Under the pieces are notes generated by a model. The model did no database searches. It worked only from the letters and a program-made list of their open reading frames with translations, and was not told where the DNA came from. From Prevotella scopos JCM 17725 (GTDB lineage: Bacteria > Bacteroidota > Bacteroidia > Bacteroidales > Bacteroidaceae), in NCBI RefSeq assembly GCF_018127785.1, contig NZ_CP072390.1:1116001-1180000 (forward strand): DNA of 64,000 nucleotides. The letters run 5' to 3'. The translations under genes and the position numbers were made by a program. Of the stretch, positions 1 to 64,000 are shown in pieces. The first letter of the stretch is position 1. Every line of letters begins with the position of its first letter.

Positions 1-28
1 AGAAGAGGAGGAAGGTAGAAAGAATTAA
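1..28 (+). other. possible 3' end of an upstream gene
   Basis: One frame from base 2 reads a short acidic tail (EEEEGRKN) and stops with TAA at 26-28. It could be the C-terminus of the preceding gene, but two other frames also stop soon after, so the frame is not certain and no product can be named. Confidence 0.25.
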
Positions 29-84
29 ATTGTTAATTTGCTAAAAATATAGATGTATCATGCCCCAGTGTGCAATCTTTTCCT

Positions 85-92
85 TACTTTTG
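85..92 (+). promoter_or_regulatory. Bacteroidota -7 box (TACTTTTG)
   Basis: This matches TAnnTTTG, the -7 element of the Bacteroidota primary sigma factor, 20 bases before the GTG start at 113. No clear TTTG -33 element is seen, so the promoter is only moderately supported. Confidence 0.5.
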
Positions 93-112
93 CAAAAAAT
101 TAATGTAAAGAA

Positions 113-457
113 GTGAGTAAGATTACCGGACATATTTACAATTTTTTCAGTCGATTTAAGTTTCATATCGTCATTATCTTAGGCGTACTCATTGTAGGCG
201 TATTGGATGAGAACAGCTTTATGAAACGTATAGAGTATGCTTATCAGATTGAAGACCTAAAAACTGAAATCCAAAATTACGATACTCAATATAAGCATGA
301 CACACAAGTGCTTAAGGAACTAAAGACAGATCCCAAGGCTGTAGCAAGAGTGGCTCGTGAGCGCTACTTTATGAAAGCTGACAATGAAGATATCTTTGTG
401 CTGAGTGATGATGAGCATCAAACAGAAAACACTGCAAAAAATGAAACAACTGAATAA
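113..457 (+). CDS. FtsB/DivIC-family septum formation initiator
   Basis: A 114-residue bitopic membrane protein. It has a short cytoplasmic N-terminus, one membrane segment at about residues 18-32, then a coiled coil (about 38-75) and the motif RVARERYFMK, which is the usual end of the FtsB/DivIC domain. Family members bridge early and late division proteins at the septum. The start is GTG at 113, just after a -7 box; no ATG lies further upstream in frame. The acidic tail overlaps the next gene by 17 bases, so the two are probably co-translated. The family call is firm; whether it acts as FtsB or DivIC cannot be told. Confidence 0.85.
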   Translation: MSKITGHIYNFFSRFKFHIVIILGVLIVGVLDENSFMKRIEYAYQIEDLKTEIQNYDTQYKHDTQVLKELKTDPKAVARVARERYFMKADNEDIFVLSDDEHQTENTAKNETTE

Positions 458-884
458 ACTCCAATCTATCATTTACCTTTTGGGAGGAATCATAATGGTT
501 GCAGGTGCAGGTTTCTACGCCTTTTTATTGATTCAGCCTATAGCATGTTGGCTTATGCTTGTTGGTTCCATTGCATTTGCACTCATGCAGTCACGACAGC
601 GTTATTTTGGCACTTCACTTACTATTCGCCGCTTGTGCAAAATCATGTCTCTAGCAGGTTGTGGATTCATCCTTGCTGGATTCTTTATGGTGGAAGATTC
701 TTATCATTTTCTTCGTCCTCTGTTTGCAGGCTCGTTAGATAGTTATGATAGTTATGTAAACATCTTTCATCACAATTGGGTTATTCTTCTTCTCATTTCT
801 GCTATCATTGAGATGTATACAACTCATCGTATCAGCTACGAACTAAAAAAAGAAAGCGAAGTTCAAGAACCTAAAAAAAGCTAA
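441..884 (+). CDS. small multi-pass membrane protein
   Basis: An uncharacterised 147-residue protein with about four hydrophobic segments (roughly residues 9-31, 34-50, 66-85 and 111-128) and a charged Lys/Glu-rich tail. An in-frame ATG exists at 405, but the one at 441 is preferred: it gives a normal short overlap with the septation gene (17 bases) and a Lys-rich N-terminus directly before the first membrane segment. It sits in an operon-like arrangement behind the FtsB/DivIC gene, so a role at the envelope is possible, but no domain is recognised. Confidence 0.7.
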   Translation: MKQLNKLQSIIYLLGGIIMVAGAGFYAFLLIQPIACWLMLVGSIAFALMQSRQRYFGTSLTIRRLCKIMSLAGCGFILAGFFMVEDSYHFLRPLFAGSLDSYDSYVNIFHHNWVILLLISAIIEMYTTHRISYELKKESEVQEPKKS

Positions 885-982
885 AAGTTTACAGATAGTT
901 TTAATTTGAATGAAAAAGTTTCTCGGCTTCAATTATAGAATGTAATTTTGTCAGAAAAGAAATATAACCCGTTTAGTTATCT

Positions 983-1831
983 ATGAATAAGATCCTCTAT
1001 GCACTCTTAACGCTGTTAGCGTTTACTTCATGTGCCAACTCATTCAACATACAAGGAAGCTCCAACGTATCAAGTCTGGACGGAAGGAAGTTGTATTTGA
1101 AAACAGACCAATCTGACTCGCTAATTGACTTAGATTCATGTGATGTAGTTCATGGTCAGTTTGCTTTCCATGGAACAGTTGACTCTACGAAGATTGCACA
1201 GATTTTCATGGATGACATAAACCTTCAGTTCCCTGTTGTCATTGAGAAGGGAGATATCACAATGAAGTTAGACAACACACAGCAACGTGTCAGTGGAACT
1301 CCATTGAATGATAAACTAAATTATTTCTGGACGAAGTTCATTCAGCTTCGCAATCAATATGCAGAGATTGATCATGAGGAGAGTGCAGCCATCATGAATG
1401 GCCAGGATGAAGAAACGGTTAATGCTCAACTTATCAAGAAAGCTTTAGGCGTATATGACAAAGGCGATAAACTCTTTACAAAGTTCATCACAGAGAATTT
1501 CAATAACATTCTTGGTCCATGGTGTTTCCTTACTCGTATCAGTTATGAAACAACCCCTAATGCTTATCCTGTTTGGATGAATGATTATATGTATTCCAAT
1601 GCTATTAATCAGTTACCATCATGGATAGAGTATATTATGAGCAAGGCGACAGATACGTTTAAGCAAAATACTCAGATAAAAGAATTCTATAAAAACTTCC
1701 AACAAGCACAAAAGGAAATGAATGGAATGGTTGACCCAGCGGGCTTAGCTGATGCTGCAGGAACAACTCCAAATGCCGCAGTAGCTCCTCCAACTCCAGC
1801 ACAGATGGCAGGCGACTCCATTCCAAAGTAA
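983..1831 (+). CDS. DUF4369-type lipoprotein
   Basis: A 282-residue predicted lipoprotein with a short signal and lipobox (LLAFTSC, Cys at about residue 17). The following region (about 22-125) with beta-rich sequence, LDGRKLYLK and PVVIEKGDI, resembles the DUF4369 domain that precedes thioredoxin-like modules in Bacteroidota. Here no thioredoxin module follows: the C-terminal half is helical and ends in an Ala/Pro-rich tail, and there is no CxxC. It is therefore a stand-alone DUF4369 protein of unknown function, probably anchored in the envelope. Confidence 0.7.
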   Translation: MNKILYALLTLLAFTSCANSFNIQGSSNVSSLDGRKLYLKTDQSDSLIDLDSCDVVHGQFAFHGTVDSTKIAQIFMDDINLQFPVVIEKGDITMKLDNTQQRVSGTPLNDKLNYFWTKFIQLRNQYAEIDHEESAAIMNGQDEETVNAQLIKKALGVYDKGDKLFTKFITENFNNILGPWCFLTRISYETTPNAYPVWMNDYMYSNAINQLPSWIEYIMSKATDTFKQNTQIKEFYKNFQQAQKEMNGMVDPAGLADAAGTTPNAAVAPPTPAQMAGDSIPK

Positions 1832-1958
1832 AACCTTACACTTCTTCTTGTTCGGTATTCTTTGTTTAAAGAATTGCCCATCTTCTTCTGAGACTCACAT
1901 ACGCTCTTATGTATCACCTCAGAATGGAAAATAAACAACCCCCTAACAGTAAAAAAAC

Positions 1959-3308
1959 ATGAGGAAACTCATTCAAGGCGGAACAATCGTCAACGAAGGG
2001 CGAAGCTTTATTGGTTCGCTCATTATAGAGGATGATTGTATCAAAGAGATTATAAAGAATAACGAAACTCCCCGTGGTATATTTGACGAAGTCGTCAATG
2101 CCACGGGGTGCTTTGTTTTACCAGGTGTCATTGACGACCATGTTCACTTTCGCGAGCCAGGACTAACAGAGAAGGCTGACATTGATAGTGAGAGCCGTGC
2201 AGCTGCCTATGGTGGTGTCACCTCTTACTTTGAAATGCCAAACACTAATCCACAAACGACGACATTAGAGGCTTTACATGATAAATGGCAACGTGCCAAA
2301 CACTCAAGCCATGTGAATTATAGCTTCTTTATCGGTGCTACCAACACAAACTATAAACTATTCCCGCAGTTGGATACCCACTCTATTCCTGGTATAAAAC
2401 TCTTTATGGGAGCCTCAACAGGGAATATGCTTGTTGATCGACGAGAAGCATTAGAAATGACTTTCCGTACTGCTGCAGAATTGAATCTACCAGTGATGAC
2501 ACACTGTGAGGATTCTGGTATTATCAACGAGAATATGAAAGTTGCCAAAGAACAGTTTGGCGACGACCCAGATATTACACATCATTGGGAGATACGTAGT
2601 AATGAAGCTTGCTGGGCATCTTCGTCATTGGCTGTGGAGTTAGCCAGAAAATATAAGACACACCTTCATATAGCTCATATCTCTACTGCCAAGGAACTCT
2701 CTTTAGCTAATCAGTCTGAAGACGAAGGAAGGATTACCTTAGAAGCTGTCATTGCACACATTGCCTTCTCAAATGAGGATTACCTTACGAAGAAAGCACT
2801 CATAAAGTGTAACCCTTCTGTCAAAACGATTGCTGACAGAACAGCTATTCGGCAAGCACTAACCGACGGGCGAATCACAATAATAGGTACCGACCATGCT
2901 CCTCACCTGTTGGCACAGAAGCAAGGTGGATGCGCTAAGGCAGCATCAGGTATGCCGATGATTCAGTTCTCACTTGTTACGATGCTCGAGTTAGTTGATG
3001 AAGGTATTCTGACAATAGAACGGCTGGTCGAACTCATGTCACACGCACCCGCTCGTCTCTTCCACATTGACCAACGAGGCTTCTTACGTGAAGGATATAA
3101 AGCAGATATCACTATCGTCTCACCTCAACAACCTTGGACTGTAAACGAAGATTGTATTCAGAGTAAATGTAAGTGGAGCCCTATGATGGGACATACCTAT
3201 CAATGGCGTGTATTACACACCTTCTGTAATGGTCACCACCTACTAAACAATGGGAAGTTTGACGACACAATACGTGGTGAAAGGATAACTTTCAGAAATG
3301 AAAAATAA
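1959..3308 (+). CDS. pyrC: dihydroorotase
   Basis: A 449-residue amidohydrolase that closes carbamoyl-aspartate to dihydroorotate in pyrimidine synthesis. It shows the metal-binding HxH at residues 61-63 in a GVIDDHVHFREPG context, the FEMPNT motif near 90, a lysine in IKLFMGAST near 148 that fits the carboxylated bridging lysine, and GTDHAPH near residue 310 with the catalytic Asp. Length fits class I dihydroorotases. It is followed after 6 bases by the methionine synthase activation-domain gene. An allantoinase is the closest alternative; the HVHFREPG and MPNT pattern favours dihydroorotase. Confidence 0.92.
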   Translation: MRKLIQGGTIVNEGRSFIGSLIIEDDCIKEIIKNNETPRGIFDEVVNATGCFVLPGVIDDHVHFREPGLTEKADIDSESRAAAYGGVTSYFEMPNTNPQTTTLEALHDKWQRAKHSSHVNYSFFIGATNTNYKLFPQLDTHSIPGIKLFMGASTGNMLVDRREALEMTFRTAAELNLPVMTHCEDSGIINENMKVAKEQFGDDPDITHHWEIRSNEACWASSSLAVELARKYKTHLHIAHISTAKELSLANQSEDEGRITLEAVIAHIAFSNEDYLTKKALIKCNPSVKTIADRTAIRQALTDGRITIIGTDHAPHLLAQKQGGCAKAASGMPMIQFSLVTMLELVDEGILTIERLVELMSHAPARLFHIDQRGFLREGYKADITIVSPQQPWTVNEDCIQSKCKWSPMMGHTYQWRVLHTFCNGHHLLNNGKFDDTIRGERITFRNEK

Positions 3309-3314
3309 GTCATA

Positions 3315-4154
3315 ATGAACGAAAACAAAGTAGATAACAAAAGTAAAATAGTAACATACAATATCAGCGACGTCTCTCCTTACATTAACTGGGCATTCTT
3401 CTTCTATGCGTGGTCAATGAATGGTAAGGCAAAAGATGCACAACTAGAGTTACGCAATGAAGCTGAACAGATGTTGGCTGGTATGGAAGGGAAATACCAC
3501 ACACGTGCTGTCTTTGCCCTATGCGAAGCCAATAGTGAAGGCGATGACATCATCGTCAATGGCATGCGTGTCCCAATGTTACGTCAGCAGAAAGTTATTC
3601 CGGGCAAACCTAACCTCTGCCTAGCTGATTTCATACGCCCTGCTTCTTCGGGTATCAAGGATGCAATAGGTCTCTTTGCCACTTCTGTTGATGCTAACTT
3701 TACCGAGAATAATGAGGAAGATCCCTACCAACGTATGCTCTCCCAAACCATAGCTGACCGATTAGCTGAGGCAACAGCAGAGAAGTTCCACAAAGATGTT
3801 CGTAAAAAACTTTGGGGGTATGCGCCAGATGAGCACCTCACCTTAATGGAGATTTTTGCAGAGAAATACCAAGGCATACGACCTGCTGTAGGCTATCCTT
3901 CTATCCCTGATACAAGTGTAAACTTCCTTTTATATGATTTATTAGATATGAAGGGAATTGGCATTAAACTTACAGAAAGTGGAATGATGGTACCACACGC
4001 AAGTGTCTCAGGCTTTATGTTTGCGCATCCACAAAGCCGTTACTTCGATTTAGGCAAGATTGATAACGAACAACTAGAAGATTACGCTCACCGGCGCAAG
4101 CAGCCTGTTGAGACTTTAAAGAAGTATCTTGCTTCTTCTCTTTTAAAGAAATGA
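3315..4154 (+). CDS. stand-alone methionine synthase activation-domain protein
   Basis: A 279-residue protein corresponding to the C-terminal reactivation domain of cobalamin-dependent methionine synthase. The S-adenosylmethionine-binding signature RPAVGYPSIPD is at residues 189-199, and the end carries the SGFMFAHPQSRYFDLGKI block typical of that domain. It lacks the homocysteine, folate and cobalamin-binding modules. In MetH this domain re-methylates oxidised cob(II)alamin using AdoMet. No metH is in this window, so it may serve a separately encoded MetH or another B12 enzyme. It begins 6 bases after pyrC and overlaps the next gene by 4 bases (ATGA). Confidence 0.85.
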   Translation: MNENKVDNKSKIVTYNISDVSPYINWAFFFYAWSMNGKAKDAQLELRNEAEQMLAGMEGKYHTRAVFALCEANSEGDDIIVNGMRVPMLRQQKVIPGKPNLCLADFIRPASSGIKDAIGLFATSVDANFTENNEEDPYQRMLSQTIADRLAEATAEKFHKDVRKKLWGYAPDEHLTLMEIFAEKYQGIRPAVGYPSIPDTSVNFLLYDLLDMKGIGIKLTESGMMVPHASVSGFMFAHPQSRYFDLGKIDNEQLEDYAHRRKQPVETLKKYLASSLLKK

Positions 4155-5323
4155 TAGCCAGAATCGTCATATATCTTATATTAACAATAGTGCTGTCCGA
4201 CCTCTACATCGACATCCACTATTTCCGTAAGCGTTACCAAATAGCATGGTGGAAACGCCTGCTTTGGTGGCTTCCTACCATAGTTATGGTTGTTTACACC
4301 TGCGCTATGGCATCCATTCGCAACTTTGCACCTGACAACCTCACCTGGCTGAACACTTATCTATTTCTTCTTGGAATGTTCGTCGGCCCTAAAGCAATCT
4401 TCGCTCTCACCTCATTCATAGGTACGATAGTACACAAATACATCATTTGCACTAATCGGAACTGGGGACATTATATAGGAATTCTCTTGGGTTGCTTTGC
4501 CTTTGGGACATTTGTTTATGGTCTTACATCTGGTGTCTCTAACATAAGAGTAAAGCACATTGACCTCTATTTCAAGGATTTACCAAAGTCTTTCGATGGT
4601 TATCGAATTGTACACGTATCTGATTTACACCTAGGAACCTTCAATGGATGGCGCAGTAAGATTTTGAAAGCAGAGATGGATAGTATTGAAAAGCAGAAAC
4701 CTAACCTCATCTGCTTTACGGGTGATTTACAGAATATACGCCCAGAGGAGGTAGAGAAAATGTCACACGTCATTCGCCAACCGATGAAAGGAACGATCTC
4801 CGTTTTAGGAAATCATGATTATACGGAATATATCAAGGGCAATGCGAAGGAGAAAGCTGCACAAGAAGCTCGTTTGATAGTAGCTGAAGAGAAAGTCTTA
4901 GGATGGACCCTCCTACGTAATCAGAACACTCGCATCACATCACCTACAAAGGAGTCTATTTATATATGTGGGACAGAGAATGATGGTAAACCACCTTTCC
5001 CAAACTATTCTGACTACAGAAAGGCAACCAGCGGTATTGCGCCTAATGCATTTGTGATTATGCTACAGCATGATCCCTCAGCGTGGGAACGCTCAATACT
5101 CCCAAAGACTACGGCACAACTGACACTCAGTGGACATACACATGGCGGACAGATGCAACTTTTCGGATGGCGTCCAACAAGTTTAAGACAGAAAGAAGAC
5201 TATGGACTTTATGAACAAAACAGACGTTATCTTTATGTCACAGCAGGATTAGGAGGCCTTGTACCCTTCCGTCTCAACATGCCGAATGAAATAACGGTGG
5301 TAACACTACATACAAAGAAATAG
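4151..5323 (+). CDS. membrane-anchored metallophosphoesterase
   Basis: A 390-residue protein with about four N-terminal membrane segments (residues 1-125) and a calcineurin-like phosphoesterase domain. The metal motifs are in order: VSDLHLG (about 156-162), TGDLQN (about 190), GNHDY (about 221), a histidine in LQHDPS and SGHTHGGQ (about 327). This is the YaeI/YkuE-like layout, whose members act on phospholipid or UDP-sugar phosphoesters; the actual substrate is not known. The start overlaps the preceding stop by 4 bases, indicating translational coupling, and an acyltransferase gene follows after 18 bases, which fits a lipid role. Confidence 0.88.
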   Translation: MIARIVIYLILTIVLSDLYIDIHYFRKRYQIAWWKRLLWWLPTIVMVVYTCAMASIRNFAPDNLTWLNTYLFLLGMFVGPKAIFALTSFIGTIVHKYIICTNRNWGHYIGILLGCFAFGTFVYGLTSGVSNIRVKHIDLYFKDLPKSFDGYRIVHVSDLHLGTFNGWRSKILKAEMDSIEKQKPNLICFTGDLQNIRPEEVEKMSHVIRQPMKGTISVLGNHDYTEYIKGNAKEKAAQEARLIVAEEKVLGWTLLRNQNTRITSPTKESIYICGTENDGKPPFPNYSDYRKATSGIAPNAFVIMLQHDPSAWERSILPKTTAQLTLSGHTHGGQMQLFGWRPTSLRQKEDYGLYEQNRRYLYVTAGLGGLVPFRLNMPNEITVVTLHTKK

Positions 5324-5341
5324 TATAAAAAGAATACATCT

Positions 5342-6154
5342 ATGAGCAATCCTACATCTCAGAAGAAAGAACAACATTCATTTGTAATGCAGATAATCAA
5401 TGGTCTGTATAAGCTTTATACACTCTTCATCTTCTTACCTCTCTTTATCATTGCCTCAGTACTTACTGCTTTAACAACAACTGTAGGTAGTCAATTGGGG
5501 AATGGACATTTCTGGGGTTATTATCCTGGTAAATGGTGGTCATGGTTCACTATCCGAATGCTCTTCCTCCCTGTAAAGATTGAAGGACGCGAGAACATTG
5601 ACCCAAAGCAGAGTTATGTCTTTGTCAGCAACCACCAAGGGGCTTTTGACATCTTCCTTATATACGGCTTCCTCGGTCGTAACTTCAAATGGATGATGAA
5701 AAAAGCTATTCGTAAGATTCCATTGGTGGGACTGGCTTGTGAGAAAGCCCACCACATCTTTGTGGATAAGAGTGGCGCAAGCAAAATCAAAAAGACTTAC
5801 GACACAGCACGTGAGACCCTTAGTGGCGGAATGTCGGTTGTCGTTTTTCCTGAAGGTGCACGTAGCTTTACAGGGCACATGGGCAAGTTCCGTCGTGGCG
5901 CCTTCATGCTTGCAGACGAGCTTCAGTTACCTGTTTGTCCACTTACCATCAATGGCTCCTTCGACGTGATGCCTCGCACTAAAGACTGGCATTTCCCTCA
6001 CTGGCACCCACTCTGTCTGACCATTCACAAGCCTATCTTCCCTAAAGGAAAAGGCACAGAATTTGAAAAGGCAGCCATGAATGAAGCTTACGACTCTGTT
6101 ATGGCTGGTCTCACGCCCGAATATCAAGGCTACGTAGAGAATCCAGACCAATAA
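5342..6154 (+). CDS. plsC: 1-acyl-sn-glycerol-3-phosphate acyltransferase
   Basis: A 270-residue membrane-bound acyltransferase. An N-terminal hydrophobic segment (about 22-46) is followed by the catalytic NHQGAFD (HX4D, H98 and D103) and the substrate-binding FPEGARS block near residue 170. These are the hallmark motifs of PlsC enzymes, which acylate lysophosphatidic acid to phosphatidic acid. It is the last gene of a likely pyrC-to-plsC operon. Other lyso-lipid acyltransferases (for example for ornithine lipids) share the motifs, so the acceptor is inferred. Confidence 0.88.
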   Translation: MSNPTSQKKEQHSFVMQIINGLYKLYTLFIFLPLFIIASVLTALTTTVGSQLGNGHFWGYYPGKWWSWFTIRMLFLPVKIEGRENIDPKQSYVFVSNHQGAFDIFLIYGFLGRNFKWMMKKAIRKIPLVGLACEKAHHIFVDKSGASKIKKTYDTARETLSGGMSVVVFPEGARSFTGHMGKFRRGAFMLADELQLPVCPLTINGSFDVMPRTKDWHFPHWHPLCLTIHKPIFPKGKGTEFEKAAMNEAYDSVMAGLTPEYQGYVENPDQ

Positions 6155-6191
6155 AAACAGACAAAAACTTGTCAGTATCATATTTTTATAC

Positions 6192-6199
6192 TACATTTG
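6192..6199 (+). promoter_or_regulatory. -7 box (TACATTTG) of the toxin-antitoxin pair
   Basis: This TAnnTTTG match lies 24 bases before the ATG at 6224. It makes 6224 the likely translation start, because the alternative in-frame start at 6197 would fall inside the promoter. Confidence 0.5.
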
Positions 6200-6223
6200 T
6201 CCTATCAGTATAAAAGAATCATT

Positions 6224-6439
6224 ATGAGTAAACAAACGATTGATACATATAAACTGACGGGCGTTGAAGAGCCTTCTGACGAGGTCCTTTCACAACTTAT
6301 GCGTGAGGCTGCTGCAATAGCTAAGGAAAGAAACGAGAAAGCTCACCAACAACTATTCTCTCAACTTCGTAAAGAAGCTGCCAAAAGATTAAAGGAATGG
6401 AATAATAAAAATATTTCCAACCCAATAACTTCTCTATGA
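6224..6439 (+). CDS. putative antitoxin partner of the zeta-type kinase
   Basis: A 71-residue, highly charged, helical protein with the segment EAAAIAKERNEKAHQQLF and a Lys-rich end. The start at 6224 follows a -7 box at 6192. Its stop overlaps the start of the zeta-like kinase by 4 bases (ATGA), the usual order of antitoxin then toxin. No known antitoxin domain is recognised by eye, so the assignment rests on size, charge and position. Confidence 0.6.
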   Translation: MSKQTIDTYKLTGVEEPSDEVLSQLMREAAAIAKERNEKAHQQLFSQLRKEAAKRLKEWNNKNISNPITSL

Positions 6440-7047
6440 TAAATGAAAATCATCGCCCAGTTCTTATAGTTATTGCTGGACCTAATGGGTCTGGTAAGAC
6501 GACTATTACCTCTCGAATTCTACATCATGAATGGATGGAGAATGCTATATACATTAATCCTGATATTATAGCACAAGAGAAATTTGGCGACTGGAACTCT
6601 CATGAGGCTATTATGAAGGCTGTTGATTATTCTGAGCGCTTAAGAGAAGAGTGTTTAGAGAAGAAACAAAGTATTATATTTGAAACTGTTTTATCAGTTG
6701 AGTCTAAGATAGATTACATAAAACGAGCAAAAGACGCAGGTTTTTTTATACGCTTATTCTTTGTTTCAACATCTTCTCCTACAATTAATGCTTCAAGAAT
6801 AGCTAAACGAGTTTTGGAGGGTGGACACGATGTTCCCATTACCAAAATTATATCACGATACAATCGCTCAATTATAAACTGTGCTATTGCATCAAAAATT
6901 GCAGATAGGGCATACGTTTACGACAATTCTATCACTAACGAGGATGCTAAATTACTTTTCCGTATGTCTGAAGGAGAGGTAATAAAGCAATACACAAGCG
7001 AGATACCCGAATGGGCAGAAACAATTTACTATCAAGGAAACATTTAA
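6436..7047 (+). CDS. zeta-toxin-like P-loop kinase
   Basis: A 203-residue small P-loop kinase. Walker A is AGPNGSGKTT (residues 14-23), followed by YINPDIIAQEKFG, which matches the NxDxxA/R block of zeta toxins and relatives, then FETVLS and a helical region RVLEGGHDVP with basic residues suited to phosphate binding. Zeta toxins phosphorylate UDP-N-acetylglucosamine and block cell-wall synthesis; chromosomal relatives may have other substrates. The ATGA overlap with a small charged upstream gene supports a toxin-antitoxin pair. Toxic activity is an inference. Confidence 0.75.
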   Translation: MINENHRPVLIVIAGPNGSGKTTITSRILHHEWMENAIYINPDIIAQEKFGDWNSHEAIMKAVDYSERLREECLEKKQSIIFETVLSVESKIDYIKRAKDAGFFIRLFFVSTSSPTINASRIAKRVLEGGHDVPITKIISRYNRSIINCAIASKIADRAYVYDNSITNEDAKLLFRMSEGEVIKQYTSEIPEWAETIYYQGNI

Positions 7048-7068
7048 TTATTGAAACCGCCTGATATT

Positions 7069-7100
7069 TTTGTTACTTTCAGGTAAATATACTACTTTTG
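7069..7100 (+). promoter_or_regulatory. complete Bacteroidota promoter (TTTG, 20 bp, TACTTTTG)
   Basis: A -33 TTTG at 7069-7072 and a -7 TACTTTTG at 7093-7100 are separated by exactly 20 bases. The glycosyltransferase ATG lies 17 bases downstream, giving a very short leader. Confidence 0.75.
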
Positions 7101-7116
7101 CAAAAAACAAAAATCT

Positions 7117-7863
7117 ATGACAAGCGATAGCATTGTAATTATACCGACATACAACGAAAAGGAGAATATTGAGAAGATTATCCGAGCGGTATTTCTGTTG
7201 GAGAAGTTTTTTCATATTCTAATCATTGATGATGGCAGCCCTGATGGTACAGCTCAAATCGTACATAATCTGATAAAGACAGAGTTCTCTGATCGTCTCT
7301 TTATCATTGAGCGTTCAGGAAAACTAGGTTTAGGTACAGCCTATATCACAGGCTTCAAATGGGCATTGGAGCATGACTACGACTACATCTTTGAGATGGA
7401 TGCCGACTTCAGTCATGACCCTAATGACCTCCCTCGTCTCTATGCTGCAACCCACGACGAGGGTTACGACGTTGCAGTTGGTTCACGTTATGTTAGTGGC
7501 GTAAACGTTGTTAATTGGCCTATTGGACGTGTATTGATGAGCTATTTTGCGAGTAAATATGTACGTATCGTAACAGGTTTCCACGTGCATGATACTACTG
7601 CGGGCTTCGTTTGTTATCGTCGTCGTGTTCTTGAAACAATCCCACTAGATCAGATTCGCTTCAAAGGCTACGCCTTCCAAATAGAAATGAAGTACACTGC
7701 CTACAAGATAGGTTTTAAGATTAAAGAAGTCCCGGTCATCTTTGTCAATCGCCGTGAAGGAACCAGTAAGATGAGTGGTGGTATCTTTTCAGAAGCATTC
7801 TTCGGTGTCATCCGACTCCGTATGGATGGTTGGTTCAGAAAGTATCCTAAGATAAAGAACTAA
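7117..7863 (+). CDS. polyprenol-phosphate mannosyltransferase-like GT2 glycosyltransferase
   Basis: A 248-residue family 2 glycosyltransferase of the dolichol-phosphate-mannose synthase type, which moves mannose (or another hexose) from a nucleotide sugar to a polyprenyl phosphate on the inner membrane face. It has IPTYNEKENI at the N-terminus, DDGSPDGT (38-45), EMDADFSHDP around residue 95, and the TTAGFVCYRR and RREGTSKMSGG blocks of this subfamily. No C-terminal membrane domain is present. It has its own promoter and a strong hairpin terminator after it. Confidence 0.88.
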   Translation: MTSDSIVIIPTYNEKENIEKIIRAVFLLEKFFHILIIDDGSPDGTAQIVHNLIKTEFSDRLFIIERSGKLGLGTAYITGFKWALEHDYDYIFEMDADFSHDPNDLPRLYAATHDEGYDVAVGSRYVSGVNVVNWPIGRVLMSYFASKYVRIVTGFHVHDTTAGFVCYRRRVLETIPLDQIRFKGYAFQIEMKYTAYKIGFKIKEVPVIFVNRREGTSKMSGGIFSEAFFGVIRLRMDGWFRKYPKIKN

Positions 7864-7880
7864 GATTTATACCAAATAAC

Positions 7881-7918
7881 AGTAACAGCCATGACCTACT
7901 AAGGTCATGGCTGTTACT
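7881..7918. terminator. 17-bp stem hairpin after the glycosyltransferase
   Basis: A perfect 17-bp inverted repeat (7881-7897 with 7902-7918, 4-base loop) follows the stop by 17 bases. It starts with AGTAACA and ends with TGTTACT, the same heptamer that repeats around the GxxExxY gene at 53.9-54.6 kb. It probably works as a terminator in both directions. Confidence 0.7.
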
Positions 7919-8023
7919 ATTTACACAAGTGACTTTGTCTTTAAACAGGTTGGAAACTATGGTAGTACAAATCAATTGTATAGAAACATTAGAAAGTAAA
8001 TACGGGAGGTTCAAGTTTAATTT

Positions 8024-8031
8024 ACTTTTTA
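8024..8031. repeat. left target-site duplication of the IS256 element
   Basis: ACTTTTTA here and at 9556-9563 flank the element exactly. Eight bases is the usual duplication length for the IS256 family. Confidence 0.85.
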
Positions 8032-8121
8032 GGGTACGTCATCAGAACTGTGTCATTGGCTTCATTTCTTTAGGAGCATGAGGAATGCTGATGGGCAAAC
8101 CGGAGCAGTCTTTCTCTTGGT

Positions 8122-8157
8122 AAAATCAGGCTGGGCTCGATGCCCAGCCTGATTTTT
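8122..8157 (-). terminator. strong GC-rich hairpin inside the IS256 element
   Basis: A 15-bp perfect stem (8122-8136 with 8142-8156, 5-base loop) is flanked by A and T runs, so it can stop transcription in both directions. It lies downstream of the transposase and directly after a nine-codon ORF (8156-8185). Confidence 0.8.
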
Positions 8158-8208
8158 AATTTGCTGGTGGTATAAACCATCGCATCTTCTCTTGGTGTTG
8201 CAAAGATA
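8156..8208 (-). other. possible small transcript with nine-codon ORF inside the IS
   Basis: On the minus strand a TATCTTTG box (8201-8208) is followed by an ATG at 8185 that encodes MRWFIPPAN and stops at 8156, on the edge of the hairpin terminator. No TTTG -33 box is visible. This resembles a leader-peptide/attenuator unit or a small RNA, but no gene follows before the IS end. Confidence 0.35.
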
Positions 8209-8257
8209 CGACAGTATTTTTGAACTGCCTAATTTCCGGATGCCTAACTTCATGAAC

Positions 8258-9472
8258 CTATAATAATTGGAAGCGGTCGCCAAACTTTATAGCGAACTGT
8301 TGGGCTGTCTGGCCCCAGTTTCGCAATGGCTGAGTCCATTTCTTTTTGATGTTACGATAGGCAAGATATACGAGTTTGAAGAGAGCTTCGTCAGTTGGGA
8401 AAACTCCCTTTGTCTTTGTTACCTTACGTATCTGACGATGATAACCTTCTACAATGTTGGTAGTATACATGATACGTCTGATAGGTTCCGTATAGTCAAA
8501 ATAGTGTGAGAGGTTATCCCACTTGTCACGCCACGACTTGATGACGATAGGATATTGCTTACCCCACTTTTTCTCCAAATTATCGAGTTCTATCTCTGCT
8601 TTCTCCTTAGTTTGTGCAGCATAAACCATCTTCAAATCCTTTAGGAACTCCTTCTGATTCTTGCTGGCGACATACTTCACTGAGTTACGGATTTGATGTA
8701 CAATACATAGCTGTACATCCGTCTTAGGAAATACGCTCTGGATGGCATCTGGGAAGCCCGTAAGGCCATCTACACAAGCTATAAGAATGTCTTTGACACC
8801 TCTGTTTTGAAGGTCTGTAAGTACGCTGAGCCAGAAGTTAGCGCCCTCGCTATGAGATACATACATACCCAGAAGATCTTTATGTCCTTCCTTGTCAACA
8901 CCAATGACATTATATATTGCACGAGATGTTGTAGCACCCGTGTCGTCATGTGCCTTGTAATGGATAGCATCCATCCAAACTATCGGATAGACTTCTTCCA
9001 AAGAGCGTGTGCGCCAGGCTTTTATCTCAGGCCAGACCTTGTCCGTAATGTTACTTATTGTCTCTTTGGATATCTTGGTACCATAGTTCTCTTCAAGGAA
9101 CTTACTTATGTCAGACATGCTCTGACCTGTAGCATAAAGACTGATAATCTTATCGGACAAACCTTCTGCTAATATCGTCTGTCGTTTTTTGATAATCTCA
9201 GGGGTAAAACTCCCTTCTCTGTCACGTGGAGTATCTATTTCTACAGGACCATACTCTGTCTGAACCTCCTTGGACATCTTGCCGTTACGGCGATTAATCT
9301 TTGTGGATGTCTTAGTGTTATAAAGGTGAGAGTCCATCTCACACTCGAGAGCTGAATTGAGGAAATCTTCCAATACACGATGGAATGCACCATCCTTACC
9401 AAACAAAGGAGTACCTTGTTTGAACTGTTCTTTTGCCTGAGACAACATCTCGGCGTACTCGTCTTGTGTCAT
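8258..9472 (-). CDS. IS256-family (Mutator) transposase
   Basis: A 404-residue DDE transposase, full length for the family. The catalytic residues fit D168 (VWMDAIHYK), D234 (ACVDGLTGF) and E341 (TTNIVEGYHRQIRK). The N-terminal third has the helix-turn-helix region GQSMSDISKFLEENYG. The reading frame is uninterrupted, so the element may still be active. Start at ATG 9472. Confidence 0.95.
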   Translation of the reverse strand: MTQDEYAEMLSQAKEQFKQGTPLFGKDGAFHRVLEDFLNSALECEMDSHLYNTKTSTKINRRNGKMSKEVQTEYGPVEIDTPRDREGSFTPEIIKKRQTILAEGLSDKIISLYATGQSMSDISKFLEENYGTKISKETISNITDKVWPEIKAWRTRSLEEVYPIVWMDAIHYKAHDDTGATTSRAIYNVIGVDKEGHKDLLGMYVSHSEGANFWLSVLTDLQNRGVKDILIACVDGLTGFPDAIQSVFPKTDVQLCIVHQIRNSVKYVASKNQKEFLKDLKMVYAAQTKEKAEIELDNLEKKWGKQYPIVIKSWRDKWDNLSHYFDYTEPIRRIMYTTNIVEGYHRQIRKVTKTKGVFPTDEALFKLVYLAYRNIKKKWTQPLRNWGQTAQQFAIKFGDRFQLL

Positions 9473-9553
9473 TTGCTAAATCTAAGTATGCTGATATAAC
9501 AGCGGTTATATGAGTTTATTGTGTTAGCCGTTGACACAGTTGATATGACATCG

Positions 9554-9910
9554 TCACTTTTTACTAATTAAACTAACAAACTTGTATCTATATTCATACA
9601 AATCTTGCATCTCATAACGTGGACCGTATATTTTTACTATGATAAGGTATTCGTGTCCTTCTTCATAGATACTATCAAATCCATCAATATGAAATACAAC
9701 AGATTTTCTCATATCTTTATCAACTATGACGTAGCCTTTATTTTTCGATCTAATAGATGTACCGGGATAGAAGTAGTCTTCTTTATGTGATAATACGCTT
9801 ACCGTATCTGTCTTAACATACTTGTAGTCACCATCTACGTCTTCTTCCTTTGTACATCCCACAAAGAGAAATAACATTAAAGATGCTATAATGTATAGAT
9901 GTTTAATCAT
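9554..9910 (-). CDS. small lipoprotein, stop codon rebuilt by IS insertion
   Basis: A 118-residue predicted lipoprotein with a hydrophobic signal and lipobox (LFVGC, Cys at about 19) followed by acidic KEEDVDGDY. The rest is a beta-rich domain with no recognised family. The IS256 element inserted in its stop codon: before insertion the codon would have been TAA (last T plus two bases now at 8022-8023), and it is now TGA with GA from the IS end. The protein is therefore unchanged. Function is unknown. Confidence 0.7.
   Translation of the reverse strand: MIKHLYIIASLMLFLFVGCTKEEDVDGDYKYVKTDTVSVLSHKEDYFYPGTSIRSKNKGYVIVDKDMRKSVVFHIDGFDSIYEEGHEYLIIVKIYGPRYEMQDLYEYRYKFVSLISKK
9556..9563. repeat. 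right target-site duplication of the IS256 element
   Basis: ACTTTTTA, identical to 8024-8031. Its first base also supplies the T of the recreated TGA stop of the adjacent lipoprotein gene on the minus strand. Confidence 0.85.
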
Positions 9911-10199
9911 AATAATATGAATTAAAAAAATATTTTATCATCACTAAACTCACTTAAATGAGACTATTACTATAGAGGACTGCCTTTCTCTACTTTATTT
10001 TGACACAGTCTATTCTGTTTTATTCCAGTCCATTCCTACCAACACAACCAACGTGTATGTACACCATGTTTTAATAAAAACTAAAAGGAACATCATTCCC
10101 TGCAATAAAAGCCTTTAGATAAAAAAGTCTGCTACTACAGAGAACAACGTTCCTTTGTTACTATTTCTTGACACAGCTTATTGTGTCATAATCTCAAAC
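9911..10199. repeat. intergenic stretch with two diverged direct repeats
   Basis: No gene is seen. Two related blocks lie at about 9964-10017 and 10129-10185. Both run from a TACTA(T/C)AGAG start, through CCTTT and a TACT.T.T segment, to TTGACACAG. The second copy contains GAAC-AAC-GTTC followed by TGTTACTAT, which matches the inverted repeat around the GxxExxY gene at 54.5 kb. TTGACACAG also occurs in the right end of the nearby IS256. These look like remains of a repeat or mobile sequence. Confidence 0.45.
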
Positions 10200-11561
10200 T
10201 TATGCTTCCTTATCGTACTCAAGGTGGAAGTGGGTGATTGTCTCAATACCCTTCAACCAAAGGTCAACTGGCATGTTTTCGTTTGGAGAGTGGATAGCAT
10301 TTGACTCCAAACCAAAGCCCATGAGAACAGTCTTCACACCGAGCAGCTTCTCAAAGGTAGAGATAATTGGAATACTACCACCAATACGTACTGGTAATGG
10401 ACGCTTACCGAATACAGCCTCAAAGCCACGCTCAGCAGCCTTATAAGCTGGGAAGTCAATAGGACAGACATAACCATGGCCACCATGATGCTTCTCTACC
10501 TTCACTGTAACATAATCAGGAGCAACACTATTAAAATAATCTACTACCAACTGGCTAATCTTTGTATGATCCTGATGTGGAACAAGACGAGAAGAGAGCT
10601 TTGCGTATGCCTTTGATGGAATAACAGTCTTCGCACCATCACCTGTGTAACCACCCCAAATACCACATACATCGAATGTTGGACGATAACCAGTGCGCTC
10701 AATTGTGCTGTAACCTTCCTCACCAAAGAGTGCCTTCACGCCGAGGGACTTCTTATATTCCTCCTCATCGAAAGGAATAGAAGCAACTAACTTGCGCTCC
10801 TCAGCAGAAGCCTCTTCAACATCATCGTAGAAGCCAGGGATGCGAATCTTACCATCAGGACCAGTTACGTCTGCTATCAACTTACAAAGGACATTGATAG
10901 GATTAGCCACAGCACCACCGAATGTTCCTGAGTGAAGGTCACGGTTAGGACCAGTCACCTCAATCTGCCAATAAGACAAACCACGCAGACCTGTTGTAAT
11001 AGAAGGTGTATCAGGACCGATAAGACCAGTATCTGAAACGAGGATTACATCGCAAGCTAAGAGTTCCTTATGCTCCTCAATGAATGGGCCGAGGCTACCA
11101 GAACCAATCTCTTCCTCACCTTCAAAGATGAACTTCATATTATGCTTCAACAAGTCATTCTTGTTAAGATACTCGAATGCCTTTGCCTGCATGAATGACT
11201 GCCCCTTATCATCATCAGCACCACGTGCCCAGATATGACCGTCCTTAACAACAGGCTCAAATGGTTCAGTCTTCCAAAGCTCAAATGGCTCTGCTGGCAT
11301 CACGTCATAGTGACCATAAACCAATACAGTCTTCGCATTAGGGTCAACCATTCTCTCTGCATAAACCATTGGATTACCCTTTGATGGCATCACCTCAGCT
11401 TTGTCAACACCTGCCTCAAGCAGCAATTCCTTCCAACGTTCAGCACAGCGTACCATGTCCTCCTTATGAGCAGGTTGTGCACTTACGCTTGGTATGCGTA
11501 TCAGACTGAACAACTCCTCGAGCATTCTGTCTTTATTCTCTTCTACATATTTCTTAATCAT
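10200..11561 (-). CDS. M20-family dipeptidase
   Basis: A 453-residue cytoplasmic zinc peptidase. The M20 pattern is clear: VYGHYDVMP (about residues 81-89) with the metal His and catalytic Asp, GADDDKGQ (about 114-121) with the bridging Asp, FEGEEEIGS (about 146-154) with the catalytic Glu, and a late HSPNEN metal site. No signal peptide is seen. It belongs to the ArgE/DapE/carnosinase-like dipeptidases; the substrate is not predictable. It is a single gene with a TAAATTTG box upstream. Confidence 0.88.
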   Translation of the reverse strand: MIKKYVEENKDRMLEELFSLIRIPSVSAQPAHKEDMVRCAERWKELLLEAGVDKAEVMPSKGNPMVYAERMVDPNAKTVLVYGHYDVMPAEPFELWKTEPFEPVVKDGHIWARGADDDKGQSFMQAKAFEYLNKNDLLKHNMKFIFEGEEEIGSGSLGPFIEEHKELLACDVILVSDTGLIGPDTPSITTGLRGLSYWQIEVTGPNRDLHSGTFGGAVANPINVLCKLIADVTGPDGKIRIPGFYDDVEEASAEERKLVASIPFDEEEYKKSLGVKALFGEEGYSTIERTGYRPTFDVCGIWGGYTGDGAKTVIPSKAYAKLSSRLVPHQDHTKISQLVVDYFNSVAPDYVTVKVEKHHGGHGYVCPIDFPAYKAAERGFEAVFGKRPLPVRIGGSIPIISTFEKLLGVKTVLMGFGLESNAIHSPNENMPVDLWLKGIETITHFHLEYDKEA

Positions 11562-11592
11562 AATTCTTTATTTATTGATTTTCTAATGTACG

Positions 11593-11600
11593 CAAATTTA
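11593..11600 (-). promoter_or_regulatory. -7 box (TAAATTTG) of the dipeptidase gene
   Basis: CAAATTTA on the plus strand is a TAnnTTTG box for the minus strand, 31 bases before the start at 11561. Confidence 0.5.
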
Positions 11601-11807
11601 AGCATCATTTATGACTTTTGCAAGTTTTTCCGTGCTTTTATTATTGTTTACATAACGGAAACGACATAATCGGATATATTTACATACGATATCAATAAAT
11701 GTACAGAAATATTAAGATTTGGCGTTAACTAATAAATAAAGAAATAAAATCTATCATTGATTCCACCTTCTCTTAAATTCAACAAGGAAGCTTTCAATGA
11801 ATTATGT

Positions 11808-11895
11808 TCATGAAAAGAAAGAATTATTATCGTGAAAAAAAATAATTATTATCATGAGAATAAATATTTATTTTCATGATAATAATTTGGACTCA
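11808..11895. repeat. AT-rich tandem array, four 22-bp units
   Basis: TCATGA, TCGTGA, TCATGA and TCATGA start at 11808, 11830, 11852 and 11874, an exact 22-base period. The rest of each unit is A/T-rich, close to AAAANAAATAATTATT. The same family recurs at 28796-28883. The surrounding gap (11562-12014) holds no gene; on the mfd side only a weak hairpin (AACCC...GGGTT near 11952-11969) is seen. Confidence 0.8.
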
Positions 11896-12014
11896 GTGGC
11901 AAATAGCATATAACCTATAGGTTACCAAACTCTTAAAGTCGCAGTCATTCAACCCCATAATAGGGTTTATAAAATAGTGAGAGAGTGAACGATAAAACAA
12001 CCCTCTGTCAATAG

Positions 12015-15000
12015 TTATGACCGAGGATGTTCAATATCACGCAACACCATTACACCCTCTCCTACCATCGCAACATCGCTTACAACCATTGAACGCTTAC
12101 CATTTCGCTCCTTCAAATTGCAACGGCGGGGATGATAACCGATATAGTTGAGTACCTTATCAAAGGCTTCACTCTGATAGTAAACGCTATTTGGATTAGA
12201 AACAAACTGCATCTGCATACGTCCCTGCTTGAGAATAATCTTCTCACAACCCAATCGCTTACCCACACGACGAAGTGCAACGACCTGCATCAGTTCCTCA
12301 CCTTGTCGTGGAACAGGACCAAAACGGTCTTGCAAACGCTTACGATAGGCATCGAGATCTTCATCTTTTTCTATATTATCCAGCTCACGATAAAGCAGCA
12401 TACGCTCAGAACTACCTGGCACGTAATTATCAGGGAAGTACATTTCAAGGTCACTCTCTACGGCACAATCATCAATAAAGTCGTCACCCGAAATCTGCTT
12501 TCCGTCTTCCATTTCCTCTGCATAAAGGTCCTGGAACTCATCGTTTTTCAGTTCCATCACAGCCTGATTGAGGATTTTTTGATAGGTTTCATATCCTAAA
12601 TCCTCCATAAATCCACTCTGCTCAGAGCCTAAGAGATTACCCGCACCACGAATATCAAGGTCTTGCATGGCAAGATTAAAACCACTGCCAAGGTCGGAGA
12701 AAGTCTCCAAAGCTTCTAAACGGCGGCGTGCCTCTGGGTTCAGGGCTGCCAGAGGTGGTGCAAGAAGATAACAGAAAGCCTTTTTATTAGAACGTCCTAC
12801 ACGCCCACGCATCTGATGCAAGTCGGAGAGTCCGAACCGATGGGCATCATTGATAATGATGGTGTTGGCATTAGAAATATCAATACCGTTCTCAACAATC
12901 GTTGTTGAAAGCAACACATCATAGTCATAGTTCATAAAGCCCATAACTATCTCCTCCAACTCCTCAGGCTTCATCTGACCGTGACCGATAGCAATACGAC
13001 AATCAGGCACGTACTTCTTGATAAGCTTTGCTATCTCAGGAAGGTTACTAATGCGATCGTTAACGAAATAAACCTGTCCGTTACGGCTCATCTCAAAGTT
13101 GATAGCATCTGCTATCACTTCATGTGAGAAAGAAGCTATCTCGGTCTGAATAGGATAACGATTAGGCGGTGGTGTACGCATAATGCTCATATCGCGTGCA
13201 CCCATCAGTGAGAACTGGAGCGTACGTGGAATTGGCGTTGCCGACATCGTAAGGGTGTCAACATTTGTTTTTAGCTGTCTGAGTTTCTCCTTTGTCGACA
13301 CACCAAACTTCTGTTCTTCATCAATAATAAGTAGTCCGAGGTCATGCCACTTCACCGATTTCCCTATCAACTTATGCGTACCAACAAGAATATCTATCTT
13401 TCCCTCTGCCAAATCCTCCAATACCTGTTTAGTTTGTTTGGTACTACGAGCACGTGAGAGATAGTCAACACGCACTGGCATATCCTTCAATCGCTTCTTG
13501 AAAGTCTGGTAATGCTGGAAAGCTAATACAGTCGTTGGCACAAGCACAGCCACCTGCTTATTATCCACAGCAGCCTTGAAAGCAGCACGTATAGCCACTT
13601 CTGTCTTACCAAAGCCCACGTCACCACAAACCAGGCGGTCCATTGGGCGTGCACTTTCCATGTCCTGTTTGAGTTCTTGTGTTGCCTTTAACTGGTCAGG
13701 AGTATCCTCATAAAGGAATGAAGCCTCCAATTCATGCTGCATAAAGGAGTCGGGAGAGAAGGCAAATCCCTTTTCACGACGTCGCTTAGCATAGAGTTTT
13801 ATGAGATCGCGCGCAATATCCTTAATACGCTTCTTCGCCCTTTCTTTCAAACGATCCCAAGCACCTGAGCCAAGAACAGACAATCGTGGTGGTTCACCAC
13901 TGTCACCACGCCGATACTTACTAATCTTATAAAGCGAGTGAATAGATACATCGACAATATCATTATGCTGATAAACAAGACGTATCATCTCTTGATAAGA
14001 GTCACCAGCAGGTACACGCACCAGACCGGCAAACTTACCTATTCCAAAGTCTACGTGCACTAAGAAGTCACCTGGTTCCATCTCCTGCAACTCCTTCATC
14101 GTCAAAGCCATCTTACCTTGACGAGCCTTGTCAGACTTAAGGTTATACTTATGGAAACGGTCAAAAATCTGATGATCGGTAAAGAAACATACTTTCAACG
14201 TACTATCAACAAAACCTTCATGTAGTGTTCTATTGACTGGCGTGAAAGGTAAAGTTTCTACCGTCGCATCCTTACCCTCTCCAGACAGTTCGGCTACAGA
14301 TAGATTTTCTGATTCGGGTGATACCTTCGTATCTGACAATGAATCGAAGATATCCCTCAAACGTACAGTCTGTTTCTCACTATCAGCAAAGATATAGAGT
14401 TTATATCCTTGTAAAAGATAGTCGCGAAGCGTCTTAGACAGCAAGTCGAAGTTCTTATGAAAGAGTGGTTGTGGTGATGTACTAAAAGTTATCGTAGCTC
14501 GTGAACCATCTTTTTTCTTTGCTTGATCAGTGATTGAATGATTGACTCCAAACTCTATCCGACGGAAGTCTAACGCATCATTCATCCATCGTGAAGCAGG
14601 AACAAGCTGACCCTCCTTACGGAAAGCCTGCTCTAATTCGCACTGCTCAACTTCTGTCTTACCCTCTAATTTCTCCGCCAGTGCTTGATTCGTAAACCCT
14701 TCATGATAGATATTGTCAATAGCATCACGCACATAAAGGAAATCCTTAAAAGCTAACATTGCGTCACCAGGTAGGAACTGTAGGAAAGGTACCTTCTCTT
14801 CTGAGGCTGTAGCCAGTTCTGGTACAATCTCAATACGCTTCAATTTCTCGTTTGACAGCTGTGTCTCAACCTCAAATGAGCGAATGGTTTCAATATCATC
14901 GCCAAAGAAGTCAACACGGAATGGAAGTTCATTTGAGAAGGAATAGACATCTATAATACTACCACGTACGGCAAATTGTCCAGGCTCATAGACATAATCT

Positions 15001-15545
15001 GTCTCTGTAAAACCAAAGGAACGCAAGGTCTTTTCTACCTCTACAATATCAATATGTTGGTCAACGTTCAATGACAATCGTTGTTCATCCAACTGCTTCT
15101 TAGATACGACAAGCTCTGACAGCGCCGATGGTTCAGTGACAATATAAAGTGGAAGATCGTTATCAGTATCCGATGCAAGGGCGGAGAGACGTGTCAACAC
15201 CTCTGTACGCAGGATTTCATTACCCGCATCACGCTGTCCATATTTCACTGCACGACGATAAGACGAAGGGAAAAACAGCACTTCCGCTACCTTCCCTTCA
15301 CCATCAGCAGGCATAGCAATTGTCTTAAGGTCATTGTAGAAATAACCCGCTTCATCATTGTCATTCAACACGAAAACAGTCGTAGTCTTCCATCGTTCAG
15401 CTATTGATGCAAAGAACATCGGAGCAGCTGAAGCCACGAGTCCTTTCAGGAAAATAGTTTTTACGGACTTATCTTCCTGTATCTTCTGTATCGCTCCTGC
15501 CTGTGGCAGCATAGCGTATAGTTTCTGTATGTCTTGTATCTTCAT
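12015..15545 (-). CDS. mfd: transcription-repair coupling factor
   Basis: A 1176-residue translocase, the usual length of Mfd. It releases RNA polymerase stalled at DNA lesions and recruits UvrA. In order it has a UvrB-like N-terminal module with FPSSYRRAVKYGQRD and VDFFGDDIE, the RNA-polymerase-interacting domain (PGDFLVHVDFGIGKFAGL and the following block), then RecG-like helicase motifs: Walker A GDVGFGKTEVA, the DEEQ box, TMSATPIPRTL, and the QMRGRVGRS motif VI. The C-terminal domain follows. A TAACTTTG box lies 20 bases upstream. No nearby partner genes. Confidence 0.97.
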   Translation of the reverse strand: MKIQDIQKLYAMLPQAGAIQKIQEDKSVKTIFLKGLVASAAPMFFASIAERWKTTTVFVLNDNDEAGYFYNDLKTIAMPADGEGKVAEVLFFPSSYRRAVKYGQRDAGNEILRTEVLTRLSALASDTDNDLPLYIVTEPSALSELVVSKKQLDEQRLSLNVDQHIDIVEVEKTLRSFGFTETDYVYEPGQFAVRGSIIDVYSFSNELPFRVDFFGDDIETIRSFEVETQLSNEKLKRIEIVPELATASEEKVPFLQFLPGDAMLAFKDFLYVRDAIDNIYHEGFTNQALAEKLEGKTEVEQCELEQAFRKEGQLVPASRWMNDALDFRRIEFGVNHSITDQAKKKDGSRATITFSTSPQPLFHKNFDLLSKTLRDYLLQGYKLYIFADSEKQTVRLRDIFDSLSDTKVSPESENLSVAELSGEGKDATVETLPFTPVNRTLHEGFVDSTLKVCFFTDHQIFDRFHKYNLKSDKARQGKMALTMKELQEMEPGDFLVHVDFGIGKFAGLVRVPAGDSYQEMIRLVYQHNDIVDVSIHSLYKISKYRRGDSGEPPRLSVLGSGAWDRLKERAKKRIKDIARDLIKLYAKRRREKGFAFSPDSFMQHELEASFLYEDTPDQLKATQELKQDMESARPMDRLVCGDVGFGKTEVAIRAAFKAAVDNKQVAVLVPTTVLAFQHYQTFKKRLKDMPVRVDYLSRARSTKQTKQVLEDLAEGKIDILVGTHKLIGKSVKWHDLGLLIIDEEQKFGVSTKEKLRQLKTNVDTLTMSATPIPRTLQFSLMGARDMSIMRTPPPNRYPIQTEIASFSHEVIADAINFEMSRNGQVYFVNDRISNLPEIAKLIKKYVPDCRIAIGHGQMKPEELEEIVMGFMNYDYDVLLSTTIVENGIDISNANTIIINDAHRFGLSDLHQMRGRVGRSNKKAFCYLLAPPLAALNPEARRRLEALETFSDLGSGFNLAMQDLDIRGAGNLLGSEQSGFMEDLGYETYQKILNQAVMELKNDEFQDLYAEEMEDGKQISGDDFIDDCAVESDLEMYFPDNYVPGSSERMLLYRELDNIEKDEDLDAYRKRLQDRFGPVPRQGEELMQVVALRRVGKRLGCEKIILKQGRMQMQFVSNPNSVYYQSEAFDKVLNYIGYHPRRCNLKERNGKRSMVVSDVAMVGEGVMVLRDIEHPRS

Positions 15546-15564
15546 CGCTAATGCGTTGTGCTTG

Positions 15565-15572
15565 CAAAGTTA
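15565..15572 (-). promoter_or_regulatory. -7 box (TAACTTTG) of mfd
   Basis: CAAAGTTA on the plus strand, 20 bases before the mfd ATG at 15545, matches TAnnTTTG. Confidence 0.6.
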
Positions 15573-15631
15573 CAACAAAATTCAGACAGAGGGCAATTAT
15601 CTATGAAATTAAGCAGAAAAGTACTTAAAGA

Positions 15632-15663
15632 TTTGGTAGTTTCGTGAACTCTCCTTATATTTG
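15632..15663 (+). promoter_or_regulatory. promoter of the tmRNA gene (TTTG, 20 bp, TATATTTG)
   Basis: TTTG at 15632-15635 and TATATTTG at 15656-15663 are separated by 20 bases. The mature tmRNA begins about 90 bases downstream, so the precursor probably has a leader removed by RNase P. Confidence 0.7.
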
Positions 15664-15755
15664 CAGTCTGATTCAGTGGAAACAGAAGAGGAAATAATAG
15701 GAAAATAAGGATGATTTACGTCTCCTTAAACCTATAAAAATCCTCATAGTACTAT

Positions 15756-16153
15756 GGGCTTGTTTGGATTTGACGGCAAGACGAGATGGTACGTAAGCAC
15801 GCGGAGCATCGTTGACTGGCTCCTAAATCTCAGTTATCGAAAATTTAATTGGCGAAAACAATTACGCTCTCGCTGCCTAACCGAAGTACAGTAGGTTACT
15901 GGCTTTATCCGACTATTAGATAGTTGGACGAGACATCGCTCCGAGGATGTTGTTCCGAATCCGGAGAGTAAGCGATGCAGGTTCAATCGGAAATAGTCAG
16001 TGTATGCCTCGCTGCACTGATGAAATTTTAGAGGATAAGATGTCGGTTGGTGGTCTAGGTCTTGCCGACATACGAAAACCAAAGTCTGGAATAAACGTGT
16101 AGAAAGCGTATGGTTTCCTTGTGCGGACGTGGGTTCGACTCCCACCAGGTCCA
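15756..16153 (+). ncRNA. ssrA: transfer-messenger RNA, tag GENNYALAA
   Basis: A one-piece tmRNA of about 398 bases that rescues stalled ribosomes. The 5' end GGGCTTG (15756-15762) pairs with CAGGTCC (16146-16152) in a 7-bp acceptor stem with two G-U pairs; A16153 is the discriminator and CCA is not encoded. TTTGACGG near the 5' end and GTGGGTTCGACTCCCAC (T arm) are typical. The tag reading frame at 15851-15880 gives GENNYALAA then TAA, a normal ALAA-ending degradation tag of Bacteroidota. A strong hairpin terminator follows at 16191. Confidence 0.96.
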
Positions 16154-16190
16154 CTCGTATACTCTCAATAGGGGTATGAAAAGAATTAGA

Positions 16191-16229
16191 AAAGAGGCAG
16201 TATCAAAGCATTTTTGATACTGCCTCTTT
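16191..16229. terminator. 17-bp hairpin terminator after ssrA
   Basis: A perfect 17-bp stem (16191-16207 with 16213-16229) with A and T ends serves ssrA and the convergent gene at 16264. Confidence 0.85.
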
Positions 16230-16263
16230 CTATATTGCTATCGTTCGAAAACTAATAAGAATA

Positions 16264-17397
16264 TTACTTACACATTGGAAGGAGTGATTTCAAACTATCA
16301 AGATACTTCTGAAGCTGCTTTTTCACTTGTGAGTCACGCTCTGCCTTACAGGCTACTTCAAGGTCCTTAAGGAAAGGCAGATAGTCGGTTTCTGATATGA
16401 AGCGGGCTGCACGCACTCTAACTTTTGCATTATCATCAAAGAGCAGTCCTTGCACCCATCGTTTCGCATCCCACGAACGACATGCTTGCAGCCAGTCAAG
16501 TGCTGCAACCTTCTCGTCAGCAGTACCATAAAGGAAGGTACTATAATAGCCACGCTCCTTCTTTAAGTCGGCTTTTGTCATAAGTATCTCCTTATTATAT
16601 AGGTTAGGATTGACAACTCTTGACGAGTAAGCAACGATAGGCATGTGGAGAGTCCAACGTACCATACGTGGTATCATCCACATCATCCCCGGTGTTGCCT
16701 CTGGATGTGCAATGCTGCTAAAGACACGTCCTTTACCGAGTTCATTGGCGATAAAAAACGGACGATTATTAGTCATATTTGTCGGAGCGTTGCCTTCCTC
16801 ATGTACGTCCGTCTCCATAATTGCCATCGTAGTATAAGGAAGAGGAACACTATCACTCTTTACGAGCACCGGACCTTCATAATACATAACATACGATTTT
16901 CCCCTATCTGCAAGTTCTGGGAAGAGCTTCTTGCCCTCATTAGTGAGTGAAAAGGCGGATATACCATGCCCACGATTATCGTGTTCAATATCGATTGCCT
17001 TAGCACCATTGATGCGCATACAAGCATATTTAGGCGTATCTGTGAAAAGGTAAGCACCAGCGCAGATACCAACGGCTCCCTTTCCTGAGCGAATAAAGTT
17101 ATTGATACGCTTTACGTTCTCTTCACCAAGATTCATATATTGCGTTGTCCCTCCTCCACCAGGAATGATAATAGCATCCAGTTCATTCAAGACACCATTA
17201 GCAATATCGCTTGTAGTGATCGTACGAGCTGTCATATCAGGGTCTAACTGCACAGCCGCAATGGCCTCCCAGATGCACGTCTGTGCACCGCCATTACCTT
17301 CAAATACGCCTACACGTACCTTCTTGTTTCCTCCAGAACACCATGCACTTAACACCATAAAGCACATCGTAAGGGTAAAAATGATTTTTCGTAGCAT
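16264..17397 (-). CDS. BPL_N / class I amidotransferase-like lipoprotein
   Basis: A 377-residue protein with a signal and possible lipobox (LSAWC). Residues about 27-260 form a glutamine-amidotransferase-like fold of the biotin-protein-ligase N-terminal (BPL_N) type: VRVGVFEGNGG, IIPGGGGTTQY, and a nucleophile elbow GAVGICAGAYL with the reactive Cys. The last 100 residues look like HEAT-type helices (DDNAKVRVRAARFI). No ligase domain is attached and the protein is exported, so a biotin role is unlikely. The substrate is unknown. Convergent with ssrA. Confidence 0.75.
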   Translation of the reverse strand: MLRKIIFTLTMCFMVLSAWCSGGNKKVRVGVFEGNGGAQTCIWEAIAAVQLDPDMTARTITTSDIANGVLNELDAIIIPGGGGTTQYMNLGEENVKRINNFIRSGKGAVGICAGAYLFTDTPKYACMRINGAKAIDIEHDNRGHGISAFSLTNEGKKLFPELADRGKSYVMYYEGPVLVKSDSVPLPYTTMAIMETDVHEEGNAPTNMTNNRPFFIANELGKGRVFSSIAHPEATPGMMWMIPRMVRWTLHMPIVAYSSRVVNPNLYNKEILMTKADLKKERGYYSTFLYGTADEKVAALDWLQACRSWDAKRWVQGLLFDDNAKVRVRAARFISETDYLPFLKDLEVACKAERDSQVKKQLQKYLDSLKSLLPMCK

Positions 17398-17611
17398 TGT
17401 TGTTTATGTTAGTTTGTAATCTTATGATAGCCAGATTCATTCAAAGTCAATCAACGACGGACGATACAAATATAGTATTATTCTTTGATACTTTTAAGTT
17501 TGCAGGTATGTTTTAAGTATTTTTAGACTATCGGTTTGTAGCTTTTTATAACTTACAATAATAAGATTTATCAACCATTCTTACCCTCTGTACTCATCGA
17601 GCTAATGCCCA

Positions 17612-17655
17612 ACACCATTAGTGCAGAGCATAAACACCAATGGTGCAGAGGGCTA
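17612..17655. repeat. GC-rich 22-bp repeat, two units
   Basis: Two units start at 17612 and 17634, exactly 22 bases apart, both of the form ACACCANNNGTGCAGAG. The core CACCANNNGTGC is shared with the four-unit array at 49522-49609. The second unit overlaps the stop codon of the small gene at 17653. Confidence 0.6.
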
Positions 17656-17943
17656 ACTCACTTGCAATATATTATCTGTAAACAAAGCAAAAGGCCTATA
17701 GATATCAGCCTGCGGATAGCTTTCTGACACAATGATAGGAACCTTACTCTTCTTACAAATACTGAGAACACCATAGCGGATACGCTCTGTTATCTCCTTA
17801 TCCGTAAGACGATAGCTGTTAGGGATAGGGTCAATGATAAAACACTTCGCATGAACTTGTAAAGCACCAGAAAGAAAAAGTACAAAGACAATGATTGAAG
17901 CGATAGAACACCTAGTCTTAAACTTAGAAATCTTCTTATACAT
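17653..17943 (-). CDS. small exported protein of unknown function
   Basis: A 96-residue protein with a basic N-terminus and a clear signal peptide (hydrophobic stretch about 14-29, cleavage near VHA-KC). The mature part is about 63 residues with two cysteines and no known domain. It ends inside a 22-bp repeat, so the last residues may come from repeat sequence. It may be a remnant, but the signal peptide argues that the start is real. Confidence 0.5.
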   Translation of the reverse strand: MYKKISKFKTRCSIASIIVFVLFLSGALQVHAKCFIIDPIPNSYRLTDKEITERIRYGVLSICKKSKVPIIVSESYPQADIYRPFALFTDNILQVS

Positions 17944-18049
17944 TTATTTGATATTACAAAGATTGTCTATTATTATCAAGAACCTTGTATGTCAGTTGAT
18001 TTCCGGGGGATTAACACATCACTTATTATGTATGTTTATAGAAAATGAT

Positions 18050-18057
18050 TACCTTTG
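18050..18057 (+). promoter_or_regulatory. -7 box (TACCTTTG) of the histidine phosphatase gene
   Basis: A TAnnTTTG box 29 bases before the ATG at 18087. No clear -33 TTTG at the right distance. Confidence 0.5.
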
Positions 18058-18086
18058 CATAGTAGTTTAGATCAAATCACAACGAT

Positions 18087-19382
18087 ATGAAAAAACAACT
18101 TATCTTGCTTTGTGCGTTAACCTTCTCCGCATCGTTACACGTCACAGCACAATCATTCAGGAAGCAGATCAGTGAGCATCCTGAACTTTCTGCCAACAAT
18201 TATCTTGCTTACCCAGCACCATCTGGTAAGCTAACGCCTGCTCCTTCAGGCTATCTTCCTGTATATCTATCGCATTATGGGCGACATGGGTCACGCTATC
18301 TCATTCATGAGCAACAATATCTCCGTCCTATAGAAACCCTACAGCAAGCTGATTCGGCTGGTGTGTTGACCAATGAAGGAAAGGACATCTTGAAGAAATT
18401 ACGCCTCATGTATACAGAATCTTATAAACGATGGGGAGAGCTGACACCATTAGGAGCACAGCAGCATCAGCAGATTGCACGAAGAATGTATCGTCGTTTT
18501 CCATCTGTATTCCGTGATTCTGTATGGGTGGATGCCAAGTCGACGGACGTTATCCGCTGTATTCTATCCATGGAGAACGAACTGCAGGAACTGATTCGAC
18601 ATAACCCTCGGTTGAGAATTAGGCATGATGCGAGCGCACATGACATGTATTTTATGAAGCAGCCAGACAAGAAACTCTCTCATCAAAGGGATAGCAGTGC
18701 TGTAAAGAATACGATTGACGAGTGGGGCAAACGCAATATTGATACCAAACCATTGATGGCTCGTCTCTTTAAGGATAAGGAATACGTGACAAAGAAGGTG
18801 GATGCAGGACAGCTTACCTTCGATCTTTTCAGTTTAGCAAGCATTGTTCAGAACTCAGAGATACGCCATTCGCTCTCGCTATACAACCTCTTTACAGCCG
18901 ATGAGTTGTACCAACTATGGCAGAGGAGCAATGCTTGGTGGTACTTGCGTTATGCCAGTGCACCACAAAGCGGAGGTAATCAACCTTTCTCACAGCGTAA
19001 TCTCTTGCGCAAGATTATCACTGATGCTGATTCTTGTCTTGCCCTCCCTCATCCAGGTGCAACCCTTCGTTTCGGTCATGACACGATGGTTATGCCATTG
19101 ACGTGCCTACTGAATCTTAATAACAATGACATCAAGGTTTCAGACATTGACAGTCTTACCCTAAAGGGTTGGAGTTCTACACGCATTGTCCCTATGGCTG
19201 CTAACATCCAGTTTGTTTTCTATAAGAATCCGAAGAATCCAAAAGCTGATGTTCTTGTGAAGGTTTTACTCAACGAGGAGGAAGCTACGCTACCCCTTCC
19301 TAAGACCTCTACACCATATTACTATCGATGGAGCGACTTTAAGAAGTTCTATCTTTCAAAGCTAAATAGCTATCATGAATAA
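18087..19382 (+). CDS. secreted histidine-type acid phosphatase
   Basis: A 431-residue protein with a signal peptide (about 1-22, ending in TAQ). The catalytic RHG motif is YGRHGSR at residues 65-70, where the His becomes phosphorylated; GELTPLGAQQH downstream matches branch-2 histidine phosphatases (acid phosphatase/phytase type). The late proton-donor motif is not an obvious HD, so the exact class is uncertain. It likely hydrolyses phosphomonoesters in the periplasm. Single gene with its own promoter and a hairpin terminator. Confidence 0.85.
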   Translation: MKKQLILLCALTFSASLHVTAQSFRKQISEHPELSANNYLAYPAPSGKLTPAPSGYLPVYLSHYGRHGSRYLIHEQQYLRPIETLQQADSAGVLTNEGKDILKKLRLMYTESYKRWGELTPLGAQQHQQIARRMYRRFPSVFRDSVWVDAKSTDVIRCILSMENELQELIRHNPRLRIRHDASAHDMYFMKQPDKKLSHQRDSSAVKNTIDEWGKRNIDTKPLMARLFKDKEYVTKKVDAGQLTFDLFSLASIVQNSEIRHSLSLYNLFTADELYQLWQRSNAWWYLRYASAPQSGGNQPFSQRNLLRKIITDADSCLALPHPGATLRFGHDTMVMPLTCLLNLNNNDIKVSDIDSLTLKGWSSTRIVPMAANIQFVFYKNPKNPKADVLVKVLLNEEEATLPLPKTSTPYYYRWSDFKKFYLSKLNSYHE

Positions 19383-19430
19383 GGAGCTATGCCCCTAATT
19401 GTTATCATAGCTATATTCTCTTCCCCCTAA

Positions 19431-19465
19431 CAAGACGCCCTTCTCGATGTGAGAAGGGTGTCTTG
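19431..19465 (+). terminator. 15-bp hairpin after the phosphatase gene
   Basis: 19431-19445 pairs with 19451-19465 (one G-U), 5-base loop, extended by CCTAA/TTAGG outside. It lies 50 bases after the stop codon. Confidence 0.7.
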
Positions 19466-19506
19466 CCGTTAGGAGATACAACTCCTATCATATAGTACAG
19501 AAAGCA

Positions 19507-19544
19507 GAAAAGGTTGAACTACCAATGGTTAGTCCAACCTTTTC
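19507..19544. terminator. second hairpin between convergent genes
   Basis: GAAAAGGTTG...CAACCTTTTC forms a 14-bp stem (one mismatch). The A and T flanks fit a bidirectional terminator. The rest of the gap (19545-19737) is AT-rich and shows no gene or repeat. Confidence 0.6.
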
Positions 19545-19737
19545 TATCTAATTTATTATCGCCTCAAACACTGAAACAAAGCAAAATCACATTTACTGTC
19601 ATTTCTGTCATGCACTTACGACTTGTAATACACTATAATTTAGATTATTACGACAAATGTTAAATATGACAGCAAACAAAAATGAAACTAAAATAGGGGT
19701 ATATAGTGTGTTTTGTTGCGCACTCAATATTGACAAA

Positions 19738-20754
19738 TCACCTTGACTTATCTAAACTAAACAATAGATCACGCCCCTGTACATCCTTACTCGCAAACAA
19801 TCGCATGATGTTTCGGAAAGGGGTAGGCATGCGCGAGAAATCACTTTCAACACAATCAAAGATAGTACGATTATTTACTTCGAGCAATGAACACATTTTC
19901 CCTTTCCCATAACGATCATAATGCTCACCATCTCTTACCTGTGCTTCAGGGTGCTGACGGATAAGCGTTATGACGCTATCATTCGCCTCTTTAGACAATT
20001 TAATACGATTGCCCTCCAGGTAATAGCCATCCCATTCAGATACAGTCATTATCCGTGTCTTCGTATTATATCTGAATTTATAGGCGGGAATAGAGCCTCC
20101 TCCATATGAAAGAAACCCTTTGAGGATATAATTCTGTTCCTTTGCAAGATACGACTTACGCAGGTTAAGGATTTCCTTTTGATGCCGATTATATAATACG
20201 GGGTCGATAACAAAAAGGCTATAAGCCTTCATATCTCGGCCTTTATCAAGCTTATTATCCGACCATGCCATCAGTACTCCCCACTGGTCATAGAACTTCC
20301 ATTGTGCAGAATCAGGGATGAGCGGTGAACCACCAGTGAACCCTTTATACTTCACCTTATCTACTATTCCTCCCCTATCACACACGAAGAAAGAATATAT
20401 AGATAATGCAGAACCTTCTGTAATGACATGAGTCTTATCTTTATACCATACAGACTTTGGACCACTAAAAGTGAAAACAAGCAGAGCTATAAATCCACCA
20501 ACAAGTACAACCACACTGGAGAGGATAATCACCAACACACCTAACAGCTTATTATGGTTTAGGCTCTTTCTGATGACTCTCCCTATAGGATAAAACCATA
20601 TAGGAAGGGTACAGAGCATACCATAATACAATATGCTGTCTAAGACAACATTGAGCCGTAGACCATCTGGCAGACACATGTGCAATATCCACCAACTGAA
20701 GCACAGTAGGATGTGAAGTAAGAAGATAGAATATACAATCCGCTTAGTTGTCAT
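19738..20754 (-). CDS. membrane protein of unknown function
   Basis: About 338 residues. Three to four N-terminal membrane segments (within the first 120 residues) are followed by a soluble domain of about 220 residues with YSLFVIDPVLYN and IMTVSEWDGYYLEGN, not assigned to a family. ATG at 20754 (MTTKRIVYS) is preferred over 20766, because it places Lys-Arg directly before the first membrane segment. Its start is 26-38 bases from the stop of queF, but no functional link is visible. Confidence 0.6.
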   Translation of the reverse strand: MTTKRIVYSIFLLHILLCFSWWILHMCLPDGLRLNVVLDSILYYGMLCTLPIWFYPIGRVIRKSLNHNKLLGVLVIILSSVVVLVGGFIALLVFTFSGPKSVWYKDKTHVITEGSALSIYSFFVCDRGGIVDKVKYKGFTGGSPLIPDSAQWKFYDQWGVLMAWSDNKLDKGRDMKAYSLFVIDPVLYNRHQKEILNLRKSYLAKEQNYILKGFLSYGGGSIPAYKFRYNTKTRIMTVSEWDGYYLEGNRIKLSKEANDSVITLIRQHPEAQVRDGEHYDRYGKGKMCSLLEVNNRTIFDCVESDFSRMPTPFRNIMRLFASKDVQGRDLLFSLDKSR

Positions 20755-20792
20755 AATAATCAGCATTTGTTACGAACAAGGAACATACTTCT

Positions 20793-21248
20793 TTATTCGT
20801 GCGTGATAAATCTTTGCTCAGCCAATTGCTCATACTTCGTACCCTTACGGCCATAGTTAGCATATGGATAGATGCTGATACCACCACGTGGAGTAAAGAT
20901 TCCAGTAACCTCGATGTACTTAGGATCCATCAACTTGATAAGGTCCTTCATAATTGTATTTACACAATCCTCATGGAAATCACCGTGGTTACGGAAACTA
21001 AAAAGATATAACTTCAAACTCTTACTCTCAACCATTCGTACGTCTGGGATGTATGAAATACGAATCTCTGCAAAGTCTGGTTGACCTGTAATAGGACATA
21101 AACTGGTAAACTCAGGACAGTTGAAGCGTACCCAATAGTCATTATCAGGGTGCTTGTTAACAAATGATTCCAACACCTCTGGTGCATAATCCATTCTGTA
21201 TTGAGTCTTTGACCCTAATGACTTTAAGCCTTCTTTTTCTCTTTCCAT
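20793..21248 (-). CDS. queF: NADPH-dependent 7-cyano-7-deazaguanine reductase
   Basis: A 151-residue QueF of the short, single-domain type. It reduces preQ0 to preQ1 in queuosine synthesis. The catalytic motif [15 protein letters not shown] has the thioimide-forming C51 and the acid D58, followed by the QueF signature [21 protein letters not shown]. It lies downstream of a queuosine-precursor transporter (82-base gap with a hairpin), so both are probably transcribed together from the promoter at 22079 and are subject to the preQ1-I element there. Confidence 0.95.
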
Positions 21249-21268
21249 ATTCTTCTTTTTAAAGAAAT

Positions 21269-21317
21269 TAAGCCAATAAGTTTAGTACCCTAATGTGCAA
21301 TAAACGTTATTGGCTTA
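21269..21317 (-). other. 11-bp inverted repeat between transporter gene and queF
   Basis: TAAGCCAATAA at 21269-21279 pairs with TTATTGGCTTA at 21307-21317 around a 27-base loop. It may moderate read-through into queF or stabilise the mRNA. There is no A-rich preQ1-I tail here. Confidence 0.45.
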
Positions 21318-21330
21318 ACTTGTGTTTTAT

Positions 21331-22023
21331 TTAACTTAATGCAAATATCTTCCAAATACTATAGTTTACATCATTATCATAAGCATCCTCTCCCTCATGT
21401 TCCTTCAAAGCCTTTACTATACGAATGGTGATTGGAAGAGCGATAACCTCATAAACTGTCTTCAATAATACCTGCCAAAGCATGAGTTTAGGGAGTTCTT
21501 CTGTTGGGACAACACCGCCCAATGCTAATGGGAAGAAAATAACAGAGTCAAAACTCTCACCCACAATAGTACTAAGAATTGCTCGTAATGAGAAGTTACG
21601 TCCCTTGTCGCGAATCTTCATCTTACTCATCACATAGGCATTAGCAAATGAACCCACGATGAAAGCTACGAAAGAGGCTGCTGCCACACGTGGAGCCAAA
21701 CCAAAGATAGCATGGAATCCTGCTTCATTCGTCCAATAGGGGGCACCTGGAATCCAATCACACAACGCACCCATTGCCACGAAGAAGAAGTTCATCGCAA
21801 AGCCTGTCCATATCAACAGACGTGCTTTTTGGAAGCCCCAAACCTCACATACACAATCGTTGATAATGTAAGAGATTGGAAATACAATCAATCCACCTGT
21901 CAATGAAATACCTAACACTGAAATTTGCTTTGTCTCAAGAATGTTTGCTGCAATTAGGCAAACGCAGAAGAGGATGCTGAAAAGCATAAACAGCACACTC
22001 ACTTGTTGTTTACTTTTTGTCAT
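21331..22023 (-). CDS. queuosine precursor transporter (VUT/YhhQ family)
   Basis: A 230-residue membrane protein with about six hydrophobic segments. Family signs are ANILETKQI, FPISYIINDCVCEVWGF (the conserved D/E-rich loop) and GESFDSVIFFPLA. YhhQ-family proteins import queuosine precursors such as preQ0 and preQ1. The partner queF downstream and the preQ1-I riboswitch upstream both support this role. The ATG at 22023 begins five bases after the riboswitch tail ends. Confidence 0.9.
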   Translation of the reverse strand: MTKSKQQVSVLFMLFSILFCVCLIAANILETKQISVLGISLTGGLIVFPISYIINDCVCEVWGFQKARLLIWTGFAMNFFFVAMGALCDWIPGAPYWTNEAGFHAIFGLAPRVAAASFVAFIVGSFANAYVMSKMKIRDKGRNFSLRAILSTIVGESFDSVIFFPLALGGVVPTEELPKLMLWQVLLKTVYEVIALPITIRIVKALKEHEGEDAYDNDVNYSIWKIFALS

Positions 22024-22063
22024 TGTCTTGTTTTGTTAAAGGGGGTTGATCAAGTACCCCTAT
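22024..22063 (-). promoter_or_regulatory. preQ1-I riboswitch
   Basis: Read on the minus strand. P1 is AGGGG (22061-22057) with CCCCU (22044-22040). The loop contains CUUG (22054-22051), which pairs with CAAG (22030-22027) of the 3' tail to make the P2 pseudoknot. The tail UUUAACAAAACAAG is nearly the same as that of the known thermophile preQ1-I aptamer (UUAACAAAACAAG). The tail ends only three bases before the AUG, so ligand binding would most simply block translation start of the transporter gene. Confidence 0.85.
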
Positions 22064-22078
22064 TCAATTAAGTGGCTG

Positions 22079-22086
22079 CAAAGGTA
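22079..22086 (-). promoter_or_regulatory. -7 box (TACCTTTG) for transporter-queF
   Basis: CAAAGGTA on the plus strand. Transcription would begin near 22072, about ten bases before the riboswitch aptamer. Confidence 0.65.
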
Positions 22087-22128
22087 CACATTTTTATCCA
22101 AATAGCCTTAACTTCTGTAGAAAAAGAA

Positions 22129-22200
22129 AAGTGTGTTAAAATACTGAACTATAAGGACAAACATTTCATCTGTCAATAGAATCAGTATTCTAACACACTT
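22129..22200. repeat. 19-bp inverted repeat with 34-base loop
   Basis: 22129-22147 pairs with 22182-22200 with one mismatch (AAGTGTGTTA...TAACACACTT). It lies between the promoter of the transporter gene and the end of the truncated gene at 22264, and may terminate transcription of the latter. Confidence 0.55.
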
Positions 22201-22263
22201 AATTATATGCAATATCAGTTTATTTGGATTTGAAAACTAAATTGCTGATTTTTTTTAATTGGT

Positions 22264-22609
22264 TTAATCTGACCATGGAGTGAATGCGATTTCGCCCCAT
22301 TCAGACTCTTTGGCCTCGAAACCATCTACACCATTTGTATCACCCTTATCACCAGGTTTAGGATTAACTGGTTCTACAGGTACACCGCTTCCATTTCCAA
22401 AGTGATCGTCAAGAATGTCACCATTCACATTCAAAACAACTTTCTCACACTGAGGAGTTAAATATATGGGTCTTCCGGAATTTGGAGTGATGGTATTATA
22501 CTTTTCAGGCTTCCTTGTTGATAAAAAAGTATTGTAAACCCTTAAATATAAGCTTTTTGTTGTGTGAATAACCCATGTAAGATAAGTGTAGATTTTGTAG
22601 CCTTTATTT
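22264..22609 (-). pseudogene. 3' remnant of a gene cut by the ISL3 element
   Basis: An open frame of 114 codons without a start, running from the IS end to TAA at 22264-22266. It encodes YKIYTYLTWVIHTTKS, then CEKVVLNVNGDILDDHFGNGSG and an acidic Pro/Gly tail ending TPWSD. It resembles the C-terminal part of an exported surface protein (possibly fimbrillin-like), but the family is not certain. The matching 5' part is not found on the other side of the IS, so sequence was lost with the insertion. Confidence 0.65.
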
Positions 22610-23915
22610 GGTTCTTCCGTTAAATGCGTAGACGTCTATCATGCAGTGCATATAGTCTTAATTTGAAGTATTCTTCATTTCTGAACCCATATATCTGTCT
22701 TTTCAAAACCTTTATTTTGTTGTTAATTCCTTCTATAGTTCCGTTTGTTATATAATGGTCATACCATGCTAATATATATGTCTTGTATGCTCTAATAGTT
22801 GACGCCATTTTCATTAATGGCTGTATTTTGGATTCTATAGCTTGCTTTACCCATTCATCCAACACAGCTTTAGCCTTTTGCTTACTACACTGATTCCATA
22901 TTTCCTTAAGATCTTCTTTGAGATAATAGGCAATCATTAGCGGACGGTTTAGGCTTAGGGCGTTCTCCAGTCTATTTCTGTGTGCATGATCAAAAATATC
23001 ATTTCCATTTCTAAGCAACAACCAACGTGTTCCTTTGATTACTTTACGCTTGTTGACGTCCTTTTCCACATGCCATAACTGTCTTCTTAGCAAGTCCAGC
23101 TTTTCGTTCATAAGCTTGGTTACATGAAAGTGGTCTACTACAAGTGCTGCATTGGGAAGATGCTCACTCACAGCTCTTGTATATGCTGCAGAAAGGTCTG
23201 TACACACTGCTTGTATATGTTCTTTGTCCTTGCCGAGACGGTCCCAGAAACCATCAAGGGCATTCTTCCCATTGCCATCACCGACATAAACAATATGACC
23301 ATTATCCAAATCTACAACTATGGTCTTATATACATGCCCCTTATGAGTGGCAAACTCATCAATGGAAATACGCCTTAAAGTAGAAAGGTCTGGGTTGGAG
23401 TAATTCGACTGCAGAAACTCCATCTGTATATTACGCACTACATCCCAAGATACCTGAAGAAACCATGATATGTCCTGGATTGTAGCAAAGCGAGACAAGT
23501 CAAGCACCATATTCGCAAAGGCTATTGTGTGCCGGCGTTTCCCTTTCGCAAAGGCGACGTTTTCTTGTTTGATACAGCCACAGTCGTGACATTGAATACG
23601 CTGTACACGCATGTCTATATAAGTCTTGCTCAAACCTATAGGAACACTTACAAAGCGACGAATATGACTGCCGTTACGATTAATATTATGACTCCCACAT
23701 ACAGGACAGCAAAGTTTTTCCTTTGGAGTTTGGATTTCTAAAACTAAGTTATTACCTTCGTAGCGCAGATTCTGACAATCTTGTTGGGAGACGCCTAAGG
23801 CGTTTTGCATTATGCTGGTATTCATGTTCTTGAAGTTTGGTCACTACAAAGATACATAATACCAGCTTTTTATATATAACTAATCAGAGATATCTATCCA
23901 TTTAACGGAAGAACC
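22610..23915 (-). mobile_element. ISL3-family insertion sequence
   Basis: A 1306-bp element with perfect 17-bp terminal inverted repeats starting GGTTCTTCCGTTAAATG (22610-22626 and 23899-23915), extended imperfectly inward. It carries one intact transposase. The 8-bp flanks (CTTTATTT and GAAAGTTT) do not match, so there is no target duplication; with the missing 5' part of the adjacent remnant this points to an adjacent deletion after insertion. Confidence 0.9.
22620..23825 (-). CDS. ISL3-family transposase
   Basis: A 401-residue transposase. The N-terminus has the zinc-finger pair CCPVCGSHN and CHDCGC, then a helix-turn-helix region and the DDE core with RISIDEFATHKGH, VCTDLSAAY and VVDHFHVTKLMN, and a final NGTIEGINNKIKVLKRQIYGFRN. 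This is the standard ISL3 layout. The frame is intact. Its stop lies inside the left inverted repeat. A TATCTTTG box at 23847-23854 is 21 bases upstream. Confidence 0.95.
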   Translation of the reverse strand: MNTSIMQNALGVSQQDCQNLRYEGNNLVLEIQTPKEKLCCPVCGSHNINRNGSHIRRFVSVPIGLSKTYIDMRVQRIQCHDCGCIKQENVAFAKGKRRHTIAFANMVLDLSRFATIQDISWFLQVSWDVVRNIQMEFLQSNYSNPDLSTLRRISIDEFATHKGHVYKTIVVDLDNGHIVYVGDGNGKNALDGFWDRLGKDKEHIQAVCTDLSAAYTRAVSEHLPNAALVVDHFHVTKLMNEKLDLLRRQLWHVEKDVNKRKVIKGTRWLLLRNGNDIFDHAHRNRLENALSLNRPLMIAYYLKEDLKEIWNQCSKQKAKAVLDEWVKQAIESKIQPLMKMASTIRAYKTYILAWYDHYITNGTIEGINNKIKVLKRQIYGFRNEEYFKLRLYALHDRRLRI

Positions 23916-24029
23916 GAAAGTTTACTATAGATTTGTTCTATTAAGACTTCCAATATTCCATATTACAAATAAAAAGGTCGTAAACGCATAAAAAATCATA
24001 ATTTGCCCTTGTGATAAGCAGAAAATCAT

Positions 24030-24037
24030 TACTTTTG
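24030..24037 (+). promoter_or_regulatory. -7 box (TACTTTTG) of the TlpA-like gene
   Basis: A TAnnTTTG box about 25 bases before the start; a TTTG at 24002-24005 is 24 bases upstream, slightly wider than normal. Confidence 0.55.
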
Positions 24038-24062
24038 CAGTCTTATCAAAAGAATGATTAAT

Positions 24063-24899
24063 ATGAAGAAAATTATTTTAATGGCAGCATTGGCAACAAC
24101 TGTTTTCACAGCAAATGCACAAGACATCAAGCCATACGAAGAGAAAATGTCTCAGATAGAGGCACAGTATAAAAAACTTGAAGCTGATTATCAAGCTTTG
24201 GGAAAAAAAGATCCTACGACAATCACCGATGCAGAGAAAGCTAAGCTGAACGAAATTGTGGAGAAAGCTGACTCGCTTTATAACATACAGAAGAATACTG
24301 CATTAGAGATAGCAAGGAAGTTTAAAGACACAAAGTTCCCAGCAAAATACGTTGCGAAAATCATGTATGACCTTGAGTTCGATGAGTTAAAGGAACTATG
24401 TGACCCAACGACTGGTTATTACAATGAACCAGAGATGGCAAAGCCAAAGCAGTTGTTCGATTCATACAAACTCCGTCAACCAGGCTCAATGTATAAAGAC
24501 CTCACAATGGAAGACCTCAATGGCAAGCAGGTTAAACTTAGCGATTGGGTTGGTAAGGGTAAGTATGTATTGGTTGACTTCTGGGCAAGCTGGTGTGGTC
24601 CTTGTCGCAAGGAGATGCCAAACGTCGTTGAGGCATACAAGCGATTCAAGGATAAAGGTCTGGAGATTATTGGTGTTAGCTTCGACAACAAGAAGTTGCA
24701 ATGGTCAGCTGCGGTTGAAAAGTTGGGCATGACATGGCCTCAGATGTCTGACCTCAAGGGTTGGGAATCAGCTGCATCAGCACTATATGGCATCCGTAGC
24801 ATTCCTTCTAACATCCTTATCGACCCACAGGGAAAGATTGTTGCAATGGATCTCAGAGAGAACAAATTGCAGGAAGTATTGGCTGAGAAACTGAAATAA
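24063..24899 (+). CDS. exported TlpA-like thiol-disulfide oxidoreductase
   Basis: A 278-residue protein with a signal peptide (ATG at 24063, MKKIILMAAL..., cleavage near NAQ). A helical N-terminal region (to about 135) precedes an AhpC/TSA-TlpA thioredoxin domain with the active site WCGPC (Cys at about 178 and 181), the cis-Pro segment RSIPSNILIDPQG, and VDFWASW. Such proteins reduce or exchange disulfides in the periplasm of Bacteroidota. An ATG at 24054 is in frame but gives an extra Met-Ile-Asn before the signal. Own promoter and terminator. Confidence 0.87.
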   Translation: MKKIILMAALATTVFTANAQDIKPYEEKMSQIEAQYKKLEADYQALGKKDPTTITDAEKAKLNEIVEKADSLYNIQKNTALEIARKFKDTKFPAKYVAKIMYDLEFDELKELCDPTTGYYNEPEMAKPKQLFDSYKLRQPGSMYKDLTMEDLNGKQVKLSDWVGKGKYVLVDFWASWCGPCRKEMPNVVEAYKRFKDKGLEIIGVSFDNKKLQWSAAVEKLGMTWPQMSDLKGWESAASALYGIRSIPSNILIDPQGKIVAMDLRENKLQEVLAEKLK

Positions 24900-25047
24900 A
24901 AATAAAAGGGCGGAATTAAAAGTAAAAAGGTAAAGACGTAAAGGAACAAGAAAGTAAAAGGTTCTTATAGATTTACCTTTCTACTCTTTCGAGGAGTGAT
25001 AAAGTTCAACACGGACACTCTGAGAGTTTACAAGAACTATACATTTT

Positions 25048-25095
25048 AACAGAGCCATATCTGAAGCTAATGAAGAGTTCAGATATGGCTCTGTT
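25048..25095. terminator. 17-bp hairpin terminator
   Basis: AACAGAGCCATATCTGA (25048-25064) pairs perfectly with 25079-25095, followed by T residues. It separates two convergent genes. The rest of the gap 24900-25182 shows nothing else. Confidence 0.85.
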
Positions 25096-25182
25096 TTTAC
25101 ATTTAAAGAGAAGTAAACTTATACTCAAAGGTTCTTTGTACTTACATAGAGTTTCCCTACTTTACTAAAGACCTAGAAGAGA

Positions 25183-26118
25183 TTATAGTAAGATGTATAT
25201 ATAACCTACGAATACAGCCGTTAACACAGCTCCTTCCCAACGTTCAATTTTATACTTTGTAAAAGAGAAAAGCCAAACAAGTATAATGGAGATAACCAGC
25301 ATTGATAGGTCGAATGAACTTATACCCTTCAGTGTCATTGGCGTTATCATACCTGTAACACCAAGGATTGCAAGGATATTGAATACATTGGAACCGAGTG
25401 CATTTCCGATAGCAATACCGCTATTCCCTTTACGAGCCGACACAACACTCGTTGCCAACTCTGGAAGAGAAGTTCCTCCCGCAACGATGGTAAGACCAAT
25501 AACCGCTTCAGAAACACCAAGATTTGTTGCGACAGCTGTAGCACCTTCAACAAATAGGTTACTACCTCCTATCAAACAAATCAGTCCGACGAGAATCCAT
25601 ACTACAGATAGCCACGTTGCCATCTCCTTCTTTCCTCCAGTCTCAACAGCCGCCTCTTGCTCTGCACCTTGTTTCTTGGCTCCTTTAAGTGTCATATACA
25701 TAAAGATGAGGAACATTACAAAGAGAACACCTGCATCCAATCGACTGATATTTCCATCAAGACACATTATCAGCAACAAAGTTGAAGAAACGAGAGCAAA
25801 AGGAATATCCTTTCTTACCGTTGTCTCTTGAATAATCATCGGTGCAACCAATGCCGAAACACCAACGATGAGCAAAGCATTAAAGATGTTTGAACCTACA
25901 ATATTACCCACAGCTAAGTCTGTCGTCCCCTTCAATGATGAGATAAGACTAACACTGAACTCTGGCATACTTGTCCCCATCGCAACAACGGTCAATCCTA
26001 TTACAATCTGGGGCATCTTCATCTTCTCAGCAACTGCCACTGCACCATCTGTCAAGCGGTCAGCACCCCATAAAACGAGCGCTATACCGATGACTACAAA
26101 TAAAATATTGAGTAACAT
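25183..26118 (-). CDS. calcium/sodium antiporter (CaCA family)
   Basis: A 311-residue membrane protein with about ten hydrophobic segments arranged as an inverted duplication. The two alpha repeats are GTSMPEFSVSL...VGNIVGSNIFNALLIVG and GGTSLPELATSV...IGNALGSNVFNILAILG, with the ion-binding Glu in each GTS.PE motif. This is the YrbG-type exchanger that moves Ca2+ (or K+) against Na+. Single gene; it ends before a strong terminator. Confidence 0.92.
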   Translation of the reverse strand: MLLNILFVVIGIALVLWGADRLTDGAVAVAEKMKMPQIVIGLTVVAMGTSMPEFSVSLISSLKGTTDLAVGNIVGSNIFNALLIVGVSALVAPMIIQETTVRKDIPFALVSSTLLLIMCLDGNISRLDAGVLFVMFLIFMYMTLKGAKKQGAEQEAAVETGGKKEMATWLSVVWILVGLICLIGGSNLFVEGATAVATNLGVSEAVIGLTIVAGGTSLPELATSVVSARKGNSGIAIGNALGSNVFNILAILGVTGMITPMTLKGISSFDLSMLVISIILVWLFSFTKYKIERWEGAVLTAVFVGYIYILL

Positions 26119-26169
26119 TAATTCTTATTATATAGAACAAATAAAAACATCTTGAGGAATAAAGCAGAC

Positions 26170-26841
26170 CTACTTTAACATCTTCCTACGATTAAGAATC
26201 TTGATAACACGACCATGAATCTCTATTGCACCTTCTTTCTCAAAGTCAGACAGAACACGAAGTAATGAGAACTTCTGAATGCCAAAGGAGTCGGCTATCT
26301 CCTGACGCGAACGTTCCAGATGTACCTCGTTGCTCCCCTGCTCGCCTGCACGTTCCATCAAAAGATAGGCAACCTTCTCACGTACGGTAAACAGACTGAG
26401 CACCTTCATCTTCTGCGTCAAGAACACATCTATGTTTGAGAGGATACGGATAAAATTCATACGAATAGCCTCATCTACATCTAAAAGACGCTTCAACTCC
26501 TCTGGTCGCATACGGAAAAGTTGTACTTTACCTTCTGTTTCAACACTCACAGGCAGACTTCTATCCTTAGAAAAGATAAAAGCAGGTGCAACCATGTTAC
26601 CACTATGTAATCGACTTACCTCCACTTGCTTACCTGACAATGCAGCCATTCGGCAAATCAGTCGGCCACTCACCACAATGTCAACATACTTACAAGGCAT
26701 ACCCGCCAGAGCATAAACCTCATGGGAAGGCAGAGAGACAAATTGATGGCTCACATTGCCTAATGTTAATTCTATTTCAATATCACTCATTCCTGCAAAA
26801 AGAGGACAAGAACGGAGTGCTTTCAACACATTATCTTCCAT
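26170..26841 (-). CDS. Crp/Fnr-family transcriptional regulator
   Basis: About 223 residues: a cyclic-nucleotide-like sensor domain (about 15-125, with VVSGRLICRMAAL and VAPAFIF) and a C-terminal winged helix (EVHLERSRQEIADSFGIQKFSLLRVLSDFEKEGAI). There is no Fnr-type cysteine cluster. The ATG at 26841 is preferred over the GTG at 26847, because a TAACTTTG box (26847-26854) overlaps the latter; the mRNA would then be nearly leaderless. It is divergent from a hemerythrin-domain gene, which suggests a nitrosative or oxidative stress regulator of that gene; this is an inference. Confidence 0.85.
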   Translation of the reverse strand: MEDNVLKALRSCPLFAGMSDIEIELTLGNVSHQFVSLPSHEVYALAGMPCKYVDIVVSGRLICRMAALSGKQVEVSRLHSGNMVAPAFIFSKDRSLPVSVETEGKVQLFRMRPEELKRLLDVDEAIRMNFIRILSNIDVFLTQKMKVLSLFTVREKVAYLLMERAGEQGSNEVHLERSRQEIADSFGIQKFSLLRVLSDFEKEGAIEIHGRVIKILNRRKMLK

Positions 26842-26846
26842 GGTCA

Positions 26847-26854
26847 CAAAGTTA
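26847..26854 (-). promoter_or_regulatory. -7 box (TAACTTTG) of the Crp/Fnr gene
   Basis: It ends at the GTG codon at 26847, so the transcript would start at or next to the ATG at 26841. Confidence 0.55.
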
Positions 26855-26940
26855 CAAAGAATATTGTTAATCCTCTAGTTTTAACACTTTTTAATCCGCA
26901 TTGGACACATATGTTACCCTTTATTCTCGGTTGTTTTACT

Positions 26941-26948
26941 TAATTTTG
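26941..26948 (+). promoter_or_regulatory. -7 box (TAATTTTG) of the hemerythrin gene
   Basis: A TAnnTTTG box 39 bases before the ATG at 26988. It excludes the upstream in-frame start at 26901. Confidence 0.55.
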
Positions 26949-26987
26949 CAAATAAATAATAAGAACAAGATAAAAATAGAGATAACA

Positions 26988-27512
26988 ATGACACAAACAT
27001 TTTCTAAAAGTTCAATCCCTTTTAAGGCATGGGACCTCGACCTGCTTATTGACTACGTACTGAAGAATCATCATCGTTACATTCGCAAGCAGGGGGAGGA
27101 ACTTGCCCTCAGACTAAACACACTCGCTGCTGCTCATCCTGAGATCGACCGTGTGGTAGATCATTTCCGCAATAGTGTTGCCGACCTTGACCTCCACTGC
27201 CAGAAGGAAGAGAACATCCTCTTCCCATACATTATTGACATTTTCAATGCAGCAGAGTATGGACAAGAGCACGCACCTTTCCATTGCGGTTCGATTCAAT
27301 TTCCTATCAACGCGATGATGGCTGACCATAGCGACGAACTAGAACGCCATGAGCGTATTGCAGAATTAACAAATGATTATACAGCTCCCGAAGGTGCTGA
27401 TTCTGAATACGTGAAGGTACTTGCTGACCTCCGCGAATTCCGCGACCACCTCCTTGAACATATCTATATTGAAAACGAGATAATGTTCCCGAGAGCTTTA
27501 ATGTTGGAATAA
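26988..27512 (+). CDS. hemerythrin-like di-iron protein (YtfE/RIC-like)
   Basis: A 174-residue helical protein with a hemerythrin pattern of metal ligands: NHHRY, a central HCQKEENILFP with HxxxE, DHSDELERHE, and a final HLLEHIYIENEIMFPRA. The C-terminal domain of YtfE/ScdA iron-sulfur repair proteins looks like this; the N-terminal ScdA Cys-rich domain is absent. Such proteins help repair Fe-S clusters after NO or peroxide damage. The start at 26988 follows the promoter. It is divergent from a Crp/Fnr regulator and followed after 4 bases by a DUF488 gene. Confidence 0.85.
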   Translation: MTQTFSKSSIPFKAWDLDLLIDYVLKNHHRYIRKQGEELALRLNTLAAAHPEIDRVVDHFRNSVADLDLHCQKEENILFPYIIDIFNAAEYGQEHAPFHCGSIQFPINAMMADHSDELERHERIAELTNDYTAPEGADSEYVKVLADLREFRDHLLEHIYIENEIMFPRALMLE

Positions 27513-27516
27513 GAAT

Positions 27517-27858
27517 ATGAATATCAAACGTGTTTATGATCCTGTAGAAGAGACCGATGGTTATCGAATCCTCGTTGACCGACTATGGCCTAGAGGACTC
27601 AGTAAAGCAAAGGCACAAATAGACCTCTGGCTGAAGTCTGCTGCGCCAAGTAATGATCTTCGTAAGTGGTTTGGTCATGACCCAGAACGATTTGCTGAAT
27701 TTTCTAAACGTTATCTTGAAGAGTTAACTGCGACTGGAGCCTTAGACGAGTTGCGTGCTGCTATCAAGGAGCATCCTAACGCTACCCTACTCTATGCAGC
27801 ACACGATGAGGAACATAACAACGCTGTTGTCCTAAAAGAACTACTTCTGAAAAAATAG
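27517..27858 (+). CDS. DUF488 family protein
   Basis: A 113-residue protein of the short DUF488 type: IKRVYDPVEETDGYRILVDRLWPRGLSK at the N-terminus, LRKWFGHDPERFAEFSKRYLEEL in the middle and TLLYAAHDEEHNNA at the end. The biochemical role of this widespread family is not known. Only 4 bases separate it from the hemerythrin gene, so the two are an operon and it may share the stress role. Confidence 0.88.
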   Translation: MNIKRVYDPVEETDGYRILVDRLWPRGLSKAKAQIDLWLKSAAPSNDLRKWFGHDPERFAEFSKRYLEELTATGALDELRAAIKEHPNATLLYAAHDEEHNNAVVLKELLLKK

Positions 27859-28034
27859 CGATTAATTCTATTTCGTAGAGGTAACAAAGACTCCCTAGGA
27901 ATCAATGAATAAGATAGGGTAAATGCTGAGTATGTATTTGCCCTGATATTGCTTTCTGTCGCTATAGTGTGAAGGCTTTAGCACTATTGTGACTGAATAG
28001 TGAGGGCTGTGGGTACTACATATTAGCCCAGCAA
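27859..28034. other. non-coding upstream part of the hsp20 region
   Basis: No gene. A partial palindrome CACTATT (27982-27988) and AATAGTG (27996-28002) lies next to TTAGCACT, but it does not make a CIRCE operator. The strong signals are further downstream at 28035-28095. Confidence 0.4.
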
Positions 28035-28066
28035 GACAAATTGACGCAACCATCCGTCAATTTGTC
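28035..28066. promoter_or_regulatory. 12-bp perfect inverted repeat, possible activator site
   Basis: GACAAATTGACG (28035-28046) and CGTCAATTTGTC (28055-28066) with an 8-base spacer. Its position about 55 bases before the predicted start of a sigma-54 promoter suggests an enhancer-binding-protein site. Confidence 0.6.
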
Positions 28067-28079
28067 ATGTTCTCTTCAA

Positions 28080-28095
28080 TGGTATGCTCCTTGCT
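28080..28095 (+). promoter_or_regulatory. putative sigma-54 promoter of hsp20
   Basis: TGGTATGCTCCTTGCT fits TGGCACG-N4-TTGCT with the invariant GG (28081-28082) and GC (28093-28094) twelve bases apart. Transcription would begin near 28106, 42 bases before the ATG. No TAnnTTTG box is present here. Confidence 0.6.
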
Positions 28096-28147
28096 TAATA
28101 GTCAGTACAAATAAAAACAAAATATTAAAGTAAAGGAGATAACAATT

Positions 28148-28555
28148 ATGTATAGGAATTCATGGTTACCAGAAGTATTTAATGACTTTTTGAACACAGC
28201 AAATATGCCTAAGGCAAATCCGACAGCACCAGCAATCAACGTTTTGGAGTCGGAGAACAATTATATCGTAGAACTTGCAGCACCAGGTTTGAGCAAGGAA
28301 GACTTCGATGTGAACATCAACAGCGACGGCGATTTAACCATCAAGATGGAGAAGAAAGCTGAGGAGAACGAGCAGAAGGCTCATTACCTCCGTCGTGAGT
28401 TCGCATACAGCAAGTATGAACAGACACTGATTTTACCAGACGATGTCCAAAAAGATGGTATTGCAGCACGCGTAGCAAATGGAGTGTTAACCATCACCTT
28501 ACCTAAGATTCAGGTGGAGGAGCAGAAGGTTGCACGCCAGATAACAGTGGGCTAA
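28148..28555 (+). CDS. small heat shock protein Hsp20
   Basis: A 135-residue alpha-crystallin-type chaperone that holds unfolding proteins. The N-terminus is short; the alpha-crystallin domain runs from about residue 27 to 125 with NYIVELAAPGLSKEDFDV and the A-x-x-x-n-G-V-L motif (AARVANGVLTITLPK). A strong Shine-Dalgarno sequence AAAGGAGA lies at 28132-28139, unusual among genes in this window. The upstream sigma-54-like promoter and inverted repeat suggest dedicated stress control. A rho-independent terminator follows. Confidence 0.95.
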   Translation: MYRNSWLPEVFNDFLNTANMPKANPTAPAINVLESENNYIVELAAPGLSKEDFDVNINSDGDLTIKMEKKAEENEQKAHYLRREFAYSKYEQTLILPDDVQKDGIAARVANGVLTITLPKIQVEEQKVARQITVG

Positions 28556-28643
28556 ACAATTCCCACACCCTGATGAAAGGTTTTTGCTCCGATGTTTTCC
28601 AGCGGATGAACAATAATAAAAAGGATTAGTTATTAGTGAATAT

Positions 28644-28675
28644 GCCCCCTGACAGAACATGTTTGGGGGCTTTTT
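28644..28675 (+). terminator. rho-independent terminator of hsp20
   Basis: GCCCCC (28644-28649) pairs with GGGGGC (28665-28670), followed directly by TTTTTG. Confidence 0.85.
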
Positions 28676-28795
28676 GTATATACAAACAACTATCTTACAT
28701 TTTATAACACTACCTATTAAGCACTCAAAGTATAAGAAAAAGAGCCTAAACAGACAACCTTTTTCATATAGAAACTACACTCTCGCAAATTATTT

Positions 28796-28883
28796 TCACG
28801 AACAGAAATATTTTTCTTCATGAAAAAAAATATTTCTTTTCACGTAAATAAATATTTTCACTCGTGAAAATAAATCTATACAG
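28796..28883. repeat. AT-rich tandem array, four 22-bp units
   Basis: TCACGA, TCATGA, TCACGT and TCGTGA start at 28796, 28818, 28840 and 28862, exactly 22 bases apart. AAATATTT recurs at 28806, 28828 and 28850, half-way in each unit, so two palindromes alternate every 11 bases. The same family is at 11808-11895 and, as one unit, at 43825-43860. The gap 28556-29070 otherwise holds only the terminator and the next promoter. Confidence 0.8.
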
Positions 28884-29007
28884 ATGACCTTTTGCCCTTG
28901 AAAAAGAAAGATAAACATACATAAAACCAGCTGAAAAGAATAGTGAAAAGACACATTATTTCGGCTTAAAAACAAGAGAACACATAAACAGCTTTTAAGA
29001 ACAACGA

Positions 29008-29039
29008 TTTGACAAGTTTGCAAATTATAAGTATATTTG
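29008..29039 (+). promoter_or_regulatory. promoter of the DUF4846 gene (TTTG, 20 bp, TATATTTG)
   Basis: TTTG at 29008-29011 and TATATTTG at 29032-29039 are 20 bases apart, 31 bases before the ATG. Confidence 0.7.
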
Positions 29040-29070
29040 CAGTTGAAAACTATAAAAACCATATTGAGAA

Positions 29071-29901
29071 ATGATTAAGACAAGCCATACAATCCCCATA
29101 ATACTGGCTGCATTCCTTCTCTCTTGCACAGGAAAGAGCAACGGACAGCCGCAGCAGTCCACAGAGAAAGCTGTCGTTGAACAACCGCACACTGCCAAAC
29201 AACAACGTTTAGCACCTCCTTTGGGTTACGAGAAAGTGAAGTTAACAGCGGGTACATTCGGCTCATTCCTTAGAGGCTTACCACTCAAACCTGCTGGGAG
29301 CGACTTACATTATTATAATGGTAGCATCAAACAGCGAAATTATGCAGGTGCGGTTGTAGACATTGACTTTGGTCATGGAGAGGTAGAACAGTGTGCAGAC
29401 GCTGTTATCTACCTCAGAGCCTTATGGCTTTGGCAAACAAAGCTGTATGACAAGATTCACTTCAACTTTACCAATGGCTTCAGAGCTGATTACGCTCGTT
29501 GGGCAAAAGGAGAGCGTATCCACATTGATAAGAAGACATGGCGGTGCTGGTATAGCAAGGACACAGCTGCAGACTATTCTTATAAGACATTCCGTAAGTA
29601 TTTAAATCTCGTCTTTACGTATGCAGGAACAGCTTCACTTGAAAAGGAGTTAACTATTATTACAGGCAAAGAATTGCAAGTTGGCGATGTGATTATCAAC
29701 GGTGGTCATCCCGGACACACTGTCATTGTTGTAGACAAAGCAGTCAACAAGAAGGGAGAAGCCGTCTACCTACTTGCACAAGGCTATACGCCAGCGCAAG
29801 AAATTGAGATTTTTAACCAATGGTTCAGCATTAATCCACAGATCAAATACCTTGACACTCCAGACTGGTATTTTCGTGGTAATTATGCAAAACGATTTTA
29901 G
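29071..29901 (+). CDS. DUF4846 lipoprotein
   Basis: A 276-residue predicted lipoprotein (lipobox AFLLSC, Cys at about 19) with a Gln/Lys-rich linker and one DUF4846 domain from about residue 45. Recognisable blocks are AGTFGSFLRGLPLKP, VVDIDFGHGEVEQCADAVIYLRALWL and GDVIINGGHPGHTVIVVD. The last block, with a Gly-His-His pattern, suggests an NlpC/P60-like or CHAP-like hydrolase fold, but this is a guess. The function of the family is unknown. Confidence 0.8.
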   Translation: MIKTSHTIPIILAAFLLSCTGKSNGQPQQSTEKAVVEQPHTAKQQRLAPPLGYEKVKLTAGTFGSFLRGLPLKPAGSDLHYYNGSIKQRNYAGAVVDIDFGHGEVEQCADAVIYLRALWLWQTKLYDKIHFNFTNGFRADYARWAKGERIHIDKKTWRCWYSKDTAADYSYKTFRKYLNLVFTYAGTASLEKELTIITGKELQVGDVIINGGHPGHTVIVVDKAVNKKGEAVYLLAQGYTPAQEIEIFNQWFSINPQIKYLDTPDWYFRGNYAKRF

Positions 29902-29934
29902 TTAGTCGTCAATTACCCTTAGAATAGGCAAGAA

Positions 29935-29966
29935 AAAAGCACTGTGACCAAACTCACAGTGCTTTT
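29935..29966. terminator. 13-bp bidirectional hairpin terminator
   Basis: AAAAGCACTGTGA (29935-29947) pairs with 29954-29966 between two convergent genes. Confidence 0.85.
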
Positions 29967-29996
29967 ATTGTTTCGTTTTCTGACTTGAAAGTAATA

Positions 29997-30434
29997 TTAC
30001 AATCTGTCATCAATGTTATCGCCCTCTGTTGGTTTCATATCCTCTTCAAAGTTGGTAACACCAGCCTTAACGAGAATTTCATACCACTGAAGGAGCTTCT
30101 TGATATCGCTTGTGTGTACACGATCGCGGTCGAAGTTAGGAAGCACCTCTGCGAAGTAGCTCTGCAACTCCTTAGCAGATGCCTTACGCCAGTTCAAAGA
30201 AGGCAACTTGCTATCTTCCTTATCGCGCAATTTTGCCAGCACCTCACCCAATGGAACATCGTCAGTATCGGTGAACATAGCGATATCAGCAAGGCTCGTC
30301 ACACGGTCTGTGCCAAATGCTGGCTGACGCTTGTGAGTTTCATCAAGCGATTCAACGATAAGATTCATTTTACCACGGCTTACCAGTTTATAAAGACCTG
30401 GCTTACCTGCGATTGAAAGGATTGTCTGTAACAT
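29997..30434 (-). CDS. DUF5606 domain protein
   Basis: A 145-residue cytoplasmic protein with an N-terminal SIAGKPGLYKLVSRGKMNLIVESLD and DVPLGEVLAKL blocks characteristic of DUF5606, and an acidic tail. The family is restricted to Bacteroidota and its role is not known. It is the last gene of the nusB-yajC-ybbR-coaE run (27 bases after coaE). Confidence 0.82.
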   Translation of the reverse strand: MLQTILSIAGKPGLYKLVSRGKMNLIVESLDETHKRQPAFGTDRVTSLADIAMFTDTDDVPLGEVLAKLRDKEDSKLPSLNWRKASAKELQSYFAEVLPNFDRDRVHTSDIKKLLQWYEILVKAGVTNFEEDMKPTEGDNIDDRL

Positions 30435-30461
30435 TTTATTATATTCTTGTTTATAATTTAA

Positions 30462-31025
30462 TTATTCTGAAATAAGAGAAAGCAATTGGTCAACCTGCGG
30501 AACGAGTAACTGTATGCCATCATTGACAATTTCATAATCACTACGTTGTGCCACTTCTTCCTGTGGCAGCTGACGAGCTATCCACTCAAGCGTCTTTTCC
30601 CTGCTAATGCCATCTCGCATCATCACTCGACGAATACGCTCTTCTTCTGGTGCAGTAACACATACCACTTTATCAATATGCGTGCGCTTATCGAAACCGC
30701 TATCAAAGAGTATTGCACTCTCAAGCCATGTCTGTCCCGACTGTTCAAAGTCATGGGCTACTGCAGGATGTATAACCGCATTGACAGCATGAACGTGTAC
30801 TTCACTCTGAAGAAGGTAAGCTGCAAGAATGGCTTTCTGCAAATGTCCATCACGAAATACTTCGTCACCCACAAGTTCGGATAATTGTTTTTGTAGCGTC
30901 TTAGAGGCTCTCATCAAGTCTTTAGCATGTGCATCGCAATCGTAAACAGAGATTCCCCGCTCAGCAAGAAGTTTACAAACGTAAGACTTACCACTACCAA
31001 TACCACCAGTCAATGCTACGATCAT
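30462..31025 (-). CDS. coaE: dephospho-CoA kinase
   Basis: A 187-residue P-loop kinase that phosphorylates dephospho-CoA in the last step of CoA synthesis. Walker A is LTGGIGSGKS (about residues 5-14), followed by YDCDAHAKDLM, a VIHPAV motif near 90 and the lid region RVMMRDGISREKTLEWIARQ. Its start overlaps the end of the YbbR-domain gene by 4 bases. Confidence 0.93.
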   Translation of the reverse strand: MIVALTGGIGSGKSYVCKLLAERGISVYDCDAHAKDLMRASKTLQKQLSELVGDEVFRDGHLQKAILAAYLLQSEVHVHAVNAVIHPAVAHDFEQSGQTWLESAILFDSGFDKRTHIDKVVCVTAPEEERIRRVMMRDGISREKTLEWIARQLPQEEVAQRSDYEIVNDGIQLLVPQVDQLLSLISE

Positions 31026-32035
31026 CGCTGTTCTATCAAGTAATCAACAGTGTTAATTGCTGGGCGCACATTACGTACGCCATTGGGAGAATTAAGGATA
31101 TAGATAGGACATTTCTCAGAATGACTTTTCTGTAAATCCTCATAATTAACCACAACACGAAAGCCTACAGGGAGAAGTTCCTTTGTCTCTGCATTCTTCG
31201 GCATTGAACGCATACGATTGGCTCCCACCACAAAGTTTACCTTTACCTTACTTGGGAAAGTACGCAACACCTTATCGTTAGGCATATTAATCGCTTCAAT
31301 AGGAACCTCAACACTCTCTTCTGTTAGCACATCGGGATAGAGTTTCATCTTTACCCGTGATGGGATACACTTTGCATTCGTAAACTTACGAAGATCAACC
31401 GTCAACTCCTTGACATCTGTAAAGTTGGTTAGCTGCTGTCGCTCAGTGTAAACAGTCTGAATACTATCCAACACGTTTCGAGTTGCATAGACCTGAACGC
31501 TATCTGGAATGAAATCTACACGAGCAAGATAATAGTTATCACCTGGAGAGACTGTTCCTAAAAGGCGTACAGGCACTTTCTTATGACGACCAAAGTTGAA
31601 AGAGAATGAGAACTTACCATTCTTAACCATCGTTATCTTTGAGCTCTTGGACAATTGAGGGTAAATCTGTCGTTGAATATCATTAACAGGTATGTTTCCC
31701 TTACTCTGACCATCATTATAGAGCCTATAATCAATAACGATAGGACGAAAAGTATTATCAAGTTCATAATACGCTATCATATATCCCTTGTCTCTCACCG
31801 TAAAGCGGACAACAGAATCAAGATCGCTGGTAATGACCACATTACGAGGTACGTCAGTCATACGAAAGGGAATACTAAACTCACGCTCGTATGTTTCGTT
31901 CAGTGTCATAATCAACCAGAATCCACCACTCAATACCAAGAAAAACAAAAAAACCAAGAACTCCTTGTTGAAGATTCTCAACAAGAAGTTCCTGAATGTA
32001 CTGAATGTATGAAGCGATTTACTCGTTTTCATCAA
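31022..32035 (-). CDS. YbbR-like domain protein
   Basis: A 337-residue protein with a cytoplasmic N-terminus, one membrane segment (about 25-44, FLVFLFFLVLSGGFWLI) and an exported part with YbbR-like beta repeats (SPGDNYYLARVDFIPDSVQVYATRNVLDSI is the clearest). In Firmicutes YbbR proteins modulate di-AMP cyclase, but the Bacteroidota relatives are uncharacterised. It lies between yajC and coaE in a conserved order. Confidence 0.82.
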   Translation of the reverse strand: MMKTSKSLHTFSTFRNFLLRIFNKEFLVFLFFLVLSGGFWLIMTLNETYEREFSIPFRMTDVPRNVVITSDLDSVVRFTVRDKGYMIAYYELDNTFRPIVIDYRLYNDGQSKGNIPVNDIQRQIYPQLSKSSKITMVKNGKFSFSFNFGRHKKVPVRLLGTVSPGDNYYLARVDFIPDSVQVYATRNVLDSIQTVYTERQQLTNFTDVKELTVDLRKFTNAKCIPSRVKMKLYPDVLTEESVEVPIEAINMPNDKVLRTFPSKVKVNFVVGANRMRSMPKNAETKELLPVGFRVVVNYEDLQKSHSEKCPIYILNSPNGVRNVRPAINTVDYLIEQR

Positions 32036-32063
32036 AGGCTTTCCTTCTTTTTGCTAATAAGAT

Positions 32064-32393
32064 CTACTTATTCTGTCCCTGCTGAGAAGCCTGTACATTT
32101 GCAAATACGTAGTTTTTATCAACAGTGATAACAACGCCACGTGCTATCTCAACATCAACCTTATTGGTTGTTATGTCAATGTGCTTAACAATTCCATAGA
32201 TACCACCACCAGTTACAACTGAATCACCTGCTGAAAGGGCATTCTGAAAAGCACGAATTTCCTTCTGTCTCTTCTGTTGTGGACGAATCATAAAGAACCA
32301 CATGATGGCAAAAATTGCCACCATCATGATAATCATAGGCATTGAACTGCCTTGACTTGCAGCCTGTGCTGCGAGGATTAATGTTGTATTCAT
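32064..32393 (-). CDS. yajC: preprotein translocase subunit YajC
   Basis: A 109-residue protein with one membrane segment (about 18-38, MPMIIMMVAIFAIMWFFMI) followed by RPQQKRQKE and the small YajC beta domain with GDSVVTGGGIYGIV. YajC associates with SecDF at the Sec translocon. It lies 28 bases before the YbbR gene and downstream of nusB. Confidence 0.94.
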   Translation of the reverse strand: MNTTLILAAQAASQGSSMPMIIMMVAIFAIMWFFMIRPQQKRQKEIRAFQNALSAGDSVVTGGGIYGIVKHIDITTNKVDVEIARGVVITVDKNYVFANVQASQQGQNK

Positions 32394-32558
32394 TATTTAT
32401 CAGTTATTATGTTCTTAATTGATAGATATGCGTTAGGAGTTGAAAGACACGTACGATATTTCAGGGTTTAAAAGCAGTAACTCGTCTGACACTAAGTAGT
32501 CTTTATTCGTTACGCCTATATAGCCTTTATTTCTATACGTTTATTCCTACTTCTCTGC

Positions 32559-33638
32559 TTATTCAGCGTTCTCTCTTCTTTGATCAGATTCTTGCTGCTG
32601 ACGATAGGCAACACGTTGAGCAGAGGTCTGTGCAATTGTTGGGCGACGCCCCTCACGACGAGGTGCTCTAATATCCTGACGCTCATTACGAGCACGATGT
32701 GGACGAGGTTCTGGCATTGTCTTCATCATCTTACCCGTCTGTATAAGATGACGAGCAATCGTATCAAGCATACCATTGATATAGCCACCACTCCGTGGTG
32801 TACTGTATAACTTGGCCAAGTCAACATACTCGTTGATTGTAACTGTCACTGGAATATTTGGGAACGTTAGCATCTCTGCGATTGCAATCTGCATGATGAC
32901 AACATCCATATAAGCCAAACGAGAGAAATCCCAGTTACGACTTGACTCGCTCATGTAACGCTGATAGTCATCAGCATTGAGGATAGTTGAACGGAAGAGT
33001 TTCAGTGCAAAGTCACGATCCTCTTCGTCACGATATTCAGGAAGCAGTTCCTGATCAGCTCCATTGGCAGGCTCAAAGCGTTTAATCGTTTTGATGACAA
33101 AGGTATCAACAACCTCCTTATCATCATTCCAATAAAGGCTCTTCTCCTCTAACACTGCATCCAAGTCTGGGTTTTCCTGTATGAGTGTACGATATATCTT
33201 ACGCCACACCTCACGGTCTGCCTCGTATGAATCATCATCGCTATTCATGTACTCTTGGTAGATGGTACTCTGCTCTATCTGGTCACAGAGTTTACGTACA
33301 GCCTCCATATCATCTTCCCAGCGACGCTTCTGCGACTCCATGAAAAGATTAAGCTGCTTATTTTCTTCCAACTGAACGGCGAATTTATTGTTTACAAAAC
33401 GACTTGAGGGAGCCTCTGTCCCCTCACGAGTAGCACGAGTAGCAGCAATCTCCACACGATGGCGCTCCTCTTGCGTGATTGAGACGATTAAGGCCAAGAG
33501 GTAATTGTAAAGATCATACGCTTTCGCCAAGCTGAAGAGTAGTTCCTTTTCAGCATTGTCCATATTCCGGTTACCGTTCTGATAGTATGCATAGGTTAAC
33601 TGGACTATCTTAATTCTTATTAATTCCCTATTGATCAT
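32559..33638 (-). CDS. nusB: transcription antitermination protein NusB, long form
   Basis: A 359-residue protein, more than twice the E. coli length. The C-terminal part (about 190-305) is the NusB fold, with EDRDFALKLFRSTILN, RLAYMDVVIMQIAIAEMLTFPNIPVTVTINEYVDLAKLYSTPRSGGYINGMLD as the family hallmark region. The N-terminal extension is helical and charged, as is normal in Bacteroidota. The last 45 residues are a disordered Arg/Gln-rich tail. NusB with S10 supports rRNA antitermination. First gene of the operon, with a TACATTTG box upstream. Confidence 0.9.
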   Translation of the reverse strand: MINRELIRIKIVQLTYAYYQNGNRNMDNAEKELLFSLAKAYDLYNYLLALIVSITQEERHRVEIAATRATREGTEAPSSRFVNNKFAVQLEENKQLNLFMESQKRRWEDDMEAVRKLCDQIEQSTIYQEYMNSDDDSYEADREVWRKIYRTLIQENPDLDAVLEEKSLYWNDDKEVVDTFVIKTIKRFEPANGADQELLPEYRDEEDRDFALKLFRSTILNADDYQRYMSESSRNWDFSRLAYMDVVIMQIAIAEMLTFPNIPVTVTINEYVDLAKLYSTPRSGGYINGMLDTIARHLIQTGKMMKTMPEPRPHRARNERQDIRAPRREGRRPTIAQTSAQRVAYRQQQESDQRRENAE

Positions 33639-33683
33639 TGTCTATTTTAAAAGGTTGTGTTTCGTATTGAATACTTTATTTTG

Positions 33684-33691
33684 CAAATGTA
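33684..33691 (-). promoter_or_regulatory. -7 box (TACATTTG) of nusB
   Basis: CAAATGTA on the plus strand, 46 bases before the nusB start. Confidence 0.5.
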
Positions 33692-33774
33692 GGAAATTTC
33701 CTTCGTACGTGCAAACATTAATATCTTTTTCTATGTTTTTTTAGAAAATACTTGCTCAATCCATTGAAAAAAAG

Positions 33775-33782
33775 TAACTTTG
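33775..33782 (+). promoter_or_regulatory. -7 box (TAACTTTG) of rplY
   Basis: A TAnnTTTG box; the leader to the ATG at 33902 would be about 115 bases. No riboswitch or L25-binding structure was recognised in it. Confidence 0.5.
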
Positions 33783-33901
33783 CATCGCTTTTTGCAAATT
33801 GAGGATTGAAAGTTGTGATATTTATTAGATTTCCAATTCCTTAGTCTCTCAGTGTGTGATGGCGAATTAAAGTTCATATTAATTTAGAGTAACACAAAAT
33901 T

Positions 33902-34504
33902 ATGAAAGAAATCAAAGTAACAGGTCAGAAGCGTGCAGACCTTGGAAAGAAAGCTTCAAAGCAGCTCCGTAAGGAAGGTTTAATCCCATGTAACCTCTAT
34001 GGTGAGGCACAGAAGGACGGCAAGCCAGTTGCCTTCTCATTCACTGCTCCTATGTCTGAGTTGCGTAAATTGGTTTACACACCACACATCTACGTTGTAG
34101 AGTTGATTATTGATGGTGAGAGACGTACTGCAGTTCTTAAGGAACTCCAGTTCCACCCAGTAACAGACGCTCTGCTTCACGTAGATTTCTACGAGGTGAA
34201 CGACCAGAAGCCAATCGTTATGGGTGTACCAGTTAAGCTCGTTGGTTTGGCGCAGGGTGTTCGCGATGGTGGTCGTATGAACCTGTCTATCCGTAAGATT
34301 AACGTTAAGGCTCCTTATCAACAGATTCCAGAGCACCTCGATATCAACGTTACTGAACTTCGTCTTGGTAAGAGTATCAAGGTTGGCGAGTTGAGTTTCG
34401 AGGGTCTTGAGTTGGTAACTCCGAAAGAGGTTGTAGTTTGCTCTATCAAGGCTACACGTAACTCTATCCAGGCTGCACAGGCTGCAGCTGCTGCTGAGGC
34501 ATAG
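33902..34504 (+). CDS. rplY: ribosomal protein L25 (Ctc/TL5 type)
   Basis: A 200-residue L25 of the general stress protein Ctc type: an N-terminal 5S-rRNA-binding domain (residues 1-90, with KKASKQLRKEGLIPCNLYGE) and a C-terminal beta domain (KPIVMGVPVKLVGLAQGVRDGG). It ends in an Ala-rich tail. It is followed by pth and an S4-domain gene in the usual L25-pth order. Confidence 0.95.
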   Translation: MKEIKVTGQKRADLGKKASKQLRKEGLIPCNLYGEAQKDGKPVAFSFTAPMSELRKLVYTPHIYVVELIIDGERRTAVLKELQFHPVTDALLHVDFYEVNDQKPIVMGVPVKLVGLAQGVRDGGRMNLSIRKINVKAPYQQIPEHLDINVTELRLGKSIKVGELSFEGLELVTPKEVVVCSIKATRNSIQAAQAAAAAEA

Positions 34505-34539
34505 TAATCTCAACGAAAATAATTAATTCAATATAAGAA

Positions 34540-35112
34540 TTGGACAAGTATTTGATTTGTGGATTGGGTAACCCTGGCTATGAATACGAGGGAACCAGAC
34601 ACAATACAGGATTTATGGTATTGGACGCTTTCGCTAAAGCGTCCAATATTGTTTTTGAGGATAAGCGTTATGGCTTCGTTGCAGAGACAATGGTCAAGGG
34701 CCGCAAGATTATTCTTCTGAAGCCTACGACATTCATGAATCTATCAGGAAATGCCGTGCGTTACTGGCTTAATAAGGAGAATATTGACCAAAGCCGACTC
34801 TTGGTTATCTCTGATGATGTTGCCCTACCATTAGGTGCTTTCCGCTTGAAAGGAAATGGATCAAATGGTGGTCACAACGGACTTGGCCATATCCAGCAAC
34901 TCATCGGACAGAACTATGCCCGTCTACGTATGGGTGTTGGCAATGACTATCCACGTGGTGGACAAGTCGACTGGGTACTGGGTCGCTACTCTGACGAGGA
35001 GATGAAAGAACTTCAGCCAGCTATCGACTTAGGCGTAGACATCATCAAGAGCTTTGCCCTTGCTGGTCTCGACATCACAATGAACCAGTTTAACAAACTC
35101 GGAAAGAAGTAA
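34540..35112 (+). CDS. pth: peptidyl-tRNA hydrolase
   Basis: A 190-residue enzyme that frees tRNA from prematurely released peptidyl-tRNA. The signature [17 protein letters not shown] gives N11 and catalytic H21; SDDVALPLG supplies the Asp near 93, and [12 protein letters not shown] follows. The start is TTG at 34540, because no ATG stands before the conserved N-terminus. 35 bases after rplY. Confidence 0.95.
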
Positions 35113-35143
35113 TCGCACATCCTCTTTAATATAATATGAGACT

Positions 35144-35566
35144 ATGAACGATATTGCAAGAATTGACAAATGGCTATGGGCTGCCCGCATCTATAAGACC
35201 CGCTCCATTGCTGCAGACGCCTGCAAGAATGGTCGTGTCACAATAAAAGGTATCAACGTAAAGCCTTCTCACACCATCAAGGCGGGCGAAGTGGTGAGTG
35301 TTAAGAAATCACCTATCACCTATTCGTTCAAGGTTCTCAAACCGATTGAACAGCGTGTTGGTGCAAAACTCATCCCTGAAGTCTATGAGAATGTGACTGA
35401 TGCTAAGCAGTATGAACTCTTAGAGATGAGCCGCATTAGTGGATTCGTTGACAGAGCACGTGGTACAGGACGCCCAACCAAGAAGGATCGCCGTCAGATG
35501 GATGCCTTTGTCGATCCTGCTCTATTTGGTTTTGATGAGGATGAGGACGAGGACAACACATTTTAA
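35144..35566 (+). CDS. S4-domain RNA-binding protein (Hsp15-like)
   Basis: A 140-residue protein whose N-terminal S4 domain (ARIDKWLWAARIYKTRSIAADACKNGRV) matches HslR/Hsp15, which recycles free 50S subunits carrying nascent chains. The GRPTKKDRRQMD block follows and the tail is acidic. It is in a likely operon with pth, which fits a role in rescue of blocked ribosomes. Confidence 0.9.
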   Translation: MNDIARIDKWLWAARIYKTRSIAADACKNGRVTIKGINVKPSHTIKAGEVVSVKKSPITYSFKVLKPIEQRVGAKLIPEVYENVTDAKQYELLEMSRISGFVDRARGTGRPTKKDRRQMDAFVDPALFGFDEDEDEDNTF

Positions 35567-36023
35567 AAGCGTTTTCTGATAAGTTAAAACGAACTGATAG
35601 ACAGCATAACAAAAGCTATATCCTACTGACATTGCAACAAATGCTATTGTAAAAATATAGGACTACACGACTCATACTCCACTAATAACAATTATGAATG
35701 GATGTAGGAGCCGTGCATTCTTATATAAGAACTGGTCATTATCTTGACCTGAAAGCATATTCTACTACAACGTAAAGAGGCACGAAATATCATTACAAAA
35801 TCATCAAGTCACATTGATTAAAAGGAGTTGAAAAGACTCTTTTTGTTCACGGATGTAACTATCAAGTGTCTTATAGCAGATTAAGCATCAATAAAAATAG
35901 AAGGTGTGAAAATTTATCACAATACACACGAACATAAACATCCTAATCCAACTCCCTTTACATCTAAAAAACTCACACAACGACTACATACTTATCCCAT
36001 TGCTATAAAACTTCAGCACATTA
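35567..36023. other. long intergenic region, no gene seen
   Basis: AT-rich, with an imperfect hairpin near 35819-35843 (AAAAGGAGT...ACTCTTTT). An open frame begins at 35906, but its first 59 codons have unusual composition and lie upstream of the promoter at 36024, so they are not likely coding. Confidence 0.5.
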
Positions 36024-36054
36024 TTTGTCATTGTTGCTTTTTTTTATACCTTTG
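36024..36054 (+). promoter_or_regulatory. promoter of the beta-barrel gene (TTTG, 19 bp, TACCTTTG)
   Basis: TTTG at 36024-36027 and TACCTTTG at 36047-36054, 19 bases apart and 28 bases before the ATG at 36083. Confidence 0.7.
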
Positions 36055-36082
36055 TAACAAATTATCATATATAACTAAACGA

Positions 36083-36712
36083 ATGAAGAAATTACTTATT
36101 TTCGCACTGTTTCTTGGCTTGCACACAGCAGCTATAGCACAGGAAACTAATGGATTAGAAAAGAACAAAGCCGTTTACTTGGAGCTATTGGGCGCATCAA
36201 ACCTTGCAGGTATCAACTATGATGCACGTTTCAACGACCACACACGTTTTGGTTGGAGAGCCGGATTGAGCTTCGGTTATGGTCATAATTCCAGCATTTT
36301 CTGGGAAGGTTCAGACGTACGTGGTTATGCTGTACCATTGGAAGTTAACTATCTCTTAGGTAGCCAAAAGAACAACCTTGAGCTTGGTGTGGGTGCCAGT
36401 GTGGGTATATACAATATACACGGTATCTTTGTGGAGTCTGTAGATGGTCCGAAGTCTTCGTTGTCAGCTGACCAACAGAAGCATGCTGTGGGAGAGTATA
36501 ACACTCCAGAAGGAACAAAGACCTGGCTGGCTTACAATGAGAGTCGTAACAAATTCGGCTACTATATCTTTGGAAACGTCGGCTATCGTCACGTATCTAA
36601 CAAGGGTTTCCTGTTCCGTGCAGGTTTCAGTCCTTCTTTTACTATTGGGGAGAAGAATGCAGTTAAGAAAGCGTTCTTCTATCCATACCTCGGCTTCGGT
36701 TGGGCATTTTAA
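36083..36712 (+). CDS. outer-membrane beta-barrel-like protein
   Basis: A 209-residue exported protein. The start at 36083 gives a good signal peptide (MKKLLIFALF..., cleavage near AIA-QE) and lies just after a promoter. The mature part alternates polar and aromatic residues (GWRAGLSFGYGHNS, NLELGVGASVGIYNI, FLFRAGFSPSFTIG) and ends with an aromatic residue (GWAF), as small outer-membrane barrels do. No specific function can be given. Confidence 0.75.
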   Translation: MKKLLIFALFLGLHTAAIAQETNGLEKNKAVYLELLGASNLAGINYDARFNDHTRFGWRAGLSFGYGHNSSIFWEGSDVRGYAVPLEVNYLLGSQKNNLELGVGASVGIYNIHGIFVESVDGPKSSLSADQQKHAVGEYNTPEGTKTWLAYNESRNKFGYYIFGNVGYRHVSNKGFLFRAGFSPSFTIGEKNAVKKAFFYPYLGFGWAF

Positions 36713-36730
36713 TTAAGAAACAGATAATAA

Positions 36731-36769
36731 CAAAAGCAGGGACGTACATATCGTGCGCCCCTGCTTTTG
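36731..36769. terminator. bidirectional hairpin terminator
   Basis: CAAAAGCAGGG pairs with the CCCTGCTTTTG end of the region with an inner ACG/CGT pairing, between two convergent genes. Confidence 0.75.
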
Positions 36770-36784
36770 CTATATAAGGAACAA

Positions 36785-37660
36785 CTAAGGGATTACCTTA
36801 TCTATTACACAACCATAATTAACTTCGTCATCACGCTTCATTTCCACATACACTGAGTCAAATGGAGTGTAAGTATCATGAAGATAAAAATAGACTTTAC
36901 TTCTTATCTTAGTACTATCACCAGAATCCATGAATTCAGATGCAACCTCTATATTCCGAAGATGACGTGAGAAGACTTTCGTTGGACAGATTGATTGAAA
37001 TCCATTATTAGTAACCTGCTGTACAAAGTTACTACTGCCATAGATGTGGGCGAGCTTTATAAGCGATGATTTATCTACTGGTTTCTGCTGTGCTTCGTGG
37101 ATATATCGAATATAAAAATCTGTTGCTAAATCCGACTGATCCCATGCCTTTGGTATTGAATAAGACTTAACTTTTCCACCTTTAGAGAAGGCTAATACAA
37201 AAGGAAAGCCTTCATCTGTCTCAGCTTGATATATACCAACAGAAACGTATGCCGTAGTGTTAGTAATCTCAATGGAAGGACGAACATAGAGTTGATAGGT
37301 ACTATCTGTACTAATAAAGTCGTTTACCGTAAATTCCTTTTTATCAAAGAGTAGCTTACCTTTCTTTGATACGGTAACAAGAAGTTTCTTTTCAAACATC
37401 TTGTAGTATTTTATCTTCCTCTTGGTATCCGCAGTTTGTATAAGAACATGCCAATCATCGTAAACGGTATCGACGACTGTTTCCAAATTGTTAAAGACAC
37501 GTTGAGGTAAATCTGTTTGCTTTTGAACAACAACGGAATCCTTTTTAGGAAAAGCCTTAACCACTTTCCGACTCCCATCGGTACATGCAACTATTATTAC
37601 CACACCAAGGAATGCTAAAAGAGTTGTGGCAATAAACTTTGCCAATCGATGCTTTCTCAT
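36785..37660 (-). CDS. lipoprotein, possibly DUF4738
   Basis: A 291-residue predicted lipoprotein (hydrophobic segment about 9-26, lipobox VIIVAC). The mature part is beta-rich with no catalytic motif. Its overall pattern (central TVSKKGKLLFDKKEFTVNDF, late LRNIEVASEF) is reminiscent of DUF4738 proteins of Bacteroidota; this match is from memory only. Function unknown. Confidence 0.65.
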   Translation of the reverse strand: MRKHRLAKFIATTLLAFLGVVIIVACTDGSRKVVKAFPKKDSVVVQKQTDLPQRVFNNLETVVDTVYDDWHVLIQTADTKRKIKYYKMFEKKLLVTVSKKGKLLFDKKEFTVNDFISTDSTYQLYVRPSIEITNTTAYVSVGIYQAETDEGFPFVLAFSKGGKVKSYSIPKAWDQSDLATDFYIRYIHEAQQKPVDKSSLIKLAHIYGSSNFVQQVTNNGFQSICPTKVFSRHLRNIEVASEFMDSGDSTKIRSKVYFYLHDTYTPFDSVYVEMKRDDEVNYGCVIDKVIP

Positions 37661-38113
37661 AATTTTCTTTTTACTTAAGATTAGTCCTTAAACCTTATTC
37701 CCAATTAGTTATAGCCCTTGACCACTTTTTAAAATATTATCGAACGAATCGTTTGTCATATGTAACGAAAGTATTACGAACTACTCCAAGTTAGAGAGTC
37801 AGACAAGATGATGACATAAAATGAAAGAGATTCGAAAACAAAACGATTACGAAAGATAGAACTCAACTCTATATATAGGATAACTTACTTTATATAACGA
37901 TAAAATCCTTTACCATTATATACCAATTTGCTAACACCAAACTCCCTGCAGAATATTGCCAAAAATAGAATGGAATCAACGTATTAAGATTTATCAGAAA
38001 CTGATGAATTAAAATCTCGAGAATAAAGAGTTCTTTGATAAAAACCATAAACGGTCTCCCGCTTTCTTATAAAAACGGAAGACCATTGCATTTTCATTCT
38101 ATTATGATTAGCC
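37661..38113. other. intergenic region with one terminator hairpin
   Basis: AT-rich with no gene. GGTCTCCCG (38052-38060) pairs with CGGAAGACC (38075-38083, one G-U), a likely terminator for the convergent pepD gene. No repeat family member was recognised. Confidence 0.55.
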
Positions 38114-39568
38114 TTACTTTACAGGAATCTCCTCTAAAGTCTGAACAAGAAGTTTCCAAAATGGCTCAACAGTTGCTATCTCAAGACGCTCTTTTGCTGT
38201 ATGTGGACTGCGGAGAGTTGGACCAAGACTAACAACGTCCATACCTGGATACTTACCGAGGATGACTGAACATTCAAGACCAGCGTGGTCAACCTGCACA
38301 ATACCTTCTACACCATTCTGCTCCTTATAAACCTTCTTCAAGAGGTTAAGGATTTCACTGTCTGGGTTTGGATCCCAACCACCATATTGACCACTGAAGA
38401 CTGTCTTCATACCAGCCATATTGAAGCAGCTCTCCAACTGAGTAGAGATATAATCTCTCATGTCCTCACGACTTGAGCGAGCAAGAATCATAATAGAAGC
38501 CTTGGTTGGCTCAATATGAATAATTGCAAGGTTTGACGAAGTCTCAACAACATTTGGATAAGATGGAATCATACGCAAAACTCCATTGTGGCAAGCATAG
38601 ATGGCGTCAATAAGATTGTCCTGGATATCTACAGGAACAAGACTTACAGGCTTCTCTACATCCTCTACGAAGAACTCAACATTTGGTTCAATACCCTTGA
38701 ATTCATCTTCTACGAGTGCCTTCTGACGAGCAACCATTTCCTTCAAAGCAGCAACATTCTCCCGTGGCAAAGACAAGACAACCTCTGCCTTGAATGGGAT
38801 AGCATTACGCATATTACCACCTTCCCAAGAAGCTAAGCGTGCACCGAGTTGAGTAACGGCATTACGAACGAAGCGAACCATCTCCTTATTTGCATTGGCA
38901 CGTCCTTCATTGATTTCAAGGCCAGAGTGACCACCACGTAAACCCTTCAAGGTTACCTTAACAGCAGCAGTCTCATCATTCTGAACTTCCTTATATTCTA
39001 TGGTTGAAGTAATGTCAACACCACCTGCAGAACCAATCACAAACTTGCCCCATGTCTCTGAGTCGAGATTCATAAGGATGTCACTGTGTAACTCACCACT
39101 TGGCATTTCGTTAACGCCATACATACCCGTTTCCTCATCACGAGTGATGATAGCCTCAACAACACCATGCTTCAATGACTTATCTTCCATAATAGCCATA
39201 ATAGCAGCAACGCCGATACCATCGTCAGCACCAAGTGTAGTGTTATTTGCATATACCCATCCATCCACGATATGGGTTACGATTGGATCGGTCTCAAAGT
39301 TATGATTACTATCTGGAGCCTTCTGTGGAACCATGTCCATGTGAGCCTGCAACAGAACCGTCTTGCGGTCTTCATAACCCGGTGTAGCAGGCTTACGCAT
39401 TACTACATTGCCTCCAGCATCTACGTAGGATTCAACACCAACTCTTGCAGCAAAGTCTAACAAGAATTTTTGTACTTTCTCTGGTAATCCAGAAGGACGT
39501 GGGACCTGTGTCAGATCATCAAAGTTTCTCCAAAGGCCTTCTGGCATAAGATTTCTGATTTCACTCAT
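38114..39568 (-). CDS. pepD: aminoacyl-histidine dipeptidase (Xaa-His dipeptidase)
   Basis: A 484-residue M20-family metallopeptidase of the PepD type. Key blocks are LLQAHMDMVPQK (about residues 71-82) with His and catalytic Asp, LGADDGIGVAA (about 117-127) with the bridging Asp, RDEETGMYG with the catalytic Glu and GLRGGHSG near 208. The C-terminus has the HAGLECS block. The Xaa-His specificity is inherited from the family. A single cytosolic gene. Confidence 0.92.
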   Translation of the reverse strand: MSEIRNLMPEGLWRNFDDLTQVPRPSGLPEKVQKFLLDFAARVGVESYVDAGGNVVMRKPATPGYEDRKTVLLQAHMDMVPQKAPDSNHNFETDPIVTHIVDGWVYANNTTLGADDGIGVAAIMAIMEDKSLKHGVVEAIITRDEETGMYGVNEMPSGELHSDILMNLDSETWGKFVIGSAGGVDITSTIEYKEVQNDETAAVKVTLKGLRGGHSGLEINEGRANANKEMVRFVRNAVTQLGARLASWEGGNMRNAIPFKAEVVLSLPRENVAALKEMVARQKALVEDEFKGIEPNVEFFVEDVEKPVSLVPVDIQDNLIDAIYACHNGVLRMIPSYPNVVETSSNLAIIHIEPTKASIMILARSSREDMRDYISTQLESCFNMAGMKTVFSGQYGGWDPNPDSEILNLLKKVYKEQNGVEGIVQVDHAGLECSVILGKYPGMDVVSLGPTLRSPHTAKERLEIATVEPFWKLLVQTLEEIPVK

Positions 39569-39632
39569 AATGTTGATTTTAAAAGGTTATTATCATTGTT
39601 TATTTATCGTTCAAAACTTTCATCCATTACTC

Positions 39633-40661
39633 TTACTCTGCAGGGCGGGTAAGTTCCTTAGGTCCACCCAACGTCACTGGTGTCTTCGTAAAGCTCAGTG
39701 CTATCCATGCATAAACACCTAAGAGGATGACCAGCAAGGTTTGAATAGTATGCACAATTAGCACAAAATAGAGTGCCTGATTGTCTGCCACCCCATAAAG
39801 TATCAGCATTGTCTTGACTGCAAAGTGCCATGGTCCTGCCCCATTAGGTGTTGGTACGATGACAGCCACAGAACCAACAACAAAGCTCACAAGCGCACAT
39901 GAAAGACCGAGATGTGCTGTTGCATCAAAGCAAAAGAATGTCAAATAATAATGTAGGAAATAACTTCCCCATATCGCTAAACTATAGAAGATAAACAAGG
40001 GGATATTCTTTACCTCACGTAAGGAACATATTCCCTGCCATATACCCCCCAGCATCTCTTTCACTTTCTTGTAGAGAGACAAGTGACGTAGCATATAGTA
40101 GATAAGAATGATAGACGCCACACCACAGATAGCTGTAACAAGCCAACCTGTTGGTGAAAACATCCCAAAGATATCATTAAGCCGTGTACCTGTCTTTGAA
40201 AAGAAATTGGTAAACACTGGTATCTGCATCAGAAAGGCGGTAGCACTAATCAGTAGTACGATAAGCGTATCTACTGCACGCTCAGTCACCACCGTACCAA
40301 GAGCTTTCGGGAAGGGAACTTTATCGTATCTATTCAATACTCCACAACGTGCAAACTCACCAATGCGTGGGATAAGCAAGCTAACAGCATATGAAAGAAA
40401 GATAGAGTTCACACAAACCGACGAGCGAGGATGCTCACCGATAGGCTCTAGACTCTGCTTCCACCTCCACCCACGAAAAGTCTGTGCCAATATGCCAAAA
40501 GGGAGAGAGAGAATCATCCAGGTCCAGTTCATGTCATGTAAAAGAACATACTTAATACTAGAGAAGTCGAATCCCCTATACATCCAATAAAGGATTGCAC
40601 TTCCAAGTAGCAACGGCAATGCAATCTTCACCGTATTGTTGAACACCTTCTTCGTCGTCAT
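39633..40661 (-). CDS. LPG synthase transmembrane / flippase-like protein
   Basis: About 342 residues with eight to nine membrane segments. GEFARCGVLNRYDKVPFPKALGTVVTERAVDTL is the signature block of the lysylphosphatidylglycerol synthase TM (YbhN/UPF0104) family; PTPNGAGPWHFA follows. Related proteins move or modify lipids. ATG at 40661 (MTTKKVFNN) is preferred over TTG at 40673, because a TATCTTTG promoter box covers that codon. It would have a leader of only about five bases. Confidence 0.82.
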   Translation of the reverse strand: MTTKKVFNNTVKIALPLLLGSAILYWMYRGFDFSSIKYVLLHDMNWTWMILSLPFGILAQTFRGWRWKQSLEPIGEHPRSSVCVNSIFLSYAVSLLIPRIGEFARCGVLNRYDKVPFPKALGTVVTERAVDTLIVLLISATAFLMQIPVFTNFFSKTGTRLNDIFGMFSPTGWLVTAICGVASIILIYYMLRHLSLYKKVKEMLGGIWQGICSLREVKNIPLFIFYSLAIWGSYFLHYYLTFFCFDATAHLGLSCALVSFVVGSVAVIVPTPNGAGPWHFAVKTMLILYGVADNQALYFVLIVHTIQTLLVILLGVYAWIALSFTKTPVTLGGPKELTRPAE

Positions 40662-40670
40662 ATAATGGAG

Positions 40671-40678
40671 CAAAGATA
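40671..40678 (-). promoter_or_regulatory. -7 box (TATCTTTG) of the flippase-like gene
   Basis: CAAAGATA on the plus strand, ten bases from the ATG at 40661. The transcript would be almost leaderless. It diverges from the rsmA promoter at 40712. Confidence 0.55.
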
Positions 40679-40711
40679 ATTAAAATGTTTTTTAATGCAA
40701 AATAAAATGCC

Positions 40712-40719
40712 TATCTTTG
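40712..40719 (+). promoter_or_regulatory. -7 box (TATCTTTG) of rsmA
   Basis: A TAnnTTTG box 21 bases before the rsmA ATG. Confidence 0.6.
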
Positions 40720-40739
40720 TAGGCAAATAAAGAAAAATT

Positions 40740-41543
40740 ATGAAATTAGTCAAGCCAAAGAAGAATTTGGGGCAGCACTTCCTTACCGACTTAAGCATTG
40801 CTCGCCGGATTGCTGACACCGTTGATGCCTGTCCTGATATCCCTATTTTAGAGATTGGACCGGGTATGGGTGTCCTTACTCAATATCTTGTTGAGAAGCC
40901 ACGTGAAGTGAAAGCTGTAGAGATAGACTCGGAAAGTGTTGCTTTCCTCTACGAGAAATTCCCTAAGTTACGTGAGAATATTCTTGGACAAGACTTCCTC
41001 CGCATGGATTTAAATGAAGTCTTTGATGGTAGACAGTTTGTGTTGACAGGCAACTATCCTTACGACATCTCGTCTCAAATTTTCTTTAAGATGCTTGAGT
41101 ATAAAGACCTTATCCCTTGCTGTACGGGTATGATACAACGTGAGGTTGCACAGCGTATGGCTGCAGGACCTGGCTCAAAGACGTATGGTATCTTATCCGT
41201 CTTGATGCAAGCGTGGTATAATGTGGAATATCTCTTTACCGTAGATGAGAATGTCTTCAACCCTCCTCCAAAGGTTAAGAGTGCCGTTATCCGTATGACA
41301 CGCAACGAAGTGACGGACATTGGCTGTGATCAGGTACTCTTTAAACGTGTGGTGAAGACTGTGTTCAACCAGCGTCGTAAGATGTTACGGGTGAGCTTAC
41401 GACAGATATTCAATGCGGTTAAACCTACTGATGGTTTCTATGAGCAAGACATTATGACCAAACGTCCAGAGCAACTATCTATCGCTCAGTTTGTTGAACT
41501 AACAAACATGGTTGAGGAACAGTTGAAGATTATTGGACAATAA
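40740..41543 (+). CDS. rsmA: 16S rRNA dimethyladenosine transferase
   Basis: A 267-residue enzyme that dimethylates two adjacent adenines near the 3' end of 16S rRNA (KsgA). It shows KKNLGQHFLTD at the N-terminus, the AdoMet motif EIGPGMGVLT (about 40-49) and catalytic GNYPYDISS (about 103-111). The C-terminal helical domain includes VFNQRRKMLR. It is followed by msrC after 23 bases. Confidence 0.96.
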   Translation: MKLVKPKKNLGQHFLTDLSIARRIADTVDACPDIPILEIGPGMGVLTQYLVEKPREVKAVEIDSESVAFLYEKFPKLRENILGQDFLRMDLNEVFDGRQFVLTGNYPYDISSQIFFKMLEYKDLIPCCTGMIQREVAQRMAAGPGSKTYGILSVLMQAWYNVEYLFTVDENVFNPPPKVKSAVIRMTRNEVTDIGCDQVLFKRVVKTVFNQRRKMLRVSLRQIFNAVKPTDGFYEQDIMTKRPEQLSIAQFVELTNMVEEQLKIIGQ

Positions 41544-41565
41544 ATAGGAAGAAATATAACTCCTA

Positions 41566-42045
41566 ATGACAAGAAAAGAACAATATAACCAACTCATACT
41601 ACAGATTGCCGGACTTATTAGGGATGAAACAAACCTTGTGGGTATCTTAGCAAATGTGTCAGCAGCACTGCATGACACCTTTCCAGAGCGTTTCTTTTGG
41701 GTAGGCTTTTATCTCCAAGAGAATGGAAATATGTTGAGATTAGGTCCTTTTCAGGGGTCAGTAGCCTGCTACGTCATCCCATTCGGTAAGGGTGTCTGTG
41801 GGAAGGCATGGGAAGAAGGATGCACCCTCATTGTTCCCGATGTAGAGAAATTCCCCGGACACATTGCCTGTAGTAGTCTTTCCCGCAGCGAGATTGTTGT
41901 TCCGATGTATGATGACTCACATACTTTCCGTGGTGTACTCGACATTGATAGTACCCAGCTCAACGACTTCAACGAAGACGATAAAGAAGGTTTGGAACGT
42001 ATCATCAAACTACTAATGGCAGAAACACATGACCTCTTCCAATAG
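41566..42045 (+). CDS. msrC: free methionine-(R)-sulfoxide reductase (GAF)
   Basis: A 159-residue single GAF-domain protein. Cysteines C68, C78 and C102 have exactly the spacing (10 and 24) of the three active-site cysteines of fRMsr, in GSVACYVIPFGKGVCGKAW and HIACSSLSRSEIVVP. It reduces free methionine-R-sulfoxide using thioredoxin. The additional C86 is not a conserved catalytic residue. Likely co-transcribed with rsmA. Confidence 0.93.
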   Translation: MTRKEQYNQLILQIAGLIRDETNLVGILANVSAALHDTFPERFFWVGFYLQENGNMLRLGPFQGSVACYVIPFGKGVCGKAWEEGCTLIVPDVEKFPGHIACSSLSRSEIVVPMYDDSHTFRGVLDIDSTQLNDFNEDDKEGLERIIKLLMAETHDLFQ

Positions 42046-42112
42046 AAAGGATAGAAAACCTTGTTTTGACAAAAAAGTAAAGTAAAATCTTGTGCATATC
42101 CGAATTAATACC

Positions 42113-42120
42113 TATTTTTG
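42113..42120 (+). promoter_or_regulatory. -7 box (TATTTTTG) of frr
   Basis: A TAnnTTTG box 28 bases before the frr ATG. Confidence 0.55.
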
Positions 42121-42148
42121 TAAAGTAGAAATTTAATATTACGAATAT

Positions 42149-42709
42149 ATGTTAGACGTTAAGCAGACATTAAATGATGCCAGCGAGCGCATGGAAATGG
42201 CAACGATGTATCTCAATGATGAGTTGCAGCGCATCCGTGCTGGCCGTGCAAACGTAGCCATTCTCGATGGTGTACGAGTAGATTCTTACGGTTCAAAGGT
42301 TCCTTTGAATCAAGTTGCCACAGTCATGGTGCCTGACGCCCGTACCATTGCTATCAAGCCATGGGATAAGAAAGCTATCAAAGATATTGAGAAGGCTATC
42401 ATGGATTCTGATGTTGGTATCACACCAGAGAACAATGGTGAGCTGATTCGTCTGAACTTGCCTCAACCAACTGAGGAACGTCGTCGAGACTTGGTAAAGC
42501 AGTGTAACAAGATTGGCGAGCGTACAAAGGTTGAGATTCGCAATGTTCGTTCTGACATCAAGGAAAAACTAAAGAAAGCAATCAAGGATGGTCTTTCTGA
42601 AGACAATGAGAAGGATGCAGAAGAGAGCTTGCAGAAGATTCACGACAAATTTATCAAACAGGTCGAATCATTGCTCGAAGAGAAGCAGAAAGAGATTATG
42701 ACCGTTTAG
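42149..42709 (+). CDS. frr: ribosome recycling factor
   Basis: A 186-residue RRF, the usual length. It splits post-termination ribosomes together with EF-G. Characteristic blocks are LQRIRAGRANVAILDGVRVDSYG (domain I to II), VATVMVPDARTIAIKPWDK, and the final PTEERRRDLVKQCNKIGERTKVEIRNVR helix. Own promoter; separated from rsgA by a long GC-rich inverted repeat. Confidence 0.97.
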   Translation: MLDVKQTLNDASERMEMATMYLNDELQRIRAGRANVAILDGVRVDSYGSKVPLNQVATVMVPDARTIAIKPWDKKAIKDIEKAIMDSDVGITPENNGELIRLNLPQPTEERRRDLVKQCNKIGERTKVEIRNVRSDIKEKLKKAIKDGLSEDNEKDAEESLQKIHDKFIKQVESLLEEKQKEIMTV

Positions 42710-42717
42710 GAAAACAT

Positions 42718-42848
42718 AGTGGCCCCTCCCCCTTACCCCTCCCCCAAAGGGAGGGGAGTAGTCACCACCATTAATCTGAATAGAATTGTGGTAGTCGGTA
42801 CATATCACTCCCCTCCCTTTGGGGGAGGGGTAAGGGGGAGGGGCCACT
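42718..42848. repeat. 42-bp perfect inverted repeat (GC-rich)
   Basis: 42718-42759 is the exact reverse complement of 42807-42848, with a 47-base spacer. Each arm itself folds (CCCCTCCC...GGGAGGGG), so a two-level palindrome results. T residues after the right arm would make a terminator, but rsgA follows after only 13 bases. A diverged relative lies at 44961-45074. The arms are far richer in G+C than the surroundings. Confidence 0.9.
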
Positions 42849-42861
42849 CTTTTTTATTTTT

Positions 42862-43806
42862 ATGCGCGGCTTAGTAATAAAGAACACAGGTAGCTGGTAC
42901 ACGGTAAAGACCGAGGAAGGCAAGATGATAGACTGCAAGATTAAGGGAAATTTCCGTCTGAAAGGAATACGCTCTACTAATCCTGTGGCAGTTGGTGATC
43001 ATGTCGTTATCACGCCTAATCAGGAAGGGACAGCTTTTATCACAGAGATAGAAGACCGCAGCAATTACATTATCCGAAAGTCGCCTAACCTCTCTAAGCA
43101 GAGCCATATCCTCGCTGCTAACATTGACCAAGCGTTCTTGATTGTTACGACAAACTATCCCGAGACCTCCACAACATTCATCGATCGTTTCCTTGCCTCT
43201 GCCGAAGCTTACCGCATCCCGGTGACACTCGTTTTCAATAAGCACGACTTGCTTGATGAGGACGAACTACGTTATCAGCATGCCGTAATGCGCCTCTATG
43301 AATCAATCAACTATCAGTGCGTAGAGATACAGGCGAGTGCAGAGCATGATAATGATTACAGCGTAGAGAAGCTAAAGCCATTGCTAGCAGGAAAGGTAAC
43401 CCTTCTGAGCGGTAATAGTGGTGTTGGGAAATCGACGATTATCAATGCTCTTCTGCCCCATGTAAACCTCCGCACAGCAGAGATTTCCGATGCACATAAT
43501 ACGGGAATGCACACAACAACATTCAGTGAGATGCTGGAATTGCCAATGGGCGGATATCTCATTGACACACCGGGCATTAAAGGTTTCGGAACCTTTGATA
43601 TAGAACGAGAAGAACTAACAAGCTACTTCCGTGAGATATTCAAGTTTTCAAAAGATTGTAGATTCTCAAATTGTACGCACACGCATGAACCTGGTTGTGC
43701 TGTAAGAAAGGCTGTTGAAGAACATTATATCGCTGAAAGTCGATATAATAGTTACCTATCTATGCTCGAGGATAAGGAAGAAAATAAATATCGTGAGGCC
43801 TTTTAG
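42862..43806 (+). CDS. rsgA: ribosome small-subunit GTPase RsgA
   Basis: A 314-residue circularly permuted GTPase that helps maturation of the 30S subunit. An N-terminal OB fold (1-80) is followed by the G4-like NKHDL near 132, the P-loop GNSGVGKST (about 189-197) and IDTPGIKGF, then a zinc knuckle [14 protein letters not shown] near residues 267-280. The order G4-G1-G3 is the RsgA hallmark. Its initiation region lies immediately behind the 42-bp inverted repeat, which may influence expression. Confidence 0.95.
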
Positions 43807-43824
43807 CTTCACGATTTTTTGTTT

Positions 43825-43860
43825 GTCGCAAATCATTTTCATGAACAGAAAGAATCATTT
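43825..43860. repeat. single unit of the AT-rich 22-bp repeat family
   Basis: TCGCAAATCATTTTCATGAA and the following CAGAAAG match the beginning of the array at 28784-28806 almost base for base (C for T and T for C only). Only one full unit is present (43839-43860). Confidence 0.6.
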
Positions 43861-43944
43861 GCCCAATAGGAGAAAAGTAGTAAGATTAGCACACTGAAAA
43901 CTAATAATAAAGGATTTCTCGTGTATGAGAAGCATTCCTCAGAA

Positions 43945-44023
43945 AGAGAGATACTATTACAGAAAACAAGAAAATTGTTTTATTTCTGTTTGCTGTCATT
44001 TTTAACATTTCACATATCTCTCT
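43945..44023. repeat. nested inverted repeat between convergent genes
   Basis: AGAGAGATA (43945-43953) pairs with TATCTCTCT (44015-44023); inside it ACAGAAAACAA (43959-43969) pairs with the 43975-43989 segment with a small bulge. It may be the shared terminator of rsgA and the HAD gene. The rest of 43807-44133 shows no gene. Confidence 0.5.
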
Positions 44024-44133
44024 GTAACACAGCAAATTAAACACCCACTCCAACTGACAGGAATGACAGGAACTCCAGTTTATCAATTTCTTGGTAAAAC
44101 GAGAGCGACTGACTAAACACTAAAAACTATTCG

Positions 44134-44868
44134 TCAACGTTTTTCAAGACTATCCAAGACATGCTCCCAGTTATCTGCAAACTCTCTGATTGTTGGGAAT
44201 AAGATATTTGCACCTTCATTCAAAAGTACTGAGTCGGCTAATGGGCCACTATTGATAGCCACTGTATAGCAACCTGCAGCAGCCCCTGCATGTACGCCAA
44301 GCGGTGCATTTTCAACAACAATACCTTCTGAAGGCAAGTAATTTCCAGCCTTTTGTAACCCCATCAAATAAGGATCAGGATTAGGTTTACCCCGTTTCAC
44401 ATCGTAGGCAGTCGTAATTTGATCGGCGGAGACAAAGTCACCAAAATCCCGAGTGACACGCTCTATCAACGGAAGTTGTGCACTACCTGTCACAATACCA
44501 ATCTTCAATCCGCTCGCCTTAATCTTCTTCATAAGGGCGACTACCCCATCAAACACCTTAGCTTCAGGCATCTTGTGGAAGTAATGCGCCTTCACATCAT
44601 ATATCCGTTGCGCCTCTTCCTCGGTTAGGTCCTTACCAAGTTGCTCCTTGGCATACTTACGGATCGTATCAACACCTCGTGCGCCCTCAGTTGCGTAAGA
44701 GTCTTCAACCGTAAAATGAATGCCAAACTCCTTCATCGCACGTTGCCACGCAACACCATGATTTGGCATTGAATCATAAAGGACACCATCCATATCAAAA
44801 AGGACTACTTTAGGATTTCTCCCAGTCTCCCCTGTTGAGAGGATGTTTTGCTGAGATTGGGACGACAT
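44134..44868 (-). CDS. HAD-superfamily sugar-phosphatase / phosphoglucomutase-like
   Basis: About 244 residues. The HAD nucleophile motif is LFDMDGVLYDS, with a helical cap, TGSAQ (motif II), a lysine in KRGKPNPDPYL (motif III) and VENAPLGVHAGAAAGCYTVAI (motif IV). The closest pattern is beta-phosphoglucomutase or a sugar-phosphate phosphatase. ATG at 44868 (MSSQSQQ) is preferred over 44907. It lies downstream of pgi, which would fit sugar phosphate metabolism. Confidence 0.85.
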   Translation of the reverse strand: MSSQSQQNILSTGETGRNPKVVLFDMDGVLYDSMPNHGVAWQRAMKEFGIHFTVEDSYATEGARGVDTIRKYAKEQLGKDLTEEEAQRIYDVKAHYFHKMPEAKVFDGVVALMKKIKASGLKIGIVTGSAQLPLIERVTRDFGDFVSADQITTAYDVKRGKPNPDPYLMGLQKAGNYLPSEGIVVENAPLGVHAGAAAGCYTVAINSGPLADSVLLNEGANILFPTIREFADNWEHVLDSLEKR

Positions 44869-44960
44869 AGGCTCTTTCTTCACCTTATTATATATTATTA
44901 TCCTCAAGTCCTTCTACACAATGTGAAGAACTTGAGGATACATTAAGAATATTATAAACT

Positions 44961-45074
44961 AGTACTCCCCTTGAAGTCCAACCCACGCTACCTCTAGAAC
45001 TATATTTTACTGAGTACCCCTCCCCTTTCAGGGAGGTTGGGTGGCACTTCACCCCCTCTTTCGGAGGGGTTGGA
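44961..45074. repeat. degenerate GC-rich palindromic repeat
   Basis: Blocks such as AGTACTCCCCTT...CCAACCCAC and CCCCTCCCCTTTCAGGGAGG then GGTTGGGTGG, and CCCCCTCTTTCGGAGGGG, form several overlapping hairpins. They resemble the 42-bp inverted repeat at 42718-42848. It lies between pgi and the HAD gene. Confidence 0.55.
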
Positions 45075-45081
45075 GCCAACT

Positions 45082-46440
45082 TTAGTTATCCTTATTCAGT
45101 CGCTCCTGAATCGCTTTACTTTCAGCCTCATAGCCCGGCTTATTGAGAAGAGCAAACATATTCTTCTTATAAGCCTCAACACCTGGCTGGTTGAAAGGAT
45201 TAACACCCTGAATAAGACCGCTAATACCACAAGCCTTCTCGAAGAAATAGATGAGCTGACCAAGGTAATACTCGTTCAACTTAGGAACGCTGACACGAAT
45301 GTTAGGAACACCACCATCAACGTGTGCAAGGCGTGTACCAAGCTCTGCCATCTTGTTTACCTCATCAACACGCTTACCAGCAAGGAAGTTCAAACCATCA
45401 AGATTCTCCTCATCCTGTGGGAAGAGAACCTTCGCATTAGGCTCCTCAACAGATATAACGGTCTCAAAGATAGAACGCTCGCCCTCCTGAATCCATTGAC
45501 CCATTGAGTGAAGATCGGTTGTGAAGTCACAAGCTGCTGGGAAGATACCCTTACGGTCCTTACCCTCGCTCTCACCATAGAGCTGCTTCCACCACTCTGC
45601 AAAGAAGTGGAGCTTTGGCTGGAAGTTAGCGACAATTTCAATCTTCTTACCTGCCTCAGAGTAGAGGCCCTGACGAACAGCAGCATAACGTGCAGCAATG
45701 TTGTTTGCAAAAGGAACATCGTTAGAAGTCTCTTTCTCCATTACCTGCGCACCCTCAACGAGTTTCTGAACATCGAAACCTGCAACAGCGATTGGCAACA
45801 AACCTACTGGTGTAAGAACAGAGAAACGACCACCTACATTATCAGGAATGATGAATGTCTTATAGCCTTCCTTCGTTGCAGCAGCACGTGCAGCACCCTT
45901 ATGCTCGTCGGTGATAGCAACGATAACGTCCTTAGCATTTTCCTTACCAAGCTGATCCTCACATTGCTTCTTCAAAAGACGGAATGCGAGTGCTGTCTCA
46001 GTAGTTGTACCAGACTTAGATATATTGATAACACCAAACTTCTTGTCCTTCAGATAGTCTGTCAACTCAGCAAGATAATCCTCACCGATGTTGTTACCTG
46101 CAAAGAGAATCGTTGGATTCTTCTTGTCATTTACAAGCCAAGCGAAGCTGTTACCCAAAGCCTCGATGACAGCACGGGCACCGAGGTAAGAACCACCGAT
46201 ACCTGCTACGACAACCACCTCACACTTCTCACGGAGTGTATTGGCAACTGACTGAATCTCAGAAAGGAATGCAGGAGTAATACTTGATGGCAAATGCAAC
46301 CATCCAAGGAAGTCATTACCAGGGCAAGTAGCTTTCTCTAAAGCTTCCTGAGCTGCAGCAACATGAGGGGCAAAAGCCTCTACTGCGCCCGGATTCAAGA
46401 ACTGGGCGGCTTTTGTGATGTCTAACTTAATACTTTCCAT
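45082..46440 (-). CDS. pgi: glucose-6-phosphate isomerase
   Basis: A 452-residue enzyme interconverting glucose-6-P and fructose-6-P; the length fits the short bacterial type. It shows [36 protein letters not shown] (sugar phosphate loop), [14 protein letters not shown] and the C-terminal [15 protein letters not shown] motif with the catalytic Lys. Six bases after gpsA, so an operon lysS-gpsA-pgi is likely. Confidence 0.96.
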
Positions 46441-46446
46441 TTGTGT

Positions 46447-47448
46447 TTATCTAAATGAATCTGTTAATAATTTTATTTCTACTTGTGGACTAATACGTTC
46501 GTAAAGGATGTTATATACAGCATCGAGGATAGGCATGTTAACATGCAGGTGACCATTGATTTCCTTCATACACTTTGTTCCGAAGTAACCTTCGGCAACC
46601 ATCTCCATCTCAATCTGTGCCGATTTTACGCTGTATCCTTTTCCTATCATCGTACCAAAGGTGTGGTTTCGCGAGAATTTGCTATAGCCCGTCACCAACT
46701 GGTCACCCAGATATACGCTATCGATGATAGAACGTTTTATCGGATTAATCGTGTCGAGGAAACGTTCCATCTCCTGCATTGCATTCGACATCAATACAGC
46801 TTGGAAGTTATCACCATACTTCAATCCAGAACAAATACCAGCTGAAATGGCATAAACATTCTTCAGAACCGAAGCGTATTCAATACCAAGAACATCGGGA
46901 GAAGTCTTTGTCTTGACGTAGTTTGACTTTAACACCTCCGTAATAGCACGTGCCTTCTCGCCGTCAGAACAGCCTATCGTAAGATAGGTGAGACGTTCCA
47001 TCGCCACTTCCTCTGCATGAGACGGGCCACCAATGACAGCAAGGTTGTCGTAAGGAATACCATAAGCCTCATGAAAATACTCTGAACAAACAAGGTTCTC
47101 ATCAGGGACAATACCCTTGATTGCCGTCAAGATTAGCTTTGTATTCAGCTTTGTCTTTACCTTCTTCAATAGTGCTTTCAGATAAGGAGAAGGAGTAACA
47201 AACACCAAGGTATCATACTCCTGTATGATCTTATTGATATCCGATGAAAGTATCACCTCATCCATATTGAACCTCACACTAGTAAGGTAAGATGGATTAT
47301 GACCTCTCCGTCTGAACTCTTCTAACTTGTCGTCACGTCGGAAGTACCAACCAATATGATGCGTATGTTCCACAACAATCTTGGCGATAGCCGTTGCCCA
47401 GCTACCGCTTCCAATGATTGCTATTTTACCAATGTCGAACATAGTCAT
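46447..47448 (-). CDS. gpsA: NAD(P)-dependent glycerol-3-phosphate dehydrogenase
   Basis: A 333-residue enzyme that makes glycerol-3-phosphate for phospholipids. The N-terminal nucleotide-binding motif is GSGSWATAIAKI; KGIVPDENLV, GGPSHAEEVA, a catalytic Lys in YASVLKNVYAISAGI and SRNHTFG follow. ATG at 47448 or 47442 are both possible. It is 137 bases downstream of lysS and directly upstream of pgi. Confidence 0.95.
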   Translation of the reverse strand: MTMFDIGKIAIIGSGSWATAIAKIVVEHTHHIGWYFRRDDKLEEFRRRGHNPSYLTSVRFNMDEVILSSDINKIIQEYDTLVFVTPSPYLKALLKKVKTKLNTKLILTAIKGIVPDENLVCSEYFHEAYGIPYDNLAVIGGPSHAEEVAMERLTYLTIGCSDGEKARAITEVLKSNYVKTKTSPDVLGIEYASVLKNVYAISAGICSGLKYGDNFQAVLMSNAMQEMERFLDTINPIKRSIIDSVYLGDQLVTGYSKFSRNHTFGTMIGKGYSVKSAQIEMEMVAEGYFGTKCMKEINGHLHVNMPILDAVYNILYERISPQVEIKLLTDSFR

Positions 47449-47585
47449 TAAAGCTAAGAATGTAAAAAGGTAATAAGGTAAAATAAATGAGCAATGTATT
47501 AAAACTTAACACCCTTGCATCAATAATATTTACCATATAATTTCTACTCTTTCCTCCTTCCAAGCCGTTTTACTTTCTTACTTCT

Positions 47586-49322
47586 TTATTTTTCCTTAGC
47601 TTTGTCAATCCACTGTTGGATATCATTAACTGAAGGCTTCTCATAACCGAGTTTATACTTCTTGTTGATTTCGCCAAGCTTCTGTTGTAGGCCCTGTGCC
47701 TTCTCGTCTTTGATATCAGAGATGAGGTTGAAGCCTGCCTTACGCAAAACATATACCCAATCTTCAGCAACACCAATCTCAGCCCATTCCTTAACAGATG
47801 ATTGAGGAATCTTTGGCTCTGGCTTCATCTGTGGGAAAAGCAATACTTCCTGAATGTACTCCTTACCAGTCATCAACATCACCAAGCGGTCAATACCGAT
47901 ACCAATACCAGAGGTTGGAGGCATACCATACTGCAAAGACCGGAGGAAGTCCTGATCGATAATCATCGCCTCATCGTCACCCTTATCAGCCAAGCGCATC
48001 TGTTCAACAAAACGCTCCTCCTGATCGATTGGGTCGTTCAGCTCTGAATAGGCGTTAGCCAACTCCTTCCCATTCACCATCAACTCAAAACGCTCTGTCA
48101 GTCCTGGCTTAGAACGGTGCATCTTTGTCAGTGGCGACATCTCAACAGGATAGTCGGTAATAAAGGTTGGTTGAATATAAGTTCCCTCGCAGAACTCGCC
48201 GAAGATTTCATCAATAAGCTTACCCTTACCAAAGCTCTCATCAATCTCTTCTAACTTCAGTTCGTTAACAGCAATATTGCGAATCTCTTCCTCTGTCTTT
48301 CCATTGAGGTCGAAGCCTGTCTTCTCCTTGATTGCATCAAGGATAGGTAGACGACGGAATGGTGCCTTGAAGCTGATAACCTTGTCACCAACCTGTACCT
48401 CTGGCTTACCATTCACCTCTGTACAAATCTTCTCAAGCAAACGCTCGGTGAAAGACATCATCCAGTTGTAGTCCTTGTATTGTACGTAAAGCTCCATACA
48501 GGTGAACTCAGGATTATGGAAGCGGTCCATACCTTCATTACGGAAGTTCTTACCGATTTCATATACACCCTCAAAGCCACCAACAATCAGGCGCTTCAGA
48601 TAAAGCTCTGTTGCGATACGCATATACATATCAACATTCAGCGCATTGAAGTGTGTGATGAATGGACGTGCACTTGCACCACCAGCAATACTCTGCAAGG
48701 TTGGTGTCTCCACCTCTGTATAACCAGCCTCATCGAAGAACTGGCGCATAGTACGTAGTACGGTAGCACGCTTCAAGAAGGTATCTTTCACCCCATCGTT
48801 CACAACGAGGTCAACATAACGCTGACGATAACGCTGTTCTGGATCGTCAAACTTATCGTAAACCTCGCCATCCTTATACTTAACGACAGGCAATGGTTTC
48901 AAGCTCTTTGACAAAAGGGTAATCTCCTTCGCATGAACAGAGATTTCACCCATCTGTGTCTTGAACACCTCTCCCTTTACTCCGATGAAGTCGCCAATAT
49001 CAAGCAACTTCTTGAAAACCTTGTTATATAAATCTTTATCCTCACCCGGACAAATATCATCACGAGTGATATAAACCTGAATTCTACCTTTGCTATCCTG
49101 TAACTCAACGAATGAAGCTTTGCCCATGACACGGCGTCCCATCATACGACCCGCAATAACAACCTCACGGTGTTCGTCCTCCTTGAACTGCTCCTTAATA
49201 TCAGTAGAGTAAGCATTCGTTGGAAACTCTGCTGCTGGATAAGGATTAATCCCCATCTCACGCAATTCCTGCAGGCTTTGGCGGCGACCAATCTCCTGCT
49301 CAGATAATTCTAAAACGTTCAT
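47586..49322 (-). CDS. lysS: lysyl-tRNA synthetase, class II
   Basis: A 578-residue synthetase: an N-terminal OB-fold anticodon domain (about 55-150, [23 protein letters not shown]) and the class II core with motif 2 ([22 protein letters not shown]) and motif 3 ([15 protein letters not shown]). A C-terminal extension of about 70 residues (from 505) is typical of Bacteroidota. A TAAATTTG box lies 36 bases upstream. No T-box leader is seen. Confidence 0.97.
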
Positions 49323-49357
49323 ATTTATAATTAAATCGAATATATTCTTATAGTTTG

Positions 49358-49365
49358 CAAATTTA
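49358..49365 (-). promoter_or_regulatory. -7 box (TAAATTTG) of lysS
   Basis: CAAATTTA on the plus strand, 36 bases before the lysS ATG. Confidence 0.55.
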
Positions 49366-49521
49366 CTAAATAATTAGCAAAATATAGATGGTTTTTTCTT
49401 TTTTATGGCATTGAAAGATACTTAAAATCAAATCAAGGCTACTCTTATTCCTATTACGCTATCCTTATCACCCATTAACTGCACCGACCCTTATAAGGAA
49501 TCACAAGTAGTATGATATTCG

Positions 49522-49609
49522 GCACACATGGTGCTGAGGCTCCGCACCATGCGTGCTGAATCCCCGCACCATCTGTGCTGACGCCCCGCACCACATGTGC
49601 GGAGTACAA
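49522..49609. repeat. GC-rich tandem array, four 22-bp units
   Basis: Units start at 49522, 49544, 49566 and 49588, exactly 22 bases apart; the consensus is GCACCNNNNGTGCTGA then NNCCCC, with a palindromic GCAC...GTGC core in each. The third and fourth units vary at the ends. The array lies between the divergent promoters of lysS and the men cluster. The remaining gap (49323-49521) shows nothing beyond the lysS promoter. Confidence 0.85.
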
Positions 49610-49722
49610 GCACAATTATAGGAGACCGAGAGGTAATCTCAAACAAGAACTATAAGGATGTTATGTTCATCGCAAATCTGTATGTCGTCTTTCCCTAACT
49701 ATCGACTTAACCCAACTTTGAT

Positions 49723-49753
49723 TTTGCTATCTATCCAACTTTTATTATCTTTG
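49723..49753 (+). promoter_or_regulatory. promoter of the men cluster (TTTG, 19 bp, TATCTTTG)
   Basis: TTTG at 49723-49726 and TATCTTTG at 49746-49753, 23 bases before the ATG at 49777. Confidence 0.7.
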
Positions 49754-49776
49754 CATTGTATTAAGTTGATTAATTT

Positions 49777-50193
49777 ATGAACATAGAACACATCATAAAG
49801 AGTATCCATCAAGAAGACGGACTGAGCCGCACGCTTGGTATGGAGTTCATCTCTACACCAGAGGATGACACTCTGCAGGCGAGAATGGCTGTCGATGACC
49901 GCAACAAGCAACCTTTCGGTTTCCTCGCAGGAGGTGCTTCCTTGGCATTAGCTGAGAATCTTGCAGGTATCGGTTCGATGGCATTATGCCCAGGGAAAAT
50001 GGCTATGGGCATCAATGTACATGGCAATCACGTCAAGGCTATGCCTTATGGTGGTTCGGTCACTGCCTATGGGAAACTGATTCATAAAGGCAATACCTTA
50101 CATGTATGGAACATTGATATCAAGAATGATGAGGATAAGCTCATCTCAAGCATCCAAGTGACCAACTATGTCATAGCCCCACAGGAGAAATAA
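49777..50193 (+). CDS. hotdog-fold thioesterase, probable DHNA-CoA hydrolase
   Basis: A 138-residue hotdog thioesterase of the PaaI/MenI type: LGMEFISTPEDD, the catalytic region QPFGFLAGGASLALAENLAGIGS with the Glu, and a final WNIDIKNDEDKLISSIQVTNYVI. As first gene of a menaquinone cluster it most likely cleaves 1,4-dihydroxy-2-naphthoyl-CoA (MenI). Its stop and the next start are adjacent (no gap). Confidence 0.85.
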   Translation: MNIEHIIKSIHQEDGLSRTLGMEFISTPEDDTLQARMAVDDRNKQPFGFLAGGASLALAENLAGIGSMALCPGKMAMGINVHGNHVKAMPYGGSVTAYGKLIHKGNTLHVWNIDIKNDEDKLISSIQVTNYVIAPQEK

Positions 50194-51240
50194 ATGAATC
50201 CTTTTTTTATCTTTCGTGAGCCTTTCAAAGAGATTTGCCATTGCTACACTCAATCGGAGAAGCCGACTGTGATAGCTTCGCTTGCAGCACTCGATGGGCG
50301 TAAAGGACTTGTCATTGCGCCTTTTTTCAATGATGACAACAACGCAATCTATCTATTGGATGGACAAGACAGCACTTCCACTACCCTTCCATTAGATGGT
50401 AGCAAAGGCTTTGACGCTATTCCTGACTGGCAGGACGACTTCTCCTTCTCGATAGAAACAACTTCTCCACGTGAGGGCTATCACAACGCCTTCACTCGTT
50501 TTCATAAACATCTAGAACACAACACTTTTCAAAAGCTAGTTTTGGCACGTTCTATTATAGAACAAAAAGATGAGAAGACAAGTCCTCGAAATATTTTTCT
50601 CAATGCTTGTAAGAAGTATCCACGTTCCTATATAGCGCTTTTCTTTACAGAAGAAACTGGTATGTGGCTGATTGCAAGTCCTGAAATCTTGCTCAATGGT
50701 AATGCTGATGGTTACCAAACTATGGCACTAGCTGGTACAATGAAGTATGAGGGGGAGGATATGCGTTGGTCAGCTAAAAATCAAGAGGAACAACAACTCG
50801 TTGCCGATTACATCCGCAACTGCTTGCAGCCATTTGCCGCAGAGATAACTGAAAGCAAACCTTACACTGCCCGTGCAGCGCACTTGGCACATCTCAGAAC
50901 TGATTTTGCTTTCCGACTTAAAGATACGCAGCGACTCGGCACCTTCCTCACTGCCTTTCATCCGACCCCTGCCGTCTGTGGTATGCCGAAGATTGAAGCC
51001 CAGCAGTTTATCCTTCATAACGAAAAACTCAACCGCAGTTATTACAGTGGTTTCAGTGGATTGCTTGGAGAGAATGGCACGGCAAAACTTTTTGTCACCC
51101 TTCGTTGTATGCAACTCACCCGTTCTGCCTGTCGGCTTTATGCTGGTGGCGGGCTTTTAAAGGGAAGCAGCGAGGAGAACGAATGGCTGGAGACAGAGAC
51201 AAAACTTGACACTATGCGCCAGTTGTTAAATCACAATTAG
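50194..51240 (+). CDS. menF: isochorismate synthase
   Basis: A 348-residue chorismate-binding enzyme, shorter at the N-terminus than E. coli MenF. FQKLVLARSIIEQKD, the LIASPEILL region, MALAGTMKYEG, HLRTDFAFRL and the end motif FVTLRCMQL...ARLYAGGGLLKGSSEENEWLETETK-like region belong to the family. It begins the conversion of chorismate to menaquinone. Start directly behind the stop of the thioesterase gene. Confidence 0.92.
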   Translation: MNPFFIFREPFKEICHCYTQSEKPTVIASLAALDGRKGLVIAPFFNDDNNAIYLLDGQDSTSTTLPLDGSKGFDAIPDWQDDFSFSIETTSPREGYHNAFTRFHKHLEHNTFQKLVLARSIIEQKDEKTSPRNIFLNACKKYPRSYIALFFTEETGMWLIASPEILLNGNADGYQTMALAGTMKYEGEDMRWSAKNQEEQQLVADYIRNCLQPFAAEITESKPYTARAAHLAHLRTDFAFRLKDTQRLGTFLTAFHPTPAVCGMPKIEAQQFILHNEKLNRSYYSGFSGLLGENGTAKLFVTLRCMQLTRSACRLYAGGGLLKGSSEENEWLETETKLDTMRQLLNHN

Positions 51241-51256
51241 AATTATGGACATATTG

Positions 51257-51292
51257 GGCTTATGAGCCTTATTAGGCTTATTAGCCCAATAC
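51257..51292. repeat. 9-bp tandem repeat between menF and menD
   Basis: Four 9-base units: GGCTTATGA, GCCTTATTA, GGCTTATTA, GCCCAATAC. The whole also folds (ATTGGGCT...AGCCCAAT). A matching set lies at 55691-55726 between menC and menE. Confidence 0.7.
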
Positions 51293-51334
51293 CCCTAACC
51301 ATCATCACCCAACATTCACCACCCAATACCCACA

Positions 51335-52996
51335 ATGTACAGCAACAAAGAAAACGTTAACATCCTCACATCCTTACTCGTAAAGGAAGGTATTAATAAA
51401 GCCGTCGTATGTCCAGGTTCTCGTAACTCCCCTATTGTACATAACCTTTGTACTTGTCCTGACATAGAGTGCTTTCCCGTTACTGACGAGCGGTCGGCAG
51501 GTTTCGTTGCTTTAGGTATGACATTAGCTGATAATGACCCTGTTGTTGTATGCGTCACATCTGGCTCGGCATTACTCAACGTGGCACCGGCTGCCGCAGA
51601 GGCTTATTATCAGAATCGTCCACTGATTATCATTTCAGCTGACAGACCCACACAATGGATAGACCAGCAAGATGGTCAGACAATTCAACAACATCAGACC
51701 TTAGAGCCTAATGTCCGCAAGAGTGTAACACTTCCAGAGCCTCATAACGAGGAGGAACACTGGTTTTGCAATCGGTTGATCAACGAAGCATTACATGCAA
51801 CACGTTTGAATGGTGGTGGTCCTGTACATATTAATGTCCCTATCAGCGAACCACTCTTCGAATATAATGTCCCTCAACTCCCCAATGAGCGCAAGATATC
51901 CCTGCATCCTGCTTCAACAGATGATAACTACGTCTATGAAATGGCTGCAGACTTCTTCAGTGGAAAGAAACCAATGATTATTCTTGGGCAGCTCATTCCC
52001 GAGGTCGTGGGCAATACACTAGATGCAATAGAGGCTTTGAAGAAATGTGCGGTCGTCATACAAGAGAAGTTGGCTGATGATGACATCGCCCCAGCACAGC
52101 CCACCGACGAAGTACTGAAGATGATTGGGGAAGATGAAGCATATCATCCTGACCACCTTTTATATATAGGCGGGACCATCGTAAGCAAACGACTCCGCCA
52201 GTTTTTGCGTAAGAGCAAGTGTAAAATGTCAATCGTGGTTAATGAGAGTGGCGCGTGTTGTGATACTTTTATGAACGCTACAGACATTATCCAAGGATGC
52301 GCCGAAGATGTTATAGGTATCTTTGCCAATGAAACGGAGGATGGTAAAGAGAAAGACTTTGTTTCGCTATGGAAGAAGGCATTCGATAAGGCCTTAGCAA
52401 TCCGTGAAACAATCAACCCACGTTTCTCACAATTGTTGGCTGTCAAGACTTTTCACGAGAAGATGAGAGAAGAAGCGATTGATGGAGAGTTGTTTTATGG
52501 CAACAGCATGGCAGTGCGACTGGGTAACATCTTCTCTGACCAGTATATCTATGTCAACCGAGGTGTGAATGGTATTGAAGGCTCATTGTCAACAGCTGTT
52601 GGCTATGCCATTGCCCATCAGGAAGAGGAAGACGTTTACTGCGTTATTGGCGATTTAAGTTTCTTCTATGACCAGAATGCATTATGGAACGAGTCGCTTT
52701 CACCTAACCTGTCTATCCTCTTACTGAACAATGGCGGTGGCGGTATCTTCCATCAACTCTCTGGACTTGAACATTCACCTTATCGAGATAGTGCCATTGC
52801 TGCCCAACATACGACTTCAGCAGAAGGAATCTGTCAAGCACATGACATCGTCTATCTCTCTGCACATAATGAAAAGGAACTGGATGAGAATCTTGATAAG
52901 TTCTTCAATTCAGAGGAAGGACCAGTACTACTGGAAGTTTTCACAAACGCAGCGGATGACGCACAAGCCCTAAGAGATTATTATCAAGCATTTTAA
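51335..52996 (+). CDS. menD: SEPHCHC synthase (MenD)
   Basis: A 553-residue thiamine-diphosphate enzyme that adds a succinyl-semialdehyde unit from 2-oxoglutarate to isochorismate. It shows VCPGSRNSPIVHN with the substrate-binding arginine, the catalytic Glu in DERSAGFVALG, TSGSALLNVAPA, and the ThDP-binding GDLSFFYDQNALWN near residue 437. Length fits MenD. It is 94 bases after menF with a 9-bp repeat in the gap. Confidence 0.96.
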   Translation: MYSNKENVNILTSLLVKEGINKAVVCPGSRNSPIVHNLCTCPDIECFPVTDERSAGFVALGMTLADNDPVVVCVTSGSALLNVAPAAAEAYYQNRPLIIISADRPTQWIDQQDGQTIQQHQTLEPNVRKSVTLPEPHNEEEHWFCNRLINEALHATRLNGGGPVHINVPISEPLFEYNVPQLPNERKISLHPASTDDNYVYEMAADFFSGKKPMIILGQLIPEVVGNTLDAIEALKKCAVVIQEKLADDDIAPAQPTDEVLKMIGEDEAYHPDHLLYIGGTIVSKRLRQFLRKSKCKMSIVVNESGACCDTFMNATDIIQGCAEDVIGIFANETEDGKEKDFVSLWKKAFDKALAIRETINPRFSQLLAVKTFHEKMREEAIDGELFYGNSMAVRLGNIFSDQYIYVNRGVNGIEGSLSTAVGYAIAHQEEEDVYCVIGDLSFFYDQNALWNESLSPNLSILLLNNGGGGIFHQLSGLEHSPYRDSAIAAQHTTSAEGICQAHDIVYLSAHNEKELDENLDKFFNSEEGPVLLEVFTNAADDAQALRDYYQAF

Positions 52997-53080
52997 CAAA
53001 GTGAACTTGCCATAGTCAGACTTTTTCTAAGAGATGACTTGGTAAGTTCCTCATATTTTTATCATAAACAAAAAGACCCT

Positions 53081-53908
53081 ATGGAGAAAAGAGAATGGAA
53101 GACTATTAAAGGCTTCAACTTTGAAGAAATACTCTTTGAGGAGTACAACCACATAGCAAAAGTAACCATCAATCGTCCCCGCTATCGCAATGCCTTCACA
53201 CCGAAGACAGTCTGGGAAATGTCGCAGGCCTTCAACTATTGTCGTGAAGCCCTTGATATACGCGTTGTCATTCTCACTGGTGCAGGTGACAAGGCTTTCT
53301 GCTCTGGCGGTGATATGCACGTAAAGGGACATGGCGGATATATTGGTAGTGATGGTGTTCCACGCCTCAATGTACTTGACTTACAGATGCAAATTCGTCG
53401 TCTTCCAAAGCCAGTCATCGCAATGGTGAATGGTTATGCTATTGGTGGTGGACACGTACTTCACGTAGTATGCGACCTCTCTATTGCTTCTGATAACGCT
53501 ATCTTCGGTCAGACAGGACCAAAGGTTGGTTCCTTCGATGCAGGTTTCGGCGCATCTTATCTGGCACGTATTGTCGGTCAGAAGAAGGCTCGTGAGATAT
53601 GGTTCTTGTGTCGTCAGTACTCTGCTGTGGAAGCTGAACGAATGGGATTGGTCAACAAGGTGGTTCCTTTCGATCGTCTCGAAGACGAGTGTATCGACTG
53701 GGCAGAGACAATGATAGAACGTTCCCCACTCGCTCTCCGTATGATGAAGGCCGGCTTTAACGCCGAACTTGACGGACAAGCAGGTATTCAGGAGCTTGCT
53801 GGTGACGCCACTATGCTCTACTACACACTTGATGAAGCACAGGAAGGTGGCAAGGCTTTCCTTGAAAAACGTAAGCCAGACTTTGACAAATATCCACAGT
53901 TCCCATAA
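53081..53908 (+). CDS. menB: 1,4-dihydroxy-2-naphthoyl-CoA synthase
   Basis: A 275-residue crotonase-fold enzyme closing the second ring of menaquinone. Signature blocks are [35 protein letters not shown] and [40 protein letters not shown] at 53081 gives the usual N-terminus ([12 protein letters not shown]); 53039 is upstream in frame but would add a non-conserved stretch. 84 bases after menD. Confidence 0.96.
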
Positions 53909-53923
53909 GACAAGGGAACTGTG
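53895..53923 (+). terminator. 10-bp hairpin overlapping the menB stop
   Basis: CACAGTTCCC (53895-53904) pairs with GGGAACTGTG (53914-53923). There is no strong T run. It may reduce read-through into the inserted segment. Confidence 0.55.
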
Positions 53924-53944
53924 AGACAAAATATTGGAGCCATT

Positions 53945-54592
53945 AAGACATAGTAACAGATGAACATTGTTCTAATAGTAACATATTCTTCTAATTATAT
54001 GATAATATAAGAGCTATCCTATTAATAACACATTTAGCATCTGAGTAACAAAAGAGTCAAATGCTTATAATCATACTTTGAGAAAATACAAAAGAACTTA
54101 ACATGAAGGAACCTGATATTATAACAACCGACCAACTAATAACCGAGGTTATAGAATGTGCTAAACGCATACGTCGACAACTTGGGCCAGGATTCTTAGA
54201 AAAGGTCTATAAAAATGCAATGGTTGTTGAACTGCGAAAGCTAAAACTCAACTTTGAAACAGAGAAACTCATCCAAGTACTCTATGATGGGATTGTTGTC
54301 GGTGAATATCGTACTGACATTATTGTTGAGGGAAGGCTCATTTTAGAACTTAAAGCTACACAGGACCTATCAATTGCCAATGAAGTTCAACTGGTAAACT
54401 ATCTGACATCAACACAAATAGATGATGGGTTGCTTATCAACTTCGGGGCTGATAAACTTCAATTTAAGCGAAAGTATCGTATATATCGTAAACTATAAAG
54501 AGTCGTATTACCCTAAGAAAGTACCCCTCTGTTACTATATCTCAAAAAGATGATGTTACTTTCAGAACTATGTTCACATGTTACTATGTCTT
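53945..54592 (+). mobile_element. possible mobile cassette around the GxxExxY gene
   Basis: 53945-54000 and the reverse complement of 54537-54592 agree at 44 of 56 positions (35 of the first 40), starting AAGACATAGTAACA. The heptamer AGTAACA repeats at 25-base distances (53952, 53977; inverted at 54579, 54554, 54530). GTGAGACAA at 53921 and its complement at 54612-54620 suggest the repeat reaches further out. It separates menB from menC. No transposase is inside, so the nature of the element is open; CCAT on both sides (53940 and 54593) could be a 4-bp duplication or part of the repeat. Confidence 0.45.
54103..54498 (+). CDS. GxxExxY family protein (PD-(D/E)XK nuclease-like)
   Basis: A 131-residue protein. 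GPGFLEKVYKNAM (about 29-41) is the family signature, and YRTDIIVEGRLILELKA (about 71-87) carries the D...ExK residues of PD-(D/E)XK nucleases. The family is widespread and its role is unknown. It is the only ORF between the inverted repeats at 53945 and 54592 and breaks an otherwise continuous men cluster, which suggests it arrived by insertion. Confidence 0.88.
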   Translation: MKEPDIITTDQLITEVIECAKRIRRQLGPGFLEKVYKNAMVVELRKLKLNFETEKLIQVLYDGIVVGEYRTDIIVEGRLILELKATQDLSIANEVQLVNYLTSTQIDDGLLINFGADKLQFKRKYRIYRKL

Positions 54593-54647
54593 CCATGCCA
54601 CCACGTTTCTATTGTCTCACATTATCATGTCTAATTAAGAGCATACA

Positions 54648-55685
54648 ATGTACAACATAAACATCTCCTCTCGCACCCTCCACTTCCTCCACCCTGCGGG
54701 TACTTCTCGTGGTATCTACACAACGAGGAAAAGTTATTACATCACGATGACTGATAGCAACCAGCCAAGGGTGACAGGTATCGGGGAATGCGCAACGCTC
54801 CCCGACCTATCGTGCGATGCTATGCCTGATGAGGAATATGAGCAGAAGTTGCGTACTTTTTGTGATGATTTCTGCCGTACAGGCGTCATTGATTTCGATG
54901 CGATGCGCCCTTACCCCTCTATGCTCTTTGGACTGGAAACAGCTAAGGCACAACTGGATGCGAAAGGAAGTATCAATCTATTCAACACACCTTTCGGACG
55001 AGGTGAAGAGGGTATTACTATTAACGGACTTGTATGGATGGGAACTTTCGAGGAGATGTATCAGCGATTGGAAGCGAAACTCAAGGCTGGTTTCCGTTGT
55101 GTAAAGCTGAAGATTGGTGCGATTGACTTTGAGAAAGAACTCGACCTTATACGCCATATCCGTCAGGCTTTCACACGTGAGCAGGTGGAACTACGCGTTG
55201 ATGCGAATGGTGCCTTTACTCTTAAAGATGCCATGCAACGATTAGAGGCATTGGCACAATACGATATCCACTCCATCGAACAGCCTATCCGACAGCATCA
55301 ATGGCAGGAAATGGCACGCTTGTGTGCTAACACTCCCTTACCAATAGCCCTTGATGAGGAACTTATTGGTGTCAATAACCCTACAGAAAAAGCGTTATTA
55401 CTCGATACAACTCGTCCACAATATATCATCCTAAAGCCAAGCCTACATGGAGGTATGACTGGAACAAGAGAATGGATTACAATGGCAAGAGAACGTAACA
55501 TTGACTCATGGATAACCTCCGCACTTGAGAGTAACATCGGACTGAATGCTATCGCCCAGCTAACAGCTGACATCTACGGTCCAGATATCACCACTCCGCA
55601 AGGCTTAGGCACGGGACAACTCTTCACCGATAATATCCCAATGCCATTAGAAATCAGAGGCGACCAGCTTTGGATTAGCGTTTAG
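54648..55685 (+). CDS. menC: o-succinylbenzoate synthase
   Basis: A 345-residue enolase-superfamily enzyme. KLKIGAIDFEKEL carries the catalytic lysine, LRVDANGAF, EQPI and ALDEELIG supply the three metal ligands, and ILKPSLHGG the second lysine. It dehydrates SHCHC to o-succinylbenzoate. It is the next step after MenD/MenH; no menH is in the window. Confidence 0.93.
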   Translation: MYNINISSRTLHFLHPAGTSRGIYTTRKSYYITMTDSNQPRVTGIGECATLPDLSCDAMPDEEYEQKLRTFCDDFCRTGVIDFDAMRPYPSMLFGLETAKAQLDAKGSINLFNTPFGRGEEGITINGLVWMGTFEEMYQRLEAKLKAGFRCVKLKIGAIDFEKELDLIRHIRQAFTREQVELRVDANGAFTLKDAMQRLEALAQYDIHSIEQPIRQHQWQEMARLCANTPLPIALDEELIGVNNPTEKALLLDTTRPQYIILKPSLHGGMTGTREWITMARERNIDSWITSALESNIGLNAIAQLTADIYGPDITTPQGLGTGQLFTDNIPMPLEIRGDQLWISV

Positions 55686-55690
55686 GAAAA

Positions 55691-55726
55691 CTTATATTAG
55701 CCTTATTAGCCCAATCAGCCTAATAA
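55691..55726. repeat. 9-bp tandem repeat between menC and menE
   Basis: Units CTTATATTA, GCCTTATTA, GCCCAATCA, GCCTAATAA, of the same kind as at 51257-51292. Confidence 0.65.
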
Positions 55727-55735
55727 TTAAAAACA

Positions 55736-56773
55736 ATGACAATGACACTACAAAACTTCCTCACAGAATGGCATAATGATAATTCACAACTCCTTGTGCA
55801 CACCAGTGGCTCAACTGGTAAGCCCAAACCGCTGTGGGTAGAGAAGCAACGTATGCTCAATTCAGCCCGCATCACTTGTGATTTCTTGGGTTTGAAGGCT
55901 AACGACACCGCCCTACTCTGTATGCCACTCGACTACATTGCTGGAAAGATGGTAGTGGTAAGAAGTATTGAGCGCAACCTACACCTATTGAGCGTGACAC
56001 CTTCTGGGCATCCTCTCTCTGACAAGTCTTTATCCGAAGCAGGTATTTCCAACGAGGAGATAACCTTTGCTGCAATGGTACCACTGCAGGTTTATAACTC
56101 TCTGCAAATACCTGAGGAGCGTGAGCGTTTGCGCCAAATCCGTCATCTTATTATAGGCGGTGGTGCTGTCGATAATAAACTTTCAGCTGCCTTACACGAT
56201 TTCCCTAACGCTGTTTGGAGTACCTACGGGATGACAGAAACCCTCTCACACATTGCTCTCCGCCGCTTAAATGGACCCAATGCCAGCGAATGGTACAAGC
56301 CTTTTGATGGTGTGAAAATATGGCTCAATGAAGAAGGTTGTCTTGTCATAGACGCTCCTGCCGTTTGTGCCTATCCATTAGTAACCAACGATAGGGCTGA
56401 GCTTTCTCCTTCACATATGGAAAATGGAATAGAAACACCTTGTTTCCGTATCCTCGGACGAAAAGATAACGTAATTGATTCGGGTGGTATCAAAATTCAA
56501 ATTGAGGAAGTTGAAAGCCGCTTGAAATCTTTCCTAACATCCGATTTTGCCATAACGAGCTGCCCAGACGAGCGTTTTGGTGAAACGGTGGTTTTACTTA
56601 CGACTGATAGCAGCATCGATGCTATTAATGAGATTTGTCAACAACATCTCCCAAAGTTCTGGCAACCTCGCTTCATCTTCCACACGCCGACTCTCCCTAA
56701 AACAGGTAATGGAAAACCAGCAAGAGTCGAGATAAAGACTTTAACACATCAGTTATATAAAACAAGAGGATAA
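55736..56773 (+). CDS. menE: o-succinylbenzoate-CoA ligase, short form
   Basis: A 345-residue AMP-forming ligase, about 100 residues shorter than E. coli MenE because the N-terminal part before the P-loop is missing. HTSGSTGKPK comes at residue 22, YGMTETLSHI near 162, GRKDNVIDSGGIKIQ near 242 and the C-terminal catalytic lysine in PKTGNGKPARVE. All catalytic motifs are present, so it is likely functional. Last gene of the men cluster. Confidence 0.9.
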   Translation: MTMTLQNFLTEWHNDNSQLLVHTSGSTGKPKPLWVEKQRMLNSARITCDFLGLKANDTALLCMPLDYIAGKMVVVRSIERNLHLLSVTPSGHPLSDKSLSEAGISNEEITFAAMVPLQVYNSLQIPEERERLRQIRHLIIGGGAVDNKLSAALHDFPNAVWSTYGMTETLSHIALRRLNGPNASEWYKPFDGVKIWLNEEGCLVIDAPAVCAYPLVTNDRAELSPSHMENGIETPCFRILGRKDNVIDSGGIKIQIEEVESRLKSFLTSDFAITSCPDERFGETVVLLTTDSSIDAINEICQQHLPKFWQPRFIFHTPTLPKTGNGKPARVEIKTLTHQLYKTRG

Positions 56774-56905
56774 TATCACGTATATACTTACACCATGTAA
56801 GAATAGTGTTAAGCAACAGCATTTTATTCTTCTCACTGTTTACTCACTACATCAACTTTCACATCTTCACAGCCTTTATTGAACAATGAAAAAAGTATTC
56901 TTTTG

Positions 56906-56937
56906 TTTGCCATAACCATTTTTTTTAGCTAATTTTG
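56906..56937 (+). promoter_or_regulatory. promoter of corA (TTTG, 20 bp, TAATTTTG)
   Basis: TTTG at 56906-56909 and TAATTTTG at 56930-56937 are 20 bases apart. Transcription near 56943 gives a leader of about 124 bases. Confidence 0.75.
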
Positions 56938-56966
56938 CATCCACAAAACCAATACGTAATTATCAA

Positions 56967-57002
56967 ATGGACGATTATCACGCGGAAAATTTTAATCTGT
57001 AA
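56967..57002 (+). CDS. candidate leader peptide upstream of corA
   Basis: ATG at 56967 encodes MDDYHAENFNL and stops with TAA at 57000-57002. It begins with two Asp residues and has one further Glu. It ends directly before the structured part of the corA leader. Short ORFs occur by chance, but its position is like corL in the Salmonella corA leader. No strong Shine-Dalgarno sequence is seen. Confidence 0.45.
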   Translation: MDDYHAENFNL

Positions 57003-57066
57003 GCGTGAGGATTACAACAGAAAGTTGCTAATCCCCACACTATTATTTAACTATGGAGATTAGCTA
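57003..57066 (+). promoter_or_regulatory. structured corA leader with alternative hairpins
   Basis: Hairpin A: GTG (57005-57007), GGATT (57009-57013) and CAAC (57015-57018) pair with GTTG (57024-57027), AATCC (57030-57034) and CAC (57036-57038). Hairpin B: GCTAATCCCC (57027-57036) pairs with GGAGATTAGC (57055-57064), 9 of 10 positions, and hides the GGAG and the bases up to the AUG at 57067. A and B cannot form together. In addition CACGC inside the short ORF (56979-56983) can pair with GCGTG (57003-57007), competing with A. Confidence 0.6.
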
Positions 57067-57993
57067 ATGAAGACATATTGGAACATTAACGGAACCCTTA
57101 ATACGATTAAGGAATGGCAGCCTAACTGCTGGATTCAGGTAACTTGCCCAACAGAGCAAGATCAGCAAGAACTCGAAGACACTTTTCATATCCCAGACTA
57201 TTTCTTATCGGATATTAGCGATACCGATGAGCGAGCACGCTATGAATATGATGACGGTTGGATGCTGATTATCCTCCGTATTCCTTACGTAAAGGAAATT
57301 CGATCAAGGACGCCTTATACAACAGTTCCGTTAGGTATCATTCACAAGAAAGATGTGACGATCACAATATGCAACTTCGAAACAAATATGATGCTTGACT
57401 TCGTCAGCTATCAACAAAAGAGAAATGAGGGCTTCACTGATTATGTTGACCTCATCTTCCGTCTCTTCCTTTCTTCTTCCGTTTGGTACTTAAAACGACT
57501 GAAGCAAATCAACACATTGATTGAAAAAGCTAAACACAACTTGGATAGAGGTGTGGACAACGAGAGTCTGATAGGACTGAGTCGTCTGCAGGATTCGCTT
57601 ACCTACTTCATCACATCCATTCGTGGTAACGAGAACCTTTTGGCTAAATTAAAGTTTAAGTTGCAGATTGACGAGTTGGATGCCGACCTGATTGAAGACG
57701 TAAATATTGAGATGTCACAGGCACGAGAGACAACGAGCATCTACTCTGACATTCTTGAATCAACAATGGATACTTACTCAAGTATTATCAACAACAACAT
57801 GAACACCGTGATGCGTACGCTCACTTCGGTATCCATCGTTATGATGTTGCCAACGCTTATATCCTCCCTATTCGGTATGAACCTTGTCAATGGCTTGGAA
57901 ACAAACCCATGGGGATTCCCTGTTGCAATGTTCTTATCAGTCGTTGTATCGGCTGCATCATGGTGGATTTTACGCCGTAAACGCCTACTTTAG
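57067..57993 (+). CDS. corA: CorA-type magnesium transporter
   Basis: A 308-residue transporter. A long cytoplasmic alpha/beta domain and helices (1-240) precede two C-terminal membrane segments. The pore motif GMN is in SSLFGMNLVNGLE near residue 277, and the last residues are positively charged (RRKRLL), as in CorA. It forms a pentameric Mg2+ (or Co2+/Ni2+) channel. The leader is unusually long and structured for this window. Confidence 0.93.
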   Translation: MKTYWNINGTLNTIKEWQPNCWIQVTCPTEQDQQELEDTFHIPDYFLSDISDTDERARYEYDDGWMLIILRIPYVKEIRSRTPYTTVPLGIIHKKDVTITICNFETNMMLDFVSYQQKRNEGFTDYVDLIFRLFLSSSVWYLKRLKQINTLIEKAKHNLDRGVDNESLIGLSRLQDSLTYFITSIRGNENLLAKLKFKLQIDELDADLIEDVNIEMSQARETTSIYSDILESTMDTYSSIINNNMNTVMRTLTSVSIVMMLPTLISSLFGMNLVNGLETNPWGFPVAMFLSVVVSAASWWILRRKRLL

Positions 57994-58046
57994 AAGGTAG
58001 AAATAAAAAAAACAACCTAAAATTAGGTATTTTGAAACTTTTTATA

Positions 58047-58054
58047 TAAGTTTG
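58047..58054 (+). promoter_or_regulatory. -7 box (TAAGTTTG) of the DUF349 gene
   Basis: A TAnnTTTG box; the start would be near 58060, about 90 bases before the gene. No TTTG at the right distance (one at 58031 is 12 bases away). Confidence 0.5.
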
Positions 58055-58062
58055 CAGTTGAT

Positions 58063-58101
58063 ATGTTATTGGTAGAAGACTATCGCAGTTTCATGCAATA
58101 G
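58063..58101 (+). other. short ORF with hairpin in the DUF349 leader
   Basis: ATG at 58063 begins a 12-codon frame (MLLVEDYRSFMQ) ending in TAG at 58099-58101. AGACTAT (58077-58083) and ATAGTCT (58098-58104), with an inner GCA/TGC pair, make a hairpin in the second half of this frame. Translation of the ORF would open the hairpin. Confidence 0.35.
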
Positions 58102-58148
58102 TCTGAAACCTTAAATGTGGAAAACCCAAATCACAAATAAAAAGTGAA

Positions 58149-60038
58149 ATGATGGACTCTCATGAAAATGCCCTGAATCAGGGTACAAAAGAAGTTAAGC
58201 TGTCTGAAAAAGCTACAACCAACGAAACAACGGAAAAATCCGAAGCGCAGAATGTCAATGCTGATACAGCAGCTAAAAGCCCCGATCAGCCAGTTGAAAC
58301 ACAGCCTAAGGACGAGGCAGAAAACCTTGCCACAAAGGCATATAACTCAAAGAAGGAGATTATAGAACGTCTGAAGGCTATCGTTGATAGTGACGAGACA
58401 CCTGAAAAGGCAGAAGTAGAACACTTGAAAACAGTTTTCTACAAGTTACATTTTGCTGAGCGTGAAGCACAACAGAAGACTTATCTTGACAATGGTGGTG
58501 ACCCTGAGAAATATCAGGTACTACCTGATGAGGATGAAGAAATCTTCAAGGCGGAGATGACCATCATTAAAGAAAAACGCCAGAAAGCTTTCCTTGCACT
58601 CGAAGAGGAAAAACAACAGAACCTACAGAAGAAAGAAGCTATCATCGAACAAATAAAGGCGATGGCTACTACTCCTGATGAGGCTAACAAGAACTTCGAC
58701 CAATTCAAGAAACTTCAGCATGAATGGAAGGAATTTAAAACGGTTCCTGCTGAAAAGTCAAACGAACTATGGCGTAATTATCAACTATATGTTGAGCAGT
58801 TCTATGACTTGTTAAACCTCAACCGTGAAGCACGCGAATACGACTTCAAGAAAAACCTTGAGAAGAAGACAAAGCTCTGTGAGGCAGCTGAGAAGTTGGC
58901 CGATGAGCCAGATATTATCAGTGCTTTCCACCAGTTACAGGAACTTCATCAGGAATATCGTGAGACAGGTCCAGTCGCTAAAGAACTTCGCGAACAGATC
59001 TGGACACGCTTCAAGGCAGCTAGCACTGTAATCAACAAGCGCCATCAACAGCACTTTGAAACACTGCGGGCACGTGAGGAAGAGAACCTAAAAAAGAAGA
59101 CTAACCTATGCGAAAAGGCTGAAGAATTGGCTAAGAAAGAGAACAAGACGTCAGCTGAATGGGAGAAAATAACCAAAGAGATCATAGCTATCCAGCAAGA
59201 GTGGAAGACCATTGGGTTCGCTCCACAGAAGATGAACGTTAAGATTTTTGAACGTTTTCGTGCTGCATGTGATGATTTCTTCGGTAGAAAGGGTGAATTC
59301 TTCAAGCAAATGAAAGAACAATTTGCTGAGAATGCAGAAAAGAAGAAGGCACTTGTTGAAAAAGCCAAAGCTTTGAGCGAATCTACTGACTGGAAGGCTA
59401 CATCTGACAAACTCATTGCTTTGCAGAAGGAGTGGAAGACCATCGGTATGGTTCCTAAGAAGATTGGCGACCAGCTTTGGAACGATTTCCTCGCTGCTTG
59501 TAATCACTTCTTCGAGGCTCGTAATGCTATACACGCTGACTCTCGTAATGAGGAATATCAGAATCTCAGTAAAAAACGTGATATCATTAGCCAGCTGAAA
59601 GAACTCGTTGAGCAGGCTGGTGAGAACCTTCACGAGAAAGTACAGCAGCTTACTGAACAATATAATAAGGTGGGACATGTTCCTTATAAGGAAAAAGATA
59701 ATCTCTACAAGGAATACCACGAGGTATTGGACAAGATTTATAAAGATCTTCATATAACAGCAGCTCGCAAACGAGTTGACAACTTCCGCAATAACCTCAA
59801 GAAGGTAGCTGATCGTGGTGTTGATGCACTCGACAACGAGCGTGGCCGTTTACTCCGCCGCTATGAGCAGTTGAAGCAGGAAATAAACACTTATGAAAAT
59901 AACCTTGGCTTCCTTAACATCAGCTCTAAAAAGGGGAATAGTCTGATTGACGAGATGAACCGCCGTATCCAGAAACTCAAAGACGATATGGATGAGGTGA
60001 AGCAAAAAATCAAGGCTATCGATGCTGAAAATAAGTAA
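58149..60038 (+). CDS. DUF349 repeat protein
   Basis: A 629-residue, highly charged, helical protein. An acidic, Thr/Glu-rich N-terminus (1-65) is followed by five to six DUF349 repeats of about 75 residues, recognisable by WKEFKTVPAEKSNELWRNY, YRETGPVAKELREQIWTRF, WKTIGFAPQKMNVKIFERF, WKTIGMVPKKIGDQLWNDF and YNKVGHVPYKEKDNLYKEY. A coiled coil ends the protein. The function of DUF349 is unknown. It could start at 58149 or 58152 (two ATGs). It is followed by an IS1182 element. Confidence 0.88.
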   Translation: MMDSHENALNQGTKEVKLSEKATTNETTEKSEAQNVNADTAAKSPDQPVETQPKDEAENLATKAYNSKKEIIERLKAIVDSDETPEKAEVEHLKTVFYKLHFAEREAQQKTYLDNGGDPEKYQVLPDEDEEIFKAEMTIIKEKRQKAFLALEEEKQQNLQKKEAIIEQIKAMATTPDEANKNFDQFKKLQHEWKEFKTVPAEKSNELWRNYQLYVEQFYDLLNLNREAREYDFKKNLEKKTKLCEAAEKLADEPDIISAFHQLQELHQEYRETGPVAKELREQIWTRFKAASTVINKRHQQHFETLRAREEENLKKKTNLCEKAEELAKKENKTSAEWEKITKEIIAIQQEWKTIGFAPQKMNVKIFERFRAACDDFFGRKGEFFKQMKEQFAENAEKKKALVEKAKALSESTDWKATSDKLIALQKEWKTIGMVPKKIGDQLWNDFLAACNHFFEARNAIHADSRNEEYQNLSKKRDIISQLKELVEQAGENLHEKVQQLTEQYNKVGHVPYKEKDNLYKEYHEVLDKIYKDLHITAARKRVDNFRNNLKKVADRGVDALDNERGRLLRRYEQLKQEINTYENNLGFLNISSKKGNSLIDEMNRRIQKLKDDMDEVKQKIKAIDAENK

Positions 60039-60110
60039 AACAGAAGTATCCTATCAACTCAATCCTTGGTAATCAGTGGATTGAATAAGGAAAAATGAAA
60101 TAAAGAAAAG

Positions 60111-61971
60111 GAGGGTGTGTCAAAATGGACACATCCTCTTTTTACCCCCCCCCTTTACCTTGTCTACCATATAAATCATTATTTACTATAGCTATGCTGC
60201 TAATTTCATATAAAATGATTTATTGGTCTTTAAATAGCCTATATAAACTTGTATAGAGCATCTGAAGGTGACTAAAAGTACCTCCATAATGGCTTTTAGT
60301 TCCTTGAGATTAGTTTTTCTGCACATTTTTCCTATGTTAAAGGCAATGGCAAAGAATGCAAAGTCCATGTTGACCTTGTCTTTCCCAAAATGCCTAAACC
60401 TCTTGTAGGCTTTATTATATTTTGTTTGTCCAAAAACAGCTTCAGGTTCTATGCACCTTCGTCCTCGATGCTTGATGCCTTCTTCCGAGGTCAGTAGTTC
60501 CCGTGCCTTTTGTTTATAGTGCTGTAGTTGGTGGTTTACTTCTATAATTCTGTTCCCTCTTGCCTTAAAACATGAGCCTCTCAACGGACAACCATCACAG
60601 TGTTCTGCCTGATAACGTACGCTGTAAGTAACGAATCCATTAGAGGTTAGGGAACGCTTCATACCTATACGCCTCATGTGCTGTCCCATAGGGCAGACGT
60701 AGAAATCCTGTTCCTTATTATAATAAAGGCTTGCGGGACTGAATGGGTTAGGTGTGTAGCGTGGACGCTGCTCTTTATGGAAGTAGTTATACTTCACATA
60801 GGCTTCCATATTATGTACGTCCATGAACAGATAATTCTCCTCGGAGCCATACCCTGAATCGGCTACGACTGTCTTGGCATAACGATGATAGCGTGATTTG
60901 AAAGACTCCAAGAAAGAAGGTAGTGTGAGTGTATCGGTACGATTGGCATAGAGTGCAAAGTCGGTGATAAACTGGTTCTCCGTTGCTATCTGCAGATTAT
61001 ATCCAGGCTTAGTCTGTCCGTTCCGCATAGCGTCCTCCTTCATGTGCATAAACGTGGCATCAGGGTCGGTCTTGCTGTAGGAGTTTCTCTCTCCCATAAT
61101 CTCAAGGTGTTGGTCATACTCCTGGAGTTTATTACGTTTCTTCTCAAGTTCTTTAAGCTGTTTTTTCTTGGTTCTAACAGCCTGCTTCTCTTCTTTTGTC
61201 TTAGGTTTAGGGATTGATTCCAAAGACTTGTTCAATTCCTCGGATATCTCATCAAGCAGAGCTGCAGTGAACTCAATACCTTCTTTCTTAGCGGCATTAT
61301 CCTGCGCAATGACATCGTCAACCTGAAGCAAGAGTGTGCGTATTTGTTCCTGCAACTTGGTGCGGTTCTTTTCCACGGTTCTCTTCCAAACGAAGGTATA
61401 CTTGTTAGCTTTCGATTCTATTTTTGTGCCGTCAATATATTCAACGTCAAGACTTATCAAACCTTTGGCTGCAAGTACTAATACGACTTGTGTGAATATA
61501 TTGTTGATTTCCTTTTTCACACGATTACGAAAACGATTGATGGTAATAAAATCAGGCTGCTCATATCCTGCCAGATAGATGAAATGAATGTCACGCTTGA
61601 GAAGTGACTCTATACGACGGCAGGAATAGATATTATTCATATAGGCGTAAAGAATCACCTTAAGCATCATTTGTGGATGATAAGGCTTGCGACCACTGGG
61701 CTTATAAAGTTTGTAGACATTATCCAACATAAGATTATCCACCAAGGCGTCTAAAAGACGAACAGGGGCATCTTCTGCGATATCCTTATCGATTCTTTGA
61801 GGAAAAAGAATCATTTTCTTGTGTATGTAAGAACGAAAGTGTATCTTTGTCATAATGAGATTTTTTTAATGCCTAAAGGTACAAAAACTTTAGGAAATAG
61901 CAAAGCCCTGGCTTGAGAAAGTCGGGGCTTTGTGCATAAAAAAGAGGATGTGTACATTTTGACACACCCTC
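60111..61971 (-). mobile_element. IS1182-family insertion sequence
   Basis: A 1861-bp element. The ends GAGGGTGTGTCAAAATG and its complement give terminal inverted repeats of about 32 bases with one mismatch. Each end is itself a near-palindrome (GAGGGTGTGTC...GACACATCCTC), so a strong hairpin forms at both sides. The flanks (AAAG and TTAC) show no target duplication. A run of nine C (60145-60153) lies just inside the left end. Confidence 0.9.
60192..61853 (-). CDS. IS1182-family transposase
   Basis: A 553-residue DDE transposase. The N-terminal GRKPYHPQMMLKVILYAYMNNIYSCRRIE region is typical; catalytic residues lie in YIDGTKIESKANKY, VVADSGYGSEENY and the late RCIEPEAVFGQTKYN. A cysteine cluster (CDGCPLRGSCF) precedes the end. 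The frame is intact. Upstream (61872-61895) CCTAAAG and CTTTAGG form an inverted repeat, and CAAAGCCC...GGGCTTTG (61901-61932) a second hairpin that may block incoming transcription. Confidence 0.95.
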   Translation of the reverse strand: MTKIHFRSYIHKKMILFPQRIDKDIAEDAPVRLLDALVDNLMLDNVYKLYKPSGRKPYHPQMMLKVILYAYMNNIYSCRRIESLLKRDIHFIYLAGYEQPDFITINRFRNRVKKEINNIFTQVVLVLAAKGLISLDVEYIDGTKIESKANKYTFVWKRTVEKNRTKLQEQIRTLLLQVDDVIAQDNAAKKEGIEFTAALLDEISEELNKSLESIPKPKTKEEKQAVRTKKKQLKELEKKRNKLQEYDQHLEIMGERNSYSKTDPDATFMHMKEDAMRNGQTKPGYNLQIATENQFITDFALYANRTDTLTLPSFLESFKSRYHRYAKTVVADSGYGSEENYLFMDVHNMEAYVKYNYFHKEQRPRYTPNPFSPASLYYNKEQDFYVCPMGQHMRRIGMKRSLTSNGFVTYSVRYQAEHCDGCPLRGSCFKARGNRIIEVNHQLQHYKQKARELLTSEEGIKHRGRRCIEPEAVFGQTKYNKAYKRFRHFGKDKVNMDFAFFAIAFNIGKMCRKTNLKELKAIMEVLLVTFRCSIQVYIGYLKTNKSFYMKLAA

Positions 61972-62195
61972 TTACTTTTTATCTCCTAATTAAAAGTTCC
62001 TTGTAAAACAAAGTATAGCCATGAATGTATGTTCAGGAAAAGCAATACCTTCCATCGCATAGATGAAGATTTCTTCTACATAACAAAAACTATCAACGAC
62101 TGTGAAAAAGTTCGCAGACAGCTACAACCCTATTCGTAAAGATCAGATAAGAAAGAGTATCAATCACTCATAAAATCTACACTAAATGAACTTGC

Positions 62196-62582
62196 CTAAT
62201 CCTTTACGATTTTCTTCTTAGCTTCAGTCCATGCAAGGATACCACCTGAAAGATTGGTAACAGTAAAGCCTTCCTTGGCGAGAAGCGCCGCTGCCATAGC
62301 TGAACGCTTACCTGAACGACAATAAACCGCACAAGGACGATGCTTATCAAGTTTGGTAAGAGCGACAGAAAGGAATGAAGGGGTCAACACATCAATATGA
62401 ATTGCACCAGGGATATGTCCTTCAGCAAACTCATCAGCTCTACGAACATCCACCAACTGAACAGAATCAGACTTAATAATCTGCTCGAAACCATTTACGT
62501 CAACATCCTTATAAGGACTCTGTGCACATGCCCCCGCACTTATTCCTAATGCTGCCAAAATGACTGTAAATAACTTTTTCAT
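62196..62582 (-). CDS. exported rhodanese-like protein
   Basis: A 128-residue single-domain rhodanese with a signal (or lipobox SAGAC) at the N-terminus. VDVRRADEFAEGHIPGAIHID is the rhodanese N-terminal signature, and the active-site loop is YCRSGKRSA with the persulfide-forming Cys near residue 88. It would act in the periplasm on sulfur or thiol transfer. Single gene downstream of a tRNA. The stretch 61972-62195 after it shows nothing. Confidence 0.88.
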   Translation of the reverse strand: MKKLFTVILAALGISAGACAQSPYKDVDVNGFEQIIKSDSVQLVDVRRADEFAEGHIPGAIHIDVLTPSFLSVALTKLDKHRPCAVYCRSGKRSAMAAALLAKEGFTVTNLSGGILAWTEAKKKIVKD

Positions 62583-62625
62583 CTATTACTAGGTAAATAT
62601 TTAAGTTACTAAATGAAATAAAAAA

Positions 62626-62650
62626 AGAGAGTTGAATACCTCAACTCTCT
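62626..62650 (-). terminator. terminator of tRNA-Gln
   Basis: AGAGAGTTGA (62626-62635) pairs with TCAACTCTCT (62641-62650), followed on the minus strand by a T run. Confidence 0.8.
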
Positions 62651-62656
62651 CATCTG

Positions 62657-62727
62657 TTGGGATACCCGGACTCGAACCAGGAATGACAGGACCAGAATCT
62701 GTAGTGTTACCATTACACCATATCCCA
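62657..62727 (-). tRNA. tRNA-Gln (anticodon CTG)
   Basis: A 71-base cloverleaf on the minus strand. TGGGATA pairs with TATCCCA (acceptor), GTGT with ACAC (D arm), ACAGA with CCTGT (anticodon stem, one mismatch at the loop), and CTGGTTCGAGTCCGG is the T arm. The loop TTCTGGT puts CTG at 34-36, reading CAG. CCA is not encoded. The gene ends with a hairpin terminator. Confidence 0.9.
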
Positions 62728-62908
62728 ATGATCTTACAACTCATTTCTGAATTGCGAGTGCAAAGTTAGCACTTTTTCTTGAACTACCAAAACTTCTATC
62801 AATTTTTTTATAAAAAAAAGCCAAAAAGATGCTTAAATGCAAAATACGAGTGAGAATGAGACAAGAGAAGGTGAATCGTAACAAATTGCTAAATAAAATA
62901 GAATTTAT

Positions 62909-62939
62909 TTTGTGCTTCATTCCTTTTGCGCTACCTTTG
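62909..62939 (+). promoter_or_regulatory. promoter of rsfS (TTTG, 19 bp, TACCTTTG)
   Basis: TTTG at 62909-62912 and TACCTTTG at 62932-62939, 26 bases before the ATG. Confidence 0.7.
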
Positions 62940-62965
62940 CAGTTCATATATTATAATGTAATTTA

Positions 62966-63325
62966 ATGGAAGAAACAAAGAATTTAGTAGAATTAATTAC
63001 AAAAGGAATTCAAGATAAAAAAGGACATGGCATAGTTATTGCAGACTTGTCAAAGATTGATGGTACTATCTGTCGCTATTTCATTATATGCCAGGGTAAC
63101 TCCACACAACAGGTAGAAGCTATTGCAGGATCAGTAAGTGATTATGTTTGCGAGACGATCGGTGAAAAGCCTATCAACTGCGTAGGACTTGGCAACGCAC
63201 AGTGGGTGGCAATTGATTATGCGAACGTTATCGTTCACATCTTCACCCCAGAGACACGTGAATTCTATGACATAGAACACCTTTGGGAAGATGCCAAATT
63301 AACCACTCTGCCTGATATAGACTGA
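62966..63325 (+). CDS. rsfS: ribosome silencing factor
   Basis: A 119-residue RsfS/Iojap protein. It binds L14 and prevents subunit joining in starvation. KKGHGIVIADLSKIDGTICRYFIICQGNSTQQVEAIAGSV and the end WVAIDYANVIVHIFTPETREFYDIEHLWEDA are the family hallmarks. ftsH follows after 45 bases, a common order in Bacteroidota. Confidence 0.95.
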   Translation: MEETKNLVELITKGIQDKKGHGIVIADLSKIDGTICRYFIICQGNSTQQVEAIAGSVSDYVCETIGEKPINCVGLGNAQWVAIDYANVIVHIFTPETREFYDIEHLWEDAKLTTLPDID

Positions 63326-63370
63326 TAAGTAACCTGGTTATCGACCTTATAACATAAAAAAAACTTCAAA

Positions 63371-64000
63371 ATGGACAATTCAAATCCCAAAAACAAGCCG
63401 AATATGCCTAAATTCAATATGAATTGGCTCTATATATTCGTTATTATTGCCCTCGGAGTAGTATTCTTTGCTGGGGGGAATGGGCTTTTTCCGTCAAGTG
63501 CAGGTATAGACAAGGACTATACCACGTTCAAACAATACGTTGCTAAAGGCTACGCCACAAAGGTGATTGTCAACAGAAATGACAACACCCTACGTATGTA
63601 CGTAAGCCCAAACCATATCCGTGACATCTTCAAAAAGGGTACACAAGAAGTGGGTACAGCCCCTTATGTGACTGTGGAGATTGGTTCAGTAGATAAGGTT
63701 GAGACCTTCCTCGATCAAGCTGTAGCACAAAAGAAAATCGTTAGCTATAGCTACGACAACCAATCAGGTAATACCTTCCTCGACATCCTTGGCTCTATTG
63801 CACCATGGATATTCTTCTTCGGAATCTGGTACTTCCTCATGCGGCGTATGGGAGGTGGTGCAGGAGGCAGCGGAGGCGTATTTAGCGTAGGTAAATCTAA
63901 AGCAAAGCTTTATGAGAAAGCCAACGAAATGGGTATCACTTTCAAAGATGTTGCAGGTCAGACAGGTGCAAAACAGGAGGTACAAGAGATTGTAGAGTTT
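63371..64000 (+). CDS. ftsH: ATP-dependent zinc metalloprotease FtsH, 5' part
   Basis: The first 210 residues of FtsH; the gene runs off the window end. ATG at 63371. It shows a first membrane segment (about 19-38), a periplasmic domain with YTTFKQYVAKG, a second membrane segment (about 135-155), the Gly-rich GGGAGGSGGVFSVGKSKAKL linker and the start of the AAA domain (ITFKDVAGQTGAKQEVQEIVEF region). Walker A and the zinc motif are beyond the end. Confidence 0.96.
   Translation, partial: MDNSNPKNKPNMPKFNMNWLYIFVIIALGVVFFAGGNGLFPSSAGIDKDYTTFKQYVAKGYATKVIVNRNDNTLRMYVSPNHIRDIFKKGTQEVGTAPYVTVEIGSVDKVETFLDQAVAQKKIVSYSYDNQSGNTFLDILGSIAPWIFFFGIWYFLMRRMGGGAGGSGGVFSVGKSKAKLYEKANEMGITFKDVAGQTGAKQEVQEIVEF

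Follow-up and report, generated by a model that had tools for sequence, protein, structure and literature searches.

The DNA analysed here is a 64,000-nucleotide stretch of Prevotella scopos JCM 17725 (the window), in which corA occupies positions 57067–57993 of the plus strand. Its 308-residue product carries the Pfam CorA domain (PF01544, E 1.7e-49); among structures, its profile matches 13 PDB sequences, the best of which is the Mg2+ transport protein CorA (E 1.4e-33), and GMN is invariant across nine aligned CorA sequences. The gene is flanked upstream by an AMP-binding enzyme gene (55736–56773) and downstream by a DUF349 gene (58149–60038). Two genes 3′ of corA, the minus strand carries a transposase gene (60192–61853; Pfam DDE_Tnp_1_6 at E 1.6e-35, DUF772 and DDE_Tnp_1). 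Across the whole window, Rfam reports only two features at gathering score, a tmRNA (15756–16156, plus strand) and a tRNA (62657–62727, minus strand).

A preliminary description made from the letters alone had proposed a promoter, an 11-codon upstream open reading frame (uORF) and two mutually exclusive hairpins in front of corA, and all of these could be located where it had placed them. The putative promoter (56906–56937, plus strand) combines TTTG (56906–56909) with TAATTTTG (56930–56937), elements of the Bacteroidota type; of 183 related leaders, 162 have TAnnTTTG no more than 80 nt 5′ of the uORF, compared with 80 of 1830 shuffles. The uORF (56967–57002, plus strand) encodes the acidic leader peptide MDDYHAENFNL. 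Predicted hairpin A (57005–57038, plus strand) pairs 57005–57018 with 57025–57038 and folds at a minimum free energy of −13.9 kcal/mol (z −5.3 relative to dinucleotide shuffles). Predicted hairpin B (57027–57064, plus strand) pairs 57027–57036 with 57055–57064, and its region folds at −10.6 kcal/mol (z −3.0, likewise); for the whole leader, z is −2.2. Segment 57027–57036 is common to both stems, which exclude one another; A would act as an anti-sequestor (ON form) and B as a sequestor (OFF form). Shine-Dalgarno sequences are known to be little used in Bacteroidota. GGAG stands at 57055–57058 before corA, within the arm covered by B, and GGAG, GAGG or AGGA falls within the last 20 nt of 146 of the 187 leaders compared below.

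Two further candidate elements were considered. The first, missed in the preliminary description, is an optional helix 1:2 between segment 1 inside the uORF (56973–56983, plus strand) and 57003–57013 (−11.9 kcal/mol), which gives the window's leader a 1:2 / 2:3 / 3:4 layout. As a general part of the leader it is not supported: the helix, formed here between TCACGC of the ORF and GCGTGA of hairpin A's 5′ arm, is weak or missing in other types, and swapping its partners gave z −4.0 overall and −0.4 (MDDYH), −1.6 (MDDYP) and −1.3 (others) within peptide classes. The second, the ORF ATG GAG ATT AGC TAA (MEIS) at 57053, which touches the corA start, was excluded from the model because only 32 of the 187 leaders have ATGGAG within their final 20 nt.

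Conservation of the uORF and its peptide

At the protein level, CorA was detected in 176 of 200 genus genomes. With 56890–57110 as a DNA query, 97 of 200 genus genomes gave a match, a figure that is not a leader count because many matches span only the first 24–46 bases of the ORF and some only the promoter stretch. We examined 110 genus upstreams, made up of 30 initial loci and 80 more drawn from the upper and middle match ranks, with the lowest ranks left out; loci from searches outside the genus are best matches. Counts are quoted for distinct upstreams and for the strict pattern ATGGA[CT]GA.

By this measure the uORF precedes corA in 108 of 109 distinct upstreams of the genus, the sole exception (L127) reading MIDDYPAD, and in 78 of 79 named Prevotella-group genomes, with one further upstream being too short; the named set includes Prevotella multiformis, P. 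veroralis, Hoylesella oralis, Segatella buccae, Hallella seregens and Xylanibacter ruminicola. The comparison of Prevotella upstreams that had been suggested as a check thus finds the acidic short ORF kept, and the lack of conservation of ORF and stems in close relatives that would have spoken against the proposal is not what was observed. The uORF is present in 43 of 48 upstreams of the family sample (five of the 48 loci, L170–L174, belong to the genus, and some genomes recur between sets), 22 of 29 of the order sample, 4 of 15 of the class sample (one of these four from the same family) and 7 of 29 of the phylum sample. Widening the pattern post hoc for L127 and L165 (MDGVPD) gives 109 of 109 in the genus and 23 of 29 in the order. 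The L030 peptide, MDDYYAENFTV, is visible only with a longer upstream. CorA relatives without the uORF are present in the family, order, class and phylum samples, and most of the more distant corA genes are without the leader; bar L127, L165, and L282 at 82%, the CorA proteins behind upstreams without the uORF are 28–48% identical, as distant as many that bear it.

Chance placement of the pattern is rare. Of 1870 upstreams shuffled by mononucleotide, 7 carry the uORF at −60 to −260; ahead of the other ORFs of at least 120 residues in the same loci it occurs in 4 of 271 cases, all four being the corA uORF seen via overlapping frames. With 12 of the 199 distinct upstreams having no match to the pattern, 187 distinct leaders form the set used below. 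The distance from uORF to corA is mostly 90–125 nt; L030, L123, L157 and L229 fit less well because in them more than 200 nt separate the uORF start from corA.

The peptide is conserved chiefly at its start. Asp occupies position 2 in all 187 leaders, as the pattern itself demands, and position 3 in 182, with Glu there in 4; position 4 holds Tyr in 167. Codon 3 is GAT in 131 leaders, GAC in 51, GAA in 4 and GGT in 1, and these changes are nearly all synonymous; an acidic ORF kept despite third-base changes is what the preliminary description had named as support. An additional acidic residue at positions 4–8 is found in 152 of 187 leaders and a proline in 85 of 187. The uORF spans 8–27 codons (11 codons in 103 of 187), position 5 is variously H, P, Y, L or N, and the rest of the peptide varies too, as in MDDYHAEN, MDDYPAD and MDDYLSN or, more distantly, MDDSNPRTY, MDDGPYH, MDEGPYH and MDDYHPER.

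A separate observation concerns codon choice. A rare NCG codon (GCG, CCG or TCG) falls in codons 4–7 of 173 of 187 leaders (56982–56984 in the window), compared with 26 of 187 for codons 8–11; Ala-6 is encoded by GCG in 141 of 143 cases, and GCG, CCG and TCG make up 8–9% of their codon families in the window's long ORFs. One guess is that the conserved NCG codon serves as a planned pause.

Outside the order, the uORF recurs in genus g218 (family f172, another order of the class), which may be Flavobacterium. Seven CorA orthologues of this genus in the phylum sample (L318, L319, L321–L325) are preceded by an MDD uORF encoding MDDYYSEMLN (twice), MDDYYYSLVLN (twice), MDDYDSLVLN, MDDYYWQR or MDDSQRKYY, and in f172 no such CorA was found at E 1e-40 in one genome each of 99 other genera. 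Since the combination is confined to one genus against these 99, corA and its leader may have moved together into g218. Another arrangement is seen in family f121, where ATGGACG (ATGAACG in L354) lies directly before the corA ATG in all eight orthologues (L347–L354, 31–32% identity). There, an out-of-frame ORF beginning MDDD (MNDD in L354) overlaps the corA start by 7 nt. Start-overlapping ORFs are also seen at corA of L204, L205 and L208 (MDDD), of L212 (MNDD) and of L206 (MEDD, family f135). The start-overlapping MDDD ORF may represent another arrangement of the same principle. Nine CorA genes of family f187 (41–44% identical) are without the leader. A wider regulon was not retained as a candidate: the uORF pattern with at most one mismatch occurs once in the P. 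scopos genome, as does a reversed control pattern, and two MgtE loci above the cut-off, from other families, have no ATGGAYGA in the upstream stretch examined.

Comparative support for hairpins A and B

To compare the stems, 54 leaders were aligned with MAFFT, namely the window's own plus 53 drawn from 61 that are no longer than 125 nt, with eight of the longest left out; the structures scored for pairing and for two-sided changes were taken from the window's row. For B, 87.8% of cells are paired, against 27–45% for slid versions of the helix, and 62 cells carry two-sided changes, against 24 ± 3.4 in shuffles. These changes involve 9 of the 10 pairs, where shuffles average 6.2 and reach this level in 4 of 500 cases. 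For A, 70.2% of cells are paired (44–53% in slid versions), with 58 two-sided-change cells against 38 ± 7 and no shuffle of 500 as high; its nine pairs with a two-sided change are equalled by 164 of 500 shuffles. RNAalifold recovers B unprompted and does not recover A from the alignment. The covariation that had been named as a check is thus clear for B and weaker for A, for which the count of pairs stays at shuffle level.

Partner swapping among 149 leaders corroborated B, with its energy rising from −12.93 to −8.48 kcal/mol (z −19), a score that is not inflated because the last 22 nt were fixed without selection. The corresponding rise for A, from −16.98 to −9.49 kcal/mol, is inflated because its arms were chosen as the best hairpin of each sequence. 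The search for hairpin A was confined to the interval from −4 to +13 nt around the first base of the stop codon, so its nearness to the uORF stop is partly an artefact. Of the 187 leaders, 186 have A and B overlapping by 3 nt or more; the mutual exclusivity proposed for the window's corA leader is retained, with compensatory changes. Across the alignment, the conserved letters are those of the ORF start and the pairing arms, and the loops vary.

Ribosome position and hairpin choice

To ask which way the switch would turn, we used folding models that represent a ribosome by barring the nucleotides it covers from pairing. In the naked leader neither form is clearly ahead, with mean P(A)/P(B) of 0.41/0.46 (0.43/0.54 in the window). 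An early ribosome covering the first 24 nt shifts these values to 0.58/0.33 (window 0.99/0.00), and a ribosome at the stop codon to 0.04/0.69 (window 0.12/0.93). Loss of A under the ribosome at the stop follows by construction, given that the 5′ arm is covered; the takeover by B and the early lead of A do not. From the early to the terminating ribosome, the predicted accessibility of the ATG together with the 16 nt before it changes by −0.095 in the real leaders and, in the opposite direction, by +0.018 when the sequence after the uORF is shuffled.

The preliminary description had proposed that a ribosome at the uORF stop would favour B and that one leaving early would favour A. The modelled hairpin choice agrees with this, but the accessibility of the window's own RBS region does not, being 0.28 with the early ribosome and 0.33 with the ribosome at the stop. 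This order is off because the RBS region has an alternative partner in the 3′ end of the ORF, a pairing that we judge likely to be incidental since near relatives such as L002 do not have TTTTAATCT there. Among the g218 leaders, L323 alone follows the switch model; in six of the seven the start-adjacent stretch is paired in the predicted fold and blocking the start does not increase accessibility.

Taken together, a model for the corA leader emerges. Transcription would start just after TAATTTTG, and ribosomes would load on the uORF. A ribosome reaching the stop codon would cover the 5′ arm of A, whereupon the shared segment would pair with the corA RBS region as B and corA would be held back. 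A ribosome pausing or dropping off in the first codons would instead let A form; A would take up the anti-RBS segment, B would be blocked and corA would be translated. We consider it very probable that translation of the uORF sets the hairpin choice. As the trigger, we favour with moderate confidence Mg2+-dependent destabilisation of the ribosome, and the signal would most likely be low Mg2+, because these peptides, which open with Met-Asp-Asp and in most cases carry another acidic residue and in many a proline, resemble MgtL and MgtQ, peptides of the type that destabilises the translating ribosome when Mg2+ is scarce. No MgtE was found in the P. scopos genome or in 11 others of the genus, an absence that we count in favour of the model. 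As a whole, a translational attenuator of corA responding most likely to low Mg2+ is the best explanation and, on balance, a probable one; uORF translation, ribosome drop-off, the Mg2+ signal and the effect on CorA are the parts of it that we infer.

Relation to known leaders and competing explanations

The closest described system that we found, judged by analogy of the peptide and of the RBS-occlusion read-out, is mgtQ of Salmonella. There, mgtQ is an 8-codon uORF between mgtC and mgtB with Asp2 and Glu5, on which translation aborts and thereby frees the RBS of the transporter gene; stem-loops 1:2 and 3:4 alternate with 2:3, the mgtB RBS is hidden in 3:4, experiments show mgtQ translation to be inverse to that of the transporter, and loss of the mgtQ start abolishes mgtB expression (PMC8092293). 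Read from their sequences, the Bacteroidota leaders likewise have a very short uORF with early acidic codons, mutually exclusive hairpins of which one is predicted to hide the RBS of the transporter gene, and a 3′ gene whose CorA family membership indicates a Mg2+ importer; in both systems less completion of the uORF would give more transporter. The likeness is one of described layout, in another phylum, gene and place, and no resemblance in sequence was noticed: mgtQ is intergenic, enterobacterial, part of a PhoP-controlled operon and serves MgtB, and helix 1:2 is not supported as general in the Bacteroidota leader. In mgtQ, loss of the start lowers the transporter, whereas our model predicts no clear direction because neither hairpin clearly leads in the naked leader.

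Two further enterobacterial leaders bear comparison. At mgtL-mgtA, ribosomes drop off MgtL at low Mg2+ and EttA relieves this; acidic starts destabilise ribosomes, EttA acts on acidic starts including MgtL, and two acidic residues alone are not always enough for drop-off (PMC11282234). MgtL shares with the present leaders an acidic, proline-rich start and the logic of low-Mg2+ abortion switching on a Mg2+ importer, and differs in its EPDP motif, Rho-dependent termination, transporter (MgtA) and phylum. The corL-corA pair of Salmonella and E. coli was the parallel drawn in the preliminary description. It holds in that corL is a uORF in a corA leader with two alternative structures, as predicted here too, and with inverse uORF and corA expression. 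The parallel is only fair in that mgtQ is closer; corL is read out through Rho, starts with UUG in E. coli, belongs to another phylum and is poorer than mgtL in acidic residues and prolines, and loss of its start raises corA (PMC11552253). The open-access literature, judged by titles and the openings of abstracts, yielded no report of a leader for corA or Mg2+ in Bacteroidota. Leader-peptide attenuation is described for amino-acid operons in a Flavobacterium psychrophilum transcriptome (PMC9723704), whose main text mentions neither corA nor magnesium. The proposed attenuator of corA most likely evolved independently.

The foremost competing explanation keeps the uORF and hairpins and exchanges the signal for a general slowing of elongation, rescue of acidic stalls in an EttA-like or ATP-linked manner, a shortage of charged tRNA-Asp or slow decoding of the rare NCG codon. 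The concentration of NCG in codons 4–7, in a genome stretch whose ORFs seldom use it, and the action of EttA on acidic starts (PMC11282234) lend it some weight; we regard it as rather unlikely, given that the controlled gene is a CorA-type Mg2+ channel, that both described acidic uORFs of such a layout serve Mg2+ transport, and that residue 5 varies. A transcriptional read-out, in which uORF translation would set Rho access as for corL and mgtL and B would matter little, draws on the enterobacterial corA and mgtA leaders, which work through Rho (PMC11552253, PMC11282234). We consider it improbable here, as B is the better supported helix and covers the RBS region, and the leader mostly offers only 90–125 nt between uORF and corA.

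A Mg2+-binding riboswitch with an incidental ORF is very improbable. RNA helices in general are stabilised by Mg2+, and M-box and other Rfam Mg2+ riboswitches also control Mg2+ transport genes from the leader, but these are ligand-binding RNAs, and the leader has no Rfam match at gathering score; at E ≤ 1 there are three sub-threshold minus-strand matches to unrelated families and nothing credible. The conserved letters here mark an ORF start and pairing arms around variable loops, with synonymous changes in codon 3. Short ORFs are common in leaders, yet a chance meeting of one with unrelated hairpins can be dismissed in view of the conservation in relatives, the shuffle controls, the compensatory changes and the partner-swap test. 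The conserved corA leader is almost certainly a functional element.

Returning to the attenuator with low Mg2+ as its signal, we lean slightly towards a broader reading in which Bacteroidia use the ribosome as a Mg2+ sensor for corA: abortion of translation on an acidic MDD peptide would permit corA translation through exclusive hairpins. This would be a convergent counterpart of mgtL and mgtQ, unrelated to them in sequence, that moved with corA to another order and has a second layout in one further family. If true, Mg2+ sensing via acidic leader peptides would be no enterobacterial speciality and would have a separate origin in a phylum that is plentiful in the mouth and the gut. The leader would then offer a compact translational switch in Bacteroidota, and its very short uORF, mostly of 8–16 codons and known in more than 200 natural versions, would offer material for studying why ribosomes abandon translation.
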